A stretch of 64,000 bases of DNA, from NCBI GenBank assembly GCA_021371795.1, contig JAJFVK010000013.1:186001-250000 (forward strand), given 5' to 3'. Positions 1-64,000 of the stretch are shown here, one piece after another. This DNA comes from Planctomycetaceae bacterium. Lineage in GTDB: Bacteria; Planctomycetota; Phycisphaerae; Sedimentisphaerales; UBA12454. Made by a program: the position numbers and the translations under genes. The notes under the pieces were generated by a model that was not told where the DNA came from, did not search any database, and saw only the letters and a list, made by a program, of their open reading frames with translations. Numbering within the stretch: position 1 is the first letter of the stretch; each line of letters starts with the position of its first letter.

Positions 1-212
1 CCCGGCAAATTAAGGTCGAGTATCGCCATATCCGGCTTCTGCGATTCGATTATTTCAAGTCCACGCTCTGCGCTTTCTGCGTCAATGACTGTAAAAGCAA
101 CTTCCGTTTTCATCTCCGGCAGATTAACGACGTAATCGTTTAAAACTCTCGCTACACCGGAACGCATTCCGGGTTCGTCATCAACTACAAGGACTTTGAA
201 TAATTCAGCCAC
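1..212 (-). CDS. Response regulator, receiver domain (partial, runs off left edge)
   Basis: The visible 70 codons encode the start of a CheY-like receiver domain: a beta-1 strand ending in the acidic pocket VVDDE and, near the edge, the phospho-acceptor strand AILDLNLPG. Translation starts at GTG (212-210), with AGGA about 8 bases upstream, directly after the stop of the preceding receiver gene (TAG at 217-215), so the two are translationally coupled. The output domain lies outside the window, so it cannot be said whether this is a DNA-binding regulator. It is probably the terminal partner of the histidine kinase at 634-2646. Confidence 0.85.
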   Translation of the reverse strand, partial: MAELFKVLVVDDEPGMRSGVARVLNDYVVNLPEMKTEVAFTVIDAESAERGLEIIESQKPDMAILDLNLP

Positions 213-214
213 AG

Positions 215-601
215 CTAATTTCCTAAAAGCCTGTTAAGCTCCTTTTTAAGCTGCTCAAATCTTATGGGCTTTGCCAAGAAAGCATCCGCACGAATCCACG
301 ACTTTTCTTCTTTCGTACCGGCGTCGAACTGGAAGCCCGTTTCGTTCGTAACAGCCGTTACCATTATAACCGGAAGATTATTATATTGTTTCTTTATGTG
401 ATAGCAAAGCGCAAATCCTGCGTCTGTTTCTTCCATCATCAGGTCAACTATCGCCAAATCCGGCTTGTTTTTCTGGAGATATTCTTCCGCTTCGGCCCTG
501 CTGAACGCCTTGTCGATTGAATAATCCGACTGTTTGAGCATAATTTCCAGTTGTTCGATAAAGTCTGTGTCATCATCAACGATTAAAATTTTCTTACTCA
601 T
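215..601 (-). CDS. Stand-alone CheY-like response regulator
   Basis: 128 residues forming a single receiver domain with no output domain. Acidic pocket D10/D11, phospho-acceptor D53 (in AIVDLMM), switch Thr82 and conserved Lys111 (AKP) are all present. There is an extended loop between beta-4 and beta-5 (about residues 86-106, containing TGFQFDAGT and a Trp). The gene sits 32 bases after the hydrogenase-like histidine kinase and immediately before a second receiver gene, so it is likely a phosphorelay intermediate or the direct partner of that kinase. Weak SD GGAAG upstream. The function as a relay protein is inferred from context. Confidence 0.9.
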   Translation of the reverse strand: MSKKILIVDDDTDFIEQLEIMLKQSDYSIDKAFSRAEAEEYLQKNKPDLAIVDLMMEETDAGFALCYHIKKQYNNLPVIMVTAVTNETGFQFDAGTKEEKSWIRADAFLAKPIRFEQLKKELNRLLGN

Positions 602-633
602 TTTTTTACTTCCAAATTTTAAATGTTAAATTA

Positions 634-2646
634 TTACTGGTATCCGATAATATGTTTTCTCGGGAACGATACTGTAAATGTTGAACCGGTTGGCCCTTTG
701 CTCAAATCGACGTTCGACTCGACCTGTATATCGCCCCTGTGCATTTTGATAATTCCGTAAGCTACCGCAAGTCCAAGACCTGTTCCTTCGCCGATTTGCT
801 TTGTTGTGAAAAACGGGTCGAAAATTTTCGATACATTTTCTTTTGCAATTCCGGTGCCGTTATCAACGACTTTAACATTCATTCTTTTATCGTCGCCGCC
901 GATTACTATTTTTATCAAACCGCTTTTATCCACCGCGGCAATAGCGTTAGAGACAAGATTGCTGAACACCTGGCTCATCTGGTCGCCGTCAACTTCGGCA
1001 ATCGTATCTTTCGTTTGAGTTTCAACTTTTATTTCAACGCCTTTTCCGTTCGGAATGGCCTGTATCGCTTTGTCGACTATATCGCAGATATTCGTAGGCT
1101 GCAAAATCGCCTTGTTCTTTCTGGCGAAATTCAACAGACCGCCGACAATCTTCTTGCACCTGTCGGCCTGCTCGGCAATGAGCTTTAAATCATCCTTCAG
1201 TGCCGGGTCTTTTTCATACTTCTCAAGAAGCAGATTAGCGTACATCAGAACAACACCCAGCGGGTTATTAATCTCGTGCGCAACACCCGCCGCAAGCTGG
1301 CCCATACTCGCCAGTTTTTCAGATTGCATCAGCGCTTCCTGCGTACTTGCAAGCTGCGTATTGGACTGTGCCAAATCATCGACAGTCTTATGAAGCTGCT
1401 CAATGGAATAAGGCAGACACATTTCGCTCTCTGCCAAACCCTTCCAAATCGCAATCGCGTGCTGTCGGCACGTCGGATAACCACAGGCTCCGCAGTTAAG
1501 TTCATCAGCAGGAGTATTTTTGCCCATTCGTTTCAGAATCTGCTCGATTTCTTCTTCCTGCGTTATTTGTATTCGCTGGTCGTAAACCGCGAATTTACGT
1601 AAAAGGTCAAGGCCGTTAAATTGTTCAAGATATTTGTCCCATTTTTTCTGGTCAAACTTTTTCATTTTCCCCTGAACATATTTGCTGACAGACGCTTTTC
1701 TGCTGAACAATGGTTTGGTATTTGAAACGCCCGGCCCCATAATGCAGCCGTTGCAGGCCAGCGATTCGAGCAGTTGAACATTCAGTCCGGTTTCGTCGAA
1801 TTCACGGAAAACTTCAACAAAACTGTTGCCGCTTTCGACAGTTCCAACGTTTCCCTTAATAAGGTCTTCCCTTATGTCTGCGGTTTGAAACAATCCGCCG
1901 CTTATTGGGAATATCGCACCGATACCGGCAAACGGCTCATCAAAGCTGCTGTCCTGTGAATTTTCAGGCGTGATGTTCTGTTCTGCGAGCATTTCACGCA
2001 GTTCGATGAATGTCAGCCCAGCCGCAACTTCGCTAACCATATTTACGCTTGCAATTTCGCCTTTTTTAGCAATGCACGGCCCAACAAAGACAATTTTCAA
2101 ATCATCGCCATGCATTTTGCGAAGCACTTTGGCCGTAGCGACCATCGGCGAAACAATTGGCGCAAGATGTTCGACGAGATTGGGATGGTATCGTTCGACA
2201 TAAGCGATTATAGCCGGACAGCTTGTCGCTATATAATTTGAATCCGGATTTTCCTCAAGTAATTTTCGATACTTGTGGGCAACCAAATCTGCGCCGAATC
2301 CGACTTCGTTTACATAGTTGAATCCGAGCTTGCGAATCATACCGACCAGCTTCTGCCAGTCGATACTGTCGAATTCCGCAGGAAAACTCGGCGCAAGAAT
2401 CGCCGCTGTTTGGCATCCGGACTTTAATATATTATAGACCTTTGGTTTACTGTCGATAACCTGCTTTGCCTTCTGACTGCATACACGAACACAGTTTCCG
2501 CAGCCGATACACCTTTCGGAGATAACTTCAGCGCGTCCGTTGGCAATCCTGATTGCCTTGGCCGGACATTCGCGAACGCAAGTATAACAAATCCTGCATC
2601 GTTCGCCGAGCGTCGTTATCAAAGGTATATTACTGCTGTCTCGCAT
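634..2646 (-). CDS. [FeFe]-hydrogenase-like sensor fused to histidine kinase (HsfB-like)
   Basis: 670 residues. Domains in order: two [4Fe-4S] ferredoxin motifs (Cys 17-27 and 46-56), an iron-hydrogenase large-subunit-like domain (about 70-350), a Fes4-type [4Fe-4S] motif (C385, C388, C393, C410), a short coiled coil, HisKA with phospho-acceptor His457 (in AHEINNP) and a HATPase domain with DNGTG (595-599) and GEGTGLGL (619-626). The H-cluster motifs are divergent from catalytic enzymes: TSCPAI (141-146), GPCIAKK (189-195) and ACNGC (297-301). Histidine-kinase-linked hydrogenase-like proteins are known as putative H2 or redox sensors. It lies downstream of the hydABC genes in the same operon and upstream of two receivers, so it probably senses hydrogenase activity or redox state. 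Whether it binds an H-cluster is open. Confidence 0.9.
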
Positions 2647-2673
2647 ATTATTCCATATCCTATGTTCTGTGTT

Positions 2674-4395
2674 CTATTTAATTACCTGCCGTTTAGCATA
2701 ATGCGTATGCAACAGGTGATGACTCTTTTCGCCCAGCGGTTTGCCGAGGAATTCGTCATACAGTCTTGCAACCGCTTTATTGCTATGCGAAGTCCTGATA
2801 GAATCATTGGCGTCGATACTGTAAAGCGCCTTCATTCTTGCCCGCACTGCCTTGAGGTCGCCGTTCAAAGGCTGACCGCCGCCGGCGATACATCCGCCCG
2901 GACAGGTCATAACTTCGATGAAGTGCAAATCGTTTCTGCCGGCTTTTATTTCTTCCAGCAGTTTCGATGCGTTGCCTAATCCGCTCACAACCGCAACGCC
3001 GACTTCAAGACCTTCGATATTCAGCTTGGCAGTCTTTACACCGTTAAGACCGCGAAGATCTTTAACTTCGAGTTCTGCCAGTTCTTTGCCGGTAATCATA
3101 TAATATGCTGTTCTGATAGCAGCTTCCATAACGCCGCCGCTGACGCCGAACAGTTTGCCCGCCGAGCTTCTCATACCAAAAGGCGTATCCGCTGCATCCG
3201 GTCCGAGTTTCTTGATATCGATTCCAAAATAACGGATTAATTCCGCAAGCTCACGAGTCGTAAGAACCGCGTCAACATCCTGAATGCCGTTCTGGCCCAT
3301 ATCGGGTCTTTCGCATTCGAATTTCTTCGCTACGCATGGCATTATCGAAACGCTGTAAATTTTAGCGGGGTCAATATTTTCCTTTTGAGCAAAGAAGCTT
3401 TTGATAATTGCACCGAGCATCTGCTGCGGGCTTTTGCAGGTAGAAAGATTCGGAATAAATTCCGGATAGTTCTGTTCTACGTATTTAATCCAGCCCGGCG
3501 AACAGCTTGTCATCATCGGCAGTACTCCGCCGTTTTTAACTCTGTACACCAGTTCGGATGCTTCTTCCATAATCGTCAAATCCGCCGAGAAGCTCGTTTC
3601 GAAAACTCTCTTGAATCCGAACATTCTCAAAGCCGTTGTCATAATTCCGCAAACATCTGTACCTGCCGGTATGCCAAACTCTTCGGCCAAACTTACCGAA
3701 ACAGCCGGTGCATGCTGAACAACGACATATTTATCCGGGTCTTTAAGAGCCGCGATAACATCATTAACGCTGCTGTTTTCACGCAGAGCGCCGGTCGGGC
3801 AGACCATAATGCACTGTCCGCATTTGATACAGCTTGAAACGTTCATTCCCTGCTCGAATGCCGTGCCGACTATTGCTTTGCTGCCGCGGTTGACGAAATC
3901 GATTGCCGATACGTTCTGAATTTCTTCGCAGACTCGAACGCACCTTCCGCAAAGCACGCATTTATTGGGGTCGCGGATAATCGACGGGCTTGAAGTGTCA
4001 ATATTGTATGCGTTTCTTGCGCCTCTGTAAACACGTTCGCGAACGCCGAGTTGTGCCGCGAGGGTTTGCAGACCGCAGTTATTATTCCTGACGCAATAAA
4101 GACAATCATCCGGGTGATTCGCCAGCAGAAGCTCTACAATTGTTTTTCTGGCTTCCATAACTCTTGGCGAATGCGTCCAGATAATCATTCCGTCATTGAC
4201 CGGAAAAGCACAGCTTGGAACAAGTCCGTTCATACCGGCTATTTCAACAACGCACAACCTGCACGCGCCTGTCGGAGTCAGGCCGTCGATATGACAAAGA
4301 GTTGGTATATCGATGCCTTCTCGCCGTAAAACTTCAAGCAGCATTTGGTCTTTATCAGCTTTTATTTTCTTACCATTTACTTCTATCGTTACCAT
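2674..4395 (-). CDS. hydA: [FeFe] hydrogenase catalytic subunit (bifurcating type, HydA/HndD)
   Basis: 573 residues with the full M3-type cofactor chain: N-terminal [2Fe-2S] ferredoxin (C34, C45, C48, C62), His-Cys3 cluster (H94, C98, C101, C107), two [4Fe-4S] clusters (C146-C156, C189-C199) and the H-cluster domain with TSCSPGW (296-302), MPCVAKKFE (352-360) and EVMTCPGGC (494-502). The small-subunit-like tail with HHLLHTHY is present. In trimeric enzymes of this family H2 is made from reduced ferredoxin and NADH together, or oxidised in reverse. Preceded by hydC and hydB in the same operon; the maturases HydEFG are not in this window. Confidence 0.95.
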   Translation of the reverse strand: MVTIEVNGKKIKADKDQMLLEVLRREGIDIPTLCHIDGLTPTGACRLCVVEIAGMNGLVPSCAFPVNDGMIIWTHSPRVMEARKTIVELLLANHPDDCLYCVRNNNCGLQTLAAQLGVRERVYRGARNAYNIDTSSPSIIRDPNKCVLCGRCVRVCEEIQNVSAIDFVNRGSKAIVGTAFEQGMNVSSCIKCGQCIMVCPTGALRENSSVNDVIAALKDPDKYVVVQHAPAVSVSLAEEFGIPAGTDVCGIMTTALRMFGFKRVFETSFSADLTIMEEASELVYRVKNGGVLPMMTSCSPGWIKYVEQNYPEFIPNLSTCKSPQQMLGAIIKSFFAQKENIDPAKIYSVSIMPCVAKKFECERPDMGQNGIQDVDAVLTTRELAELIRYFGIDIKKLGPDAADTPFGMRSSAGKLFGVSGGVMEAAIRTAYYMITGKELAELEVKDLRGLNGVKTAKLNIEGLEVGVAVVSGLGNASKLLEEIKAGRNDLHFIEVMTCPGGCIAGGGQPLNGDLKAVRARMKALYSIDANDSIRTSHSNKAVARLYDEFLGKPLGEKSHHLLHTHYAKRQVIK

Positions 4396-4449
4396 ATTTA
4401 TCTCTTTAAAATTCTATCCCGAAGGGATTCCAAAATTTTTATTTTTGAT

Positions 4450-6324
4450 TTACGATACTTCAACTGCCTTGAACGGACAAACCTCAACGCAATTGCCGCA
4501 GCCTATACACTTATCTTCGATAATGTAATGCGGAGCTTTCTTTGCGCCCTTAATTGCCCCAACCGGACACTTGGTCGCGCACAAAGTACAGCCTTTGCAT
4601 TTCTTTTCGTTAATTTTGTAATTCAGCAGTTCCTTGCAAACGCCTGCCGGACACTTGCGGTCATAAATATGAGCTTCGTACTCTTCAGGAAACCATCGCA
4701 GCGTGCTCAACACAGGATTCGGAGCCGTCTGGCCTAATCCGCAAAGACTTGTATCCTTGATTACCTGTGCCAGTTTGCGAAGCGACATAACGCCTTTGAA
4801 TCTTTGCAGCGTTTGCGAAGTCGTCTTGTTGTGATAGTTTGAGCAGATGCCGTTGAGAATCTCGAGCATTCTTCGCGTACCTTCTCTGCACGGAATACAT
4901 TTGCCGCAGCTTTCTTTCTGAATGAAATCCATAAAGAACCTTGCAAGGTCAACCATACAGGTTCCTTCATCCATTACAACCATACCGCCAGAACCCATCA
5001 TTGCTCCGACAGTTTTCAGTGATTCATAATCGATTTGGATATCCAGATGCTGCTGCGGAATACAGCCGCCCGAAGGCCCGCCGATTTGCACGCCCTTGAA
5101 CTTCTTGTCTTTTTCAATACCGCCGCCGATATCAAACACAATTTGTCGTATCGTCGTACCCATCACAACTTCGATAAGGCCGGTGTTCTTAACTCTGCCG
5201 CTCAACGCGAAAACTTTCGTGCCTTTGCTGGTCTTTGTTCCGACCGACGCGAATTTTTCCCATCCGATATTGATAACATCCGGCAGATTCGCCAGCGTTT
5301 CAACGTTATTGATGATTGTCGGCTTATCGAACAGACCCCGAACGGCAGGATACGGCGGCCTTGGTTTTGGCATCCCGCGTCTGCCTTCGATACTGTTCAT
5401 AAGAGCCGTTTCTTCGCCGCAGACAAATGCGCCCGCGCCTTTTTTAATCTTTATCTCAAGCTCAAATCCGCTGTTGAGAATATTTTTGCCGAGAATCCCG
5501 TACTTCTTGGCCTGTTCCATCGCCTGGATAACTCGTTTGATTGCCAGCGGATATTCCGCTCTGATATAAACGTAAGCCTTGCTCGCGCCGATACCGTAAG
5601 CTGCGATTGCCATACCTTCGATAAGTCTGTGCGGGTCGCCTTCGATTACCGCCCTGTCCATAAACGCGCCAGGGTCGCCTTCGTCGGCGTTGCAGATAAG
5701 ATATTTCTGGTCTGCCGAGTTTGCGCGTGCGAATTTCCATTTCTTGCCGGTAACGAAACCGCCGCCGCCGCGTCCCCTTAATCCGCTTTTCTCGACTGTG
5801 TCGCAAACTTCGTCAGGCGTCATACCGTTAATCATTTTCGCCAACGCCTTATAACCGCCCGCAGCGACGTATTCTTCGATACTATCGGGGTTGATAATTC
5901 CGCAGTTGGCAAGCACTAATCTTTTTTGATGTTTGAAAAACGAATATTCGTTCATATTCAAAACTGAATCCCATTTTTCAAGTCCTTCTTCAGGATACTG
6001 ATAAATCGGTTTTACTTCGCCGATTTTGCCTGCCAGCACATCGTCCAATATCCCCGCGACTTTATCTTCCGTAACTTTCGAGAAAGATACTCTGCACTTG
6101 CTGCCGGTCTTGACTTCCATAATTGGTTCAGCCGTGCACATACCGATACATCCGACCTCGACGAGTTCTGCGTTCAGTCCTTTATCACGGATATAATTGG
6201 TTATAGCTGTTACCGTTTTGCCTGCGCCTGCCCCCAGTCCGCAGGTTCCCGTTCCGACATAAATATATGTTTTACCGGCCTGTTTTGGTTTTACCGGAAT
6301 TCCGAAATCACTTGCTTTGTCCAT
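4450..6324 (-). CDS. hydB: NADH/flavin subunit of hydrogenase (NuoF-like, HydB/HndC)
   Basis: 624 residues from ATG at 6324. N-terminal thioredoxin-like [2Fe-2S] domain (TCGLGAG plus GCIGMC; only three of the usual four cysteines are obvious), then the NuoF core with the glycine-rich NADH site (GLRGRGGGGF), FMN-binding NADEGDPGAF, the [4Fe-4S] motif ESCGKCIPCREG, and two C-terminal ferredoxin motifs ([22 protein letters not shown]). It passes electrons between NAD(H), FMN and the hydrogenase subunit. A GTG at 6342 would extend it by six residues, but AAAAGG lies about 10 bases before the ATG, which is preferred. It overlaps hydC by 17 bases, indicating coupling. Confidence 0.94.
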   Translation of the reverse strand: MDKASDFGIPVKPKQAGKTYIYVGTGTCGLGAGAGKTVTAITNYIRDKGLNAELVEVGCIGMCTAEPIMEVKTGSKCRVSFSKVTEDKVAGILDDVLAGKIGEVKPIYQYPEEGLEKWDSVLNMNEYSFFKHQKRLVLANCGIINPDSIEEYVAAGGYKALAKMINGMTPDEVCDTVEKSGLRGRGGGGFVTGKKWKFARANSADQKYLICNADEGDPGAFMDRAVIEGDPHRLIEGMAIAAYGIGASKAYVYIRAEYPLAIKRVIQAMEQAKKYGILGKNILNSGFELEIKIKKGAGAFVCGEETALMNSIEGRRGMPKPRPPYPAVRGLFDKPTIINNVETLANLPDVINIGWEKFASVGTKTSKGTKVFALSGRVKNTGLIEVVMGTTIRQIVFDIGGGIEKDKKFKGVQIGGPSGGCIPQQHLDIQIDYESLKTVGAMMGSGGMVVMDEGTCMVDLARFFMDFIQKESCGKCIPCREGTRRMLEILNGICSNYHNKTTSQTLQRFKGVMSLRKLAQVIKDTSLCGLGQTAPNPVLSTLRWFPEEYEAHIYDRKCPAGVCKELLNYKINEKKCKGCTLCATKCPVGAIKGAKKAPHYIIEDKCIGCGNCVEVCPFKAVEVS

Positions 6325-6787
6325 CTTGAACTGCCTTTTCACGATATGAATTAAGAATTTTTTTTACAGCTTCCGGCGTTACAGATGCGTGGAATTCGCC
6401 GTTGACTGCGACAACAGGCGCAAGTCCGCACGCTCCAATGCACGCCACGACCTCCAGACTGAACAACCCGTCTTTGGTTGTCTGTCCGGGTTCGATTTTG
6501 AGTTCATTTTTAACCGCTTCCAAAACCTTAAGCGAACCTTTTACGTGGCAGGCTGTCCCTCTGCACAACTGGATTTTGAATACGCCCGGTTTAACGAACC
6601 TGAATTGGTTATAAAATGTTGCTACGCCGTACACCTTTGCGCTTGGCAGTTTCAAATGTTCGCCTATCTGACAAATTGCGCCGCGGGAAAGGTATCCTTC
6701 AATATCCTGAACTTCCTGCAAAATCGCGATAAGACTTTCGCGCTTGGCATTCGGATATTTCTCTAAAACTGTTTTAATCTCTGACAA
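6308..6787 (-). CDS. hydC: NuoE-like [2Fe-2S] subunit of hydrogenase (HydC/HndA)
   Basis: 159 residues. N-terminal helical bundle followed by a thioredoxin-like [2Fe-2S] domain with the four ligands in CRGTAC and CIGAC. This is the small diaphorase subunit of trimeric electron-bifurcating hydrogenases. A strong SD (GGAGG, 8 bases before the ATG) precedes it. It starts 53 bases after rex and overlaps the start of hydB, so rex, hydC, hydB and hydA are best read as one transcript. No HndB-like gene separates the subunits, which favours the HydABC three-subunit layout over HndABCD. Confidence 0.94.
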   Translation of the reverse strand: MSEIKTVLEKYPNAKRESLIAILQEVQDIEGYLSRGAICQIGEHLKLPSAKVYGVATFYNQFRFVKPGVFKIQLCRGTACHVKGSLKVLEAVKNELKIEPGQTTKDGLFSLEVVACIGACGLAPVVAVNGEFHASVTPEAVKKILNSYREKAVQDGQSK

Positions 6788-6840
6788 ATTGAACCTCCGG
6801 ATACGAATACTATTTGTACTTATGATAAATATTTACATTA

Positions 6841-7476
6841 CTATGCTGGCGATTTCACAGGTATTATGTTCCTTGTGAAAAACGCCGCCTTTTCGAGATA
6901 CATTGTTAAATCTACATTTTCCACAAACACACCCTGCCGCAGCTTCAGCGGAACAGGTGCGAAATTTACAATTCCTTTAATACCCGCTTCAAGAAGAATC
7001 TGCGCCACTGCCTGCGCCTGTTCTGCCGGAACGGATATAATACCAAGACTAATCCCTTCGCTTTGGATAATCTCATTAGCTCTGTCAATTGAATAGCACC
7101 GACAGCCGTGAATCACTTTATTCTGAAGTGCAGGGTCCTTATCAAATGCCGCCTTTATAACGACATTATTGTGACGTGCGTGAAAAAACGCCAATACCGC
7201 CCTGCCCAGATTTCCAACCCCCACAATGCAGAAATTATCCGCTTCGCCGCCGGTCAGAAAGTCTTCAATATGCCCCATTAACTCTTTGAGGTCATAACCG
7301 GCATTAGCCCGCCCATTGGTGCCTATAAACATAAAATCATGTCTAATCTGCGAGCTTTTAACACCGGCCAATTTCGCTATTTCGTGCGAAAACGCCTGTT
7401 TTTTGCCGCTATTTAGCAAATTACCGACTATGCGTCGGTATAAGCTTATACGTTCTATTGTTTTTTTAGGTGCCAT
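6841..7476 (-). CDS. rex: Redox-sensing transcriptional repressor Rex
   Basis: 211 residues, typical Rex length. N-terminal winged-helix domain (about 1-80, ending in IRHDFMFIG) and a Rossmann domain with the NAD(H) motif GVGNLGRA (about 99-106). Rex represses fermentation and hydrogenase genes when NAD+/NADH is high and releases DNA when NADH binds. As the first gene of the hydrogenase operon, with a Rex-type operator 20 bases upstream of its own start, it probably autoregulates and controls hydABC plus the sensor kinase genes. Confidence 0.95.
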   Translation of the reverse strand: MAPKKTIERISLYRRIVGNLLNSGKKQAFSHEIAKLAGVKSSQIRHDFMFIGTNGRANAGYDLKELMGHIEDFLTGGEADNFCIVGVGNLGRAVLAFFHARHNNVVIKAAFDKDPALQNKVIHGCRCYSIDRANEIIQSEGISLGIISVPAEQAQAVAQILLEAGIKGIVNFAPVPLKLRQGVFVENVDLTMYLEKAAFFTRNIIPVKSPA

Positions 7477-7495
7477 ATTCGTTTAATTTTTGACA

Positions 7496-7513
7496 GCGTT
7501 AATCTTTTAACAA
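7496..7513. promoter_or_regulatory. Rex operator
   Basis: Read on the minus strand the site is TTGTTAAAAGATTAACGC, matching the Rex consensus TTGTTAA-N4-TTAACAA in 7 of 7 bases of one half and 5 of 7 in the other. It overlaps the -10 box of the promoter upstream of rex, which is where a repressor would block polymerase. Confidence 0.8.
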
Positions 7514-7540
7514 GTTACAACACATTTACCAAAAAGTCAA
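7512..7540 (-). promoter_or_regulatory. Sigma-70-type promoter of rex-hyd operon
   Basis: On the minus strand a -35 box TTGACT (7540-7535) is followed by a 17-base spacer and a weak -10 box TAACTT (7517-7512). The downstream end of the -10 coincides with the Rex operator. The start codon of rex is 36 bases beyond the -10. Confidence 0.6.
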
Positions 7541-7640
7541 GTTTTTTTTTATTAATTTTTATATCAATTTCCTGCTGAAATATTGCATGCGCGTTGACTC
7601 ATAGTTTTTGTTACTGAAATTTCGTCGTTGCCTCATTAAA

Positions 7641-7880
7641 ATGTTACCAAAAACCAGGAGGTATACGAGGGGCAATAAAATTAGTACACATGCAAAAGAA
7701 GAGTTGATTCAGGTCTTGAAAGTTCAGTATCAAAAATCGGTAAAAATGGAAAAAGTCAGGTACTCAATCAGTTCACAGCTTTTCTTTTAACTACGAGTTG
7801 CACATATTAAAAACGCCCGATAATAATGTGCGAAGAATATTGTACGTTATCAACCAGCATTAGACTGTCTTTTGACTGCT
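7641..7880 (+). pseudogene. Decayed N-terminal fragment of a transposase/integrase
   Basis: The frame from ATG 7641 reads MLPKTRRYTRGNK then a helix AKEELIQVLKVQYQKS, and runs into a stop at 7788. Restoring one base near 7755 continues the family-like text as EKGQVLNQFTAF; in a further frame NYELHILKTPDNN follows. This resembles the start of planctomycete IS/integrase proteins (alkaline start, then EKG-x-[IV]-L-[DN]-x-F and a Tyr/Lys-rich helix). The rest of the gene, including any DDE domain, is missing, and no terminal repeats were found. Family assignment is from memory of the motif pattern only. Confidence 0.45.
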
Positions 7881-7996
7881 CATATAAAAAAACTGGACGT
7901 TTTCTGGACGCTGGGAGATGTTTTTATGATATATATTGAGATTTAAGAAATGAGATTAAAGACAATAAGCGATTATTTATAAATGACTTATATTAT

Positions 7997-8068
7997 TGGG
8001 CCTGCAAGGATTCGAACCTTGGACCAATGGATTATGAGTCCACTGCTCTACCGCTGAGCTACAAGCCC
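7997..8068 (-). tRNA. tRNA with CAT anticodon (tRNA-Ile2 or tRNA-Met)
   Basis: A 72-base cloverleaf on the minus strand: acceptor stem GGGCTTG/CAGGCCC with A73, D-arm AGCTCAGCGGTAGAGC, anticodon arm GTGGA-CTCATAA-TCCAT with anticodon CAT, variable loop and T-arm with GGTTCGAATCC. CCA is not encoded. The anticodon arm and variable region resemble E. coli ileX (AGAGCAG..ACTCATAATC..TTGGTC) more than elongator metT, which favours the lysidine-modified isoleucine tRNA, but Met cannot be excluded by eye. Confidence 0.9.
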
Positions 8069-8113
8069 TAAAGAGTTGTGCGAGTTTACAATCTGACGGA
8101 CATTTTTGCAAGA

Positions 8114-8548
8114 CTAAAGATTATAAAGCTGACTGTCATTCAGAACCTCAAAACCGGCTTTTGCAACAACCTCATCGGCATTACTCTGCGCATAGTTCTC
8201 AATTTCCAAGACACAAATACCCATCTGGCTCGGCTGCAAAACAAAACCATGAGCGTCAATTATATTAATATTGCTCTTTGAAAGCGCACTTAGCAATTTA
8301 TGCAAATTGCCCGGCTTGTCTGGCACAGAAACCGCCAATACATCTTTTAACGCACAGGCACACCCCAAATCTGCCAAAGACAAATACGCCTCCTGCGGCT
8401 TGTCAACAATCAATTTCATCAGGCCGTAATCTGTTCGGTCCTGAATAGCGAAAGCTTTTATATCAATGCCCGCTTTCTGAAGGTTTTCAGTTATCACTTC
8501 AAGCCTGCCCGGCCTGTTCTCTACAAAAATATGAAGTTGTTTTGCCAT
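8114..8548 (-). CDS. Tandem ACT-domain protein
   Basis: 144 residues made of two ACT domains (about 1-70 and 71-144), each starting with the beta strand and the ENRPGRL / PDKPGNL turn typical of amino-acid-binding ACT modules. No catalytic domain. Strong SD (AAAGGAG). Proteins like this commonly sit beside phenylacetate-CoA-ligase-like genes in anaerobes and are thought to sense an amino acid, but the ligand is unknown. It follows the ligase gene at 8561 by 12 bases and is the last gene before the tRNA. Confidence 0.88.
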   Translation of the reverse strand: MAKQLHIFVENRPGRLEVITENLQKAGIDIKAFAIQDRTDYGLMKLIVDKPQEAYLSLADLGCACALKDVLAVSVPDKPGNLHKLLSALSKSNINIIDAHGFVLQPSQMGICVLEIENYAQSNADEVVAKAGFEVLNDSQLYNL

Positions 8549-8560
8549 ATTGGTACTCCT

Positions 8561-9871
8561 TTACAATTTCTCACGAGTATCTACTACGCGAACTGCTTTC
8601 CCTTCCGAAATGGGTAATGAGCCTTGTTCGTGCAGTTCAATTGCCGGTTTAATTGTTATTGAAGCTTTTAAATCATCGCCAATTTTAGATTTCAATGCCT
8701 CTATTTGTTTCGCTTCGCCAAGGAACATCTTGGGATATAATTCAACTTTCACAACCAGTCTGTCAAGAGCGCCATGTTTCTCAACAAGAATTAAATAATT
8801 CGTTCCTACTTCCGGAATCTTCATTATCACTTCTTCAATCTGCGATGGGAACACATTAACGCCGTTGATAATCAGCATATCATCCGACCGGCCCAAAATT
8901 CGAGACATCCTGCGATGGGTTCTGCCGCATTTACACGGTTCGGTATGCAGATATGCAAGGTCACGAGTTCGATAACGCATCAGCGGCATCGCGGTTCGAA
9001 TCAGATTTGTCAATACAACTTCGCCCTGCTCGCCGTCCTTAACAAGTTCACCTGTCTTGGGATTTATAATTTCAACTATGTAGGAATCTTCCCAAAAATG
9101 TAAATCACATTTATACTGACACTCAAACGCAATGCCCGGCCCGTTCATTTCGCTCAAGCCGTAGGAATTATAAGCATCAATACCGTAAAGCTCTTCGAGT
9201 TTTTTGCGTGTGTTTTCTGAATGCGGTTCTGCTCCGATGAATGCTTTTCTCAAAGCCAAATCGCTGCGTGCGATTCCAAATTCAGCAAGCTTGGAATGAA
9301 TGTGCAGCAAATAACTTGGCGTAACGTGAAGTACAGTGGTTTTAAAATCCTTCATTAACTGTACTTGTCTTTTCGTATTGCCGCTGGCGGCTGGAATAAC
9401 CATCATACCGACCCGCTCGGCTCCGTAATGCATACACAATCCGCCGGTAAACAGCCCGTAGCTCATCATATTTTGCAGAACATCAGTTTTATCCGCGCCG
9501 GTACAAGTTATACTCCTTGCCACCAGGTCTGTGGCGTTGTCAAGGTCTTTAGCTGTAAGATAAATCACAGTCGGAATTCCGGTAGTGCCGCTTGACGTGT
9601 GAATTCTGACAACTTCGCTTGTATCGACTGCGAGCAGGCCTTTGGGATAACTTTGACGCAGGTCGTCTTTCATTGTAAAAGGAATTCGGCGAAGGTCGTC
9701 AAGACTTTTCACATCATCCGGCGATTTGATACCAACCGCAGGAAGACGTTTTGAATAAAACGGCGTCTTTAAAGCCGCTGCGATTATATTCTTAAGCCTC
9801 TCAAGCTGAATCTGTTTGATTCTGTCTCTGGTTGCTGTTTCTACTTCTTTGTTCCAAAATTTTATTTCCAT
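8561..9871 (-). CDS. Phenylacetate-CoA ligase family AMP-forming enzyme (second copy)
   Basis: 436 residues from ATG at 9871. ANL-superfamily core with the P-loop SSGTTGIPT, the YGLSEMNGPG adenylate motif, RYRTRDLA and the C-terminal PaaK-type domain. The family activates aryl-acetic or related acids with ATP and CoA. The start shares a base with the stop of the upstream ACT gene (TGATG), so they are co-translated; an in-frame TTG three bases earlier is less likely. It is a diverged paralogue of the gene at 10314. Substrate cannot be read from the sequence; aromatic keto-acid-derived acids from amino acid fermentation are a reasonable guess. Confidence 0.9.
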   Translation of the reverse strand: MEIKFWNKEVETATRDRIKQIQLERLKNIIAAALKTPFYSKRLPAVGIKSPDDVKSLDDLRRIPFTMKDDLRQSYPKGLLAVDTSEVVRIHTSSGTTGIPTVIYLTAKDLDNATDLVARSITCTGADKTDVLQNMMSYGLFTGGLCMHYGAERVGMMVIPAASGNTKRQVQLMKDFKTTVLHVTPSYLLHIHSKLAEFGIARSDLALRKAFIGAEPHSENTRKKLEELYGIDAYNSYGLSEMNGPGIAFECQYKCDLHFWEDSYIVEIINPKTGELVKDGEQGEVVLTNLIRTAMPLMRYRTRDLAYLHTEPCKCGRTHRRMSRILGRSDDMLIINGVNVFPSQIEEVIMKIPEVGTNYLILVEKHGALDRLVVKVELYPKMFLGEAKQIEALKSKIGDDLKASITIKPAIELHEQGSLPISEGKAVRVVDTREKL

Positions 9872-10302
9872 CAAAGCTCTCTTACCCCCTGGGCTCCAAC
9901 GATTTTAATATTATGCTTTTTAAGGATTTGCGCCGCTTTATCAACATCATCAAAGCGGAAAACCATCAGCGCCTTATCCGAAGATTTTTCCATAAAGCCA
10001 TACATATACTCAATATTTACATCTTCATCCGCAAGCACTTTCAAAATGTCCGCCAAACCGCCGGGCTTGTCTTCCACTTCTACCGCGATAACATCGGTGA
10101 TTCTCGCGACGATGCCGGCATCCTTTAAAACTTCAACCGCGACGTCCGGATTATTTACCACAATTCGCAGAATGCCGAAAGATTCTGTTTCCGCCACATT
10201 CAGCGCGCGAATGTTCACATCTTTTTTACCCAGCAAAGAACAAACATCGTAGAGTCTTCCTTTGCGGTTTTCCAAAAATATAGATATCTGTTTTATTTTC
10301 AT
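9871..10302 (-). CDS. Tandem ACT-domain protein
   Basis: 143 residues, two ACT domains (starts ISIFLENRKGRL and VEDKPGGLADIL). Same architecture as the gene at 8114 and placed between two phenylacetate-CoA-ligase-like genes; it starts 11 bases after the first ligase and overlaps the start of the second. The repeated ligase-ACT unit suggests the ACT protein modulates, or reports amino-acid status to, its ligase. No DNA-binding or enzyme domain is visible. Confidence 0.88.
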   Translation of the reverse strand: MKIKQISIFLENRKGRLYDVCSLLGKKDVNIRALNVAETESFGILRIVVNNPDVAVEVLKDAGIVARITDVIAVEVEDKPGGLADILKVLADEDVNIEYMYGFMEKSSDKALMVFRFDDVDKAAQILKKHNIKIVGAQGVREL

Positions 10303-10313
10303 AATACACCCTT

Positions 10314-11615
10314 TTACATTTGGCGTTTATCAATAACTCTTTTTGCCTTGCCCATACTTCTTTCGATAGTTTTGGGTTCGACGAGCGTAACTTTTGCACT
10401 AATTGACAATACAGCACTGATTTCCTTATGGATTTTTCGTTTCAGCTCTTCAAGCTTTTTCACTTCATCGCTGAACGTCTTACTGTCAACTTCCACAAGC
10501 ACTTCAACTTCATCAAGCTGATGCTGCTGACGGTCAACTACAATTTGATAATTCGGAGATGTCCCGTCAATACCAAGCAGAACGTGTTCAATTTGAGATG
10601 GAAATACATTTATGCCGCGAACAACAATCATATCATCGGTTCTGCCTTTAATCTTGCTGATGCGAGGAGATGTTCTGCCGCATTTGCATTTTTCGTAAGT
10701 CATACTTACAACATCTCTGGTTCTGTATCTAATCAGCGGAATCGCCTGCTTTGTCAGTGTTGTAATAACTAATTCGCCATCTTCACCTTCGGCGACAGGT
10801 TCGCCAGTATCGGCATTTATAATTTCAGGATAAAATACATCACTGAAAACGTGCAGACCATTTTTGTGCGGACATTCCTGCGCAACACCCGGCCCGATAA
10901 TTTCCGAAAGACCATAAACATCCGTAGCGAGCATATTCCACGCGGCTTCGATTTCGCCACGCATTTTTTCGCTCCACGGCTCTGCGCCGAATACGCCGAC
11001 TTTCCAGTTACCCTTCGTCGGGTCGATGCCCAATTCCTTGGCCTCTTCAGCCATATATAAAGCGTAACTTGGTGTACAGGTAATCAGTTTGGGCTTAAAA
11101 TCCTGCATAATCTTCAACTGCCGAGCGGTGTTTCCGGAAGACATCGGAATAATTCTGCACCCAAGCGTCAAAGCGCCATAATGAACGCCCAAGCCGCCGG
11201 TAAATAAACCATAACCGTAAGCGTTTTGCACTGTATCACCCGGCTCGGCTCCCGCACAGGCCAAACAGCGAGCCATAACCTCGCCCCAAAGAGCAAGATC
11301 GTCTTTTGTATAACCGACAAGAGTTGGATTGCCTGTCGTGCCGCTTGAGACGTGAATTTCCTTAACATCCTTCTGGTCTGCGCTGAACAAACCATAAGGA
11401 TAGTTGTCGCGCATATCGATTTTTGTAGTAAACGGAAGTCTTTTTATATCGTCAATCGAACGAATATCGTCCGGTGTTATCCCCGCTCTGTCAAATTTGT
11501 CTTTATAGACCTTGCACTTGCTGTAAACCAATGCTGCTAATTTTTTAAGTCTTTCCGATTGCAGCCGCTTAATTTCCGCAAGCTGCATACATTCGAACGC
11601 TTCATTCCAAATCAT
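10314..11615 (-). CDS. Phenylacetate-CoA ligase family AMP-forming enzyme (first copy)
   Basis: 433 residues from ATG 11615, which has AGAAGG 9 bases upstream; an in-frame TTG at 11657 lacks such a site. Motifs: SSGTTGNPT (P-loop), YGLSEIIGPG, RYRTRDVV and four cysteines around EKCKCGRTSPR. First gene of a four-gene set ligase-ACT-ligase-ACT. The family makes acyl-CoA thioesters of phenylacetate or indole-acetate type acids; in fermenters it can run with indolepyruvate oxidoreductases, none of which are in this window. Separated from the upstream porin by a terminator, so it has its own promoter. Confidence 0.9.
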   Translation of the reverse strand: MIWNEAFECMQLAEIKRLQSERLKKLAALVYSKCKVYKDKFDRAGITPDDIRSIDDIKRLPFTTKIDMRDNYPYGLFSADQKDVKEIHVSSGTTGNPTLVGYTKDDLALWGEVMARCLACAGAEPGDTVQNAYGYGLFTGGLGVHYGALTLGCRIIPMSSGNTARQLKIMQDFKPKLITCTPSYALYMAEEAKELGIDPTKGNWKVGVFGAEPWSEKMRGEIEAAWNMLATDVYGLSEIIGPGVAQECPHKNGLHVFSDVFYPEIINADTGEPVAEGEDGELVITTLTKQAIPLIRYRTRDVVSMTYEKCKCGRTSPRISKIKGRTDDMIVVRGINVFPSQIEHVLLGIDGTSPNYQIVVDRQQHQLDEVEVLVEVDSKTFSDEVKKLEELKRKIHKEISAVLSISAKVTLVEPKTIERSMGKAKRVIDKRQM

Positions 11616-11680
11616 CGCTATAGCCTTCTGCTTAAACCTAAAACCATATTGTACCAAATTTTATGATTTATTCAATAAAA

Positions 11681-11705
11681 AAAGCCCGGCAAAAATACCG
11701 GGCTT
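11681..11705 (-). terminator. Rho-independent terminator after porin gene
   Basis: An 8-bp GC-rich stem AAGCCCGG / CCGGGCTT (11682-11689, 11698-11705) with an 8-base loop. On the minus strand it is followed by a T-rich tract (complement of AATAAAAAAA), directly beyond the stop of the porin gene. Confidence 0.85.
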
Positions 11706-11726
11706 GGAAGTGCATAGCAATCAGCA

Positions 11727-13286
11727 TTAGAATGTATATTCAATGTTTACTCTTGTCCACAGGGCCGGATCTCTACTGCCTTGGCTATAGTAGTTTCCCG
11801 GCACGAAATATTCTACAACAAAGTGTCCTTTTAAATTTTTTGTTAATTGATACTTGAGCCACCACGTTGCCAACTGTCCTCTGAATTTTCCTGAATTTGA
11901 AAATGCGATTGAGTTGGCATGCGGCCTGTTCTTTTCTGTATTTTCATCCGCCCAGAGCAGATGATAATCAGTACTCATTGTAACATTTTCCGTCAAATTC
12001 ATACTGTGTCCGAAATTCAGCCTGTAGAGGTTTGTCGTCTCGGCGATCATAGTTTCGTTGATATAGGAATAGATATAAAGTTCGCTCCATTGCGGCCATT
12101 CGCCCCACATTGGGTCAAAAGCCGTATCCTTGCCATTGTCTGGATCATCGCCGGAAAGATATTCAAATGTACCGTGCAGAACATTTTTCTTGGGGTCGTT
12201 GAAATGATAATCAATCCTGTGGACAGTACCAAACGCCTGCATTCTTTCTTGATTGCCCGATAAAGTATGGGTTGCAGAGTTTACAGTACCTTCTTTTTCG
12301 CCAAATTGCACAGCGCCTTCAGATCTGAATTTCCAATGTTCACTGCCAAACATTGGGCCGCTCAATGCACCGCCGATAGTGTATATTTCAGCTTTCCTGC
12401 TCCAGTTGGCAGAAAAATCGCGAGGCCTTGCGTCAACAGGATTATCATTTCTATAGATGAAGTAAGCTTCTTTTTGCAGGTTTGGATTAGACTTGTCGGT
12501 CAAATACAATATTACACCCTGCTCATCCTGCTCGGTTGTATGTTTGTTTATATCGTGAAAAGGTCTTAGCCAGGCATCTTCGTCCGCTCTGTTAAAGACA
12601 TAAATCATATCAAGTGTTGTATCTCTGTTGGGTATTTCATAAGTAAATCGCAGAGCATCAAAAAATCCGGTTCTCGAACCATCGAGAGGAGTGCCTTCGG
12701 CTATCAGCCAGCCTTTACCGAGAACAATATCCTGCCGACCAGCAACCATTGTCAAAGGCAAATCGAACAGATTACGCACCGTCAGGTTGAAATGATCCCA
12801 CATGATTTCTTCATATTGAAAATTCTTGTCTTTATTATCAGGTTCGTCCCAGTTTCTAAACTCCCATGTCCACCTGATATTGAAATCAACATCATCAGAA
12901 AGTTTTGTCTTTGTCCACATCCTGAATCTATTTCGAGTATAATGATATGTCCTTTGCGCATCGTTATTGAGACTATCAATATTCGGAGAGTAAACATAAC
13001 GCCATCTCACATCTGCTCCCATACTTAACCATGGAGTCGGATTATGGAACCAATCTCTGAACTTATCAAAGCCGGACTTGTTCGCCGAAGACGCTGTTTC
13101 TGTCGCAACAGCAGCCGTTGAAGCAGCAGGTGCAGTTGCTGCCGCAGGTGCCGGAGATGCCGTTGGTGCGGGCGTCGCAGACTTAGGCGGAGTGTTGGGC
13201 GTTGAAAATAATGATTCGGCTTTTACAATTGAAACGAGAAATGTCGCCGTGATAAGAACCGCTAAAAGTGTCAATCTTTTCTTCAT
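11727..13286 (-). CDS. Alginate-export-type outer-membrane beta-barrel porin
   Basis: 519 residues. Signal peptide (1-23, cleaved near VKA), then an Ala/Pro/Thr-rich linker (about 30-70), then a predicted beta-barrel with alternating aromatic strands such as LSMGADVRWRYVY and the terminal strand TRVNIEYTF ending in Phe, as expected for outer-membrane insertion. The pattern fits the alginate-export/AlgE-like porin family of planctomycetes. Strong SD GGAG. It lies 52 bases after the symporter gene, so porin, symporter and accessory protein likely form one solute-uptake operon. The substrate is unknown. Confidence 0.8.
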   Translation of the reverse strand: MKKRLTLLAVLITATFLVSIVKAESLFSTPNTPPKSATPAPTASPAPAAATAPAASTAAVATETASSANKSGFDKFRDWFHNPTPWLSMGADVRWRYVYSPNIDSLNNDAQRTYHYTRNRFRMWTKTKLSDDVDFNIRWTWEFRNWDEPDNKDKNFQYEEIMWDHFNLTVRNLFDLPLTMVAGRQDIVLGKGWLIAEGTPLDGSRTGFFDALRFTYEIPNRDTTLDMIYVFNRADEDAWLRPFHDINKHTTEQDEQGVILYLTDKSNPNLQKEAYFIYRNDNPVDARPRDFSANWSRKAEIYTIGGALSGPMFGSEHWKFRSEGAVQFGEKEGTVNSATHTLSGNQERMQAFGTVHRIDYHFNDPKKNVLHGTFEYLSGDDPDNGKDTAFDPMWGEWPQWSELYIYSYINETMIAETTNLYRLNFGHSMNLTENVTMSTDYHLLWADENTEKNRPHANSIAFSNSGKFRGQLATWWLKYQLTKNLKGHFVVEYFVPGNYYSQGSRDPALWTRVNIEYTF

Positions 13287-13338
13287 GTTTTTCTCCGTAA
13301 AAACAGGCTCTTGAATATTTCATCTGAAATCGTTTATT

Positions 13339-15156
13339 TTATTTAGAAAAGCATTTATCCAATAATTCTTTTTTCGGCGTTTTCGTCATAAAAGCAATAA
13401 TAATTGCCACAAGAATCGATATTGGCAGCGCAACAATCAGCGGGTCAACCACCGGCCAGTTAGGGAAACCCGAAAGAATACTGGTTTTGCCGTCAGTAAA
13501 TTTCTGAACAATTCCAATGTCTCCCGCTTCCTGTGCCTTTACGAAAATCAGCCAAAATGATGTTGCCACAAAGCCTGTTATCATCGAAGCGATAGCAGCC
13601 GCTTTCGTCATACGCTTGAAGAATAACCCGCCTAACAGTGCTGGCAAAAAGGTTGACGCGCATAATCCGAAGAAAATAGCTGTCGCCCTGGCGATAATAA
13701 TCGGGCTTTTTTGAGCAAAGTAGCTCAACACTACCGCTATCACAATTCCCAATACTATACCGCACCTTGTGATGCCCATCGTTCCGCCGGCGTGCTTGGG
13801 ATTAAGCTGTTCGTAAACATCTCTGCCTATCCCCGTGCCCATCGTATGAAACTGGCTCGAAAGCGTACTCATAGCCGCAGACAGCAGCGTCAGCAAAAAG
13901 ATAACACCAAACCATTTCGGCATCGCAGACGTTACATACAGCGGTATAATTTGCCCTACGTTGCCGCCTGCATACACAACCGAGATGCTTTTGCCTTTGA
14001 GAACAGCGACATCCTTACTTTCGATTATTATCGCACCGGCAGTTTCACCTGTCAGTCTGACAGGAGCCAATTTACCCTCGACATCAAGCCAGGCACCGCT
14101 TTGGTCTTTATTCATCACCTGAATTACAGCCATATTCTTTTCAGCGTCCAATACTTTTACAACGCGTCCGCTGATGTCTGCACCGTATTTATTGAAATAG
14201 GCATTGGACAAAGACCCCACAATAAAAGCAACGCCTGTCATCAAAAGAATAAAAACGCCGCCAACTGGTACAGCTCTGTTCAATTCCCTTTTGCTTTTTA
14301 CCGTCATAAACCGAACGACCAACTGCGGCTGCGCCAGCACACCAATACCAACGCCCATCGTTATCGTAGATATAACCGTCCACCACAAATCATATTTCTT
14401 ATCGCCGAAGCCAAACAACGGCATCGCCGTCCAGCCCTGATGCCCAATTTCTCTAAGTTTGCCCGGCACAAGTGAAGCCATATCTGTAAGAGCCTGATGA
14501 CCCGCTGTCATGCCTCCGAGTTTTATGTATGTCCAGACAAGCAAAATGCCCATCCCGATAAACATAATCGCGCCCTGAAGAGCATCTGTGTACATTACGC
14601 CTTTAAGTCCGCCCATAATCACATAAGCAGCCGTAATAACACTGAAAACCAGCAATGCAACATTATAATCAATGCCAAGCTGCGTAGATAAAAACTCACT
14701 GCCGCCAATCAAAACCGCCGAAGAATACAACGGCATAAATACAAAGATTAAAACTCCCGCGAAAACCTGAATGAATTTACTGTCAAACCTTCTGCCCAAA
14801 AGTTCCGGAAACGTGTGAGCGTCGAGTGCGTGTCCCATTCTTCTTGCCGGGCCGCCGATAAACACGAACGCTATAAAGATGCCGACAAATATGTTTAAAA
14901 ATGTCAGCCATAAAACGCTGAAACCGAATAAACCCGCAGCGCCGCCGAAACCGACAATCGCCGAAGTTGAAATAAACGTCGCGCCGTAGCTCAACGCCAT
15001 AATGACCGGATGCGCTTTCCTGCCGGCAACAAGATAATCCGTTGCGCTTTTTGTACCCCGATAGCCGAGCCATCCGAGATACACGACAACAAGCAAGTAA
15101 ACTACAACTGCCAATATTGAACCAACCCCAACCGTATTCGCCAATTCCAGATTCAT
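13339..15156 (-). CDS. Sodium:solute symporter (SSS family)
   Basis: 605 residues with about 13 membrane segments. SSS hallmarks: DYLVAGRKAHP near the start, the GGLKGVMYTDALQG segment, and the helix with SAAMSTLSSQFHTMG. An extra hydrophilic stretch of roughly 75 residues (about 330-405, rich in beta-prone Val/Lys) is inserted between membrane segments. SSS transporters import organic acids, amino acids or sugars with Na+. Preceded by a small single-span protein and followed by a porin, suggesting outer-membrane entry coupled to inner-membrane uptake, possibly of the acid activated by the nearby ligases. Confidence 0.9.
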   Translation of the reverse strand: MNLELANTVGVGSILAVVVYLLVVVYLGWLGYRGTKSATDYLVAGRKAHPVIMALSYGATFISTSAIVGFGGAAGLFGFSVLWLTFLNIFVGIFIAFVFIGGPARRMGHALDAHTFPELLGRRFDSKFIQVFAGVLIFVFMPLYSSAVLIGGSEFLSTQLGIDYNVALLVFSVITAAYVIMGGLKGVMYTDALQGAIMFIGMGILLVWTYIKLGGMTAGHQALTDMASLVPGKLREIGHQGWTAMPLFGFGDKKYDLWWTVISTITMGVGIGVLAQPQLVVRFMTVKSKRELNRAVPVGGVFILLMTGVAFIVGSLSNAYFNKYGADISGRVVKVLDAEKNMAVIQVMNKDQSGAWLDVEGKLAPVRLTGETAGAIIIESKDVAVLKGKSISVVYAGGNVGQIIPLYVTSAMPKWFGVIFLLTLLSAAMSTLSSQFHTMGTGIGRDVYEQLNPKHAGGTMGITRCGIVLGIVIAVVLSYFAQKSPIIIARATAIFFGLCASTFLPALLGGLFFKRMTKAAAIASMITGFVATSFWLIFVKAQEAGDIGIVQKFTDGKTSILSGFPNWPVVDPLIVALPISILVAIIIAFMTKTPKKELLDKCFSK

Positions 15157-15213
15157 AATTTAAATCTCCATGATTATTTATTCAGATGTGAAATGCGATT
15201 TGCAATACTGATA

Positions 15214-15384
15214 TCAAAGTTTTTCTTCAACTTTGTCTTCTTCGGCTGCCCAGTGTTTGTCTTCAGCTTTGATTTCCGTAGCGCCCTTGTTCCAGGCAAA
15301 AATGCCATACACCACACACAACACCGCACTCAAGATACATAAAACGAAAACTAATGAAACCCATTTATCCTGTATCCCTAACAT
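15214..15384 (-). CDS. Small single-span symporter accessory protein
   Basis: 56 residues from ATG 15384, chosen because GGAG lies 6 bases upstream (an ATG 12 bases earlier has no SD). One membrane helix (about 8-30) followed by a charged, Glu/Lys-rich tail. Small proteins of this form are repeatedly found immediately upstream of SSS symporters and are called symporter small accessory proteins. Its role is inferred from position only; the symporter starts 57 bases downstream. Confidence 0.75.
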   Translation of the reverse strand: MLGIQDKWVSLVFVLCILSAVLCVVYGIFAWNKGATEIKAEDKHWAAEEDKVEEKL

Positions 15385-15508
15385 ATCAGTCTCCATAAAA
15401 AAAACATATCAACCAACATCGTAACAAATGGTCAACATAATATTAGATTGTCGGTTATTTAACACTAAAATCTGTACTTTTTTTAACGATTTAATAACAA
15501 AACGTTTC

Positions 15509-15538
15509 AACTGCGTTTTTGGCACTGAAAACGCGGTT
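15509..15538. other. Hairpin in divergent intergenic region
   Basis: Imperfect inverted repeat AACTGCGTTTT / AAAACGCGGTT (11-bp arms, one mismatch) followed by a short T run. It sits between the divergent accessory-protein gene and the membrane protein at 15625. Could be an operator or an attenuator; nothing else is recognised in 15385-15624. Confidence 0.4.
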
Positions 15539-15624
15539 TTTAAAGACATTTTTTGAAATGACAGACCTTTCTAAATCAGAGAAAACCTGTTGAATTTGAG
15601 ATTTCATAAAGATACAATTCTTTT

Positions 15625-16026
15625 ATGAGAGTGAAACTATTACAAGTATTTCTTTTTTGTGCGGCCTTTGGTTGGGCAATCAGTATCTTTGGAATTTTCC
15701 TTCCATGGCAATCAGCCGTATTTCAATTAAAAGGTTTAGGACTAACCGAATTACCTCAAGACCCGATGCTGAATTACTGGCTGCGAATGACAGCGGGGGC
15801 TTTTACTGCTATTGGCATTTTCATTTTCATCGTCGGCTTGAACCCCAAACGCTTCTGCCCTGCTGTTCCATTGATTAGTATTTTTCTTATTTGCGAAGGA
15901 TTAATTCTGCTTGTATATGGTTTAAAATTGAAACTCGAACCGGTCCCCTTTTATGTCGACACCGCATTCTGTCTTGTTACAGGTTTGGGAATTTGGTTCC
16001 TAAGAAAAGAGGCAAAAAATGAGTGA
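15625..16026 (+). CDS. Unknown membrane protein, four predicted helices
   Basis: 133 residues, almost entirely hydrophobic with four likely membrane helices (about 5-27, 50-75, 80-100, 105-125) and short basic loops. No catalytic motif or family that I recognise. No clear SD precedes the ATG. Convergent with the methyltransferase at 16069. Codon pattern and hydrophobic periodicity support a real gene. Confidence 0.65.
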   Translation: MRVKLLQVFLFCAAFGWAISIFGIFLPWQSAVFQLKGLGLTELPQDPMLNYWLRMTAGAFTAIGIFIFIVGLNPKRFCPAVPLISIFLICEGLILLVYGLKLKLEPVPFYVDTAFCLVTGLGIWFLRKEAKNE

Positions 16027-16068
16027 GATTTCGCCCAGAAAAGACAAACTCAATTGGGGTAAATAATT

Positions 16069-16767
16069 TTACCAGATTCTTGGAATCAAACGGTAACGCA
16101 CTTTCTGCGTGTACTCAATATACCCCGCCAATTCATTTCGCAGCATTTTGTCCTCGAGATATGTCCTGACAATAATTGTAATCACCGCCAGACCTGCCGG
16201 AATCAGTCCCCAAAGCGAGCCGAGAGTCAAAGCCTGACTCGGCAGCCAAAACAGAACACCCAAATAGCCGGGATGTCGAACAAAGCTATAAGGCCACTGC
16301 TGCACAACATATTGCCCCCTGTCGGTTTGAATGCGCACTCTGCTGGAGAAAAAATTATTTGTGAACATCGCCCAGATAATAAACGAATACGAAATATACA
16401 TCACCGCATTACTAATCACATAAACAATTACCGGAAAATTCGACGACCAGCCGAATCGACCAGCGTCAAGAGACGAAAGAGCAATTACGGCCATACACAG
16501 TAAAGTAAAAATCCTGAAAATTATTCTGTCCCACGATTTAACACCCGGCCCCGGATTAAGACGTTCACTTACAAGGTCTTTTCTATAGATATATTGACCG
16601 GTCGTCAGAATCGCAACCACACTGTAAAACACAGCAAACACCCAGCCCTGCCAATACGTAATCCTCCCCGCGAAAATAAAAATCATCGCAATGGTAGTCA
16701 AAAACGTGATTAGAGTTTTGAACAACAAGGATTGTGTCGAAATCTCTCTGTTTTGTAAATTTCCCAT
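16069..16767 (-). CDS. Isoprenylcysteine/phospholipid methyltransferase-like membrane protein
   Basis: About 232 residues from ATG 16767 (an in-frame TTG at 16809 is less likely). Five or so membrane helices and the C-terminal signature of the ICMT/PEMT superfamily: SFVRHPGYLG followed by LEDKMLRNELAGYIEYTQKV and RLIP. This region binds S-adenosylmethionine and transfers methyl groups to lipidic substrates. The bacterial substrate is unknown. Stands alone, convergent with the membrane protein at 15625 and divergent from the secreted protein at 16837. Confidence 0.75.
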   Translation of the reverse strand: MGNLQNREISTQSLLFKTLITFLTTIAMIFIFAGRITYWQGWVFAVFYSVVAILTTGQYIYRKDLVSERLNPGPGVKSWDRIIFRIFTLLCMAVIALSSLDAGRFGWSSNFPVIVYVISNAVMYISYSFIIWAMFTNNFFSSRVRIQTDRGQYVVQQWPYSFVRHPGYLGVLFWLPSQALTLGSLWGLIPAGLAVITIIVRTYLEDKMLRNELAGYIEYTQKVRYRLIPRIW

Positions 16768-16836
16768 CTTGCAAAATATTATAAAAAAAATCGGAAAAAA
16801 GTCCAGCAAATATGTTATAATAACTGACGGCGGAAT

Positions 16837-18387
16837 ATGTATCAGACAGTTAAATATCTTGTTTTGAATTTTTTCCTCACAATTTCAGTCGGCAGCGTCG
16901 CTGCTGATTGCAGCGATTTTGAAATTGACGGTACGTACGAAGCATCGTGGGACATACCATTAATATATTTTCTGTTTAAACACGCACCGGAAGAGCCGCC
17001 GCTTCTGTACGAAGATGAGTTTCTGCCTAATTACGGTTATCTGGATACGGGCGCTTCGGGGATATTAATGTCGCGTTTGACCGTAGATCTTATGAGGATT
17101 ACAACTGACGCAAATGCGGTGTTTGTCGATACGGGAGTTGCAGGTGATGAATTCTTCGATGTGTCCGAATCTTTATATATCGGAACAGCCGACTTCGACA
17201 GCGAGGACATTGAAAATCCGGATATTTATCGTCTTACCGGCCCGTGGAGATTTCAGGTCAGCGTTGAGGATTCCGAATCTCCGATAGATGTTCTTGGAAT
17301 TCCTATAATGGCAGGAAAAACGGCAATTATTACTCCGGTAAAAGATTTTGAAGGTGACAGGTTTTCTACCTCCGCGGATATAAAGGACTCGAATGACGCA
17401 AATATTCCTGCAACCGATTTTCAGGTCGCTCTGCGTTTTGAAAAATATATCAATCCGTCAAATCCCGAAAACATCCTGCCTTTGCCTGCGATGGCGTATA
17501 ATCCTGTGATAGATAATATCACTGTCGAGTATAATGGTGTCAGTTCTACAGGCAGCTTTCTATTCGATACCGGCGGACAAGTAAGTATCATCTCGGTTTT
17601 GCAGGGAATGAGTCTTGGACTGGTCGATGCCGATGGCGAGCCGGTAGTACCGGCAGCTTTTTATGTTGAGATAGCCGGTATCGGCGGAGGAGCAACCCTG
17701 CCGGGCTTTACGCTGGGCAGATTGTCTGTTCCGACGCTTAACGGTTTTAATCTCGTTTATCTAAACGCGCGAGTCTGCGTGCATGACATTGGCATTCTCG
17801 ATGAGGATAGCGGCGAATTTATTATTCTTGATGGGGTATTTGGTGATAATTTTACCTGCTCCTCAATGGATACGAATTCGGCGGAATTGGATATGAGCTC
17901 AACACCGTTTGACCATATAGTAATCGATACGCAAAGAGGCTTGCTGGGTTTCGATGTCAATTCCACTTATTCTCTGCCAGTGTGCAGGTACACGGATTTG
18001 AAAATAGACTGCATTGTTGACATAAATGATTTATCAATTTTAAGTCAAAATTGGCTTAGAGCGGATTGCAATAACATCAACGGTTTTTGTCAGGGTACCG
18101 ACATCGACAAAGACGGCAGAGTAAATTCGGGCGATTATGCGATTTTTGCGGATGACTGGCAAAGCAGAAAATGCCAATATGCATGCGGAAGCGAAAGCAA
18201 TCCAAGACCAACAGCGGATTTAACCGGCGATTGTCGGGTGGATTTCGACGATTTGCAAATTGTCGCTGAAGAATGGCTCAAAACCTGCGATTGGCTGAAC
18301 TTTAGATGCCGCGGCGCGGACTTGGAAAACGATGGCATAATAAACTTCAAAGATTTCAACCGGATTATCAACCAGTGGTATCAATAA
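16837..18387 (+). CDS. Secreted aspartic-protease-like protein with dockerin-like C-terminus
   Basis: 516 residues. Signal peptide (1-23). Two lobes each carry a DTG motif in the expected hydrophobic setting: GYLDTGASG (D70) and FLFDTGGQVS (D244), the latter followed by GIGGG and by ILDGVFGDNF, as in pepsin/retropepsin folds. From about 385 there are dockerin-like EF-hand repeats: DINDLSILSQNW, DIDKDGRVNSGDY, then GDCRVDFDDLQIVAEEW and ENDGIINFKDFN, with paired cysteines. Dockerin-like tails of this form are abundant in Phycisphaerae secreted proteins, though without known cohesins. Protease activity is inferred from motifs. Confidence 0.75.
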   Translation: MYQTVKYLVLNFFLTISVGSVAADCSDFEIDGTYEASWDIPLIYFLFKHAPEEPPLLYEDEFLPNYGYLDTGASGILMSRLTVDLMRITTDANAVFVDTGVAGDEFFDVSESLYIGTADFDSEDIENPDIYRLTGPWRFQVSVEDSESPIDVLGIPIMAGKTAIITPVKDFEGDRFSTSADIKDSNDANIPATDFQVALRFEKYINPSNPENILPLPAMAYNPVIDNITVEYNGVSSTGSFLFDTGGQVSIISVLQGMSLGLVDADGEPVVPAAFYVEIAGIGGGATLPGFTLGRLSVPTLNGFNLVYLNARVCVHDIGILDEDSGEFIILDGVFGDNFTCSSMDTNSAELDMSSTPFDHIVIDTQRGLLGFDVNSTYSLPVCRYTDLKIDCIVDINDLSILSQNWLRADCNNINGFCQGTDIDKDGRVNSGDYAIFADDWQSRKCQYACGSESNPRPTADLTGDCRVDFDDLQIVAEEWLKTCDWLNFRCRGADLENDGIINFKDFNRIINQWYQ

Positions 18388-18398
18388 TCAAAATTTTC

Positions 18399-18428
18399 TT
18401 GACTTTTGGATACCAAAAAGAGTATATT
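18399..18428 (+). promoter_or_regulatory. Sigma-70-type promoter of efp
   Basis: -35 box TTGACT (18399-18404), 18-base spacer, -10 box TATATT (18423-18428). The efp GTG start is 38 bases downstream. Confidence 0.6.
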
Positions 18429-18466
18429 CCCCCATCTTTAAATTTGGTTAAATTCAGGAAATTACA

Positions 18467-19024
18467 GTGAAAGCAAGTGAATTAAGGCCCGGAATGGGCG
18501 TCGTGATGGACGGTAAACTTTGTATTTGTGCTAAATCGGTACATGTTACGCCGGGCAATCTGCGTGCATTCGTACAGGCTAAGCTTCGCGGCGTTAAAGA
18601 CGGCGTTATGTTTGAAAAGCGTCTCCGCTCAACCGAAGACCTTGAGCAGGCATTTCTCGACAGACGTGAAATGCAATATTTGTATTCCGACCAGACCGGC
18701 CTGGTACTAATGGATAATATTTCGTATGACCAATTCACTGTTCCGCTCGAAATGGTTGAAGACGTGGTTAAATTCCTGAAGCCTGATACAAGTGTTACCG
18801 CTCTTCTCCACAATGAAATTGTAGTTTCGCTTGAACTGCCGAACGTTGTCGAGTTGAAAGTTGTGGACACTGCACCGCAGCCCAAAGGCGCAACCGCTAC
18901 TAATCAATTGAAAGACGCCGAACTGGAAACAGGCCTGCATACTCGCGTACCGCCGTTTATTGAGGTTGGCGAAATTATTCGTGTCAGCACTGAAGATGGC
19001 TCGTATTTAACAAGAGCAAAATAG
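18467..19024 (+). CDS. efp: Elongation factor P
   Basis: 185 residues, the normal three-domain EF-P length. KOW-like N-domain, OB domains II and III with the C-terminal signature VPPFIEVGEIIRVSTEDGSYLTRAK-like ending. EF-P relieves ribosome stalling at proline runs. The tip loop reads VTPGNLRAF, so the residue equivalent to the modified Lys34 of E. coli (PGKGQAF) is Asn31. GTG start, with a good promoter upstream. It is followed by a hairpin and then convergent recO. Confidence 0.95.
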   Translation: MKASELRPGMGVVMDGKLCICAKSVHVTPGNLRAFVQAKLRGVKDGVMFEKRLRSTEDLEQAFLDRREMQYLYSDQTGLVLMDNISYDQFTVPLEMVEDVVKFLKPDTSVTALLHNEIVVSLELPNVVELKVVDTAPQPKGATATNQLKDAELETGLHTRVPPFIEVGEIIRVSTEDGSYLTRAK

Positions 19025-19033
19025 TAAACGTTA

Positions 19034-19080
19034 CAACGTCATTGCGACCGGAGTTCCGCGTTCGCGGGACGAAGCGGAGA
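19034..19080. repeat. Intergenic hairpin repeat between efp and recO
   Basis: Contains the stem GTTCCGCG-tt-CGCGGGAC (19053-19070) within a text of the type CGTCATTGCGA...GAAGCGGAG that recurs as dispersed intergenic repeats in many bacterial genomes. It lies between two convergent genes and may end transcription from both sides. Confidence 0.45.
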
Positions 19081-19082
19081 AA

Positions 19083-19838
19083 TCATTTAATAGTTCTTAT
19101 CAACTGCAAAATCATCTGTACGGTTCTCGGTCTTTTTTCGAGAACATAAGTAATGTACTCAATCATTAATTCTTCTGCCTGAATTAAGGCCGCTGGTTTT
19201 ACATCCGCACATTTTTCAGGATTATTAAGACAAACTGCAGTTTCCAGTGTTATCAATTTTTTATCGGCAAAGGCCGACTCACAATCTCTGCATACAAATC
19301 CGCCGCCGGCCACGCTGAAATAATATTGTTTTGAGCCTGTATTGAATTTGCGTTTGCAGTTTACGCACATATCAGTTGTCGGCATAGAACCGGTATAGGT
19401 CAGCAGGTCAAATTGAAACGCCATAAGAAACATCGGCACTTTGCTATCTGGATTTTCATCGAGTTTTTTCAGAAACGTCATCGCTTCCTCGAAAAGTTCA
19501 GGATGCGGGTCGTGTTCACGTGTGAAAAGATTTAGAAGTTCCGCTGCGAAAAAACTGCAATTAAGCGCAAGTAATTTTTTGCGAATGCCTGTACTGAAAA
19601 ATGTCGGATTAAACTCTGTAAGCGTACCAAGTTTATCCCCATCTCTAATCGAGTAAACCATATCGCCCGCAGAACAAATTTCAATCGCTCCCGAAAAGGA
19701 AGTTTTTGTTGTTCTTCGCGTGCCTTTTGCGATGACAGAAACTTTCCCGCCTGCGTAAGTGAAGAAAGTAAGAATCTGCGAACTTTCGGAATAATCCGTC
19801 GAGCGGATACAAATGCCCTTATCTTTTATAAGTTCCAT
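19083..19838 (-). CDS. recO: DNA repair protein RecO
   Basis: 251 residues. N-terminal OB fold (KGICIRSTDYSESSQILTFFT), helical middle region, and a zinc-binding pair CVNCKRKF / CRDC (about 148-177). RecO anneals ssDNA and loads RecA with RecR. It overlaps the end of ybeY by 20 bases and is the last gene of the phoH-7TM-HD-ybeY-recO cluster, an arrangement conserved widely in bacteria. Confidence 0.92.
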   Translation of the reverse strand: MELIKDKGICIRSTDYSESSQILTFFTYAGGKVSVIAKGTRRTTKTSFSGAIEICSAGDMVYSIRDGDKLGTLTEFNPTFFSTGIRKKLLALNCSFFAAELLNLFTREHDPHPELFEEAMTFLKKLDENPDSKVPMFLMAFQFDLLTYTGSMPTTDMCVNCKRKFNTGSKQYYFSVAGGGFVCRDCESAFADKKLITLETAVCLNNPEKCADVKPAALIQAEELMIEYITYVLEKRPRTVQMILQLIRTIK

Positions 19839-20337
19839 ATACCGCTCCGAAACCGAATTCCTGAAGAATCTGGTCTTCCGTTTTGTGCATTTTCGCGGCC
19901 TTGCGAACCGTCAAATCATCGAACCCCAGTTGATGAAGCAGGCCGTGCAGAATATAAAGCACAAGCTCTGCTTCAAATGAATGCCCGCGAAGCTTTGCCT
20001 GCCGCTGTGCCAATTGAGCGTTTACAATTATATCGAAAATTTTATCGCCCGCGTCGGAGACATCAAAACTTATCACGTCCGTAACGCTGCTTTTTTTCAG
20101 GAATTCTTTATTTACTTCGACAATACGTTTATCGTTTGCGATTTCAATATTTATCAGCGCCTTTCGCAGGCCGAATTTATGTGATGTTTTTTGGACAAGC
20201 TCAACAACTCCGGCTTTTCTGAAAGGGATTGACTTGCCTTGTTTGAAAATGTTGACTTTTATGCCGGAAGGCTTGACGCTTTTTTCAGGCATTTTCATTC
20301 TCTTGCTCTTGCTTTTGTTCTGACTCTTCCTGCTCAT
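19819..20337 (-). CDS. ybeY: Endoribonuclease YbeY (rRNA maturation factor)
   Basis: Up to 172 residues; the basic, Lys/Ser-rich first 15 residues overlap the upstream gene by 53 bases, so an internal ATG at 20298 or 20292 may be the real start. The metal motif reads HGLLHQLGFDD: the first two histidines are kept but the third ligand of the usual H-x3-H-x5-H is Asp. YbeY acts in 16S rRNA 3' end maturation and ribosome quality control. Context (phoH, 7TM-HD upstream, recO downstream) is classic for this gene. Confidence 0.9.
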   Translation of the reverse strand: MSRKSQNKSKSKRMKMPEKSVKPSGIKVNIFKQGKSIPFRKAGVVELVQKTSHKFGLRKALINIEIANDKRIVEVNKEFLKKSSVTDVISFDVSDAGDKIFDIIVNAQLAQRQAKLRGHSFEAELVLYILHGLLHQLGFDDLTVRKAAKMHKTEDQILQEFGFGAVYGTYKR

Positions 20338-21850
20338 GTTGTTCTTCCGTCGCGGTTTGATGATGCGGTTTTCCGCCGAATGTCGGATACGCTACTCTGC
20401 CATGATAATGAGCCGCAAGGCTCTTGGAGATCGTTTCCTCGATTTTGCTTAGCTCTTTCAGTGTCAGTTCACATTCATCGAATTGACCGTCCTGCAGTCG
20501 TTTAATCGCCATATTATGCACAATGGTTTCAATCTTTGTCGGCGTAATTTCCGTTTGCGCCCTCACAGCGCCTTCAACAGAATCCGCAAGCATTACAATC
20601 GCCGCTTCCTTTGACTGCGGACGAGGGCCGGAATATCTGAACTCTGATTCGGCAGGCGGAATATCGTCGCCGGCTTTTTTGCGGGCCTCGACATAAAAAT
20701 ATTCTATTAGTGTCGTGCCGTGATGCGTTTCAATAAACTGCCGAATAACCGCCGGCAATCCGTACTCTTCGGCAAGTTCCATTCCGTCTTTTATATGGCC
20801 GGAAATAATCAACTGGCTCATCGCCGGCGAAAGCTGGTCGTGCTTGCTGGCGCTGCCCATCTGATTTTCAATAAAATATCTTGGCTTGCCGATTTTGCCG
20901 ATGTCGTGATAATACGCGCCTACTCTGCACAAGAGCCCATTAGCACCAATTGATTCCGCTGCCGCTTCTGAAATCGAACCAATCAGCAAACTATGACTGT
21001 ATGTGCCCGGCGCATCCATCGCGAGTTTTTTCAGCAGAGGTTGATTGGCGTCGCTGTAATCAAGCAGCGTCATACTCGTCGCGATTCTAAAAACCTTTTC
21101 GATTAAAGGCAGAAATGCCTGTATAACCACCGCAACGCAGATAACCGCTATCATTACCCAGCCGGCATCAGCGAAAATATGACGATTAAAACCGACCTCA
21201 AAAAGATCCGTTACAAAACTTATTAAAAAAACCGCACTGCCTGCAAAAACTCCGACTTCAAGAATTTTAATTCTCGTTCTTACTTCACGAAGCAAAAAAC
21301 TGCTCGTTACAGCACCTGCCACCATAGTCAAAAATAAACTGAAATCTGTTTCATGGCCGGACGCAAGGCAGGCAAGCATAGAATATGTAATACTCATCGC
21401 CAGCGCAAAACGCTGTTCATAAACAATGGCCAAAACTATCGATCCGCCTACCGCAACCGCGACAGTTATATAAAGACTGCCCGGAAAAAGTGCGCTTAAT
21501 TTTGTCAGGACAAGCAAGATTAAAAACAGGCAAACAATCGCAGTAGATCGCAACGGACTTTTCAAAAGTAGGGAATTATAACGATAAATATATAAACCGC
21601 TCGAACAGCAAATGGCCGCGACTAAAATAACAATTGAGATTACCTGATGGACGGGACGATAATTAAATGCACTGTGAGTCAGATTGATGCTTAAAAGAAA
21701 ACTGGACATGATGGCAAAAACCAGAAGTATCGCGACTTCAAGCAAAAGCCCGCTGTTGACAAAACTAACCAGCTTCGCAAACTTGTCGGCTGCGATAGCT
21801 TCACGAAGCTGCTTTCGCCTCGGACTCAAATTTTTTTTAAAAAATCCCAT
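20285..21850 (-). CDS. 7TM-HD membrane phosphohydrolase (PgpH-like)
   Basis: 521 residues. N-terminal basic segment, about seven membrane helices (40-270), then a cytoplasmic HD domain with YSHSLLIGSISEAAAE, the metal pair YYHDIGK and a further THHGT. The C-terminal 25 residues are Glu/Gln/His-rich. PgpH enzymes hydrolyse c-di-AMP; here the large extracellular 7TMR-HDED domain of firmicute PgpH is absent, so only the core is present. The ATG overlaps the phoH stop (TAATG), and the 3' end overlaps ybeY. Confidence 0.88.
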   Translation of the reverse strand: MGFFKKNLSPRRKQLREAIAADKFAKLVSFVNSGLLLEVAILLVFAIMSSFLLSINLTHSAFNYRPVHQVISIVILVAAICCSSGLYIYRYNSLLLKSPLRSTAIVCLFLILLVLTKLSALFPGSLYITVAVAVGGSIVLAIVYEQRFALAMSITYSMLACLASGHETDFSLFLTMVAGAVTSSFLLREVRTRIKILEVGVFAGSAVFLISFVTDLFEVGFNRHIFADAGWVMIAVICVAVVIQAFLPLIEKVFRIATSMTLLDYSDANQPLLKKLAMDAPGTYSHSLLIGSISEAAAESIGANGLLCRVGAYYHDIGKIGKPRYFIENQMGSASKHDQLSPAMSQLIISGHIKDGMELAEEYGLPAVIRQFIETHHGTTLIEYFYVEARKKAGDDIPPAESEFRYSGPRPQSKEAAIVMLADSVEGAVRAQTEITPTKIETIVHNMAIKRLQDGQFDECELTLKELSKIEETISKSLAAHYHGRVAYPTFGGKPHHQTATEEQHEQEESEQKQEQENENA

Positions 21851-22794
21851 TATTGCGATTTTCTCTTTTTCTTTGCTTCGTACGCCTGGACGATATTCTG
21901 CACTAAATTGTGCCTTACAATATCCGTATCGTCAAGCCCAATTAACGAAATACCGTTAGTGCCCGCAAGCGTCTCCATCGCGTCGAGCATACCGCTTTTC
22001 TGCCCGCGATCCAAATCCGTTTGCGTAATATCGCCGGTGATAATCATTTTCGAGCCTCTGCCCATACGCGTCAGAAACATAAGCATCTGCGTCGGCGATG
22101 TATTCTGCGCCTCATCGCAGATGATACACGCCTCATTGAGCGTTCTGCCCCGCATAAAAGCCAGCGGAATAACTTCGATTATATCCATATCCGCAAGTTT
22201 TCGCATCTGCGCAAAATCCATCATATCTTCAAGACTGTCAAACAACGGCCGCAGATACGGATTTACTTTTGCTTCTATATCGCCCGGCAAAAACCCGAGC
22301 TTTTCACCCGCTTCAACCGCAGGCCGGGCAAGTACAATCTTACGAATTTGTTTTCTCTTCAGCATTGACACCGCGACAGCGACCGCAAGATAAGTTTTTC
22401 CCGTTCCCGCAGGCCCCGTACAAAAAGTCAAATCGAAATTCAGCATCGCCTCAATATATCTTCGCTGTCCCCGCGTAAAAGGCTTTATCATCTTCTTGGG
22501 CGAGAACACCGAGACACCAAACCCTTCATCCGGCTCGATGCTCACTTCTACTTTGCTGATTAATCCGACAACATCGTTAGCGTCGAGTTTGCCGAACCTG
22601 CCCAAATGTTTCTGCATCAATTCGACAACCTGCTCCGCTTTTCTGACCGCTTCTTCCTGTCCGACTATCACAACCGCGTCATCGCGTGCCGTAATATTAA
22701 CGCCGCATCGTGCGCGAACTATTCTTAAATGCTCATCTGCGGGCCCGAAAATTTCGAGCCGCTTTTTAGAAAACAATTGTACTGTTAATTCCAA
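21850..22794 (-). CDS. phoH: PhoH-like ATPase (PhoH/YbeZ)
   Basis: 314 residues. Short N-terminal nucleic-acid-binding region, then the PhoH ATPase with Walker A GPAGTGKTYLA (about 129-139), Walker B IICDEAQN and the arginine-finger region ITGDITQTDL. YbeZ works with YbeY in rRNA processing, consistent with the clustering here. Ends in a TAATG overlap with the 7TM-HD gene and begins 9 bases after cdsA. Confidence 0.94.
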   Translation of the reverse strand: MELTVQLFSKKRLEIFGPADEHLRIVRARCGVNITARDDAVVIVGQEEAVRKAEQVVELMQKHLGRFGKLDANDVVGLISKVEVSIEPDEGFGVSVFSPKKMIKPFTRGQRRYIEAMLNFDLTFCTGPAGTGKTYLAVAVAVSMLKRKQIRKIVLARPAVEAGEKLGFLPGDIEAKVNPYLRPLFDSLEDMMDFAQMRKLADMDIIEVIPLAFMRGRTLNEACIICDEAQNTSPTQMLMFLTRMGRGSKMIITGDITQTDLDRGQKSGMLDAMETLAGTNGISLIGLDDTDIVRHNLVQNIVQAYEAKKKRKSQ

Positions 22795-22803
22795 TTTGCT
22801 GCC

Positions 22804-23670
22804 TTATATAACAAATAAAAAATATAAATACGCTAAAACACCTGCTGCCAGCGGTGAATCGATGACATCCAGCACGCCGCCGAAACCCGGCACGAATGCC
22901 GCCGAATCTTTAGTCTCGGCCGCTCGCTTGAGCATCGACTCGGCCAAATCGCCAAGCTGCCCGACAAAGGCAAACACCGCGCCGAATAGAACAGCCGGCA
23001 ATATCGGCATTATATCAAAAACTTTGGCAAATATCGAGGCCGCAATTACCGAAAATAACACCCCGCCGCCCATACCTTCCCAGGTCTTTTTCGGGCTGAT
23101 AATCGGTGAAAATTTGTGTTTGCCGCAAATCCGGCCAACTGTGTAAGCTCCTATATCGCAGAACTTTACGACAAAAATAAACATCAGGAACGCAAACGGC
23201 CCAAAGTCGATTCGCAGTTTCATAACAAAACTTGTCAAAGCGCCAAGATAGCAAATCGCAAGCAAATTACCTCCGATATTTGCGAACGCCCCGACAGCGG
23301 CATACCTCATTCCCTGCCATAAAAAAATCGCAAGAGTACTCAAACTGAACACTGAAATAAAATAGATTGCCGCGAACCTGATGCTGTCTTCCTCGAAAAA
23401 TTGAGCAAGATACCATCCGCCTGCAAGCAGAATGCTTGAGGTAATGGTAATAGGCAGAAAAATTTTCGCGCCACTTGAGCCGATGAGTTTGCCGAGTTCA
23501 ATATTTGCCGGCACCGCGACAAGAACCAGGAATATTAAAAGTATTGAGCCTTGAACAGGCAAATCGTTTTTTTGCGCACTCAAACTGCCGTCGAGATAGC
23601 CGTCGAGCAATATCAAACCAACAAAAAATATCGTCATCAATGTTCCGAATATCAGTCTGTATTTGAGCAC
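22804..23670 (-). CDS. cdsA: Phosphatidate cytidylyltransferase
   Basis: 288 residues, eight or so membrane helices, and the CDP-diacylglycerol synthase signature near the C-terminus (GQLGDLAESMLKR, KD, PGFGGVLDVIDS). It makes CDP-diacylglycerol from phosphatidate and CTP in the inner membrane. GTG start with AAGGGA 7 bases upstream. In the order purA-uppS-cdsA-phoH it shares an operon with isoprenoid lipid carrier synthesis. Confidence 0.92.
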   Translation of the reverse strand: MLKYRLIFGTLMTIFFVGLILLDGYLDGSLSAQKNDLPVQGSILLIFLVLVAVPANIELGKLIGSSGAKIFLPITITSSILLAGGWYLAQFFEEDSIRFAAIYFISVFSLSTLAIFLWQGMRYAAVGAFANIGGNLLAICYLGALTSFVMKLRIDFGPFAFLMFIFVVKFCDIGAYTVGRICGKHKFSPIISPKKTWEGMGGGVLFSVIAASIFAKVFDIMPILPAVLFGAVFAFVGQLGDLAESMLKRAAETKDSAAFVPGFGGVLDVIDSPLAAGVLAYLYFLFVI

Positions 23671-23688
23671 AAATTTTTCCCTTAAAAT

Positions 23689-24471
23689 TTATACCAGTCC
23701 CGGCTTAATATCACCCAGTCTGCGTGCGCGTTTGGAATATTCAAGTATCGCTTTGTCAATATCTTCAGGCATAAAATCCGGCCAGAGGGTATCAGTAATA
23801 TAAAACTCGGCGTAAGAAATCTGCCAAAGAAGAAAATTGCTGATTCGTTTTTCGCTCGATGTGCGTATCAGCAAATCAGGGTCAGGCAGCCCGGCAGTAT
23901 AAAGACTGTCGTTGACAAGCATCTCGTCAATCTGGTCAACAGTAATCGTGCCATTCATACAGTCCTGTGCAATTTTTTTTGCCGCGTCGATAATTTCTTC
24001 TCTGCCGCCGTAATTTAGCGCAAGAGCAAGAACCATACCCGAATACTCTGATGTAATCTCGATTGTCTTATGAAGTTCTCGAACAAGTTTTGGCGGAAGT
24101 TTTTCCGTTCTGCCAAGATGCACAAGCCGAACATTGTGTTCTTTGAGCGTTTTGCGTATTCCAACAAGATAACGTATATAAAGCTGCATTAAAAACGCAA
24201 CTTCCAGTTTCGGCCTCTTCCAGTTTTGCATACTGAAAGAATAAAGAGTCAGACATTCGACTCCTATATCAACGCAGTAATCGACAATTTTCTCGACAGT
24301 CCTTGCCCCCTGGCGATGTCCCTGAAACCGCGGAAGCCCGCGATTGGTCGCCCATCTGCCGTTGCCATCCATAATAACTGCGATATGTTTTGGAAATTGA
24401 GCTACTTCAATGCCGAGCCGTTTGGCGGCAGCTATACGATTTGTCTCAATTGAGGGAATTCCGTTAGGCAC
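23689..24471 (-). CDS. uppS: Isoprenyl transferase (undecaprenyl diphosphate synthase)
   Basis: 260 residues. Cis-prenyltransferase signatures: IMDGNGRWATNRG with the catalytic Asp, GHRQGA, LTLYSFSMQNWKRP, and the C-terminal DLLIRTSSEKRISNFLLWQ with YAEFYITDTLWPDF. Synthesises the C55 carrier for peptidoglycan and glycan assembly. GTG start at 24471, two bases after purA; 18 bases separate it from cdsA. Confidence 0.95.
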   Translation of the reverse strand: MPNGIPSIETNRIAAAKRLGIEVAQFPKHIAVIMDGNGRWATNRGLPRFQGHRQGARTVEKIVDYCVDIGVECLTLYSFSMQNWKRPKLEVAFLMQLYIRYLVGIRKTLKEHNVRLVHLGRTEKLPPKLVRELHKTIEITSEYSGMVLALALNYGGREEIIDAAKKIAQDCMNGTITVDQIDEMLVNDSLYTAGLPDPDLLIRTSSEKRISNFLLWQISYAEFYITDTLWPDFMPEDIDKAILEYSKRARRLGDIKPGLV

Positions 24472-24473
24472 TT

Positions 24474-25751
24474 TTACTTCCTGAATATCGTTTGTTTTCT
24501 CGAAGGCCCAACGCCAATGATATTAACAGGAAGTCCAACCGCTTCTTCCACTGCTTTGACATATTGACGTGCCTGTTCCGGAAGTTTTTCAAAACTGTCA
24601 ACCTGGCTCAAATCCTGACCAAAACCTTTTATAGTTCTGTAAACGCATTTCACTTTCGCAAGCCTGTCTATATTCGACGGGAACATTTTTACCGGTTTAC
24701 CGTCGATTGTATAGCCTGTGCAAATCTTCACTTCATCAAGACCCGCCAGCGTATCGAGGTGCATCATCGCGATTTCATTTATACCGCCGATTTTCGCAGC
24801 GTATTTGACAACCATCGCATCGAACCATCCGCATCTTCTCGGCCTGCCGGTCGTTGTGCCGTATTCATGGCCTTTGTCGCGAATATACTGTCCTGTTTCG
24901 TTTTCAAGCTCTGACGGAAACGGCCCTGCGCCAACGCGTGTCGTATATGCCTTCACAACACCAATGAAATTATCAATCATCTGCACCGGCACGCCGCAGC
25001 CCGGCCCTACGCCGAGAGAGCTGGCATTTGAGCTTGTTACGTAAGGAAATGTACCATGGTCAAGGTCAAGCAAAGCGCCCTGTGCGCCTTCGAAAAGCAA
25101 ATTCTTCTTCGCTTCGATTTGCTCGTGCAGATAAGCCGTTGTATCACAGACGTACTTTGAAAGTCTTTGCGAATACACTTTGCATTTTTCGTAAATTTCG
25201 CCCACATTCATCGGTGCCGCATTATATAACGCACCAAAAATCTTATTTTTGTATGCAACGATATTTTCGAGTTTATCTTTTAATTTATCAATCTCGAGCA
25301 AATCAGCCATTCTGATTGCGTAACTTCTGCCGACTTTATCCGAATAACACGGGCCGATTCCACGAACAGTTGTTCCGATTTTATCCTTACCAAGAGATTC
25401 TTCACGAAGCCCGTCTTCTGCCTTGTGATAATCGAGAACAACGTGTGCGTTCTCACTTATAAAAAACCTGCCGTCGAGAGTTATGCCTCTTTGAGCCAGC
25501 GAATCAATTTCAGCCAGCAAAATTTCCGGGTCAACAACAACGCCGTTGGCTATAACACAAACAGTATTTGGCCGTATCGCACCACTCGGAAGAAGATGAA
25601 GCGCAAATTTTGTATCGCCGATAACAACTGTATGTCCTGCGTTAGCGCCGCCACCGTAACGGACAACAATATCGTTCTTCTCGGCAAGTATATCAACGAC
25701 TTTGCCCTTACCTTCATCGCCCCATTGTAATCCTACGACACAAATGTTCAT
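24474..25751 (-). CDS. purA: Adenylosuccinate synthetase
   Basis: 425 residues, full length. N-terminal GTP-binding WGDEGKGK with the catalytic Asp, GGANAGHT, the IMP-site region TTGRPRRCGWFDA and the C-terminal GPSRKQT. Converts IMP and aspartate to adenylosuccinate using GTP. SD AAGGA. First gene of the purA-uppS-cdsA-phoH run on the minus strand. Confidence 0.96.
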   Translation of the reverse strand: MNICVVGLQWGDEGKGKVVDILAEKNDIVVRYGGGANAGHTVVIGDTKFALHLLPSGAIRPNTVCVIANGVVVDPEILLAEIDSLAQRGITLDGRFFISENAHVVLDYHKAEDGLREESLGKDKIGTTVRGIGPCYSDKVGRSYAIRMADLLEIDKLKDKLENIVAYKNKIFGALYNAAPMNVGEIYEKCKVYSQRLSKYVCDTTAYLHEQIEAKKNLLFEGAQGALLDLDHGTFPYVTSSNASSLGVGPGCGVPVQMIDNFIGVVKAYTTRVGAGPFPSELENETGQYIRDKGHEYGTTTGRPRRCGWFDAMVVKYAAKIGGINEIAMMHLDTLAGLDEVKICTGYTIDGKPVKMFPSNIDRLAKVKCVYRTIKGFGQDLSQVDSFEKLPEQARQYVKAVEEAVGLPVNIIGVGPSRKQTIFRK

Positions 25752-25800
25752 ATTTTATCCTTATTGAATATTGAAGATAGAAGATTGAAGATTTTTTGAA

Positions 25801-25831
25801 GAAGATTGTAAATTTTCAATCTACAATCTTC
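25801..25831. other. Perfect hairpin in purA upstream region
   Basis: 10-bp perfect arms GAAGATTGTA / TACAATCTTC with an 11-base loop, embedded in a run of related GAAGATTGAAGATT-type copies (25770-25850). AT-rich and without a T tract on the minus strand. Confidence 0.45.
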
Positions 25832-25847
25832 ATTTTTCAATCATATT

Positions 25848-26309
25848 TTAGCCTGTTATTTGGGACACAAGGACTTCCAAAACTTCGTCCATATTGTCCC
25901 AGCTTTTGTTGCTTATTTTCTTCTCGGCAACTTTGCCGTCTTTACCTTTATACGTTATAATAAAAGTTCCCTTTGCGTCATAATCGGTTTTATTAATGCT
26001 CTCGATTGACTTATACGGTATTTCTTCGATATCGCTAAGAATAAGCTTTTCGTCGGCGGCGACAATCCTCTTATTTCTCATCGAATACGCGTATATTGCC
26101 ACCAAACAAGCAGCACCAATCATATATGGCGGAGCTTTGCGATGGAAAACAAGTGTAGGGTCAGCCTTTCCATCCTTCGTGTGTTTCGCGATTAATTTCT
26201 GATTGTATTTACCATCGTAAAGAAACCAGACACCCGCAATAAACAGAATCATAAACCAGATTTTATAGTTTGTCTTTTTGTACTTGGCGAGTGGCGCAAC
26301 AACAGCCAT
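25848..26309 (-). CDS. Unknown membrane protein with PH-like cytoplasmic part
   Basis: 153 residues. Two membrane helices (about 17-32 and 61-77) separated by a basic loop, then a beta-rich 75-residue tail (ILSDIEEIPYKSIESI...GTFIITYKGKDG) with the look of a small PH-like domain that reads a membrane protein setting. No family recognised with certainty. Excellent SD GGAGG 7 bases before the ATG. It follows another unknown gene by 37 bases, so the two may be co-transcribed. Confidence 0.7.
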   Translation of the reverse strand: MAVVAPLAKYKKTNYKIWFMILFIAGVWFLYDGKYNQKLIAKHTKDGKADPTLVFHRKAPPYMIGAACLVAIYAYSMRNKRIVAADEKLILSDIEEIPYKSIESINKTDYDAKGTFIITYKGKDGKVAEKKISNKSWDNMDEVLEVLVSQITG

Positions 26310-26346
26310 TTTTAACCTCCGTAAAAATCCATTTTCCTATTTATTT

Positions 26347-27096
26347 TTATCTCCGATGTGCGATAGCATTCGTCAAAGGCATAACAATATTCGGCACAAC
26401 CTTTTCATCCATATATTCAACCGCAATACCGCAAATTTTATCGAACATTTTATCCATTTCAAATTCCTGCCCAGCCTGCGGATATTGTCTGATTGTCAAA
26501 AACAGACTTATAGGCTTATCCGAATCGAATTTACCGCCGCGGATTTCAGACTCTTCAGTTCGCGACTCGATGGCAAGCCTTGCCCTTGTCGAGCAGTCTT
26601 CATTGAGTGCGATTATAATTGAAGGCGAAAGATTAATCGGCCCCGGCCCGGGAACATCGAACACTCTCGAAAAAGCCGAACCGCCGAACAATGCTTCAGC
26701 GATAATATCATTATGATTGCCGGCATAATCGAAATCCATACCGAAAGTCAAATCGATGGATTCAATATCAAGACTGCGGACGCCGAGCATATAAGGAACC
26801 AAACCTATTACAAACTTCGGCAGATCCAATGCTTCCTGAAAAGTCGTCGGATTTGCACAGCCTGCGCCAAGCCTGTCGGAATCGACACTTGCCCAGCGAT
26901 TCAGTTCAGACTGGCTCGACTCTTCCAAACTGTATTCGCTTCCATCCCTGTTGAGAATTGTCATCGGGGAATATTGCTTTTTGATACGCTCAAAAAAAGA
27001 CAGCAGAATATCCCTGTCCGAAGGCAAATCGAAACGGGTGTTTATATACATATCTACATAAAAATCGTCGCAAAACGAATTATAGCTTATCGACAT
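26347..27096 (-). CDS. Conserved-looking protein of unknown function
   Basis: 249 residues, acidic, soluble, no signal peptide. Visible blocks: a helical N-terminus, FGMDFDYAGNHNDIIAEALFGG in the middle and RQYPQAGQEF near the end. No known motif is apparent. A good SD (GCAGGAC) precedes the ATG. The text shape (a symmetric alpha/beta protein with a Gly/Pro loop PGPGPINLSPS) suggests a folded single domain. I do not recognise the family. Confidence 0.65.
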   Translation of the reverse strand: MSISYNSFCDDFYVDMYINTRFDLPSDRDILLSFFERIKKQYSPMTILNRDGSEYSLEESSQSELNRWASVDSDRLGAGCANPTTFQEALDLPKFVIGLVPYMLGVRSLDIESIDLTFGMDFDYAGNHNDIIAEALFGGSAFSRVFDVPGPGPINLSPSIIIALNEDCSTRARLAIESRTEESEIRGGKFDSDKPISLFLTIRQYPQAGQEFEMDKMFDKICGIAVEYMDEKVVPNIVMPLTNAIAHRR

Positions 27097-27215
27097 AGAA
27101 TGTCCTGCTCCAAAAACCAGTTACGAAAGCATTATCTCATAAAGGTGTGATAAAAACAAATAAATTTCTCCACTGCGGGCATATAAAACACGACCGAAAA
27201 CATACCTGAAAGGTA

Positions 27216-28190
27216 TTATTTTGCGGTCAACAACCAAAACACCAATATTGCGGCGATAATCCTGTAGATGCCGAATGGGGTAAGGCCGTGGTTGGTGAGC
27301 CATTTTACAAATCCTTTTATTGCCAGAATGGCGAAAATCATACTGAAAAGCAGCCCCACCGCCATACCATCAAACCCAACAACCTGTGTAAGAACCGCCC
27401 AATCTTCCAGACAGGATATAAATGTTGCCCCCAAAAGAGTCGGAAGCGCCAGAAGAAAACTGAATTCCGCGGCCGTAACCATATCCAGTCCGACCAGTAC
27501 CGCTGCTACAATCGTAATCATACTTCTTGAAGTTCCCGGCCACATCGCCAGAACTTGAGCGATACCTATGATTGCCGCCTGCCAATAAGAGATATTTACA
27601 ATTCCAATTACAGACAATCGTTTTTTTCTGAACCCCATACACTCAACGATAATCATTATCACACCGCCGACAGCCAAACCGTAAGCGACAGGAACAGGAG
27701 CAAAAAGCTGCTGCTCGATAACTTTGTGCAGCGGCAAGCCTATTATTGCGGATGGCAAAAACGCAACCAGCAAAAGGAAAAACAATTTTAAACCATCACG
27801 ATTCCTCCCCAGCAATCCTGTACAAATATCAACAACCCTTCTGCGATAGAGTCCGACCACCGCCAGAATCGCTCCAGACTGTATAACAATGTTAAAAGAA
27901 TTAATCGCTTCCATTTTATCTTTATCTAAAACTCGCCCAAACGGCCCAATATGGTCGCTAAAATGCGTCAATCCCATAAAATGGCCGGCAAGAATAAGAT
28001 GCCCGGTCGAAGAAACAGGCAGATATTCCGTCAGGCCTTCTACTATTCCTAATATCGCGGCGTGAACAACAGATATTTTCTGAACGTCCGACTGCTGCTG
28101 AACATCGTTCACGTCCCCGTTTGCCGCGAAAATAAAAAATGAAATACTAAAAACAAACAGGAGTGTAAAGATTAACTTGTGTCGTTTCAT
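27216..28190 (-). CDS. uppP: Undecaprenyl-diphosphatase
   Basis: 324 residues, longer than E. coli UppP (273) because of an N-terminal signal-like helix and a periplasmic linker (1-42). Core motifs: GIVEGLTEYLPVSSTGHL (49-66) and GTSRSM in the second repeat. Removes a phosphate from undecaprenyl diphosphate so the carrier can be reused in peptidoglycan synthesis. It follows pgpA by 33 bases, forming a small lipid-phosphatase pair. Confidence 0.93.
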   Translation of the reverse strand: MKRHKLIFTLLFVFSISFFIFAANGDVNDVQQQSDVQKISVVHAAILGIVEGLTEYLPVSSTGHLILAGHFMGLTHFSDHIGPFGRVLDKDKMEAINSFNIVIQSGAILAVVGLYRRRVVDICTGLLGRNRDGLKLFFLLLVAFLPSAIIGLPLHKVIEQQLFAPVPVAYGLAVGGVIMIIVECMGFRKKRLSVIGIVNISYWQAAIIGIAQVLAMWPGTSRSMITIVAAVLVGLDMVTAAEFSFLLALPTLLGATFISCLEDWAVLTQVVGFDGMAVGLLFSMIFAILAIKGFVKWLTNHGLTPFGIYRIIAAILVFWLLTAK

Positions 28191-28223
28191 AATTGCTCAA
28201 GAAAAATGGAAATGTAAAAAAAA

Positions 28224-28706
28224 TCAACTGCCCATTACAACGAATCTTGCAAGGTAGGTAACAATGCAGACAACCGTCCCTGCCATTACGCCGGCAACCA
28301 AATCGTCCGCAAGAATACCCAAACCTCCGTTAAGCTGCTCCATTTCGCGAACAGGCGAAGGCTTCCAAATATCAAAAATTCTGAAAAGTATAAACGCCGC
28401 TATCGCAGGCGGTAAAACTTTACCACTGGTTACAGCCGCTGGGAATAACGCGACTGCCTGGCCGGCGAATTCATCTATCACCACCCAGCCGGGGTCTTTT
28501 CGGCCGAAATGTTTGGCAAAAAACACACATAAGACACTTGATATTACGATAGCCGCCAGAAGAAAAACAATCGAGATCATCTGTATCGGCCAAAAATAAT
28601 GAACAGCCAGAAACGCCGCCAGCATCAGCAAACTGCCGAATGTGCCGGGCATCACAGGTATAAACCCTATGCCAAAACAGGAAAGTACCATATTTTTCAT
28701 TTTCAT
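28224..28706 (-). CDS. pgpA: Phosphatidylglycerophosphatase A
   Basis: 160 residues, four membrane helices. PgpA signatures: GIGFIPVMPGTFGSL, VVIDEFAGQAVALFP, and FDIWKPSPVREMEQLNGGLG followed by ADDLVAG. Dephosphorylates phosphatidylglycerol phosphate to give phosphatidylglycerol. Divergent from the zinc operon at 28827. Confidence 0.93.
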   Translation of the reverse strand: MKMKNMVLSCFGIGFIPVMPGTFGSLLMLAAFLAVHYFWPIQMISIVFLLAAIVISSVLCVFFAKHFGRKDPGWVVIDEFAGQAVALFPAAVTSGKVLPPAIAAFILFRIFDIWKPSPVREMEQLNGGLGILADDLVAGVMAGTVVCIVTYLARFVVMGS

Positions 28707-28764
28707 AAAGAGTAGTATAATCCTTAAAAATTAAATTAAAACTAAAAAAACTTCCGAAAATTGA

Positions 28765-28793
28765 TTGACTTACGCCTGTTTAAAAGCTATTAT
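28765..28793 (+). promoter_or_regulatory. Promoter of zur-znuACB
   Basis: -35 box TTGACT (28765-28770), 17-base spacer, -10 box TATTAT (28788-28793). The operator palindrome begins at the last base of the -10 box. Confidence 0.7.
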
Positions 28794-28814
28794 TATTGCA
28801 ACATTGTTGCAATA
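28794..28814. promoter_or_regulatory. Palindromic operator of the zinc operon
   Basis: A perfect 21-base palindrome; its inner 19 bases are ATTGCAACATTGTTGCAAT. It directly abuts the -10 box and ends 12 bases before the ATG of the Fur-family gene, the usual placement of an autorepressor site. Confidence 0.75.
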
Positions 28815-28826
28815 CGAGACAGGACT

Positions 28827-29243
28827 ATGAATATCGAAGATATTCACAAAACTATAAAATCCAAAGGCAAACGCCTGACAAAAGTCCGCAAAGCGATTAT
28901 TGAAATCCTGATTCAGTCGCCTTGCCTGCTTTCAACGTCTGACCTTCTGTCAAAACTCAAAGCCCGCAGAATCCAGCCGGACAGGTCAACAATGTACCGC
29001 GAACTAATGTTTCTGGTGCAAAACAGTATTATTAATAAAAATATCATCGCGCAAAAAGATTATTTCGAACTGCCGACCGACCATCACCATCATCTGGTCT
29101 GCACCGGCTGCAACGCCATCAAGAAAGTAATTATGGGCAATCATCTGGTCAAAGAAGAAAAACTGCTTGAAAAAAATCATGAATTTACGATTACAAACCA
29201 CTCTGTAGAGTTCTACGGCCTTTGCAGAAACTGCCGGAAATAA
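28827..29243 (+). CDS. zur: Fur-family zinc regulator (Zur-like)
   Basis: 138 residues from ATG 28827; an in-frame ATG-like start at 28761 would lie inside the promoter. Winged-helix domain (about 15-85, with DRSTMYREL as recognition helix), then the dimerisation domain with the HHHHLVCTGC metal motif and a C-terminal CRNCRK. First gene of an operon with a zinc-type ABC transporter, so Zur is preferred over Fur. A perfect palindrome overlaps its promoter, suggesting autorepression in zinc-replete cells. Confidence 0.88.
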   Translation: MNIEDIHKTIKSKGKRLTKVRKAIIEILIQSPCLLSTSDLLSKLKARRIQPDRSTMYRELMFLVQNSIINKNIIAQKDYFELPTDHHHHLVCTGCNAIKKVIMGNHLVKEEKLLEKNHEFTITNHSVEFYGLCRNCRK

Positions 29244-29248
29244 TAACT

Positions 29249-30229
29249 ATGAAAAAAATCATATTCACAATACTTGTTATATTAATAATTATGGCTGGAC
29301 TTTTCACAGCAGTAAAATCCAGCCGCAAGCTTCAGCGGGATGACGGTAAAATCACAATTGTTACAACGCTGTTCCCGTTATACGATTTCGCGAAAACAAT
29401 CGGCGGCGATAAGGTTAATGTCTCGCTATTACTGCCGCCCGGCGTTGAGCCTCACTCATTTGAACCAACCCCCGGCGATATCGCGAAAATCAGCAATGCT
29501 GATATTTTCATTTTCACCGGCGAATTTATGGAGCCATGGGCACACGAAATTTTGAGCGGAATTTCGAACAATAAACTTATCGTTGTTGTTGCAAGCACAG
29601 ATATAAGTCTGATACCGGCGGCACAAAAACACGAACACCATCACGAACAAAACGAAGAAGCTGAGCACCATGAACAACACGTACATAATGAACATGAAGG
29701 TATGGACCCGCACATCTGGCTTGATTTTGATAATGACAAAATAATTATCGACAATATCACAAACGCTCTTTGCAAAGCTGACTCCGCGAATACTGATTTT
29801 TACAAAAGCAATGCCGAAGATTATAAAACGAAACTTACTCAACTTGATAATTCCTACAAAACACAACTTTCCGGCTGCAAAAGCAGGACAGTTATTTTCG
29901 GCGGCCATTATGCTTTCGGCTATCTGGCGAATCGATACGGCTTACAATATCTCGCCGCACAGGGACTTTCGCCGGATTCAGAACCAACCGCACAGGACAT
30001 CATCACACTTATCGAACAAATCAAAAAAGAGAACGTTCATTATGTTTTTTATGAAGAGCTGACAAGCCCGAAAATCGCGGAAACTTTGACTAATGAAACC
30101 GGTACAAAAATGCTCCTGCTCAACGCCGGCCATAATGTCAGCAGAAAAGATTTGGAAAATAATGTTTCATTCATTGATATAATGGCTGAAAACCTGCAAA
30201 ATTTGAAAACAGGATTGGAATGTAAATAA
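29249..30229 (+). CDS. znuA: Zinc ABC transporter substrate-binding protein (ZnuA-like)
   Basis: 326 residues from ATG 29249 (SD GGAAA, 9 bases). Signal-anchor helix (about 3-25) without a lipobox Cys. Cluster A-I binding-protein ligands: GVEPHSFEPTP, DPHIWLDF, and GGHYAFGYL. Between the first two is an unusually His/Glu-rich loop (about 128-157) with HHHEQNEEAEHHEQHVH, typical of zinc-scavenging ZnuA proteins. Follows zur by 5 bases and precedes the ATPase by 4. Confidence 0.93.
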   Translation: MKKIIFTILVILIIMAGLFTAVKSSRKLQRDDGKITIVTTLFPLYDFAKTIGGDKVNVSLLLPPGVEPHSFEPTPGDIAKISNADIFIFTGEFMEPWAHEILSGISNNKLIVVVASTDISLIPAAQKHEHHHEQNEEAEHHEQHVHNEHEGMDPHIWLDFDNDKIIIDNITNALCKADSANTDFYKSNAEDYKTKLTQLDNSYKTQLSGCKSRTVIFGGHYAFGYLANRYGLQYLAAQGLSPDSEPTAQDIITLIEQIKKENVHYVFYEELTSPKIAETLTNETGTKMLLLNAGHNVSRKDLENNVSFIDIMAENLQNLKTGLECK

Positions 30230-30233
30230 AAAA

Positions 30234-30998
30234 ATGGCAATCATAAAAATTAATGATGTCTCAATCTCTTACAATGCTCACGAAGCATTGAAGGATGTTT
30301 CGTTTGCAATCGAACCGGGCGATTTTATCGCACTTGTCGGCCCGAACGGCGCTGGCAAGACAACGCTTGTAAAATCTATTTTCGGCCTGGTATCGCTAAA
30401 TTCAGGAGACATAGAATTATTCGATACGCCGGCAAAAAGATTCGCCGATTGGGGCAAACTCGGCTATCTGCCGCAGCAGTCTTCGACAATCAATCCGCTT
30501 TTCCCGGCAACCGTTGAAGAAGTAATAGAGCTTGGTTTGTTATCGCAAAAGAAAAATCCGAAAAGTATTACCGGTGAAGACAAAACAAAGGTCAATGAAA
30601 TAGTCGAAAAATTAAAAATAACTGACTTAAAAGGAAGAATGCTAAGTGAGCTTTCCGGCGGTCAGCAGCAAAAAGTCCTTTTGGCACGCTGTCTTGTTTC
30701 CAACCCGCAACTGCTGATTTTCGATGAGCCTTCGACAGCGCTCGACCCGGATTCGAGAGAATCTTTTTTTGAGCTTATCAAAAATTTAAACAAGCAGGAT
30801 GGCATTGCGATATTATTGATTACGCACGATGCCGGTTTCGTAGGAAAATACGCACAGAAGATGCTCTACCTCGACAAAAAAATTGTTTACTTTGGCAATT
30901 TCCGAGAATTTTGCAAGTCGGATGATATGCGTCAGTTCTTCGGCGAACATTATCAGCATATAATCTGTCACCAGCATGATCATAAGAGCACAAATTAA
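30234..30998 (+). CDS. znuC: Zinc ABC transporter ATP-binding protein (ZnuC-like)
   Basis: 254 residues. Walker A GPNGAGKTT, Q-loop LPQQSS, ABC signature LSGGQQQKV, Walker B LLIFDEPSTAL and the switch His in LLITHDAG. The C-terminus ends HICHQHDHK, again His-rich. Its stop overlaps the ATG of the permease gene, so the two are co-translated. Confidence 0.94.
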   Translation: MAIIKINDVSISYNAHEALKDVSFAIEPGDFIALVGPNGAGKTTLVKSIFGLVSLNSGDIELFDTPAKRFADWGKLGYLPQQSSTINPLFPATVEEVIELGLLSQKKNPKSITGEDKTKVNEIVEKLKITDLKGRMLSELSGGQQQKVLLARCLVSNPQLLIFDEPSTALDPDSRESFFELIKNLNKQDGIAILLITHDAGFVGKYAQKMLYLDKKIVYFGNFREFCKSDDMRQFFGEHYQHIICHQHDHKSTN

Positions 30999-31804
30999 TG
31001 GAAATAATAAACTTTTTACAATACGCATTCATTCAAAAGGCTTTTCTGGCCGGTTCATTCATCGCTGTAACTTGTGCGGCGTTGGGAATGTTTCTGGTTC
31101 TTCGCAAAATGTCGCTGATTAGCGACGGCCTTTCGCACGTAAGTTTCGGCGCAATCGCTATCGGCCTGTTTTTCGGCACATACCCGTACTATATCGCGGT
31201 TCCGATTGTTATGGCTGCTTCATATTTGATTTTGAAAATCACTGAAAAGGCGAAAGTTTATGGCGACGCGGCTATCGGCATTGTCTCGGCTGTCGGCATC
31301 TCCGGCGGCGTGATTATCGCGAGCCTTTCAAAAGGTTTTAACGTTGACCTTCTTAGTTATCTTTTTGGAAATATTCTTTCCATCCGAACAAGTGAAGTAG
31401 TCTTGTCCGTACTGCTTTCGCTTGTCGTACTGGCGATTCTTTACTATTATTACTGGGATTTATTTTCCGCCACGTTCGATGTCGAATACGCAAAAACCAC
31501 CGGCATAAAAACCAGCCGAATCAGTGTGGTTTTGACACTGCTAACATCTCTTGTGGTTGTGCTTTCTGTGAAAGTTGTCGGCGTTATGCTCGTATCATCG
31601 CTTATGATTTTGCCTGCCGCAGCCGCACTTCAAAACGCAAAGGGGTTTCGTGCCGCGATTTTCATTGCATGCTGTTTTTCGCTGATTTCCGTTTTGCTCG
31701 GCATAACATTTTCGTTTTTCCTCGATATACCGGCCGGTGCAACGATTGTGATGATTAACGCTGTGATTTTCGCTTTGGCGGTAATCTATAAAAGAATCGC
31801 TTAA
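30998..31804 (+). CDS. znuB: Zinc ABC transporter permease (ZnuB-like)
   Basis: 268 residues with about eight membrane helices. ABC-3 family features: FLVLRKMSLISDGLSHVSFGAIAIG near the N-terminus and MLVSSLMILPAAAALQ. Completes the zur-znuACB operon. The dGTPase-like gene on the opposite strand ends two bases beyond its stop, leaving no room for a terminator. Confidence 0.94.
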   Translation: MEIINFLQYAFIQKAFLAGSFIAVTCAALGMFLVLRKMSLISDGLSHVSFGAIAIGLFFGTYPYYIAVPIVMAASYLILKITEKAKVYGDAAIGIVSAVGISGGVIIASLSKGFNVDLLSYLFGNILSIRTSEVVLSVLLSLVVLAILYYYYWDLFSATFDVEYAKTTGIKTSRISVVLTLLTSLVVVLSVKVVGVMLVSSLMILPAAAALQNAKGFRAAIFIACCFSLISVLLGITFSFFLDIPAGATIVMINAVIFALAVIYKRIA

Positions 31805-31805
31805 T

Positions 31806-32897
31806 TTATTTAATCATCTCTAGACAATACCTGTCCGTCATTCCGGAAACATAATCGCACACTGTTCGTTCCAGACCGAATTCAGGAATAAGGTTTTGAT
31901 AAAATTTCGGCATCAGCGTCGGGTTATCGCGGAATTTGCAGAAGACTTTTGTCAGCCATTCTTTTGCCTGCGATGAAACTGCTTTGACAACCGGATTTTC
32001 GTACATATTCTTCAGAAGGAAAATCTCAAGTTCACGAAGTCCCTTTTCAGATTCGTCGCTGATTGCGATAAGATTATCGCTTCTATCGAGCACCTGCTGT
32101 AAGTTTTGAATATTTTCTTTTTTGATTAACGCTTTGCTTGTTTCAATGCAATCGCCGACAAGCATATCGATAATAACTTTCGCGATTCGCATATACTTAA
32201 TTGCACCGCTTCCGTGAGCTTCCGCCTGACATCTCACTATTGCCCCTTTGCAGAGGTCGAGATTTTTTATCATTTCATAATTCAGAACTTTTGCGCGAAG
32301 GCCGTCCTCCAAATCGTGGCAGTTATAAGCGATTCTGTCGGCAAGATCAGAGATTTGCCCTTCCAGCGAACAATTTATTTCCGGATATTTCTGACTTCTT
32401 AAAGGATTGTCGAAATGTGTTTTATGCTTGGCAAGTGACAGCCTGGTTTCGTACATCAAATTTAAGCCGACAAAATCAAGATATGGCTTTTCAATCTGAT
32501 CTACAATTCGCATTGTTTGAGAATTATGCTCGAACCCGCCGAAATCCTTCATCAATTCATTTAACGCCGCTTCACCGCTGTGGCCGAACGGGCTGTGTCC
32601 CAAATCGTGCGCAAGACAAACAGCTTCAGTGAGAGCCTCGTTCAATCCAAGTACTTTTGCGATAGTTCTGCCAATTTGCGAAACTTCGATACTATGCGTA
32701 AAACGCGTTCTATAATGGTCATTGATTTGCGTTGTAAAGACCTGTGTTTTGCCCTCAAGTCTTCTGAACGCAGATGTGTGAATAATTCTGTCCCTGTCAC
32801 GCTCGAATGCTCCGCGATATGCGTGTTGGGGCTCTTTGAACTGCCTGCCTTTGCTGTTGGCCTCGGTTACTGCATAAGCTTGCAGAGAATCAGACAT
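31806..32897 (-). CDS. dGTPase-like HD phosphohydrolase
   Basis: 363 residues. dGTP triphosphohydrolase-type HD domain: HTSAFRRLEGKTQVF, RTRFTHSIEVSQIGR, HDLGHSPFGHSGE and AYNCHDLEDGLRA. These enzymes hydrolyse dNTPs to nucleosides and triphosphate; bacterial dGTPase-like type 2 proteins are about this size. ATG start just after the HIT gene stop (2-base gap), so the two are coupled. Confidence 0.92.
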   Translation of the reverse strand: MSDSLQAYAVTEANSKGRQFKEPQHAYRGAFERDRDRIIHTSAFRRLEGKTQVFTTQINDHYRTRFTHSIEVSQIGRTIAKVLGLNEALTEAVCLAHDLGHSPFGHSGEAALNELMKDFGGFEHNSQTMRIVDQIEKPYLDFVGLNLMYETRLSLAKHKTHFDNPLRSQKYPEINCSLEGQISDLADRIAYNCHDLEDGLRAKVLNYEMIKNLDLCKGAIVRCQAEAHGSGAIKYMRIAKVIIDMLVGDCIETSKALIKKENIQNLQQVLDRSDNLIAISDESEKGLRELEIFLLKNMYENPVVKAVSSQAKEWLTKVFCKFRDNPTLMPKFYQNLIPEFGLERTVCDYVSGMTDRYCLEMIK

Positions 32898-32899
32898 AG

Positions 32900-33409
32900 T
32901 TATATTCCCGGCAGATTATTTTTTACGCTTATATCTTTAAGTTGGCTATATAACTCCCGCATCCCCTGGCTGATTACATCTGTTCCGCCGCAAACTTCCA
33001 TAAAGTTCGTATCGCCGTCCCATCTGGGCACAATATGAATATGCAAATGACCCGGCACGCCCGCACCTGCGCATCTGCCGAAATTCATCCCGACATTAAA
33101 GCCGTGCGGATTGACCGCCAGTTTCAAAGCCTTTTGGCATGCGACGATGAGTTTATTGGCGTCCAGAAGTTCCTCATCGTTCAATCCCTCGAAATCCGGA
33201 ACATGTTTAATCGGTGCGATAAGCAGATGCCCGTTATTGTATGGAAAACGATTAAACATTACGATCGCTGTTTTAGTTCGCCAAAGCACAAAATTCTCGC
33301 AGTCTTCTGCGGGATTCTGCACATTATGACAGATAAAGCAATCGTGTTTTTCCGCCAGACCTTTGATATATCCGATCCTCCACGGCGCCCAAAGATTAAA
33401 TCGCTTCAA
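32900..33409 (-). CDS. HIT-family nucleotide hydrolase
   Basis: 169 residues. HIT domain with the catalytic His triad GHLHIHIVPRW; N-terminal zinc-type residues CFIC appear near residue 25, as in HIT proteins of the Fhit/GalT-like branch. Likely hydrolyses dinucleotide polyphosphates or AMP conjugates. TTG start with GGAG 8 bases upstream. In the order lipoprotein-HIT-dGTPase. Confidence 0.88.
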   Translation of the reverse strand: MKRFNLWAPWRIGYIKGLAEKHDCFICHNVQNPAEDCENFVLWRTKTAIVMFNRFPYNNGHLLIAPIKHVPDFEGLNDEELLDANKLIVACQKALKLAVNPHGFNVGMNFGRCAGAGVPGHLHIHIVPRWDGDTNFMEVCGGTDVISQGMRELYSQLKDISVKNNLPGI

Positions 33410-33427
33410 TCAGGGGTCTCCCTTCGC

Positions 33428-34450
33428 TTATTCGACAAGCGTCATTGTTATCTTCTGCTCGATTGTTATATTCGGCGTAAGTTCATCACTGCCGAGTCCA
33501 AATATCGACGCGCTGACTGTCGCTTCATATTCCTGTGTATCGCTTTTGATTCTGCCTTTATCGATATCGAAAAGCTGTTTGCCCTGCCCTGTTATAGCAA
33601 GCACTTTATATCCCTGCAGAAAACCAAACATACCTTTCATCTGGAATCCACCGCTGTACGGCAGTGTAACATCCGCAGGTGTTTTGCTCAAACTGTATGT
33701 GCTTGCGATTGCTGCAAGATTCTCATTACCGGCCTTTTCAACGCCTGCCAGTTTATATTCGACATTTCTGCCGATTTTGGAAACGTAAGGCATCGGAGCC
33801 AAAAGTTTAGAACTCCACTTGCTTTTCTTATCAATTCCTTTGAGCGGGTTTTTAATAGTTGCCGTCGAATCCCATATATTAGATTGCGTTGCGAGGAAAT
33901 CCATTACCATATCAGGATTTTTAACTTTGCCTCTCTTTGTTTCCCCGCCGCTAAACGCTTTGTCAGCCAGTTCTTTGGCAGTGCTGTCCAATGAGGAATA
34001 ATCCATGATTTTTCCGGTAGGACTGATTGTCAACGTAAAACTTTTTCCTGCAAGGCTCTCCACTGCATCAGTTTTGTCCTGTGCTCTGCCGGAGCCTGTT
34101 CGCATAACTTTCGCGGAATTGCAGGTGGCCTCGATAACGGAAACGCCGGTCGGGTCAACTTTGACAGGTTTGTATGCGATTTGCATTTCGAGCTTTTCTA
34201 TTTGCGTTTGCTCTTTGCCGTCCTGCTTGCCCTTTGAGTATTTGCCGCTCGGGTCAAGATTGACGTGCATTGTTCTTTCGCAGACAAAATTATAAACAAG
34301 CGTCTGATTTGGCTCGAAATCAACACTCAAAAGCAAAGGGCCTTTTAAATCAGCGCCTTTTGGCACTTCTGTTTTTTGCTGCTGCTGACAGCCTGTGAAA
34401 TAAAAAGCCGTTATACCTACTACCAAAACCGCAGAAATCCATTTCTTCAT
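33428..34450 (-). CDS. Lipoprotein of unknown function (DUF6263-like), copy 2
   Basis: 340 residues. Signal peptide with lipobox YFTGC (Cys21), then a beta-rich soluble domain with repeated VNVKL-type strands and SPTGKIMDYSS. Similar in plan to the neighbouring gene at 34488 (shared start of a LLSVDFEPNQTLVY-like strand and S-P-x-G-x-[IV] segment). Probably periplasmic or outer-membrane attached. The DUF number is from recollection of planctomycete lipoproteins; function unknown. Confidence 0.7.
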   Translation of the reverse strand: MKKWISAVLVVGITAFYFTGCQQQQKTEVPKGADLKGPLLLSVDFEPNQTLVYNFVCERTMHVNLDPSGKYSKGKQDGKEQTQIEKLEMQIAYKPVKVDPTGVSVIEATCNSAKVMRTGSGRAQDKTDAVESLAGKSFTLTISPTGKIMDYSSLDSTAKELADKAFSGGETKRGKVKNPDMVMDFLATQSNIWDSTATIKNPLKGIDKKSKWSSKLLAPMPYVSKIGRNVEYKLAGVEKAGNENLAAIASTYSLSKTPADVTLPYSGGFQMKGMFGFLQGYKVLAITGQGKQLFDIDKGRIKSDTQEYEATVSASIFGLGSDELTPNITIEQKITMTLVE

Positions 34451-34487
34451 AATTTTACTCGCAATCCGTTAGTTATTTTAAAAAAAG

Positions 34488-35441
34488 TTAATCGACTCTC
34501 TCAATACTGTAATTGTATGTGAATCCCATTGTAAGCTGGTCAGGCCCTTTATCGCTTTTCTGTTCTTCTGATGATTCTGCTGCCAGCCACTGTGCTTTTA
34601 ATGTTTCGTTATAGCTCTTGATTTGGCCGGTTGTAAGATTGATTATCATTTTACCGGTATAATTGTCTTTTTCATCGAACATATTCGCGAACATTCCCAT
34701 TCCGGCGTCTTTTTCATTTGTGCCTTCGACTCTCTTGGAACTCGGAACCGCGTTCATCTCAATGGTCGCGATAACTTGGCCGTTTTCATCTTTCGTATCA
34801 GTCAGTGTATAAATTTTCTCAAAACTCTTTGACCTCAACATTCCTGCCGGAGATGTAGCCAGCGAACTCCACTTGTCGCCTTTTTTGCACGGCCCTTTTG
34901 CGTCCAGAAACGCCATTACCTGATGACGTCTTGCGATTTCTTCATCGCTTAGCAGTCTGGCCGCAATTTTTTCATCCGCTCCGCCTTTTACTGCTGCTCT
35001 GGCGGCTGCCGCGTCAACAACTTCAACGCTTCCCTTCGGTGAGAATTTAATCTTATAGCTTGCGCCGATGAGTTTCATCAAAGGCGAAGCTTTGTCATTT
35101 GCATTTTCGCTGTCGAATCCGACTTCCTTGCCCTGTGAATCGGTGGAAGTTTGTTTCAACTGTTTAACGGTGATATTCGCCGTTGTGTTGCCCTGTGCGT
35201 CAACAGATTCGACTTCCTGCGTAAATACCATTACGATGTCGCCGCCGGTATGACGTTCTTTTGTCTTATTAATTGACGGCTGAATAAACTGGTAATCCTT
35301 GCTCGACCCTGTAACAACCTTATAAGTAGTTACGCTTTTGGCCGCCGGCGTCAATTTCATCTCGGCATTCGGTACACATCCTGTTAACACTGCCGCTATT
35401 GTACATACACAAATTACTTTGAAAAGTGTTCCAACTTTCAT
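34488..35441 (-). CDS. Lipoprotein of unknown function (DUF6263-like), copy 1
   Basis: 317 residues. Signal peptide with lipobox VLTGC (Cys22), Lys/Asp-rich mature domain with SPKGSVEVVD and a C-terminal strand TMGFTYNYSIERV. Strong SD AGGAG 6 bases upstream. Followed after 37 bases by its paralogue, so likely a tandem duplication. No enzyme motif visible. Confidence 0.7.
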   Translation of the reverse strand: MKVGTLFKVICVCTIAAVLTGCVPNAEMKLTPAAKSVTTYKVVTGSSKDYQFIQPSINKTKERHTGGDIVMVFTQEVESVDAQGNTTANITVKQLKQTSTDSQGKEVGFDSENANDKASPLMKLIGASYKIKFSPKGSVEVVDAAAARAAVKGGADEKIAARLLSDEEIARRHQVMAFLDAKGPCKKGDKWSSLATSPAGMLRSKSFEKIYTLTDTKDENGQVIATIEMNAVPSSKRVEGTNEKDAGMGMFANMFDEKDNYTGKMIINLTTGQIKSYNETLKAQWLAAESSEEQKSDKGPDQLTMGFTYNYSIERVD

Positions 35442-36064
35442 TGCATTCTCCTAAAATCAATCAAGTAAAATAGTTAATCCATTAATAGTACAAACCGGAA
35501 TTATAACAAGTATAATTTCCAGAGCAATTTTTTTTGTAAAAAATATGGTACGGCATCCAAAATAAGGAACTAAACAAACCTGCTCCCTCTGTTTTTCCCT
35601 TGCGCAAAATTGCAAAATAAACGCTTCGAAACATATAAAAAACAATTAAAAACCTTTCAAAACAGCTTTAAAACATAGCGAATTTCGTAAATTCACGTGC
35701 GAAAACAACTCAAAAGTCTGCGTTTTCAACACCTCTCAACAAAAATCAACAAAGATTTGTAGCAAATTGACAAAAAATGTGAGTAAATTCGTAAAAAAAA
35801 ATAAAAAAATAACAGAAAAAATTAAAGATGACTAGTGTCCACAAAAATATGCGCAAGCTATGAGACAAAAAAGTAAAAAGGTCAAGTTTTCCTCAACTTT
35901 ATACGGGTATTATACCATATTTTTGTCGGGAAATCAAGAAAATTTCGCAAAAAAATTTAATCACAGATTACACGGATCTACGCTACGCTCCGACACGGAT
36001 TTTTTTGCACCACCCCCGCCTGCGCGGGGCAGGCTCCGAAAAGAAGGACACGAAGATTTATTTT
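35442..36064. other. AT-rich non-coding stretch with dispersed repeat pieces
   Basis: No gene is supported. The left half is very A/T rich with homopolymer runs. From 35960 it contains ACACGGAT-type text (CACAGATTACACGGATC ... GACACGGATTTTTTT) and a GC hairpin CCCCGC-CTGC-GCGGGG (36014-36029), both typical of dispersed intergenic repeats. Probably holds the promoter of the lipoprotein operon on its left. Confidence 0.5.
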
Positions 36065-36292
36065 TTATTCCAAACCTTCTATCGCATTTCTAAATTCCAA
36101 ATACTCCGATTCGGTCATACTCTCTCTAACCGCAACATCATTCTCCCATACATCATCCAAGCAATTCACACCACCATTTCCGACTCCGCGGAAATGGTAC
36201 GCATCGCCGTTCCGGCGACGGCTAAACTTTCTGATGACTGCAACATCATCATTTGCGAGCCAATCAATGTCGGTCTCGGTTACATAAGGTTG
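36065..36292 (-). pseudogene. Start-less protein remnant of unknown family
   Basis: On the minus strand a frame of about 75 codons opens after a stop at 36295-36293 and ends at TAA 36067-36065. It has no plausible ATG near the front. It reads as coding: a basic N-half (AVIRKFSRRRNGDAYHF), a Gly-rich GVGNGG and an acidic end (WENDVAVRESMTESEYLEF). It looks like the C-terminal end of a gene whose front has been lost. No family recognised. Confidence 0.35.
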
Positions 36293-36406
36293 TTATACGC
36301 AAACGAAAATTTTCCGCTTATTCGTTTATTTCTTATGTATTTGTGTTTATAATACCCATTGAACTAATTGTAAAAAAATTTGTAACTTATTTAGGAGTAA
36401 ATACCT

Positions 36407-38074
36407 ATGAAAAGTGACGCCGTCAAAAAAGGCTTCCAGCACGCCCCTCACAGAGCACTGCTTAGAGCCTGCGGTCTAAAAGATTCCGACATTAACAAGC
36501 CATTCATCGGCATAGCAAACAGCTTTTGCGAAGTCGTGCCCGGCCATAAACACTTAAATATTGTAGCTCAAAAAGTCAAAGCCGCGGTTAGAGCCGCCGG
36601 CGGAGTACCTTTTGAGTTCAATACCATCGCTATATGCGACGGCATCGCAATGGGACATACCGGTATGAAATATTCACTGGCATCCCGCGAAATTATCGCT
36701 GATGCGGTTGAATCTATGGTTCGCGCTCATTGCTTTGACGGTCTTATCTGCATTCCGAACTGCGACAAGGTTACGCCGGGAATGTTAATGGCATCCGTTA
36801 GAGTTAATGTCCCGACAATTTTCATCTCCGGGGGGCCGATGGCTGCCGGCAAAGACTCAAAAGGCAATGCCGTCGATTTGATTTCCATTTTTGAAGGCGT
36901 CGCGTCATACAAAGCCGGCAAAATCAACGCGAAAAGACTGCACGAACTCGAATGCACCGGCTGTCCGTCTGTCGGAAGCTGCTCGGGTATGTTCACGGCC
37001 AACAGTATGAACTGCCTTTGCGAAGCTATCGGTATGGCACTGCCGGGCAACGGAACTGTCCTTGCCATCAGCAAAGAAAGAGACAAACTCTACAAAGCGG
37101 CCGGCAAACAGATTATTGAATTGGTTAAGAAAAACTTAAAACCGTTAGACATCATCACACCAAAGTCAATCGACAACGCTTTCGTTCTCGATATGGCAAT
37201 GGGCGGTTCAACAAATACCGTTCTGCACACTCTGGCAATCGCAAACGAAGCTGAAATAAAATACGACCTCGAGCGAATCAACAAAATCAGCAAGAAGTGC
37301 CCGAACATCTGCAAAGTTTCACCGTCAAGTCACTGGCACGTTGAAGACGTCAACGCCGCCGGCGGTATCAGTGCGATTTTAAAAGAGATTAGCAAAATCA
37401 AAGGTATGCTGAATCTCAATTGCAAAACCGTTACCGGAAAAACTCTCGGCCAAAACATCGCCAAAGCGAAAATCAAGAATTACGAGTGCATACACAAACT
37501 CAAAGACGCATATTCAAAAACTGGCGGCCTTTCAATTCTCAAAGGCAACCTCGCACCGAACGGCTGCGTAGTAAAAACCGCAGGCGTTGCGGCGAAAATG
37601 CTAAAACACACCGGCCCTGCTGTTATATTTGAAAGCCAGGAAGAAGCCTGCGATGGCATCCTCGCCGGCAAAGTAAAAGCAGGCGATGTTGTGATTATTA
37701 GAAACGAAGGCCCGAAAGGCGGCCCCGGTATGCAGGAAATGTTAAGCCCGACAAGCTATATTATGGGTGCAGGCCTCGGCGAATCAGTCGCGCTGATTAC
37801 CGACGGCAGATTCAGCGGCGGAACTCGCGGCGCATGCATCGGCCATGTAAGCCCGGAAGCATCGGTCGGCGGGCCAATCGGTCTGGTTAAAAAAGGCGAA
37901 ATAATCGAAATCGATATCCCTGCGAAGAAAATTTCGGTAAAAATTTCGAATGCCGAACTTGCCAAACGCAGGAAAAAATTCGTCGCTCCGAAACCAAGAA
38001 TCACAAAAGGCTCGCTCGCTAAATATGCCGCGATGGCAACCAGCGCAGACACCGGCGGAATTCTGAAATGGTAA
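36407..38074 (+). CDS. ilvD: Dihydroxy-acid dehydratase
   Basis: 555 residues, full length. IlvD signatures: the Fe-S cysteines in [11 protein letters not shown] and [19 protein letters not shown], and the C-terminal GGPGMQEML and [11 protein letters not shown]. Catalyses the dehydration step of valine, leucine and isoleucine synthesis. SD GGAG about 10 bases before the ATG. No other ilv gene is in the window. Confidence 0.96.
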
Positions 38075-38089
38075 AAAAGGAAAAACTTT

Positions 38090-38686
38090 TTGAGTAAATT
38101 TTCAAAAAAATCTAAAGCTCCAACTTGCTATATTATTGCCGGGCCGAACGGCGCTGGAAAGACAACGTTTGCGCTTACTTATTTACAGGAAATAGCAGGT
38201 TGTCGAAACTTTATAAATGCGGATTTAATCGCACATGGACTTTCACCTCTTGATTATCTGGCCGCAGAATATGAGGCTGGCAGGATTTTTTTAAAAGAAA
38301 TATACTCAAATATTGAGCGAAGGATTGATTTTGCTTTTGAAACAACACTATCTGGACGAAGTTGTATTAGCCTACTAAAAAAGCTCAAACTCGATGGATG
38401 GAAACTTGTACTATTTTTCCTTTGGATTCCAAATGCAGATTTTTCCAAGAAAAGAATCAAAGAGCGCGTCGCACATGGCGGCCATAACATTCCGTCTGAA
38501 ACTGTTGACCGGCGGTTCCCCAGAGTAATGGGCAATTTCATAAGAACGTATATTCCTTTATGCGACAATGTTTTTTGTTATGACAATTCCAACCCTAAAC
38601 CTTGTCTGATTTTTGAACAAGACAAAAAAGGGATGAGAGTTGCACAAAATGATATTTATTTGCAGATTGTGAGGTTTTCGCAATGA
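38090..38686 (+). CDS. Zeta-toxin-like P-loop kinase
   Basis: 198 residues, TTG start with AAGGA 9 bases upstream. Walker A AGPNGAGKTT (about 18-27), then NADLIAHGLSP, the FAFETTLSGR segment and ERVAHGGHNIP with RRFPR, the layout of zeta toxin/UDP-GlcNAc kinase-like proteins. Such proteins are toxins or house-keeping sugar/nucleotide kinases. A 58-residue gene overlaps its stop, a common arrangement of such kinases; there is no epsilon-type antitoxin. Confidence 0.8.
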   Translation: MSKFSKKSKAPTCYIIAGPNGAGKTTFALTYLQEIAGCRNFINADLIAHGLSPLDYLAAEYEAGRIFLKEIYSNIERRIDFAFETTLSGRSCISLLKKLKLDGWKLVLFFLWIPNADFSKKRIKERVAHGGHNIPSETVDRRFPRVMGNFIRTYIPLCDNVFCYDNSNPKPCLIFEQDKKGMRVAQNDIYLQIVRFSQ

Positions 38687-38859
38687 CCACAAAAGAAACC
38701 AATAAAATGGCCAAAGCAGCACAGAAAACTCTGCGCAAAGCGGTTGTACGGGATTTTCAGCGAAAAGCATTGCTTGGGCAATATGTTGTAATAAATCAAA
38801 ATGGAAAAACTCGACGAATTTCAGCAAGAGAGGCTTTGAAAATTGCCAAGAAAAAATAA
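38683..38859 (+). CDS. Small basic protein, putative partner of the zeta-like kinase
   Basis: 58 residues, ATG overlapping the kinase stop (ATGA). Two helices: a Lys/Arg-rich first half (TKETNKMAKAAQKTLRKAV) and LGQYVVINQNGKTRRISAREAL, with a turn at NQNGKT. Too short for domain calls; the translational coupling implies functional linkage, perhaps as antitoxin or regulator. Its last 17 bases overlap the next gene. Confidence 0.6.
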   Translation: MTTKETNKMAKAAQKTLRKAVVRDFQRKALLGQYVVINQNGKTRRISAREALKIAKKK

Positions 38860-39271
38860 TAATTGCTGGTACGCGGCCGGTCTGCACTTTGAGTGTCAGC
38901 AGTGCGGAAATTGCTGCTCCGGCCCTGAAGAAGGCGTTATCTGGATAAAAAAGCAGGAAATTGAAAAGCTCGCCGAGCATCTGAATATGACCCCGGCCGA
39001 ACTGCACAAAAAATATCTGCGAAGAATCGGTCTGCGTATAACCATCAAGGAAGACCAGCGGACAAAGGACTGCATTTTTCTGCGGCCGATTAACGGCTCG
39101 AAAGGCTGCTCGATTTATAATTTCAGACCGGCACAATGCCGTACCTGGCCGTTCTGGGAGCACAACCTGTACAGCCCGGACGATTGGAACGCCGCTGCGC
39201 AAAAATGCTCCGGCATAAACAAAGGCAGACTATATACATTTGATGAAATCGAAGAACGAAAAAATATGTGA
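38843..39271 (+). CDS. YkgJ-type cysteine-cluster protein
   Basis: 142 residues, TTG start with GAGAGG upstream. Cysteine pattern CQQCGNCC near residue 18, CIFL, CSIY with FRPAQCRTWPFW, the layout of the YkgJ/Fe-S or zinc cluster family. The family is thought to bind Fe-S or zinc; activity unknown. It overlaps the small gene before it by 17 bases and the similar gene after it by 29, so a chain of translational coupling runs from the kinase. Confidence 0.8.
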   Translation: MPRKNNNCWYAAGLHFECQQCGNCCSGPEEGVIWIKKQEIEKLAEHLNMTPAELHKKYLRRIGLRITIKEDQRTKDCIFLRPINGSKGCSIYNFRPAQCRTWPFWEHNLYSPDDWNAAAQKCSGINKGRLYTFDEIEERKNM

Positions 39272-39656
39272 TAGCGTCAAAGAAATTTATTCCTGGCTCG
39301 ATGCACAGATTAAATTATTTGACGCGGATTGCTCGGCGTGCGGGAAATGCTGTGATTTCGATTCTTTCGGCCATAAGTTATATATCACTTCGCCGGAATT
39401 GTTGTATTTTTACGAAAATTTAAAGCCATTGCAAAAAATGACCGCCGGCAGGTGCCCATATCAAAAGCAAAATCAGTGTACCACCCGTGAATTTCGCTTC
39501 GCCGGATGCCGAATCTTTTTCTGCAAAGGCGATTCTGAAAAGCAAAACGCCCTGTGCGAAGAAGCAATCAAAAAATTCAAAGCGTTATGTGATGAATATG
39601 ATTTTCCATACCGCTATATGGAATTATCCGCAGCGTTAAATGAAAATATAAAATGA
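39243..39656 (+). CDS. YkgJ-type cysteine-cluster protein, second copy
   Basis: 137 residues from ATG 39243 (a TTG three bases before is also in frame). Motifs: DCSACGKCCDF, RCPYQKQNQCTTREFRFAGCRIFFC. Same family as the preceding gene but only distantly similar. Its stop overlaps the LysE-family gene start (AAATGA). Confidence 0.8.
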   Translation: MKSKNEKICDSVKEIYSWLDAQIKLFDADCSACGKCCDFDSFGHKLYITSPELLYFYENLKPLQKMTAGRCPYQKQNQCTTREFRFAGCRIFFCKGDSEKQNALCEEAIKKFKALCDEYDFPYRYMELSAALNENIK

Positions 39657-40267
39657 TTCTTTTCCTTTTACAAGTGGTCGTTATTTCCCTTTCCGGCGTT
39701 CTGGCTCCGGGGCCTGTAATGACCGCTGCGATAGCACAGGGTACAAAATCCAAGCACGCGGGATTTTTTATTTCGCTCGGCCATTCAGCGATAGAGCTGC
39801 CCCTTCTTGCGGCGATTGCATTGGGTATTGGTTTTATTTTTGAATACCCCGCAGCCAAAATAGGCATCGGTCTCATCGGCGGATTGTATTTGCTATGGAT
39901 GGGCTGGGGAATGTTCAAAGAGTTTAAAAATTATCACGAAACAAAATTAACTTTCAATTCCCGCGGCCCTTTCATCACGGGTTTTATCCTTTCGGCAACA
40001 AATCCATATTTTCTTTTGTGGTGGGCAACGGTAGGATTGAATCTTGCGAAAGACGCTGCCGGCTTTGGAGTTCTGGCGATAATATTATTTGCAATTGTGC
40101 ATTCGCTCTGCGATATGACCTGGCTGGAGATTATTTCGTTTACAAGCTACAAAGGCTCAAGATTATTAAGTGAAAAGAACCAGAAAAACATTCTTATTGT
40201 TTGTGCCGCAGCGATTATCTTTTTCGGCTTTTATTTTATAATTAAAAGTCTCATATATGCCGTATAG
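39653..40267 (+). CDS. LysE-family amino acid exporter
   Basis: 204 residues, about six membrane helices. LysE/RhtB features: SGVLAPGPVMTAAIAQGTKSKHAGFFISLGH at the N-terminus, GGLYLLWMGWG and SATNPYFLLWW. Exports amino acids or related compounds. Last in the run kinase-small protein-two Cys-cluster proteins, overlapping by 4 bases, although its functional link to them is unclear. Confidence 0.85.
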   Translation: MILFLLQVVVISLSGVLAPGPVMTAAIAQGTKSKHAGFFISLGHSAIELPLLAAIALGIGFIFEYPAAKIGIGLIGGLYLLWMGWGMFKEFKNYHETKLTFNSRGPFITGFILSATNPYFLLWWATVGLNLAKDAAGFGVLAIILFAIVHSLCDMTWLEIISFTSYKGSRLLSEKNQKNILIVCAAAIIFFGFYFIIKSLIYAV

Positions 40268-40321
40268 AGCGTTAGTTACGGCTTTTTTACGATAAATAAC
40301 GCATGAAATTTTTAATTTTAG

Positions 40322-40365
40322 TTGAACTTTATGCCGATTAAAGTGTATACTTAATGTGTTCACTT
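40322..40365 (+). promoter_or_regulatory. Promoter with inverted repeat before toxin-antitoxin genes
   Basis: -35 box TTGAAC (40322-40327), 18-base spacer, -10 box TATACT (40346-40351). Arms AAGTG (40341-40345) and CACTT (40361-40365) flank the -10, a plausible autorepressor site. Confidence 0.5.
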
Positions 40366-40390
40366 GGTTTATTTGATAAAGGACAAGCAA

Positions 40391-40630
40391 ATGAGAGCTT
40401 CAATATTAGACCTTCGCCGAAATATGCGGCAAATACTCGCTGCGATAGATCATAATGAGTCTGTCATTTTGACATATCGCGGCAGCGAAAAAGCAACCAT
40501 TGTCCCAAAAGAGCAGGTACGAAAGATTGACATAAAAAAACACCCCGCTTTCGGAATATGGGCTGACAAAAAAGACAATGTTTCCGCTGTTGTTCGCAAT
40601 ATGAGAAAGGGACGATTCGATGCTCTTTGA
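40391..40630 (+). CDS. Phd/YefM-family antitoxin
   Basis: 79 residues from ATG 40391 (AAGGA 7 bases upstream). N-terminal Phd/YefM fold with RASILDLRRNMRQILAAIDHNESVILTYRGSEKATIVP, which dimerises and binds DNA, then a toxin-neutralising tail. It overlaps the PIN toxin by 11 bases. An inverted repeat flanks the -10 box upstream, fitting autorepression. Confidence 0.88.
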   Translation: MRASILDLRRNMRQILAAIDHNESVILTYRGSEKATIVPKEQVRKIDIKKHPAFGIWADKKDNVSAVVRNMRKGRFDAL

Positions 40631-40997
40631 TACAGATATATTAATCTGGTGTTTAAGAGCAAATGCCAAAGCTGCACAGGCAATTGAAAATGCCGCTGAA
40701 AGAAGTATTTCCACCATCAGCTATATGGAGCTTCTGCAGGGTGCAAGAGATAAAAAAGAAATCAAAGCAATTAGAGATTTTCTGAAAGATACCAGCTTTA
40801 CAATTATTCCTGTAACAGAAAACATCAGCCATAGAGCATCTGTTTATATGGAAGAATATTGCCTGAAAGTACAAATGAGCCTTGCAGATGCACTTATTGC
40901 CGCCACCGCAACAGAAAATAACATCCAACTCTACACCGGCAACAATAAACATTACAAACAAGTAAAAGAGTTGAGTATTAAAATTTTTAGACCATAG
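40620..40997 (+). CDS. PIN-domain toxin (VapC-like)
   Basis: 125 residues. PIN ribonuclease acidic residues in DTDILIW (D4, D6), SYMELLQG and SLADALIAATA; the last block ends TGNNKHYK. Likely cleaves tRNA or rRNA when free of the antitoxin. Starts inside the antitoxin gene. Ends 6 bases before the convergent SGNH hydrolase gene. Confidence 0.88.
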   Translation: MLFDTDILIWCLRANAKAAQAIENAAERSISTISYMELLQGARDKKEIKAIRDFLKDTSFTIIPVTENISHRASVYMEEYCLKVQMSLADALIAATATENNIQLYTGNNKHYKQVKELSIKIFRP

Positions 40998-41003
40998 TAT
41001 TTA

Positions 41004-41948
41004 TTAATTCGTAAAAACTTCAATCATTTTCAAGAGAAATGCTCTTCTTATCGCATCATAACCTCTTGGGTTGGGGTCTTCGATGTTTGAATCATACCAG
41101 TAATGCGGGTCGTCTTTGCAATAGGTTTTCAGCCAGAATTTTTTGCTGTTTATGCCGTGGCCGAGAAAAGGCGTGTGAATATCGACCAGATGCACTTTTC
41201 GGTATTGCTTGTCGCAGTCGGCAATAGCCTTATTATACTCGTCTAAAATCTTTAATCCGTCCGGCCATCGCCGCATACCTGTAAATAGGCTGTTGGTATT
41301 ACCGCAGCCGTCAGTTGGGTCGTAAATGTTCGCTATGAAGATTTCGCACCCACCGGGGAATTTTTCAGTTATCACAAAGACCATATCGTCCAGACGTTTG
41401 CGGAAATTTTCAATCCACGGTTTTGCCTGTTCAAAAGTTGCGCCGTACATCGCGCATTCGGCAGGTTTCGATTTGCCATAGCTGTGTATCAAATCGTTTC
41501 CGCCTGTGGTGATAACAATAATGCCGAACACATTCTGCGACTGAACGGGAAATTTTTGAATCTCTTCAAGATGCTGCTTCGATACTGTTTTTGAAACAGC
41601 GATATTCCTCGACATAAATTTCGGAAAAACAGCCGTGAGCGTTTTGCCTATCATATCGCAGCAATCGTCAGCAGGATTAGCAATTAACCTGTCAAAATAA
41701 GATTGCCCGTTCAATGCACCAAAGCCTTCAGTGATACTATCGCCTGCGCCGAGCAGAAAAACCATATCCTGCTTCCAGACCTTTTGGAATGGTTCAGCAG
41801 GTACTTGCGGCCCTGCCGGGCCTTTGCCCGCCGAAGCAGGAATGCTAAAATAAACATACGCCCCAATCGAACCGACAATAACCGCACCGGCCGCGACAAC
41901 AAAAACCAAAATTGACGCGATGATTATAATCGTCTTTTTCGCAGACAT
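41004..41948 (-). CDS. SGNH/GDSL hydrolase, membrane-anchored
   Basis: 314 residues. N-terminal membrane helix (about 6-33), then an SGNH hydrolase with block I GAGDSITEG, block III TTGGNDLIH and block V DDPHYW with the catalytic His. Probably an extracytoplasmic carbohydrate or lipid esterase. Very strong SD GGGAGGG. Directly downstream of the symporter at 41976 on the same strand (27-base gap), so they may act together on a substrate that is de-esterified and imported. Confidence 0.88.
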   Translation of the reverse strand: MSAKKTIIIIASILVFVVAAGAVIVGSIGAYVYFSIPASAGKGPAGPQVPAEPFQKVWKQDMVFLLGAGDSITEGFGALNGQSYFDRLIANPADDCCDMIGKTLTAVFPKFMSRNIAVSKTVSKQHLEEIQKFPVQSQNVFGIIVITTGGNDLIHSYGKSKPAECAMYGATFEQAKPWIENFRKRLDDMVFVITEKFPGGCEIFIANIYDPTDGCGNTNSLFTGMRRWPDGLKILDEYNKAIADCDKQYRKVHLVDIHTPFLGHGINSKKFWLKTYCKDDPHYWYDSNIEDPNPRGYDAIRRAFLLKMIEVFTN

Positions 41949-41975
41949 ACATCCCTCCCTGGATTTTCTTGCTTT

Positions 41976-44069
41976 TTATTTTGCCAGCACCAGCGGACTA
42001 AAAATTAGATAGAACACAAGCGTAATAACCACAACAACTATGCCCGCTATCAGCGCGCCACGTGAACTGTGCAGTTCAATCGAGGTGTTCGTCTTAAATG
42101 TTATCGGCTGTGCGAGCGGTTTGACTATTCTCAAAATAGTCATCACAACCAAACACAACGCAAAGCATATCGCCATTCTGTTAAGGAACTGAATATTCGG
42201 CACAGAAATTTTATATGATATATGAAAGATTTCAAGAACACGATTGATAACATTAACAAAAGGCCCCGGAACCTTCAAAACACCATAGGCAATAATATTC
42301 GTAAGCAAACCGCAAACGCCGGCAGAAGCAGGTGCTTTGCGAACGATAAAGCCGAACACGAATACCGCCAAAATACCCGGCGAAATAAAGCCCTGTCCTT
42401 CCTGAATAATCGTGAAAATACTGTTGCTGATTTTCGGATTGCCAAGCTGCGGAGCAAGAGCGATAGCTATAAAACTAAAAATAACCACGCTTAATCGCCC
42501 AATAAATACGATAGACTTCTGTGAAGCATTCGGCGACATATATTTTTTGAAAATATCCATCGAGAAAATTGTCGAGGCGGCATTCAGCATCGCCGCAAGC
42601 GAACTTACAACAGCGCCCAGAAGCGCCGCGAACACAAAACCAATAATGCCGACCTTTTGCGGAAGAACATTACCCAAAAGCTGCGCAAGAGCCGTGTCAT
42701 ATTTAAACGCAATGAATTTTTCAGTTGCAACAAGTTTGCCTGCTGCTTTGGCGGCGGTTTCGACCGATGTGTTATACGTTTCAAGTTCGCCGGCAAAATT
42801 CACTAATGCGCTTTTCCATGATTTATCATCTGATTTGAAAACTGTAAATTCAGCAGGTACGGCTGATTCCAATTCCGCTTTTGTCATTGGAAGCACAAAA
42901 GCATTTTTAGCTTTCATTTCTTTCAATGCCTTCTCATTATCGACAACTGCCAACATAAAAATGCCCTGCGGCCAATTTGTTATCGCATTGGCATCCGGCG
43001 ACTGAATGATTTTAACGAGGCCGGTGTTCGGATTTGCCTTGAGATACCGTGCGAAAACAGGTGCGTTGTCGCGAGCGGCTTCGTACTGCATATTTTTCGA
43101 ATACAGGTTAAACGCTATCATACCCGGTATGACGATTGTAAACGGAATAATCAGTTTTAACGCCGCGGCAAAAACGATACCTCTCTGGCCTTGAGCCAGA
43201 GATTTTGAGCCGAGTGTTCTCTGCGTGATATACTGATTCAACCCCCAATAATAGAAGTTTGGAATCCACAGACCCAGCAGCAGAGCCGTCCACGGCAGAA
43301 CGCTGTCGGTTGCGGGCAGGAACATATTCATACGAATTTTATTAAGACTCATAAACCGCTCAACAGCTCCGGTTCCGGGTGTAAAAGACTGCACCACAAC
43401 TTCGCCGGTGTGAACATCGACAACTTTCGCCGCTTCTGTAACGCCGCCGAGTTTGACGAATGCAAAAACCATTATCACTGCCCCGCCGACAATCAGTGCG
43501 CTGCCCTGAATCAAATCCGCCCATGCACAGGCTTTCAAACCACCCGCCGCGACGTACAGCATCGCGATTATACCGATAACTAATGAGCCTGCCAGCAGCG
43601 TTACATTGTATCCCATCTGATTGGCAAGAGTCTTGATTGTAAGAGCGCCGGAGTATGTTACCGCACCAAGAAGCAGCATATAAATAAACATCGTGGCAAC
43701 AGCCATAATCGCTCTGGCCGCCGAATTGTATCTGTATTCGAGAAATTCAGGAATCGTGTAAATGCCCGCGCGGAGAAAATATGGAAGGAAACAAAACGCG
43801 ACAACGACAAGCGTAATAGCTGCCATCCATTCGTAACTTGCGATTGCCAAACCGACATGACTCGCGGCGTTACCGCTCATACCAACGAACTGTTCCGTTG
43901 AGATGTTGGCTGCGATAAGTGAAAATCCAATCAGCCACCAGCTTAATCCGCGACCTGCCAGAAAATAATCTTCGCTTGTGCTTTCGTGCCTGCTCTTGAT
44001 AAGGCCGACTGCTATAACACAGATTACAAACACCGCGAATACGATTACATCCAGAATCCCTAACTCCAT
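41976..44069 (-). CDS. Sodium:solute symporter (SGLT-like)
   Basis: 697 residues, about 14 membrane helices. SSS hallmarks: SEDYFLAGRGLSWWLIGFSL, GGLKACAWADLIQG, and SLAAMLNAASTIFSMD. Two long extra-membrane inserts are seen (about 340-500, rich in Ala/Lys/Glu). Longer than most SSS proteins. Sugar or organic-solute import with Na+ is likely. SD AAGGAG. Confidence 0.9.
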   Translation of the reverse strand: MELGILDVIVFAVFVICVIAVGLIKSRHESTSEDYFLAGRGLSWWLIGFSLIAANISTEQFVGMSGNAASHVGLAIASYEWMAAITLVVVAFCFLPYFLRAGIYTIPEFLEYRYNSAARAIMAVATMFIYMLLLGAVTYSGALTIKTLANQMGYNVTLLAGSLVIGIIAMLYVAAGGLKACAWADLIQGSALIVGGAVIMVFAFVKLGGVTEAAKVVDVHTGEVVVQSFTPGTGAVERFMSLNKIRMNMFLPATDSVLPWTALLLGLWIPNFYYWGLNQYITQRTLGSKSLAQGQRGIVFAAALKLIIPFTIVIPGMIAFNLYSKNMQYEAARDNAPVFARYLKANPNTGLVKIIQSPDANAITNWPQGIFMLAVVDNEKALKEMKAKNAFVLPMTKAELESAVPAEFTVFKSDDKSWKSALVNFAGELETYNTSVETAAKAAGKLVATEKFIAFKYDTALAQLLGNVLPQKVGIIGFVFAALLGAVVSSLAAMLNAASTIFSMDIFKKYMSPNASQKSIVFIGRLSVVIFSFIAIALAPQLGNPKISNSIFTIIQEGQGFISPGILAVFVFGFIVRKAPASAGVCGLLTNIIAYGVLKVPGPFVNVINRVLEIFHISYKISVPNIQFLNRMAICFALCLVVMTILRIVKPLAQPITFKTNTSIELHSSRGALIAGIVVVVITLVFYLIFSPLVLAK

Positions 44070-44529
44070 TTTCTGCTCCTTATTAATATGTTAGATATTT
44101 GTTAAAACCTGTAGGATACTGAATCAGCATACTTTGTCTATTGTTTTTTTTATGTTTTTAGACAGAAATTCACTCTGTCAAGTAATGTTTGCTAAGCCTG
44201 TTAAGGTATGTAAATTTTCGGATGGTTTTATCTTCGCCAGGCAGCTTTGCGAACCATCAAGGGCGGAAGTTGTGTGGTTTTGGTGTTGGGGCTGGATTCT
44301 CCAATCGCACCCCTGCTGCTTGGATACCAGAAAAACGCAGACCCAGCTTTCGTTCTGGCAGAACTAAAAAGCCGGCTCAAAATCCCCCATCTGCTTGTTT
44401 TTTCGGTAGTCATCATAACAAAGGCTCTATCGGTCTTATTTTTACCCATCTTAACACATATTTTTATGGGATTTCTTTTGATATTTTGATGGATTTTATA
44501 GGTCTTTGAGTCAATTTTGGCTGAAAATG
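44070..44529. other. Intergenic region with no supported gene
   Basis: 460 bases between the symporter and the methyltransferase. Several short open frames overlap on both strands (for example near 44190-44580), but none has a good start, SD or recognisable protein text. GC-richer central part (44215-44400) differs from the AT-rich flanks. Confidence 0.4.
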
Positions 44530-45285
44530 CTAACGTTTTTGTGACAAAATAAGCCAATCCCACGGATATGGTGCTTTCATCCATTTTGGAGGAGCGGCAA
44601 ATTCAGTATCCCATTTATATTCGATTTTTTGCATATTGATGATTTTCATTTTGTTTTCAACCATCATCGCTTCGAGTTCTTCTTTGAGATAATGTTTTGT
44701 TGGGACACCATCAATTGGAACAATACCGTGACAGAGGTTTTTTGAATATGTTTCCGGCGATGTAAAATTCGCGGAGTATGCTTTTATGGGATTAATACCA
44801 TCACGCAGATTCCACTGTGCAAGCATATAATTTGTCAGCATTACAGACTCAATCGAAGGAACTACCATAAGCAAATGCCCATTTTTCCGAATATGTTTAA
44901 TCATAGAATCGAAAATTTTTATCCTGACTGAATGCGAAGGCATAATCAGCAAATTAACACTCATGCCAAAGTGGGTTTTCGGAAATTCCAAAGCATTGTC
45001 TGCCAAATCGGCAACTGTATATTCGATGTTTGATAAATGTTTATATCTTTTTTTGGCACGAGCGATGAATTTATAAGAAATGTCTATTGCGTTGACTTGC
45101 TGAAAATTTTTCGCAAGTATGCCGAGCAAGTGCCCTATTCCGCAGCCGAAATCATTGACTGTTTTTGACGATGAGCCGTATTTTTCAATCAGCCCGCAAA
45201 TCAGTTTGCGCTTATCATTTTCCAAAACACTGAAGATTTCATCTTCGTACTTGTCGGATAATCCGTTCCAATATTCGCGTTTCAT
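44530..45285 (-). CDS. Class I SAM-dependent methyltransferase
   Basis: 251 residues from ATG 45285 (SD AGGGA, 7 bases). SAM-binding motif I VNDFGCGIGHLLGIL, then the acidic loop NAIDISYKFIARAK and a MVVPSIESVM helix. Methyl acceptor unknown. The C-terminal domain contains an aromatic-rich end (MKAPYPWDWLIL). Stands alone upstream of the symporter region. Confidence 0.82.
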   Translation of the reverse strand: MKREYWNGLSDKYEDEIFSVLENDKRKLICGLIEKYGSSSKTVNDFGCGIGHLLGILAKNFQQVNAIDISYKFIARAKKRYKHLSNIEYTVADLADNALEFPKTHFGMSVNLLIMPSHSVRIKIFDSMIKHIRKNGHLLMVVPSIESVMLTNYMLAQWNLRDGINPIKAYSANFTSPETYSKNLCHGIVPIDGVPTKHYLKEELEAMMVENKMKIINMQKIEYKWDTEFAAPPKWMKAPYPWDWLILSQKR

Positions 45286-45374
45286 AAAACATCCCTGTAT
45301 AGAGTATAACTGAATTATACAGAATATCTGCGGATGCAATAGGAAAATTTAGAGATTGCCTTAAGAAGTGGTTT

Positions 45375-46052
45375 TTATTTTTTTCTGCGGAGCAGACAAA
45401 GGCCGGACAAAAGCAGCATAACAGACGCCGGTTCAGGAATTATATGCAATGCATCAACCGCGAAATATGATTCCAATTGGAAATCCGCCGTATCGCGTAC
45501 TGAACATTCGAGAGTATATGTGCCGCAATTAAAATCGGTAAATGCTTCGCTTTGGAACGTTACCCAGCCGTCAGTCGAGCCGTAATTGCCAACATCTGCG
45601 ACGCTAATGTGAACCAATATAATATCACTTAAACCGCTGTCTGACTCTGCAACAAGCCTGATTTCCGCGTAATCGTCCCAGGGAGTATAATCGCAAGTGC
45701 CGAAGAAATAAGCTCCGGTAATCATATCGCCTGCCTGAACATCTATTTGTTGAGATATTCTGCCATAGTTAACGGAGGAATCCCCATTGCTAAGCAGGGC
45801 AAACTTACTGCCTGCGTACGGAGTCAGTTCTGTATCGGTATCTATTTGCCAGGCTGATTTATCACCGGCGTAATCATTAGGTAAAAAACTGCTTACCACA
45901 GCGCAATAATTTTCGACATGCCAGCCTGACGGAATATCAAAACCACTACCCGGCTCGGAAGATTCAAAACCAGAATTATTAATAGAGCCCGCTGATAAAA
46001 CACAAGAAAAAATCAATATCCATATCGTTGCGAATAAAAAAGTCTTTTGCAA
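45375..46052 (-). CDS. PEP-CTERM-sorted secreted protein
   Basis: 225 residues. Signal peptide (1-20), a beta-sandwich-like domain (about 25-200) with Asp/Gly-rich turns, and a C-terminal sorting signal IIPEPASVMLLLSGLC followed by RRKK, the PEP-CTERM pattern recognised by exosortase. The mature domain (LSNGD...ISQQID...YAEIRL) looks like a carbohydrate-binding or choice-of-anchor module. No exosortase gene is in the window. Its upstream region carries tandem repeats. Confidence 0.85.
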   Translation of the reverse strand: MQKTFLFATIWILIFSCVLSAGSINNSGFESSEPGSGFDIPSGWHVENYCAVVSSFLPNDYAGDKSAWQIDTDTELTPYAGSKFALLSNGDSSVNYGRISQQIDVQAGDMITGAYFFGTCDYTPWDDYAEIRLVAESDSGLSDIILVHISVADVGNYGSTDGWVTFQSEAFTDFNCGTYTLECSVRDTADFQLESYFAVDALHIIPEPASVMLLLSGLCLLRRKK

Positions 46053-46078
46053 AGGAAACCACTTTCATTATCAAAGTC

Positions 46079-46218
46079 AAAAAACAGATTCTCCAATCCC
46101 GTTACAATGACTTCTGCTATAACTACCCCAAGTGCAAAGTGACTTTGTACTAAAGCCATGAAAAAAATAGATTTTCCCATCCCAATTACAATGACTTCTA
46201 CTACTTGCTCCAAGTGCA
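46079..46218 (-). repeat. Two tandem ~58-base repeats upstream of the PEP-CTERM gene
   Basis: Copies at 46161-46218 and 46079-46136, 82 bases apart. On the minus strand each begins TGCACTTGG, has the shared core AGAAGTCATTGTAA, then GGGAT..GGA.AATCT and a run of six to seven T. A 13-base palindrome CAAAGTGACTTTG (46135-46147) lies at the junction. They form the leader region of the PEP-CTERM gene, starting 27 bases before its ATG. Confidence 0.7.
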
Positions 46219-46291
46219 GGACGTATTATACCAGAAAATATTAATTGAGTCAAGGCCTTAGCCAGATTTTTTTTAAAAACCGTATGGCGCG

Positions 46292-46319
46292 TTGATTTTT
46301 CTTTATTTTTGTTTAAAAT
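46292..46319 (+). promoter_or_regulatory. Probable promoter of ileS
   Basis: -35 box TTGATT (46292-46297), 16-base spacer, -10 box TAAAAT (46314-46319). The ATG of ileS follows 23 bases later. Confidence 0.5.
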
Positions 46320-46342
46320 ACACCGTTTTATAAGGATTGTAA

Positions 46343-49186
46343 ATGAGTGAAAATAAGAAGAATTACAGCCAGACCCTGAATTTACCGCAAACAGCGTTCG
46401 CGATGAAAGCGAACCTTACCCAGCGTGAGCCGCAGCAGCGTAAAGCCTGGGACAAAAAAGAGTTATATAAAAAAATACTGGAATCACGTGCCAATTCCCC
46501 GCTGTATATTCTCCACGACGGCCCCCCTTATGCCAATGGCGATATCCACATGGGACACGTCATTAATAAGGTTTTGAAGGATATAGTCCTCAAATACAAG
46601 ACTATGCAGGGATTCCAAACTCCTTACATCCCCGGCTGGGACTGCCACGGTCTGCCTATCGAGGCAAAGGTTTTTGCGGAACTGGGCGAAAATGCCAAAA
46701 CTTTGAGCAAGCCAGAGATTCGCAAACTCTGCAAACAGTACGCAAGCAAATATGTCAAACTGCAATCAAAGCAATTTAAAGACCTTGGCATTTTCGGCGA
46801 TTTTGAAAATCCGTATCTGACACTCAAGCCGCAGTACGAAGCGGGAATGTGCGAAGTTTTCGCACAGCTCGTCGAAAAAGGCCTCGTCTATAAACAGCTA
46901 AAACCGATTCACTGGTGCGCAGAATGTAAGACCGCGCTTGCCGATGCAGAACTGGAATATGAAGACATTTCTTCGCCGAGCATTTTTGTTAATTTCCCGG
47001 TTACGAACGAATCGCTCGAAAAATTAAAATCCCTTGGCCTTGTAAAAGACAATGACAGCACAGTCTGCTTTATGATTTGGACAACAACGCCCTGGACGCT
47101 TGCCGCGAATTTGGCGGTTATCGTCCATCCTGACTTTGAATATAAATCCGTTACTTACACTCTCAACGGCAAAAAATTCACATCGATAGTCGCCGTCGCT
47201 CGCATGGAAGCAGTTATCGCGGCAGGCAAACTTACAGATTATTCCATAAGCGATGTTTCGGTAAAAGGAACAGAGCTTGTCGGCCTGCGTTACAACCACG
47301 CTTTCGTCGAGAAAAATCCGACAGAAAAAGACGCGTGGAAAGTTATCCCTGCGAATTTCGTTACGACAGAAGACGGCACAGGCCTTGTGCACACCGCGCC
47401 CGGCCACGGACTTGAAGACTATATGGCAGGTCAGCAAAATGGTTTGGGCATTTATTCACCTGTGCTCGACGATGGCAGTTATGATGATACTGTGCCGGCC
47501 GAGCTTCAGGGCAAAAACGTGCTGAAGGTTGACAAGGAAGTAAACGAAATCCTGAAGAGCAACGGCCTGCTTTTCGCCGAGAGCCAGATTATGCACAGTT
47601 ACCCGCACTGCTGGCGAAGCAGAACGCCTGTAATCTTCCGCGCAACAGAGCAGTGGTTTATCGGCGTTGACAGACCAATGCCCGATGGCAAAACGCTGCG
47701 AAAACTGGCACTCGAAAAACTGCCAAAGGTAAAATGGATTCCCGCATGGGGCGAAAAACGAATCACAGGTATGCTCGAATCACGGCCGGACTGGTGCATC
47801 AGCCGTCAGCGAAGCTGGGGTATGCCGATTCCGGTATTTTATAATTCACAAGGCGATAGACTCTTGACGAAAGATTCCGTGCTCGCCGTCGGCAAACACT
47901 TCCGGCAAAAAGGTTCGGATAGCTGGTTCACAGATTCGCCAAAGGAAATCCTCGGCGAAGATTTTCAACTGCCAGCGGGTTTCAGCTTTGACGATTTGCA
48001 AAAAGAAGAAAATATTTTCGACGTATGGTTCGAATCGGGATGCAGTTGGCACAGCGTTGCGGAAAATGCAGGTTGGCCGATTCCAGTCGATTTGTACCTC
48101 GAAGGCTCCGACCAGCATCGCGGCTGGTTCCAGCTTTCACTTTTGCCGGCGTTGGGCTGCACAGGCGGGGCGCCTTTTAAAACGGTATTGACGCACGGCT
48201 TTACAGTTGACGCCGAAGGCAAGAAGCAGTCGAAATCGCTTGGCAATTACGTCAACGCACAGGAAGAAATCACAAAATACGGCTCGGACATTCTGCGTCT
48301 TTGGGTCGCCAGCGTAAACTATCAGGAAGATATGCGGTGCAGCGATACGCTAATCGCAAGACTTCAGGATGCGTACCGCAAAATCAGAAATACGATTCGT
48401 TATTTGCTCGGCAATACGTCTGATTTCGACCCTGCGAAAAATTCCATGCCTTATGAAAAAATGCTCGAGATTGACCGCTGGGCAGTTCAGCAGTTGGAAA
48501 AACTCGTCAGCGAAGTTACAGATGCGTATGAAACTTTCCAGTTCCATCGTGTTTATGGCTTGATTTATAATTTCTGCGTTGTCGAGATGAGCAGCATTTA
48601 TATGGACTTGCTCAAAGACAGACTCTATTGCGACGCGAAGGATTCCGCTTCACGCAGAAGCTCGCAGACGGCAATGTATAAGATTCTCGATGCACTGACA
48701 AGGCTTCTGTCTCCGGTTCTCGCGCATACGGCGGAAGAAATTTACGAAGCGATGCCATTTAAATCTGAATTGGCCGAAAGCGTTCATCTTTTAAAAATGC
48801 CGACTGCTGATAAATCGATAGATTGGCAAAAAGAAGAACCGAAATGGGAAAAGCTGATGAAACTGCGTGATGAGGTTCTGAAAGAACTTGAGAATTTGCG
48901 CAAGAATGAGCTTATCGCAAGCAATCAGGAGTCTTCGGTTACGATTTCGACGGATGATGCTGAATTGATTGATGTCGTTGAGAAACTTGGCGAGAAGAAT
49001 TTTGCCGCCCTTTGCATTGTGAGCGAAATAAAGCTGAATAAGCAAAAGGCTGAAAAGTTGATTACTGCGGAAAAAAGCACACACGCAAAATGTGCAAGAT
49101 GCTGGAATTACTGGCCAAGCGTCGGCAAAAACGCTGACCAGCCGGAACTCTGCGACAGATGTGCAGAAGTTGCGAAAGGACACTGA
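46343..49186 (+). CDS. ileS: Isoleucyl-tRNA synthetase
   Basis: 947 residues. Class I motifs HMGH (in GDIHMGHV) and KQSKS, the editing domain in the middle, and a C-terminal zinc finger CARCWNYW...CDRC. Charges tRNA-Ile. SD AAGGA. A Rho-independent terminator lies downstream. No T-box leader is visible in the short upstream region. Confidence 0.96.
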   Translation: MSENKKNYSQTLNLPQTAFAMKANLTQREPQQRKAWDKKELYKKILESRANSPLYILHDGPPYANGDIHMGHVINKVLKDIVLKYKTMQGFQTPYIPGWDCHGLPIEAKVFAELGENAKTLSKPEIRKLCKQYASKYVKLQSKQFKDLGIFGDFENPYLTLKPQYEAGMCEVFAQLVEKGLVYKQLKPIHWCAECKTALADAELEYEDISSPSIFVNFPVTNESLEKLKSLGLVKDNDSTVCFMIWTTTPWTLAANLAVIVHPDFEYKSVTYTLNGKKFTSIVAVARMEAVIAAGKLTDYSISDVSVKGTELVGLRYNHAFVEKNPTEKDAWKVIPANFVTTEDGTGLVHTAPGHGLEDYMAGQQNGLGIYSPVLDDGSYDDTVPAELQGKNVLKVDKEVNEILKSNGLLFAESQIMHSYPHCWRSRTPVIFRATEQWFIGVDRPMPDGKTLRKLALEKLPKVKWIPAWGEKRITGMLESRPDWCISRQRSWGMPIPVFYNSQGDRLLTKDSVLAVGKHFRQKGSDSWFTDSPKEILGEDFQLPAGFSFDDLQKEENIFDVWFESGCSWHSVAENAGWPIPVDLYLEGSDQHRGWFQLSLLPALGCTGGAPFKTVLTHGFTVDAEGKKQSKSLGNYVNAQEEITKYGSDILRLWVASVNYQEDMRCSDTLIARLQDAYRKIRNTIRYLLGNTSDFDPAKNSMPYEKMLEIDRWAVQQLEKLVSEVTDAYETFQFHRVYGLIYNFCVVEMSSIYMDLLKDRLYCDAKDSASRRSSQTAMYKILDALTRLLSPVLAHTAEEIYEAMPFKSELAESVHLLKMPTADKSIDWQKEEPKWEKLMKLRDEVLKELENLRKNELIASNQESSVTISTDDAELIDVVEKLGEKNFAALCIVSEIKLNKQKAEKLITAEKSTHAKCARCWNYWPSVGKNADQPELCDRCAEVAKGH

Positions 49187-49230
49187 TTTACACGGATTAT
49201 TTAGACACGGATTAACACAGGATTTACACT
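49186..49230. repeat. ACACGGATT-type dispersed repeat
   Basis: Repeated pieces of the form TTTACACGGATT, GACACGGATTAACAC and GGATTTACAC follow the ileS stop. The same text type is present at 35960-36003; it is a common dispersed intergenic sequence in genomes of this kind. Confidence 0.5.
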
Positions 49231-49237
49231 GTATAAG

Positions 49238-49270
49238 AAAAAGGCCGAGATTGATTTCCCGGCCTTTTTT
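49238..49270 (+). terminator. Terminator after ileS
   Basis: Stem AAAAAGGCCG / CGGCCTTTTT with a 12-base loop and a T run after it. It may also serve transcripts coming from the opposite strand because the A-run precedes the stem. Confidence 0.85.
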
Positions 49271-49317
49271 GTTTTACTACTTTAACCGCAGAAACACAAA
49301 AAAACAGACGAGCATCC

Positions 49318-50001
49318 CTATCTATCAGGACTTTTAGTAAGTTGTTCCAACTTATTTAACCATCCGTTAAAATGAGGACATTTTCCACGTATGTTTTGTA
49401 CGCCTATAGCTTCAGATATAGTTTTCCCCATAGCAACTTTACGATAGCCATTGTTCAGTTTAAATATTCTTTTAAATGGAGATGTTTCTGCTCCATCGTT
49501 AATCTCTTCCGGCTCTCCACATTCCTCTAAAATATTATCTATATTATTTTTAGTCACTGCTATTTTATCCGCAAGTATTGAAGGGTTACTAAATAATAAT
49601 GCTTCAAATTCATGCATTTCAATGTAAGGAATAAAACGTTTTCTAACATTAAGTTCTGGAAACAACTTCTCAATTCTCGCCAAGGTCGCCGTTTCCACTT
49701 TCTCAGCTTTTTTTATTGCGGTAAGCTTGCCATGAATCTTTTCATTGCCAGGCCAATTTGAGTCTAATCTGAAATAATCAAACATAGTAGACACATAGAT
49801 ATTCTGCCTTTGCATGAGGAATCCTTCAATATCTATCTTAGCCCTGTCGAAATTAATATTGCCGCCTTTATGGTCGTGTTTACCAATCAAAGACGGATGT
49901 AAATAAATCCCCTTACAGCCCATTTCCGGTGCAAGCACATATCGGATAAATGTCTGTTCTGTTTGACCTTCGCATATAATGTACACTTCCACATTACTCA
50001 C
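49318..50001 (-). CDS. DUF4276 (TOPRIM-like) protein of a putative two-gene defence module
   Basis: 227 residues, GTG start overlapping the end of the ATPase gene by 8 bases. N-terminal CEGQTEQTFIRYVL and, near residue 95, a FDYFRLDSNWPG segment: the Glu of an EG-x-TE block and a D-x-D-like pair arranged as in TOPRIM nucleases. This matches DUF4276, usually found next to AAA_21 ATPases. Probably the effector nuclease of a split OLD-like system. Function is inference from fold motifs and neighbourhood. Confidence 0.8.
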   Translation of the reverse strand: MSNVEVYIICEGQTEQTFIRYVLAPEMGCKGIYLHPSLIGKHDHKGGNINFDRAKIDIEGFLMQRQNIYVSTMFDYFRLDSNWPGNEKIHGKLTAIKKAEKVETATLARIEKLFPELNVRKRFIPYIEMHEFEALLFSNPSILADKIAVTKNNIDNILEECGEPEEINDGAETSPFKRIFKLNNGYRKVAMGKTISEAIGVQNIRGKCPHFNGWLNKLEQLTKSPDR

Positions 50002-51100
50002 AAACCGGCCCTCCGGTTATTATATTCTTTCGCCAGAGTTCGCCTAGTGAATATTCTTTAAGCCAATGAGCAAGTTCTTTTGCATCTAATTTTTTAAAAG
50101 TCGACGCCCCATCTTCCCGATTAACAACAATAATATCTTCAGGATTGAATTTATCTATCAAATGCGGAGATTGGGTAGAAACGATTACCTGAGTTTTTTT
50201 TGCGGCGGCCTGAATCAGTTCTGCCAGTATTTCTATGGCGTAAGGATGCAGACCAAGTTCCGGCTCATCAATAATAATTGTGGATGGAAGATTAGGCTGC
50301 AATAAGGCCGTAGCCAGACAAATAAATCGAATCGTACCATCGGAAAAATGATATGGCTGCATCGGGTAATCAGAGCCTTTTTGCTTCCAACTTAAGTTGA
50401 CTTTCTCTTTTTCGCCATTTTGCCTAGGTTTTAATATAAAGTCATCGAAGAAAGGCGTTACCAATTTAATTGATTCTACTATCTCTGCATAAGCATTGGA
50501 TGCATTACCACGGAGTTCCAGCAGGAATGGCGCAATATTAGAAGCGTTAGGACGTAGTCTCATATTATCCGCCGTTATCTCAGAACGTCGCATTGGAGAC
50601 GTTGCGCTGGTATCATGAAAATGATAAACCACCCAGTTAGATATTGAATCGTAAATATAATAGCCTACACCATTGTAACTGGGATGGCTTATTGACTTTT
50701 GATCTTTATTTGCGGTGATTTTACTTTCGCGATTGCCCTCACCAATACACCACCCATTATCCTTATATTTTTCCCATTCCTGTGTTATAACAAAATCTTC
50801 AGATGCAGTGGGTTCTAATTCAAAAGAATAAGCATTGTTTCCAAATCTGAATTCTGCTTTAATCACTTTTGTTGATTTAGGCCCATTAAACATGAAATCG
50901 TCTGCTCCGCCACGATTTCGGATGAAGTTGGCAAAATTTTCATCAACCATAGCCCGAAGCATACGGAATATGTCAACAAAATTACTCTTGCCTGCTCCGT
51001 TTCCACCTATCATAACATTGAGTTTTTTAAGCTCAAAGTCTTCAAGCGACTTAATTGACTTAAAGCCTTTTATTGTTAATTTGTCTAAAGCGTTACCCAT
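49994..51100 (-). CDS. AAA_21-type (OLD/RecF-like) ATPase of a putative two-gene defence module
   Basis: 368 residues. SMC/RecF-like ATPase: Walker A GGNGAGKSNFVD (about 33-44), signature HFSDGTIRF, Walker B TIIIDEPELGLHP, and the switch QVIVSTQSPHLID. No nuclease domain is fused, unlike OLD or GajA; the partner gene supplies a TOPRIM-like protein. SD AAGGA. Analogous split ATPase/TOPRIM pairs (for example PARIS AriA/AriB) defend against phages. Confidence 0.85.
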   Translation of the reverse strand: MGNALDKLTIKGFKSIKSLEDFELKKLNVMIGGNGAGKSNFVDIFRMLRAMVDENFANFIRNRGGADDFMFNGPKSTKVIKAEFRFGNNAYSFELEPTASEDFVITQEWEKYKDNGWCIGEGNRESKITANKDQKSISHPSYNGVGYYIYDSISNWVVYHFHDTSATSPMRRSEITADNMRLRPNASNIAPFLLELRGNASNAYAEIVESIKLVTPFFDDFILKPRQNGEKEKVNLSWKQKGSDYPMQPYHFSDGTIRFICLATALLQPNLPSTIIIDEPELGLHPYAIEILAELIQAAAKKTQVIVSTQSPHLIDKFNPEDIIVVNREDGASTFKKLDAKELAHWLKEYSLGELWRKNIITGGPVCE

Positions 51101-51455
51101 AACTACGATCCTTACGCTGATTATATATCTTTTCCTTACCCATATCTGGTTAACCTACAATAATACCAAGATTTATCTATCAAATCCTGCTATAATTCTT
51201 GGATCTAAATGTTCCAGTTCCTCTATTATAATCAGGTTAGGAAAAAGTAAAAGAGAAAATACTGACGTGGATTTAGCGGGATTTGACCCCACACTGAAAG
51301 TGGGAGCCAAACAACCTAACCAATTATTTCAGAGAGATGGTTTTTTCTTTGAATTTAATGTCATCGCAATGGAAATGTAGTTACTTTCATACAAAATCCA
51401 GTAAATCAGTGGAATGCCTGTTGGCATCCTGTGGATCAGCGATTAAACAAATTTT
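51101..51455. other. Intergenic stretch, no supported gene
   Basis: 355 bases between the defence-like ATPase and the DUF2062 gene. Contains matched segments CTGATTATA (about 51117) and TATAATCAG (about 51225) with related CTTTTCCTTACC/GGTTAGGAAAAAG flanks, a weak long inverted repeat that may mark a boundary of inserted DNA. A plus-strand frame running through 51240-51380 has no start of its own. Confidence 0.35.
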
Positions 51456-51998
51456 TTAATATTTCCTGTATCTTCGATGCGGTTTTTTTGCGCGGTGGGA
51501 TTTGATAATCTTAATGCAGCCGAAATACGAACACACGGCCACAACTGCGCCGATAATAGTACAGCCTATCCAAAGTTCCGGGCCGATTGTTTTCGACAGC
51601 GTCCAAAAATGCTGCCAATACTCCTTCGTCATAAAACCGGTTATCATATTGCTCGGCGAAAGCAGCTTGTTTAACGCTTCTATTACCTGCTGATGAGTCA
51701 ACGCCCTGCCGGGTGCGAAAATGTGAAACAAAAACGCGCCTAAAAGATAACCAGGATAATAAATAATAAAAAATGTAAAAACATTCGAGACCCAAACGCT
51801 CACAAACGCCGCGAACTTATTCGCCCGCAGCAGAAAACTCAACAAAACCGCAATGATAATATGCAATCCAACCAGCGGCGACCAGGCCATAAACAAACCG
51901 ATAGCCAGCCCCAACGCGATTTTATGCGGCGAGTCGTCGATGTGCAGTACTTTATATTCCAAATAACGAAACAATTTATTTCTTCTGATTTTTGCCAC
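51456..51998 (-). CDS. DUF2062 membrane protein
   Basis: 180 residues, three or four membrane helices. DUF2062 features: DSPHKIALGLAIGLFMAWSPLVGLHI, then a Ser/Asn-Val helix WVSNVFTFFIIYYPGYLLG. GTG start. The family is common and of unknown function, sometimes fused to or near glycosyltransferases; here it is 143 bases downstream of the kinase-heptosyltransferase gene on the same strand. Confidence 0.82.
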   Translation of the reverse strand: MAKIRRNKLFRYLEYKVLHIDDSPHKIALGLAIGLFMAWSPLVGLHIIIAVLLSFLLRANKFAAFVSVWVSNVFTFFIIYYPGYLLGAFLFHIFAPGRALTHQQVIEALNKLLSPSNMITGFMTKEYWQHFWTLSKTIGPELWIGCTIIGAVVAVCSYFGCIKIIKSHRAKKPHRRYRKY

Positions 51999-52141
51999 AG
52001 ATATCTTTTCTTTCAGCCACAGAGCTCACCCCTTCTGATTTTGTTTTCAAGTCCCCACAAGGGGGATTGTAAGCACAAAATCCTGAAGATTCAGGGGCTT
52101 TCGCTCCGCTTCAGCAGAGTTCACAGAGATTTTATTATTCA

Positions 52142-54013
52142 TTATTTCAACTGTTCACAGATTAACTCAAAGACGCTTTCAACAGATACATTTTTTATAT
52201 TATGTTCGGAATTTTTGCTTTCCACCTCATCACCTCGCACAGCACCGTCAACGGCCGCGACAGCATTCGGTCTGCCGTAAGGCCCGACTCTTTTTGGATT
52301 AGTAAACCCAAATATCAAAACCATCGGTACATTTAATGCCGCCGCTATATGAGCGGGTCCTGTGTCATTACTGATAACCGCTTTAGCCCCCGCCAGCAGC
52401 GCAACAAGCTGCGGAATATTAGTTTTGCCGGCGAGATTAACAACAGGCACACCCGCCGCTTTTTGAATTTTTTCAACGGTTTCGCTTTCAGATTTCACAC
52501 CGACCGCGACAATACCGCTTTGATATTTGCCGTTAATCTTTTCAGCAAGAGCGGCAAAATTTTCTACCGGCCATTTTTTCTCATCGACAGTCGCGCCGGG
52601 CACAATGACAGCGTAATTATCTTTATTGACGTTATTTTCAGACAGGATTTTCTGAATTTCCGTAATCGCCTTTGGTTGTGCCTTTAAGCCAAACTCAATT
52701 TTTCCTTTTAAAGGTGATACACTGCGGACAATTTCGAGAAAATAATCGACAAGATGCACTTTGGTTTGCTTAACTTTTTGCGTGTAGAAGATGCCTGTTA
52801 CTTCCTGCGTTTTAGCAAGTCCGATTCTCTTTTTGCAGCCGCTGAACCACGCGAAAATCGCGCTTCTGAATCTGCCCTGCAAATCGAAAACAACGTCGTA
52901 CTTTTCATCTCTCAAAATTTTAATCAGGCCGACAAATTCTTTAAACGCATCGAGATTGCACCACCATTTGCCGAGTTTTTTTCGGTTGAAGATAATAATT
53001 TTATGAACGCATTTATGATTTTCCAGAAGCGGAGCAAATTCCGGCCTGACAAACCAATGAATTTTGGCATTTGGAAAATTTTCCGCCAGTGCACACATTG
53101 CCGGCATCGCAAGAACGATATCGCCCAGTGCGCTTGGTTTAATTATCAGTATTTTCTTTATTTGCTCTGACATTTTTTTCTTAAATTTTCCGGCATCTTC
53201 GAGAACCGACAAAAATCTCATTTTAACAGTCACCTTTTCTATTTTGCGGAATAGCGTTTTCGACTGTTCGTGAGCGTATCCCATCGCATTACAATAAATT
53301 ACAAAGCCGCGATAAAAATCGGCAATATTTACGCTTTTGAAACGAATCAAGGTCTTGGACAGATTTGCCAGCGTTCTGATTTGCTTTTCTTCACATCCAA
53401 AAAAATTATATTTTATGCCGTCAAGGTCGATGAGTTTTGCATCATAGCCGTCATCGTCTTTGCTGATGATGAAATTGCCCGCTTTGGAATCTCTGTGCCA
53501 AAAACCCGCCTTGTGAAGTCTTGCAACAATCTCGGCAACCTGCCGGATAACAGCTTTTCTCGCCGCAAGTTTATTAAATATTTCAGAATTTTTCCCATAA
53601 GCGACGTCATAAAGACTCATACTGTTCGGGATGTATTCGGTAACGTAGATATTTTCTCTGTTGTTCCAGAACACCGCGACAGGTTCAGCCGTTTCTATTT
53701 CTTTTTCTTTGAGAACCAGAGCGAGTTTGAAATTCCGCAGAGCTCTGGGCCCCCTGAAAAAATCAACAAGTCTTTTGACTACTGAATGAACGGTAATTTT
53801 TTTTACAACAAAAGGAATTTTGCCGTTCGCGCCGTCGATTTGCTTTAAAACAATAAAACTGCTTTTGTCAGACTTAAAAATCTGACTTGGATTTTTCGTC
53901 AGTTCGACAGGGTCAAAAACAAGGTCAGACCACTTCCGCACGGTCAGGCCTTTCCAGCCGTTGGACGGATTGAGCTTTATTATTTTTCTGGAAATCGCAG
54001 AATTCATTAGCAC
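52142..54013 (-). CDS. Fusion: WaaP-like sugar kinase + GT9 heptosyltransferase
   Basis: 623 residues in a single frame. Residues 1-280 form a protein-kinase-like LPS kinase domain (WaaP/Kdo-kinase type): WHRDSKAGNFI (172-182) catalytic loop and LIDLDGIKY (194-202) metal site, with TEYIPN before. From about 286 a glycosyltransferase family 9 domain begins (ILIIKPSALGDIVLAMPAM) and carries IVPGATVDEKKWP and the NDTGPAHIAAAL donor motif. The two are usually separate proteins in LPS-core synthesis. No clear SD; an ATG at 54007 is also possible. Confidence 0.88.
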   Translation of the reverse strand: MLMNSAISRKIIKLNPSNGWKGLTVRKWSDLVFDPVELTKNPSQIFKSDKSSFIVLKQIDGANGKIPFVVKKITVHSVVKRLVDFFRGPRALRNFKLALVLKEKEIETAEPVAVFWNNRENIYVTEYIPNSMSLYDVAYGKNSEIFNKLAARKAVIRQVAEIVARLHKAGFWHRDSKAGNFIISKDDDGYDAKLIDLDGIKYNFFGCEEKQIRTLANLSKTLIRFKSVNIADFYRGFVIYCNAMGYAHEQSKTLFRKIEKVTVKMRFLSVLEDAGKFKKKMSEQIKKILIIKPSALGDIVLAMPAMCALAENFPNAKIHWFVRPEFAPLLENHKCVHKIIIFNRKKLGKWWCNLDAFKEFVGLIKILRDEKYDVVFDLQGRFRSAIFAWFSGCKKRIGLAKTQEVTGIFYTQKVKQTKVHLVDYFLEIVRSVSPLKGKIEFGLKAQPKAITEIQKILSENNVNKDNYAVIVPGATVDEKKWPVENFAALAEKINGKYQSGIVAVGVKSESETVEKIQKAAGVPVVNLAGKTNIPQLVALLAGAKAVISNDTGPAHIAAALNVPMVLIFGFTNPKRVGPYGRPNAVAAVDGAVRGDEVESKNSEHNIKNVSVESVFELICEQLK

Positions 54014-54092
54014 AGCATTTTAATCGAAAATGGTAATTTATCAAATGGCTTTTTGAGTGTATTTTTTTCGATTAAAATGTTACAATTCCGGT

Positions 54093-54551
54093 ATGAACAC
54101 AAAAGGCACATACATTTACGAATGGCCGAGGCCGATGGTTACGGTTGACGCTATTGTTTTCAACACCGCAGGCAGCAAGCCAAGACTTTTAATGATAAAA
54201 CGCGGCAATGAGCCATATAAAGGCAAATGGGCGTTCCCCGGCGGATTCGTCGATATGGACGAGGAACTCGAAATCGCGGTCGTGCGGGAGCTTCAGGAGG
54301 AAACCGGCTTAACCGGCGTTAAACTCGAACAATTCCATACCTTCGGCAAACCCGGCCGAGACCCTCGCGGCAGAAATATCACCATCGCATTTATCGGCAC
54401 AACAAAACAGGAGCAAATCAAAGGCGGAGACGATGCCGCAGAAGCTAAATGGTTCGAGATTGATGCCCTGCCGGAAAATTTAGCGTTCGACCATAAAGAC
54501 GTAGCGACGTTGGCTACAAAGCATTTTAAAGAAAATATTAACCACGAATAA
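54093..54551 (+). CDS. Nudix hydrolase
   Basis: 152 residues from ATG 54093 (GTG at 54057 would add 12). Nudix box GGFVDMDEELEIAVVRELQEETGL, abbreviated here as G-x5-E-x7-R-E-x2-E-E-x-G. The layout (TVDAIVF start, then RGNEPYKGKWAFPGG) resembles ADP-ribose or NADH pyrophosphatases. Divergent from the fusion gene; followed by a large inverted repeat. Confidence 0.9.
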   Translation: MNTKGTYIYEWPRPMVTVDAIVFNTAGSKPRLLMIKRGNEPYKGKWAFPGGFVDMDEELEIAVVRELQEETGLTGVKLEQFHTFGKPGRDPRGRNITIAFIGTTKQEQIKGGDDAAEAKWFEIDALPENLAFDHKDVATLATKHFKENINHE

Positions 54552-54603
54552 ACACGAATCTACACGAAATATTTTTTTAGTGTTTATTCGTGTCCATTCG
54601 TGG
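54542..54603. repeat. Large inverted repeat between convergent genes
   Basis: Arms CCACGAAT-AA-ACACGAAT-CT-ACAC and GTGT-TT-ATTCGTGT-CC-ATTCGTGG around a T-rich loop. A dispersed-repeat type element that probably acts as a bidirectional terminator for the Nudix gene and alr. Confidence 0.7.
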
Positions 54604-54613
54604 TTCCAATTGT

Positions 54614-55762
54614 TTAGTGTATTATCCTCATCGCCCGCGAAGGCAGCGAAGTCAAAATTTCATGGCAAATTGTATCTGCCAGTTCCGCTAATCTGTAAAC
54701 ACTGCACATGCTTTCCGGGTCATTATCAATCACAGTTACATATTGGCCGACTTTCGCCTCCGGCAAATCGGTAACATCGATGACAGTCTTGTCCATACTT
54801 ACTCTGCCCAGCACCTGCGTGAATTTATCGCCGACTTTTACAAACGCGTTATTCGAATACACACGCCAGTAATTATCCGCGTAACCAATCGGCACAATCG
54901 CGCCGACAGTATCGCGCCAGGCAGTGAAAGTTCGTCCGTAACCGATTGGCTGGCCTGCCTTATAATGATTTAACTGAACAATCGGCACTTCGAATTTCAT
55001 CGTCGGCTCAAGTTTAACCTTCAGCAAATCAGGATGCTCTGCCCAACCATAAAGAGCAATGCCGCAGCGAACCATATCGAAATGAGCCTTTGGCATATTT
55101 AGCGTTGCCGCACTGCTTGCCGCGTGAATTATCACATCTTTGCAGGCCAGAAGCGACTGGCTCGACAAAAATTTCCGCATATTTTCATACTGATGTTCTG
55201 CGTAATCAAGATTCTTCTCGGCCGCGGTTGAAAAATGCGTATAAACGCCGGCAAGTTTCACATTGGATGCGGAGCGGATTTTTTGAATCAGTCCAGCCGC
55301 ACGTTCGGCCTCGATGCCGCAGCGCCCCATACCCGTTTCGACTTTTATATGAACGTTCAGAATATCTTTTGTATCTTTCAGACAATTCTGAACATAATCC
55401 AGCGAGTCGAAACTGACAATCGCGCAGTGAATTCCTTTTTCCGCGCAAAACTGAATAGCATCCGGCTGATAGGCGATATGAACAGGCTCAAGAACAAGAA
55501 TTTTCGTTTCGCCGACAATATCAGCGATGTATGCCGCTTCGTAAATGTTCGCGACAGCAAAAAAATCGACCTGTCCCTGTTTAAGAATTTTGACGATGTG
55601 CCTTATGCCATGGCCGTAACCGTTAGCCTTGACAACCGCGCATATCTTCGTTGCTGGTTTGCACAAACTTCGCACGGCATTGAGATTATTCAAAAACGCC
55701 TGCGAGTAAATATGAACCTTCTGGTCTTCCCGCGTGTACTGACTATTAATTTGTAATTCCAT
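54614..55762 (-). CDS. alr: Alanine racemase
   Basis: 382 residues. PLP lysine in VVKANGYGHG, the C-terminal catalytic Tyr region (GYADNYWRVYSN) and RVSMDKTVIDVTD. Makes D-alanine for peptidoglycan. It lies 47 bases after the GT2 gene on the same strand. Confidence 0.94.
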   Translation of the reverse strand: MELQINSQYTREDQKVHIYSQAFLNNLNAVRSLCKPATKICAVVKANGYGHGIRHIVKILKQGQVDFFAVANIYEAAYIADIVGETKILVLEPVHIAYQPDAIQFCAEKGIHCAIVSFDSLDYVQNCLKDTKDILNVHIKVETGMGRCGIEAERAAGLIQKIRSASNVKLAGVYTHFSTAAEKNLDYAEHQYENMRKFLSSQSLLACKDVIIHAASSAATLNMPKAHFDMVRCGIALYGWAEHPDLLKVKLEPTMKFEVPIVQLNHYKAGQPIGYGRTFTAWRDTVGAIVPIGYADNYWRVYSNNAFVKVGDKFTQVLGRVSMDKTVIDVTDLPEAKVGQYVTVIDNDPESMCSVYRLAELADTICHEILTSLPSRAMRIIH

Positions 55763-55809
55763 TTACTATCAAAACTACGTCGCCGTATCCGGCGTCGGCT
55801 AAACAACTG

Positions 55810-56520
55810 TTATTTATCGTTTTTAATTTGTTTGTAAAGAGCGAAAAGCTCTTTGAACGCCCGCAAAATCACTTTAAGATTCGCGCCTGTCTGTGTGCCT
55901 GCCGTTCTCGGATAATGATGAACGCCAAGCTGATAAACTTTATAACCTTTATTGTTAAATCTTGCAAATATTTCTGTATTAATCAAAGCGCCTGTGCTTT
56001 TCAATGTTATTTCATCAAAAATTTTGCGTTTGTAAAGTTTAAAAGCACAATCCATATCTTTTATTTTCATACCGAACAAAATATTGACCATCGTCGTCCA
56101 GCAAAATGCGTTAAGTTTTCGCATAATATTATCCTGCCTGTTGATACGAAAACCCGTTACGATGTCATATTCGCCGGTATATTTGAATAAAAGCGGAAGC
56201 TCTTTAATATCGAACTGGCCGTCGCCGTCGGTGTAGAAAACATACTCTTTTGTCGCCGCTTTAAAACCGCTCTGCAGCGCAGCGCCGTAGCCTTTGTTCG
56301 GAGAATGATGAACAACTTTAATATGATTATTTTCTGCGGCAAGCCTATCTGCGATTTTGCCGGTATCGTCCTTACTGCCATCATCAACCAGAATTACTTC
56401 ATAATCAATACCCAAAGATTCGAGTAATTCGATTGCAGATTTGGCAACCCTCTCGATATTATCCTGCTCGTTGTAACAGGGGAAAAAAACTGACAGCGAT
56501 TTAACTTGCCCGTTATCCAT
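55810..56520 (-). CDS. GT2 glycosyltransferase, dolichol-phosphate mannosyltransferase-like
   Basis: 236 residues. GT-A fold family 2: SVFFPCYNEQDNIERV, ILVDDGSKDDTG, TDGDGQFDIKEL and the DMDCAFKLYKRK segment. No C-terminal membrane helices, so a soluble or peripheral DPM1/polyprenyl-phosphate sugar transferase. The donor lipid-linked sugar may feed the very large membrane protein upstream (56553), which has a GT-C-like layout. Confidence 0.88.
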   Translation of the reverse strand: MDNGQVKSLSVFFPCYNEQDNIERVAKSAIELLESLGIDYEVILVDDGSKDDTGKIADRLAAENNHIKVVHHSPNKGYGAALQSGFKAATKEYVFYTDGDGQFDIKELPLLFKYTGEYDIVTGFRINRQDNIMRKLNAFCWTTMVNILFGMKIKDMDCAFKLYKRKIFDEITLKSTGALINTEIFARFNNKGYKVYQLGVHHYPRTAGTQTGANLKVILRAFKELFALYKQIKNDK

Positions 56521-56552
56521 AAATTTTCAATCTTCAATTTTAAATTTTGACG

Positions 56553-59306
56553 TTACCACCGCGAAGTTTTGCTTATGGTTTCCAATTCGGTACCAAATTG
56601 CGGATATATTTCACTATCGTACTTTTGTTTAAATACCGGCTCCGTACCCGCCAGATAGTTGCCGATTATGATCGTAGCCATAAGCCTGTCGCGATAGCCG
56701 TCTTTTTTCATATAGTCGTCTTTATTCTTAAGATAATCGTCGAAATAATCGTGAAACACCTTGGACAATTTCGCGTTAAGCGTCGGATTGTTGTGTCCTG
56801 TACGAATCAGTTCGATAGCGGCTGTATTTGAAGGCTTAATCGACAATGCTTTTTCAAGAAGACCAAACGCCACATTGGAATCGCCGTCCTGCAATCTGAC
56901 GATATTATAACCTGTTGTAAGCAGTTTTGAAAACTCGTCAGGAAACTTTGTCGTTCCTCTGAAAATTCCGGTATAAAGTTCCCGTCCCTGTTCGGATTGC
57001 ACATTGACGAATATTTCCTGTTCATCATCCATATAGGCCGGCCGCCAGTTTGGATTTGTCTCAAGCCCCTTGGTTAAAACGGAATCAAACTGCGCAGCGG
57101 GCATAATTGTAACCCATACATTTTCTTTGATAAACTGCTCATCAAGCCACTGGCCGACTTTTTGATAATCGGAATTAGTCAGCGATCTGCCTGCCCTTTC
57201 AGCCGCTCGCACAGGGTCGCCGCCGCTCATAATATACATCCATCGCTGATATGCGTCGGTGTTGTACGCGGCCTGCGCCCTGCCGTCCATAAACAACTGC
57301 AAAGGCGTCTTGCCTGTGTTCGGGTCGGGGAATTGTCCGTAAGCCAGAAAACCACCTTCCGTCCAGTAATTGAATACCTCGCCGCGCATATTATTGTCGC
57401 GGACAAACTGGCAGGCCTTGAAAGGCTTTGCATACGATGCGCTCATTCGCATAAACACACTCGTCAGATAACCGCTGTCCGGCCAGGGTTTGAGATAAAT
57501 AGCGTTATACCAATATCCCCACCAGCAGGTCAAAAATATAACAACCGCCAGAATCGCCGCGGCAAACGCTCTCTGTAATTCACGTGGAAACGGACTCATT
57601 ACCGATTTGCCGGTTCCTCTTAAATTAACCGTCGCGACAATCATTCGGATGCTCGAATCAATAAACATCGCAAGAATCGGACAGGCCGCAATCGCAGCGA
57701 CCGGAATAAATCTTCGTGAGCCGATTGCCATATATATTGTCATCGCAGCGATGGTCAAAAGCGGCAAATCAATCTTCGGCCATTCGTATTGCTCCTGACC
57801 CAGGTTTTCCTGCGGTTCCGTTTGAGCTTTGACTTTTCGCGCAACAACTTTCGGCTTGAGTAAAAGCGTGAAGACCCACACTGCCAGCAGCACCCACGCA
57901 ATGATATACATAATTAAAAACGGTATTTCATCGCCGACCGGATTATCCCATTCAAAAGCCGGGTGCCATTCGTTTACCGTCTTCCACATCTTGGCGTGTT
58001 CGCTTAAAGTTACCTCGAAGGTATGCGTGATATTCGTAAGATGGAACGGATTGAAAATTATCATAGCAACCAGCGCAACGCCCGCCGCCGCAACCGTATG
58101 CCACCACGCTTTAGCGCTTATGGTATGCAGTCTTTGCCTGAAAGCGCCGAGCAGCAGCGCAACAATCACAAATCCGATAAACGCAACGAAAAAGGACAAT
58201 CTGCTGTCGCCGACATAATCCTTGAACAGCGCATTATAATCCATCAGCGAATTAATGCCTGTCGGGAAAAATCTGCCGACAACTGAAATAAATACAATCA
58301 CTGAAACAATTATCTGATAGAGAGCTATAATCGCAGGTTTGATATTTTTCAGGAACAACATTCCAATGTTAACGATCGCAAAAATCAGGATAAACCAGAA
58401 TAACGCATCCTTTGCAATCGCCGGCGGAAGAGCCTTTACATCCAGTCCGTTTTGAAGAGCCTCATGGCTGTAAAATTTCACGGACATCGCGAAAAAAAAC
58501 AGCCAGCCGAAACTGAAATACAACGCCATCGACAATTTCTTCGGCAGCAGATTCAGCAGATGCAAACCGATGAATGGCACAAGTACGATAAAGACGTAAA
58601 TATATCCGCCGTGCAGATTGCACCACAAAACCGTAACAGGCACAATCAGCCAGATGTACAAATAATTTTTATAAACCGCCAGAACAAAAATAAACAACAG
58701 CATCGCCGTGAGCATATTTGAAAAACCCGCGGGCCTGATATCGAAAAATGTCCTGCCGATAAACAGTGCAAAACACGCGAAAATCGCAGAAAGAGCCATA
58801 TTCGCACCCAGCGTTCTGCCCGTGTAATAGACAATGATAATCGTAGCGATATACAGCGCATACTTCCAGTAAACCAGACTGTCGTAAGTAATCTTCTGCT
58901 CGACGATTGGCTTATCGAATGTTTCAGCGTCGTGAATTGGCGAACTCTGTGTCAGCCAGTAGAAGAAAACGTGCGTAAGCCAGTTCTGGTCAACCCAGCC
59001 GGTCGGATGCCATTTTTTAACGGTTTCCAAACCGACAGTCTTCGTAATTTTCTGCGCCCAGCTCGGCCATTTTTCAATATCTGCCGCAGTCGGTCCGGCT
59101 TTGTGAGAGTTTGCGCTGAAAGGTTCGACGGTATCGACTCCGTGATTTAAGAAGTGTCTGCCGCAGGCCATCGCAACCCACGTATCGCCCGCACCAACCA
59201 TGTGCGTTGCAGAATGAAGAGCGAACAGAATCATCGCCCACCAGAAAATCAGCATAATCCAGCCGCTCATCGGCTGCCGTTGGGAAATCTTTTCTAAATC
59301 AGTCAT
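56553..59306 (-). CDS. Very large multi-span membrane protein (possible GT-C-type transferase)
   Basis: 917 residues, about 14 membrane helices in residues 15-620, then a roughly 300-residue soluble tail with helical repeat character (KALSIKPSNTAAIELI). An acidic motif GAGDTWVAMACGR sits in the first loop and WCNLHGGY in a later one, a layout seen in GT-C glycosyltransferases and related planctomycete proteins, but the signature is not conclusive. It lies between an anti-sigma-like gene and a GT2 gene, so it may be a membrane sugar transferase. I do not recognise a named family. Confidence 0.7.
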   Translation of the reverse strand: MTDLEKISQRQPMSGWIMLIFWWAMILFALHSATHMVGAGDTWVAMACGRHFLNHGVDTVEPFSANSHKAGPTAADIEKWPSWAQKITKTVGLETVKKWHPTGWVDQNWLTHVFFYWLTQSSPIHDAETFDKPIVEQKITYDSLVYWKYALYIATIIIVYYTGRTLGANMALSAIFACFALFIGRTFFDIRPAGFSNMLTAMLLFIFVLAVYKNYLYIWLIVPVTVLWCNLHGGYIYVFIVLVPFIGLHLLNLLPKKLSMALYFSFGWLFFFAMSVKFYSHEALQNGLDVKALPPAIAKDALFWFILIFAIVNIGMLFLKNIKPAIIALYQIIVSVIVFISVVGRFFPTGINSLMDYNALFKDYVGDSRLSFFVAFIGFVIVALLLGAFRQRLHTISAKAWWHTVAAAGVALVAMIIFNPFHLTNITHTFEVTLSEHAKMWKTVNEWHPAFEWDNPVGDEIPFLIMYIIAWVLLAVWVFTLLLKPKVVARKVKAQTEPQENLGQEQYEWPKIDLPLLTIAAMTIYMAIGSRRFIPVAAIAACPILAMFIDSSIRMIVATVNLRGTGKSVMSPFPRELQRAFAAAILAVVIFLTCWWGYWYNAIYLKPWPDSGYLTSVFMRMSASYAKPFKACQFVRDNNMRGEVFNYWTEGGFLAYGQFPDPNTGKTPLQLFMDGRAQAAYNTDAYQRWMYIMSGGDPVRAAERAGRSLTNSDYQKVGQWLDEQFIKENVWVTIMPAAQFDSVLTKGLETNPNWRPAYMDDEQEIFVNVQSEQGRELYTGIFRGTTKFPDEFSKLLTTGYNIVRLQDGDSNVAFGLLEKALSIKPSNTAAIELIRTGHNNPTLNAKLSKVFHDYFDDYLKNKDDYMKKDGYRDRLMATIIIGNYLAGTEPVFKQKYDSEIYPQFGTELETISKTSRW

Positions 59307-59318
59307 TATTTTCTTTCA

Positions 59319-59666
59319 TTAATTTTTACAGTTCGGTTCATTGTATAAAATTTGCGGAAGTTCAAATCTATCGGCAACACCGTTTTTATCAACCATAGAG
59401 AAACTGCACGGCATCGCTATTGGGTCGGCAACTATTCGGTTCGCATTTGATTGAAACAGAAAAACACCGAGCACAAAGACTGCCGCCGCCGCCGAACTCA
59501 AGCCCCAGCCCCAAAAATCGAGCTTGTGGTAATGAGAAAAATTATGGGCAGTTGTTTGCGGGATTTGAGCTATAAGTTTGCCCTTAAGTGCAGACGGCAC
59601 TTCAATATTGGAAAGAGAACGCAACTTTAACTCTATCGAAGATATTTCTTTTTTCCACATATTCAT
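59319..59666 (-). CDS. Single-span anti-sigma-factor-like protein
   Basis: 115 residues: a cytoplasmic N-terminal part, one membrane helix (about 55-73) and a short periplasmic tail with two cysteines. Its ATG overlaps the stop of the ECF sigma gene (ATGA), the usual layout of sigma/anti-sigma pairs. No zinc-binding HxxxCxxC motif is present. Role inferred from position. Confidence 0.7.
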   Translation of the reverse strand: MNMWKKEISSIELKLRSLSNIEVPSALKGKLIAQIPQTTAHNFSHYHKLDFWGWGLSSAAAAVFVLGVFLFQSNANRIVADPIAMPCSFSMVDKNGVADRFELPQILYNEPNCKN

Positions 59667-60169
59667 TTTGCCAGCAATTCTTTAAGCTTTTTCATCGTTT
59701 GATTAATCTGCCATTTTACCGTACCGACAGGCCTATCGAGAATTTCCGCAATTTCGCAAAAAGTAAGGCCTTCAATATAATGCAGCACAATATTTGTATA
59801 ATCCGGCATATCCAATTTACGCATAGCATCGTATAAACATCGCGATTCTTCATCAGCCAAAACTTTGCTCAAAGGATTGATATCACAGGAATTTTTATCC
59901 CTGTATTCTTCATATCTTTCCAATAAAGAAATCTGCCTTTTCGATTTTCGGGCAGAATCAATAAACTTGTTATATGCGATTTTATACAACCATGTTTTAA
60001 CAGAGCTTTTTGCCTTAAAGGTATCCGCATTTGACCAGGCTGACAAAAAAATGTCTTGAGTCAAATCCTCAGTCTGGGCCGTATTACCGGTCAGATATAA
60101 TACAAACCGATAAATTTCCTTATAATTTTGACAAACAACATTTTTACATTCTTCAGTCGTTATCGCCAT
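59663..60169 (-). CDS. ECF-type RNA polymerase sigma factor
   Basis: 168 residues from ATG 60169 (a TTG at 60196 adds nine). Sigma-2 region with YRFVLYLTGNTAQTEDLTQDIFLSAW and sigma-4 region with TNIVLHYIEGLTFCEIAEILDRPVGTVKWQINQ. Transcribes a regulon controlled by its neighbour, the putative anti-sigma factor. The downstream membrane protein and glycosyltransferases may be part of that regulon. Confidence 0.9.
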   Translation of the reverse strand: MAITTEECKNVVCQNYKEIYRFVLYLTGNTAQTEDLTQDIFLSAWSNADTFKAKSSVKTWLYKIAYNKFIDSARKSKRQISLLERYEEYRDKNSCDINPLSKVLADEESRCLYDAMRKLDMPDYTNIVLHYIEGLTFCEIAEILDRPVGTVKWQINQTMKKLKELLAK

Positions 60170-60269
60170 ATTTTGGAGGCCGAGAAGTTCCTTCAAAAAC
60201 CGTTAAATTCCCAAAAACTATCTAATAGACGACCGTCAACTTATAAAGGTTGGCAAAAAAATAAAAAAA

Positions 60270-61457
60270 TTATCCCTTGAGCCATTTTTCTAATCTGTCG
60301 AGCCCTTTGGTAATCTGTTCCATAGAAGTCGCGAAGCTCAAGCGGATATTATTATCGCAGCCGAACGGCCCGCCCGGCACAAGCGCAACGCTTGCCTGAT
60401 CGAGAAACGCCGATGCGAAATCCATACTGTTATTAATCTTCACCCCGCCGATTGTTCTGCCGAAATGAGCCGAGACATCCGGGAAACAATAAAATGCGCC
60501 TGTCGGCTTCGGACATTTAACGCCCTGTAATGCGTTTAACCGCTGCGACATATATTTGGCGCGTTTCTCAAACTCAACTCTCATTTTTTCAACTTCGTTA
60601 TTCGGGTCACTGAACGCAACCAATGCACCTGACTGAACGAAACTTACAGGGTTCTGCGTCATATGACCCTGCAATCTGTCCATAGCTTTAATCACATCGA
60701 TTGGGCCTGCGACATAACCGAGTCGCCAGCCGGTCATCGCATAAGCCTTGCTGAAGCCGTTTATAGTAATTGTACGTTTGAAAGCGTCTTCGCTCACAGC
60801 GGCAAAACTTATAAATTTTGTCGTGCCGTAAATCAGATGTTCGTAAATTTCATCGCTCAAGACCATAATATCCGTGCCTTCAAGCACTTTGGCTATAGCT
60901 TTCAATTCATCCGGAGTATAAGTGAAGCCGCCCGGATTGTTCGGGCTGTTTAAAAGGAACATCGCCGTCTTTGGCGTAATTGCTTTTTTCAATTGTTCAG
61001 GAGTAATTTTGTAATCGTTTTTGAGTTCCGTCTGCACGACTTTCATTACAGCACCGGCCAGTTTAATCGTTTCCGGATAAGTTACCCAGTAAGGAGCGGG
61101 AACGATAACTTCATCACCTTCGTCGAGAACAGCCTGCATACTTTCATACACAGAATGTTTCGCGCCGAGATTAACAATGATTTGTTCCGGTTTATAATTA
61201 AGATTATTTTCCTTCTGAAGTTTTTCAGCGATAGCTTTGCGAAGTTCAGGAATCCCGGGCGTCGGCGTGTACTTGGTCTTGCCTGCCTTGAGTGCAGCGA
61301 TTGCCGCATCCTTTATATATTGAGGCGTATCGAAATCCGGCTCACCTACGCCGAAACCGACAACATCAACGCCTTTGGCTTTAAGTTCTTTAGCTTTGGT
61401 GTCAACCGCCATAGTCGCTGACGGAGGTACAGCCTGTGCCCTTTTACTGACTTTCAT
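60270..61457 (-). CDS. aspC: Aspartate aminotransferase (class I/II PLP aminotransferase)
   Basis: 395 residues. Class I aminotransferase: VNLGAKHSVYES, NSPNNPGGF, and the PLP lysine in NGFSKAYAMTGWRLGY. Transfers amino groups between aspartate and 2-oxoglutarate; type I bacterial AspC of this length. SD AAAGGA. Monocistronic by position, divergent from the MgtC-like gene. Confidence 0.93.
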   Translation of the reverse strand: MKVSKRAQAVPPSATMAVDTKAKELKAKGVDVVGFGVGEPDFDTPQYIKDAAIAALKAGKTKYTPTPGIPELRKAIAEKLQKENNLNYKPEQIIVNLGAKHSVYESMQAVLDEGDEVIVPAPYWVTYPETIKLAGAVMKVVQTELKNDYKITPEQLKKAITPKTAMFLLNSPNNPGGFTYTPDELKAIAKVLEGTDIMVLSDEIYEHLIYGTTKFISFAAVSEDAFKRTITINGFSKAYAMTGWRLGYVAGPIDVIKAMDRLQGHMTQNPVSFVQSGALVAFSDPNNEVEKMRVEFEKRAKYMSQRLNALQGVKCPKPTGAFYCFPDVSAHFGRTIGGVKINNSMDFASAFLDQASVALVPGGPFGCDNNIRLSFATSMEQITKGLDRLEKWLKG

Positions 61458-61617
61458 CTGATCCTTTCTGAATAGTAAATACAGTTTGGCATTTAAACCC
61501 TTTTCAGGCCAATATTAAAGCACATATTAATCGACAGGTCAATACTTAAAACCGGTATATAAGTACTTGCTTAATAACACTTTTTGAGTAAAATGCGGAT
61601 GCTTTTAAGGATATAAT

Positions 61618-62052
61618 ATGCAATTTAACTGGACGGATGCGGTTTCGCTTGTGCTGGCGATAATTTTCGGCGGCTTCATTGGAGCCGAGCGGGAATATCG
61701 CGGCAAACCGGCAGGTTTGCGGACAAACACATTAATATGTCTCGGCTCGTGCATCTTCACTATGATTTCCACAACTCTTTCCGGTTCAGACCCGGGCAGA
61801 ATCTCCGCACAAATTGTTACAGGCATAGGTTTTCTTGGAGCAGGCGCTATTATTCACAGCGGTATTGGCATCCACGGCCTGACTACCGCGGCGGTAATCT
61901 GGATTGTCGCAAGTATCGGAATGGCATGCGGAGCAAAAATGTATATTCTGGCCGCGGCCGCAACCCTGCTTTCACTTATAGTGTTACTGGTTCTGCCGTG
62001 GATAGAAAAACCAATCAGTAAAAATCATCCGTCGGAAAACCACCAAAATTAA
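61618..62052 (+). CDS. MgtC/SapB-family membrane protein
   Basis: 144 residues, four membrane helices. MgtC signature GGFIGAEREYRGKPAGLRTNTLICLGS near the N-terminus and GIGIHGLTTAAVIW. Lacks the C-terminal soluble ACT-like domain of MgtC proper, so it is a short SapB-type form. Family members act in Mg2+ stress or membrane potential; role here unknown. SD AAGGA. Confidence 0.85.
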   Translation: MQFNWTDAVSLVLAIIFGGFIGAEREYRGKPAGLRTNTLICLGSCIFTMISTTLSGSDPGRISAQIVTGIGFLGAGAIIHSGIGIHGLTTAAVIWIVASIGMACGAKMYILAAAATLLSLIVLLVLPWIEKPISKNHPSENHQN

Positions 62053-62295
62053 GTTAAAGCACATTGCCCCTTTTGCCCATTTTCACATCCGATAAAAAAC
62101 AATTTATTATTTAATTATTTTCTTTAAATGAACGATAAATGTAATTAGTATAAGTATATAATACCGCAGGTATTTTTTAATTGCGCGTCGAATGATTGTT
62201 ACGTCATTACGCCGACTTCGCTAAGCCGCGAATTACAATCGCAATTATTTAAGCCCGTTGGTATAAGTTATGCAAGGATGCGGGTCAGCGGTATT

Positions 62296-62519
62296 ATGGA
62301 TAAGAACAAAACGTCTGACAAGAATTCCAAAGACGATAACGATTATCTCAAATGGTCGAACATTGGATTGGAATTCGGCGGGGTAATAGCGGTTTTCTGT
62401 TACATTGGGTATAAGATTGACGCTGTTTTAAACTCAAGTCCTTACTTTCTTCTTGGCGGTTTTTTTGCTGGTTTTATAGGAATGTTCTATCTGATTTATA
62501 AGCAGATGAACAATAAGAA

Positions 62520-62523
<4 letters not shown>
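62296..62523 (+). CDS. atpZ: AtpZ/AtpI-like F-type ATPase accessory protein
   Basis: 75 residues from ATG 62296 (an ATG at 62278 is also in frame). Two membrane helices with a GYKID motif between, the AtpZ/AtpI pattern. Thought to aid assembly of the c-ring or Mg2+ supply. Its stop overlaps the atpB start (ATGA). First gene of the ATP synthase operon. Confidence 0.8.
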
Positions 62524-63624
<1,101 letters not shown>

Positions 63625-63641
63625 ACAAGACAGGATTTAAA

Positions 63642-64000
63642 ATGAATAAAAGAATCATAACAGCAATTTCGATTGCGTTATTGTTCGGCGGCACTGTTGT
63701 CGCGTCCGAAGAGGCCGCACCTGCACAGGAAGGCATCTTCAGCGGCTCTTACGCGGATGCCCTTTGGACAGTTATTGCTTTCGGCACACTGGTCATTGTT
63801 CTTGGCATTTTCGCATGGAAGCCCCTGCTTAGAAGCCTCAAGACCAGGGAAGATACTATTCAGCAGCAGTTATCCGATGCCGAGAACGCAAAGTCAAAGG
63901 CAGAGCATCTGCTCGATGAGCACAAGCATAAAAGCCTTGATATAATCGAGCGGGCCAACAAGTATGCCAATCAGACCAGCAAGGAAATTGTCGAACAGGC
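63642..64000 (+). CDS. atpF: F-type ATP synthase subunit b (partial, runs off right edge)
   Basis: The first 119 codons are visible. A signal-peptide-like segment (1-23: basic start, hydrophobic core, VVASEE) precedes the usual single membrane helix (about 43-60: TVIAFGTLVIVLGIFAW) and the start of the long charged coiled coil of the peripheral stalk. ATG 63642 is 17 bases after atpE. The extra N-terminal segment is longer than in most subunit b proteins. Confidence 0.9.
   Translation, partial: MNKRIITAISIALLFGGTVVASEEAAPAQEGIFSGSYADALWTVIAFGTLVIVLGIFAWKPLLRSLKTREDTIQQQLSDAENAKSKAEHLLDEHKHKSLDIIERANKYANQTSKEIVEQ

Follow-up and report, generated by a model that had tools for sequence, protein, structure and literature searches.

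A 21-base perfect palindrome directly behind the -10 hexamer of a zur-znuACB operon is, we are confident, the operator of the adjoining Fur-family regulator, a protein that most likely senses zinc and that would repress both zur-znuACB and a second operon. This predicted Zur operator is ordinary in kind; its letters, and some of the genes it would control, are new. The site, its position in the promoter, its recurrence, its target genes and its co-occurrence with a regulator type were computed; from these we infer binding, the identity of the metal and repression. Among the papers listed by searches of open-access literature, none presented this word as a Zur box and none dealt with zinc control in Sedimentisphaerales. 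The window, the whole 64,000-nucleotide stretch of DNA that was analysed, holds the following features:

28765..28770, + strand, -35 hexamer TTGACT of the zur promoter, unchanged as TTGACT in two relatives
28788..28793, + strand, -10 hexamer TATTAT, 17 bases past the -35
28794..28814, no strand, 21-base perfect palindrome, proposed single-dimer Zur operator, with the core TGCAAC-N3-GTTGCA at 28797-28811
28827..29243, + strand, zur, Fur-family regulator of 138 aa (Pfam FUR 65.2 bits; recognition helix PDRSTMYREL; CxxC...CxxC)
29249..30229, + strand, znuA, zinc ABC substrate-binding protein with a His-rich loop (Pfam ZnuA 285.9 bits)
30234..30998, + strand, znuC, ABC ATPase (AztA and the other best NCBIfam matches stay under the cut-off)
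30998..31804, + strand, znuB, ABC-3 permease (Pfam ABC-3 217.6 bits)

Read in order, the promoter consists of TTGACT, a 17-base spacer, TATTAT, TATTGCAACATTGTTGCAATA, 12 bases and the ATG at 28827; the upstream, divergent pgpA gene (28224-28706) leaves 120 bases between itself and zur. The original prediction described an exact 21-base palindrome ending 12 bases before the zur start, and both points held. It had also taken the first base of the palindrome to be the last base of the -10 box, which needs correcting: the palindrome starts with the base after TATTAT. An alternative TATTAT at 28791-28796 would overlap the palindrome, and the spacer would then be 20 bases.

Built as 10+1+10 around an odd centre, TATTGCAACATTGTTGCAATA exceeds every other perfect palindrome of the window in length, the runner-up having 17 bases. 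When the window was simulated 60 times with a first-order Markov model, palindromes with arms of at least 10 bases arose on average 0.18 (odd) and 0.10 (even) times per 64 kb, where one was observed; by our own arithmetic, these frequencies give about 0.0005 such palindromes expected in the 120-base intergenic gap. The 17-base inner pattern, with up to three mismatches allowed, occurs five times in the window against 5.8 expected, and since it is not over-represented the exact site stands alone. Its dyad symmetry fits a Fur-family dimer.

Two types of published Zur consensus were tried near zur, and no match was found: neither the E. coli consensus nor the 7-1-7 word TGATAATNATTATCA, which we take to be a Fur/cyanobacterial Zur-type word, is present there. 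E. coli-type and TGATAAT-type boxes were accordingly rejected as candidates near zur, in agreement with the earlier remark that the text of the site is unlike the classic gammaproteobacterial Zur box. Elsewhere in the window, positions 27647-27661 read CGATAATCATTATCA, one mismatch from TGATAATNATTATCA, within an ORF (27216-28190) whose product is, judged by its sequence, presumably undecaprenyl-diphosphatase-like.

We propose that a metal-loaded Zur dimer, most likely zinc-loaded, would occupy TGCAAC-N3-GTTGCA. Lying over promoter elements of zinc-uptake genes, the operator adjoins the -10 of zur-znuACB and would cover the expected transcription start, where bound Zur would block RNA polymerase; when zinc is short, Zur would release the operator and zur-znuACB would be made. 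Acting in trans, Zur would also occupy the operator at C4:94481, before an operon for His-rich and PEP-CTERM proteins. Gene content and promoter overlap suggest zinc-dependent autorepression.

The regulator belongs to the Fur family by its fold. PF01475 covers its residues 13-130 (65.2 bits), and its winged helix resembles Fur-family structures with Z up to 8.4 over residues 1-96; confidence is low for the model's C-terminal half. It falls under every NCBIfam cut-off, including that of the Zur equivalog NF008646 (42.5 of 167 bits), a score that lowers the Zur name and not the Zur role. The closest sequence matches are Fur and PerR structures. A check of the sensory zinc ligands found DHHHH and FEL, without a Cys before the His cluster. 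Linkage to zinc uptake is direct, as zur lies immediately upstream of znuACB in its own genome (G000) and in G001, G004 and G005. The one further Fur-family gene of the own genome, G000:C4:137829, groups with PerR-like proteins in the tree.

A motif scan of the genome, suggested with the original prediction, led to the second operon: the only two places with at most one mismatch to TTGCAACNNNGTTGCAA both lie in promoters of zinc-type operons, at zur-znuACB and at C4:94481, where the site sits directly behind TATAAT in the same placement as at zur. All 11 two-mismatch sites of the genome lie inside ORFs and were dismissed as extra targets; with two near-exact sites, the predicted regulon here is therefore two operons. 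The second operon (L005:3950-6519, on contig C4 of G000) encodes a small His-rich protein and PEP-CTERM, pseudopilin-like (H-X9-DG type) and dockerin-like proteins, the last label assigned by eye. The His-rich protein bears HSHDEGGHDEHHCPIC, is membrane-anchored or exported, and has a weak DUF2946 match under the cut-off. Presumably, the operon is an extracellular zinc-capture set. No ZigA match was found in the own genome at the threshold used. As a separate observation, the gene set of the second operon is kept together in several families of the order.

The second operon recalls Anabaena ZepA (All3515), which in PMC10957091 is likewise a Zur-box-controlled exported PEP-CTERM protein encoded near a Fur-family gene, with Fur-family genes beside zepA reported in PVC genomes too. 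The likeness has limits. The all3515 family matches the PEP-CTERM protein here weakly, at the C-terminal part, and below the NF040463 (all3515/ZepA) cut-off (27.8 of 75 bits); in relatives the scores were 22.9, 21.7 and 27.1 bits in three, with two others not listed. The Zur sites described in that paper are also other motifs, namely Anabaena-type, a 16-bp proteobacterial one, and a Clostridia-like one in Luteolibacter.

Absence of the site before the zinc-uptake genes of relatives had been named in advance as the observation that would tell against a Zur operator. When relatives were searched, the site recurred before zur-znuACB, ZIP-zur, membrane protein-zur and His-rich operons. Of 59 near relatives (own genome counted), 38 hold the word with no more than one mismatch. 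The tighter pattern WTGCAACNNNGTTGCAW was scanned in 248 genomes of the class, 57 from the order itself and 191 from outside it. It occurred in 29/57 genomes of the order, presumably Sedimentisphaerales, against 0/57 for the reversed control; outside the order but within the class, pattern and reversed control alike were found in 3/191.

Thirty of the 33 sites in the order lie upstream of zinc-type operons (zur, ZIP, Znu, an unnamed membrane protein, His-rich), which are of four kinds: Fur-family gene-znuACB, membrane protein-Fur-family gene, ZIP-Fur-family gene, and His-rich/PEP-CTERM. Counted among the second kind is G057, where the contig ends inside the membrane protein. In G045 the ZIP-Fur-family operon goes on with genes for a His-rich protein and for ZnuA; the G256 contig breaks off within ZIP, and any regulator there would be out of view. 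The remaining three sites comprise two inside ORFs (G015, G020) and one, at a contig end (G006), left unassigned.

The same association was found starting from genes. Upstream regions of the membrane-protein gene were collected at 80 named loci, mostly from Phycisphaerae/Sedimentisphaerales MAGs and found by protein alone, of which 79 gave a usable region. The exact core TGCAACNNNGTTGCA was present in 58/79, and 65/79 had a site within two mismatches, leaving 14/79 with none at that threshold; the reversed word gave 0/79 exact and 2/79 within two. For the best 30 loci, which share genomes with the larger set, the figures were 23/30 exact and 27/30 within two (control, 0/30 and 2/30). Two pooled sets, in each of which some loci had been fetched via the motif, gave 70/109 and 43/72 exact and 82/109 and 54/72 within two. 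In 6/109 upstream regions the site is in tandem, as two exact copies 31-39 bases apart.

Closer to the window genome, the zur promoters of the congeners G004 and G005 carry the box at the same place, a few bases short of the start codon. The congener G001 keeps TATTATTAT plus the box, but at a distance of 198 bases from zur. Other DNA, with a hairpin-like repeat (GTGGGCTTTAGCCCAC), separates promoter and operator from zur at this locus (L063:3388-4021). Four genomes of the same genus or family (G002, G003, G007, G009) have one Fur-family gene, PerR-like where read, and no site. An exception is G011, with a one-mismatch site before a membrane-protein gene and no second Fur-family gene found.

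The text of the site raises the question of nickel. TTGCAA-CATTG-TTGCAA is the exact Nur consensus text, and the window site matches all positions stated for the Streptomyces coelicolor Nur box, tTGCaa-N5-ttGCAA (PMC3919588); both regulators belong to the Fur family, and the Nur structure 3eyy is among the structural matches (Z 6.5). We nevertheless consider it very unlikely that the site is a Nur-type box read by a nickel sensor. The genes seen behind the site encode ZnuACB (its ZnuA being His-rich), ZIP carriers, ZigA and ZnuA, and no nickel-uptake or SOD gene was recognised in the operons at the 30 order sites. By sequence, the regulator is not close to Nur, whose structure scores lower than Fur, PerR and Zur structures. 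Within the N5 the C and G are fixed and the outer T is variable, among sites picked by the exact core, and the Nur box is therefore constrained at other letters.

A shade less probable still is that the palindrome acts as an RNA hairpin in the zur leader, by riboregulation or as a terminator. A 9-bp stem does form when the 21 bases are folded as RNA (z -3.1; -9.5 kcal/mol for 47 nt), but the first arm would be largely lost from the expected start, and the fold from 28800 is without the stem (z -1.5). Neither an Rfam match nor a terminator was found, and in relatives the word lies upstream of the -10 and so would not be part of the RNA, a point against an RNA element. Chance we reject almost entirely: palindromes this long do arise about 0.28 times per 64 kb, but this one is the longest in the window, and its word reappears at promoters that are orthologous or linked in function, the controls being clean (29/57 vs 0/57; 58/79 vs 0/79).

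The membrane protein that often has the predicted Zur operator before its gene, and a Fur-family gene after it, has homologues in 71/98 order genomes (e.g., L047:4147-4863, L263:4001-4723) and was not found in the window genome. It is about 240-280 aa long and His-rich, with six to seven long predicted helices and the conserved motifs FHPxHV, TLSD, HxGFxExWY and LPCCxSDIxFP. Searches gave no Pfam match above threshold, no NCBIfam match and no sequence relative in the PDB. Fold comparison of a model with mean pLDDT 78 gave nothing confident either (best Foldseek E 0.57), which is not proof of a new fold. The family is probably zinc-related, and the protein is a candidate zinc transporter. At its promoters, inspected by eye, the left half-site replaces the -35, and behind the right half there is often a word resembling TATAAT. 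An operator just after the -10, as in the window, and one at the -35/spacer, as at these promoters, both fit repression.

How the box is read can be compared with E. coli. In PMC4219657 and PMC6103462, a Fur-family Zur likewise acts before zinc-uptake genes, on a dyad over the promoter (znuABC, pliG, others) with RNNNYxxxRNNNY per dimer, and the recognition-helix arginine contacts the first purine (PMC4219657); the range of Zur boxes and regulons is covered by PMC6103462, a review, and PMC8000910. The core here, GCAAC-NNN-GTTGC, is exactly RNNNYxxxRNNNY, as one dimer. The E. coli box differs in its letters, TGWNAYRWTATAWYRTNWCA, and in taking two dimers on znuABC, whereas TGCAAC-N3-GTTGCA is a GC-anchored single-dimer site, tandem in some relatives. 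A K or R two residues before the T/S of the TxYR recognition helix was present in 61/61 box-linked regulators, a set that includes those linked through the membrane-protein gene alone. Among other Fur-family proteins, 2/36 had this residue, 26/36 did not and 8/36 could not be parsed.

The box-linked regulators are not uniform in their metal stretch, which is QCHPHFTC or a near variant in most families and DHHHHLVC (YFELPTDHHHHLVC) in the window lineage. The tree was built from 60 of 97 Fur-family proteins (21 of 58 QCHPHF rows). In the best tree the window regulator stands beside Fur-like proteins (97/88) and the QCHPHF group forms its own clade (100/99). The AU test did not reject a clade common to both (p 0.126), and separate trees for each half of the protein did not resolve the placement of the window regulator; a replaced regulator is therefore no more than a lead. 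The box may have stayed in place through a change of regulator and transporter; alternatively, the window regulator may be a fast-evolving form of the QCHPHF line. It is a tentative and rather doubtful idea that the operator word outlived its partners, most families reading it through a QCHPHF-type regulator of the His-rich polytopic membrane protein, which would be a new zinc permease family, and the window lineage having another, more Fur-like regulator and ZnuACB, with the exported zinc-capture operon staying.

The original prediction spoke of a planctomycete-type Zur operator. Recurrence before zinc genes upholds this within the order, but elsewhere the word is patchy. Among 294 planctomycete genomes, the exact word occurred in 14 of the 283 outside the order (15 sites), against 5/283 (6 sites) for the control. 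It is therefore neither confined to the order nor general in planctomycetes. Zinc-type genes lie behind 4/15 of these sites: in G433 the membrane protein, in G370 ZnuA (with the site over the start codon), and in G343 and G405 ZigA, the last above its curated cut-off (605 of 600 bits). No zinc gene was recognised in the 3-kb loci of G335, G292, G475, G484, G337, G520, G341 and G333 (one of the two G333 sites looked at), nor alongside the sites of G172, G237 and G099. The exact core was present at 2/29 scanned ZigA loci, G355 and G546; a thirtieth, L379, yielded no recognised ORF. The box thus precedes ZigA in four planctomycetes (G405, G343, G355, G546), as in known systems with the ZigA/COG0523 zinc chaperone under Zur. 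Ten membrane-protein homologues outside the order had no site within two mismatches.

Two loci outside the order deserve a separate description. At L368:1435-4783 (G405, from another class), the box has an imperfect second copy upstream, and the genes behind it encode a 175-aa exported protein, ZigA, a 216-aa protein and a His-rich protein. At L369:1971-4285 (G388), a gene pair for an ABC ATPase and an FtsX-type permease lies 104 bases behind an exact box and may be one more zinc-linked system.

As it stands before zinc-uptake genes in many relatives, the word sketches a probable regulon for zinc starvation in bacteria that have been little studied. For this order, the analysis offers a predicted zinc-repressor operator word with a small, testable regulon, and ties uncharacterised exported and membrane proteins to zinc. 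The coincidence with the text of the Nur box cautions against using a box by itself to name a Fur-family regulator, and the findings make a case for comparing operator text with the recognition-helix residue (K/R before TxYR).
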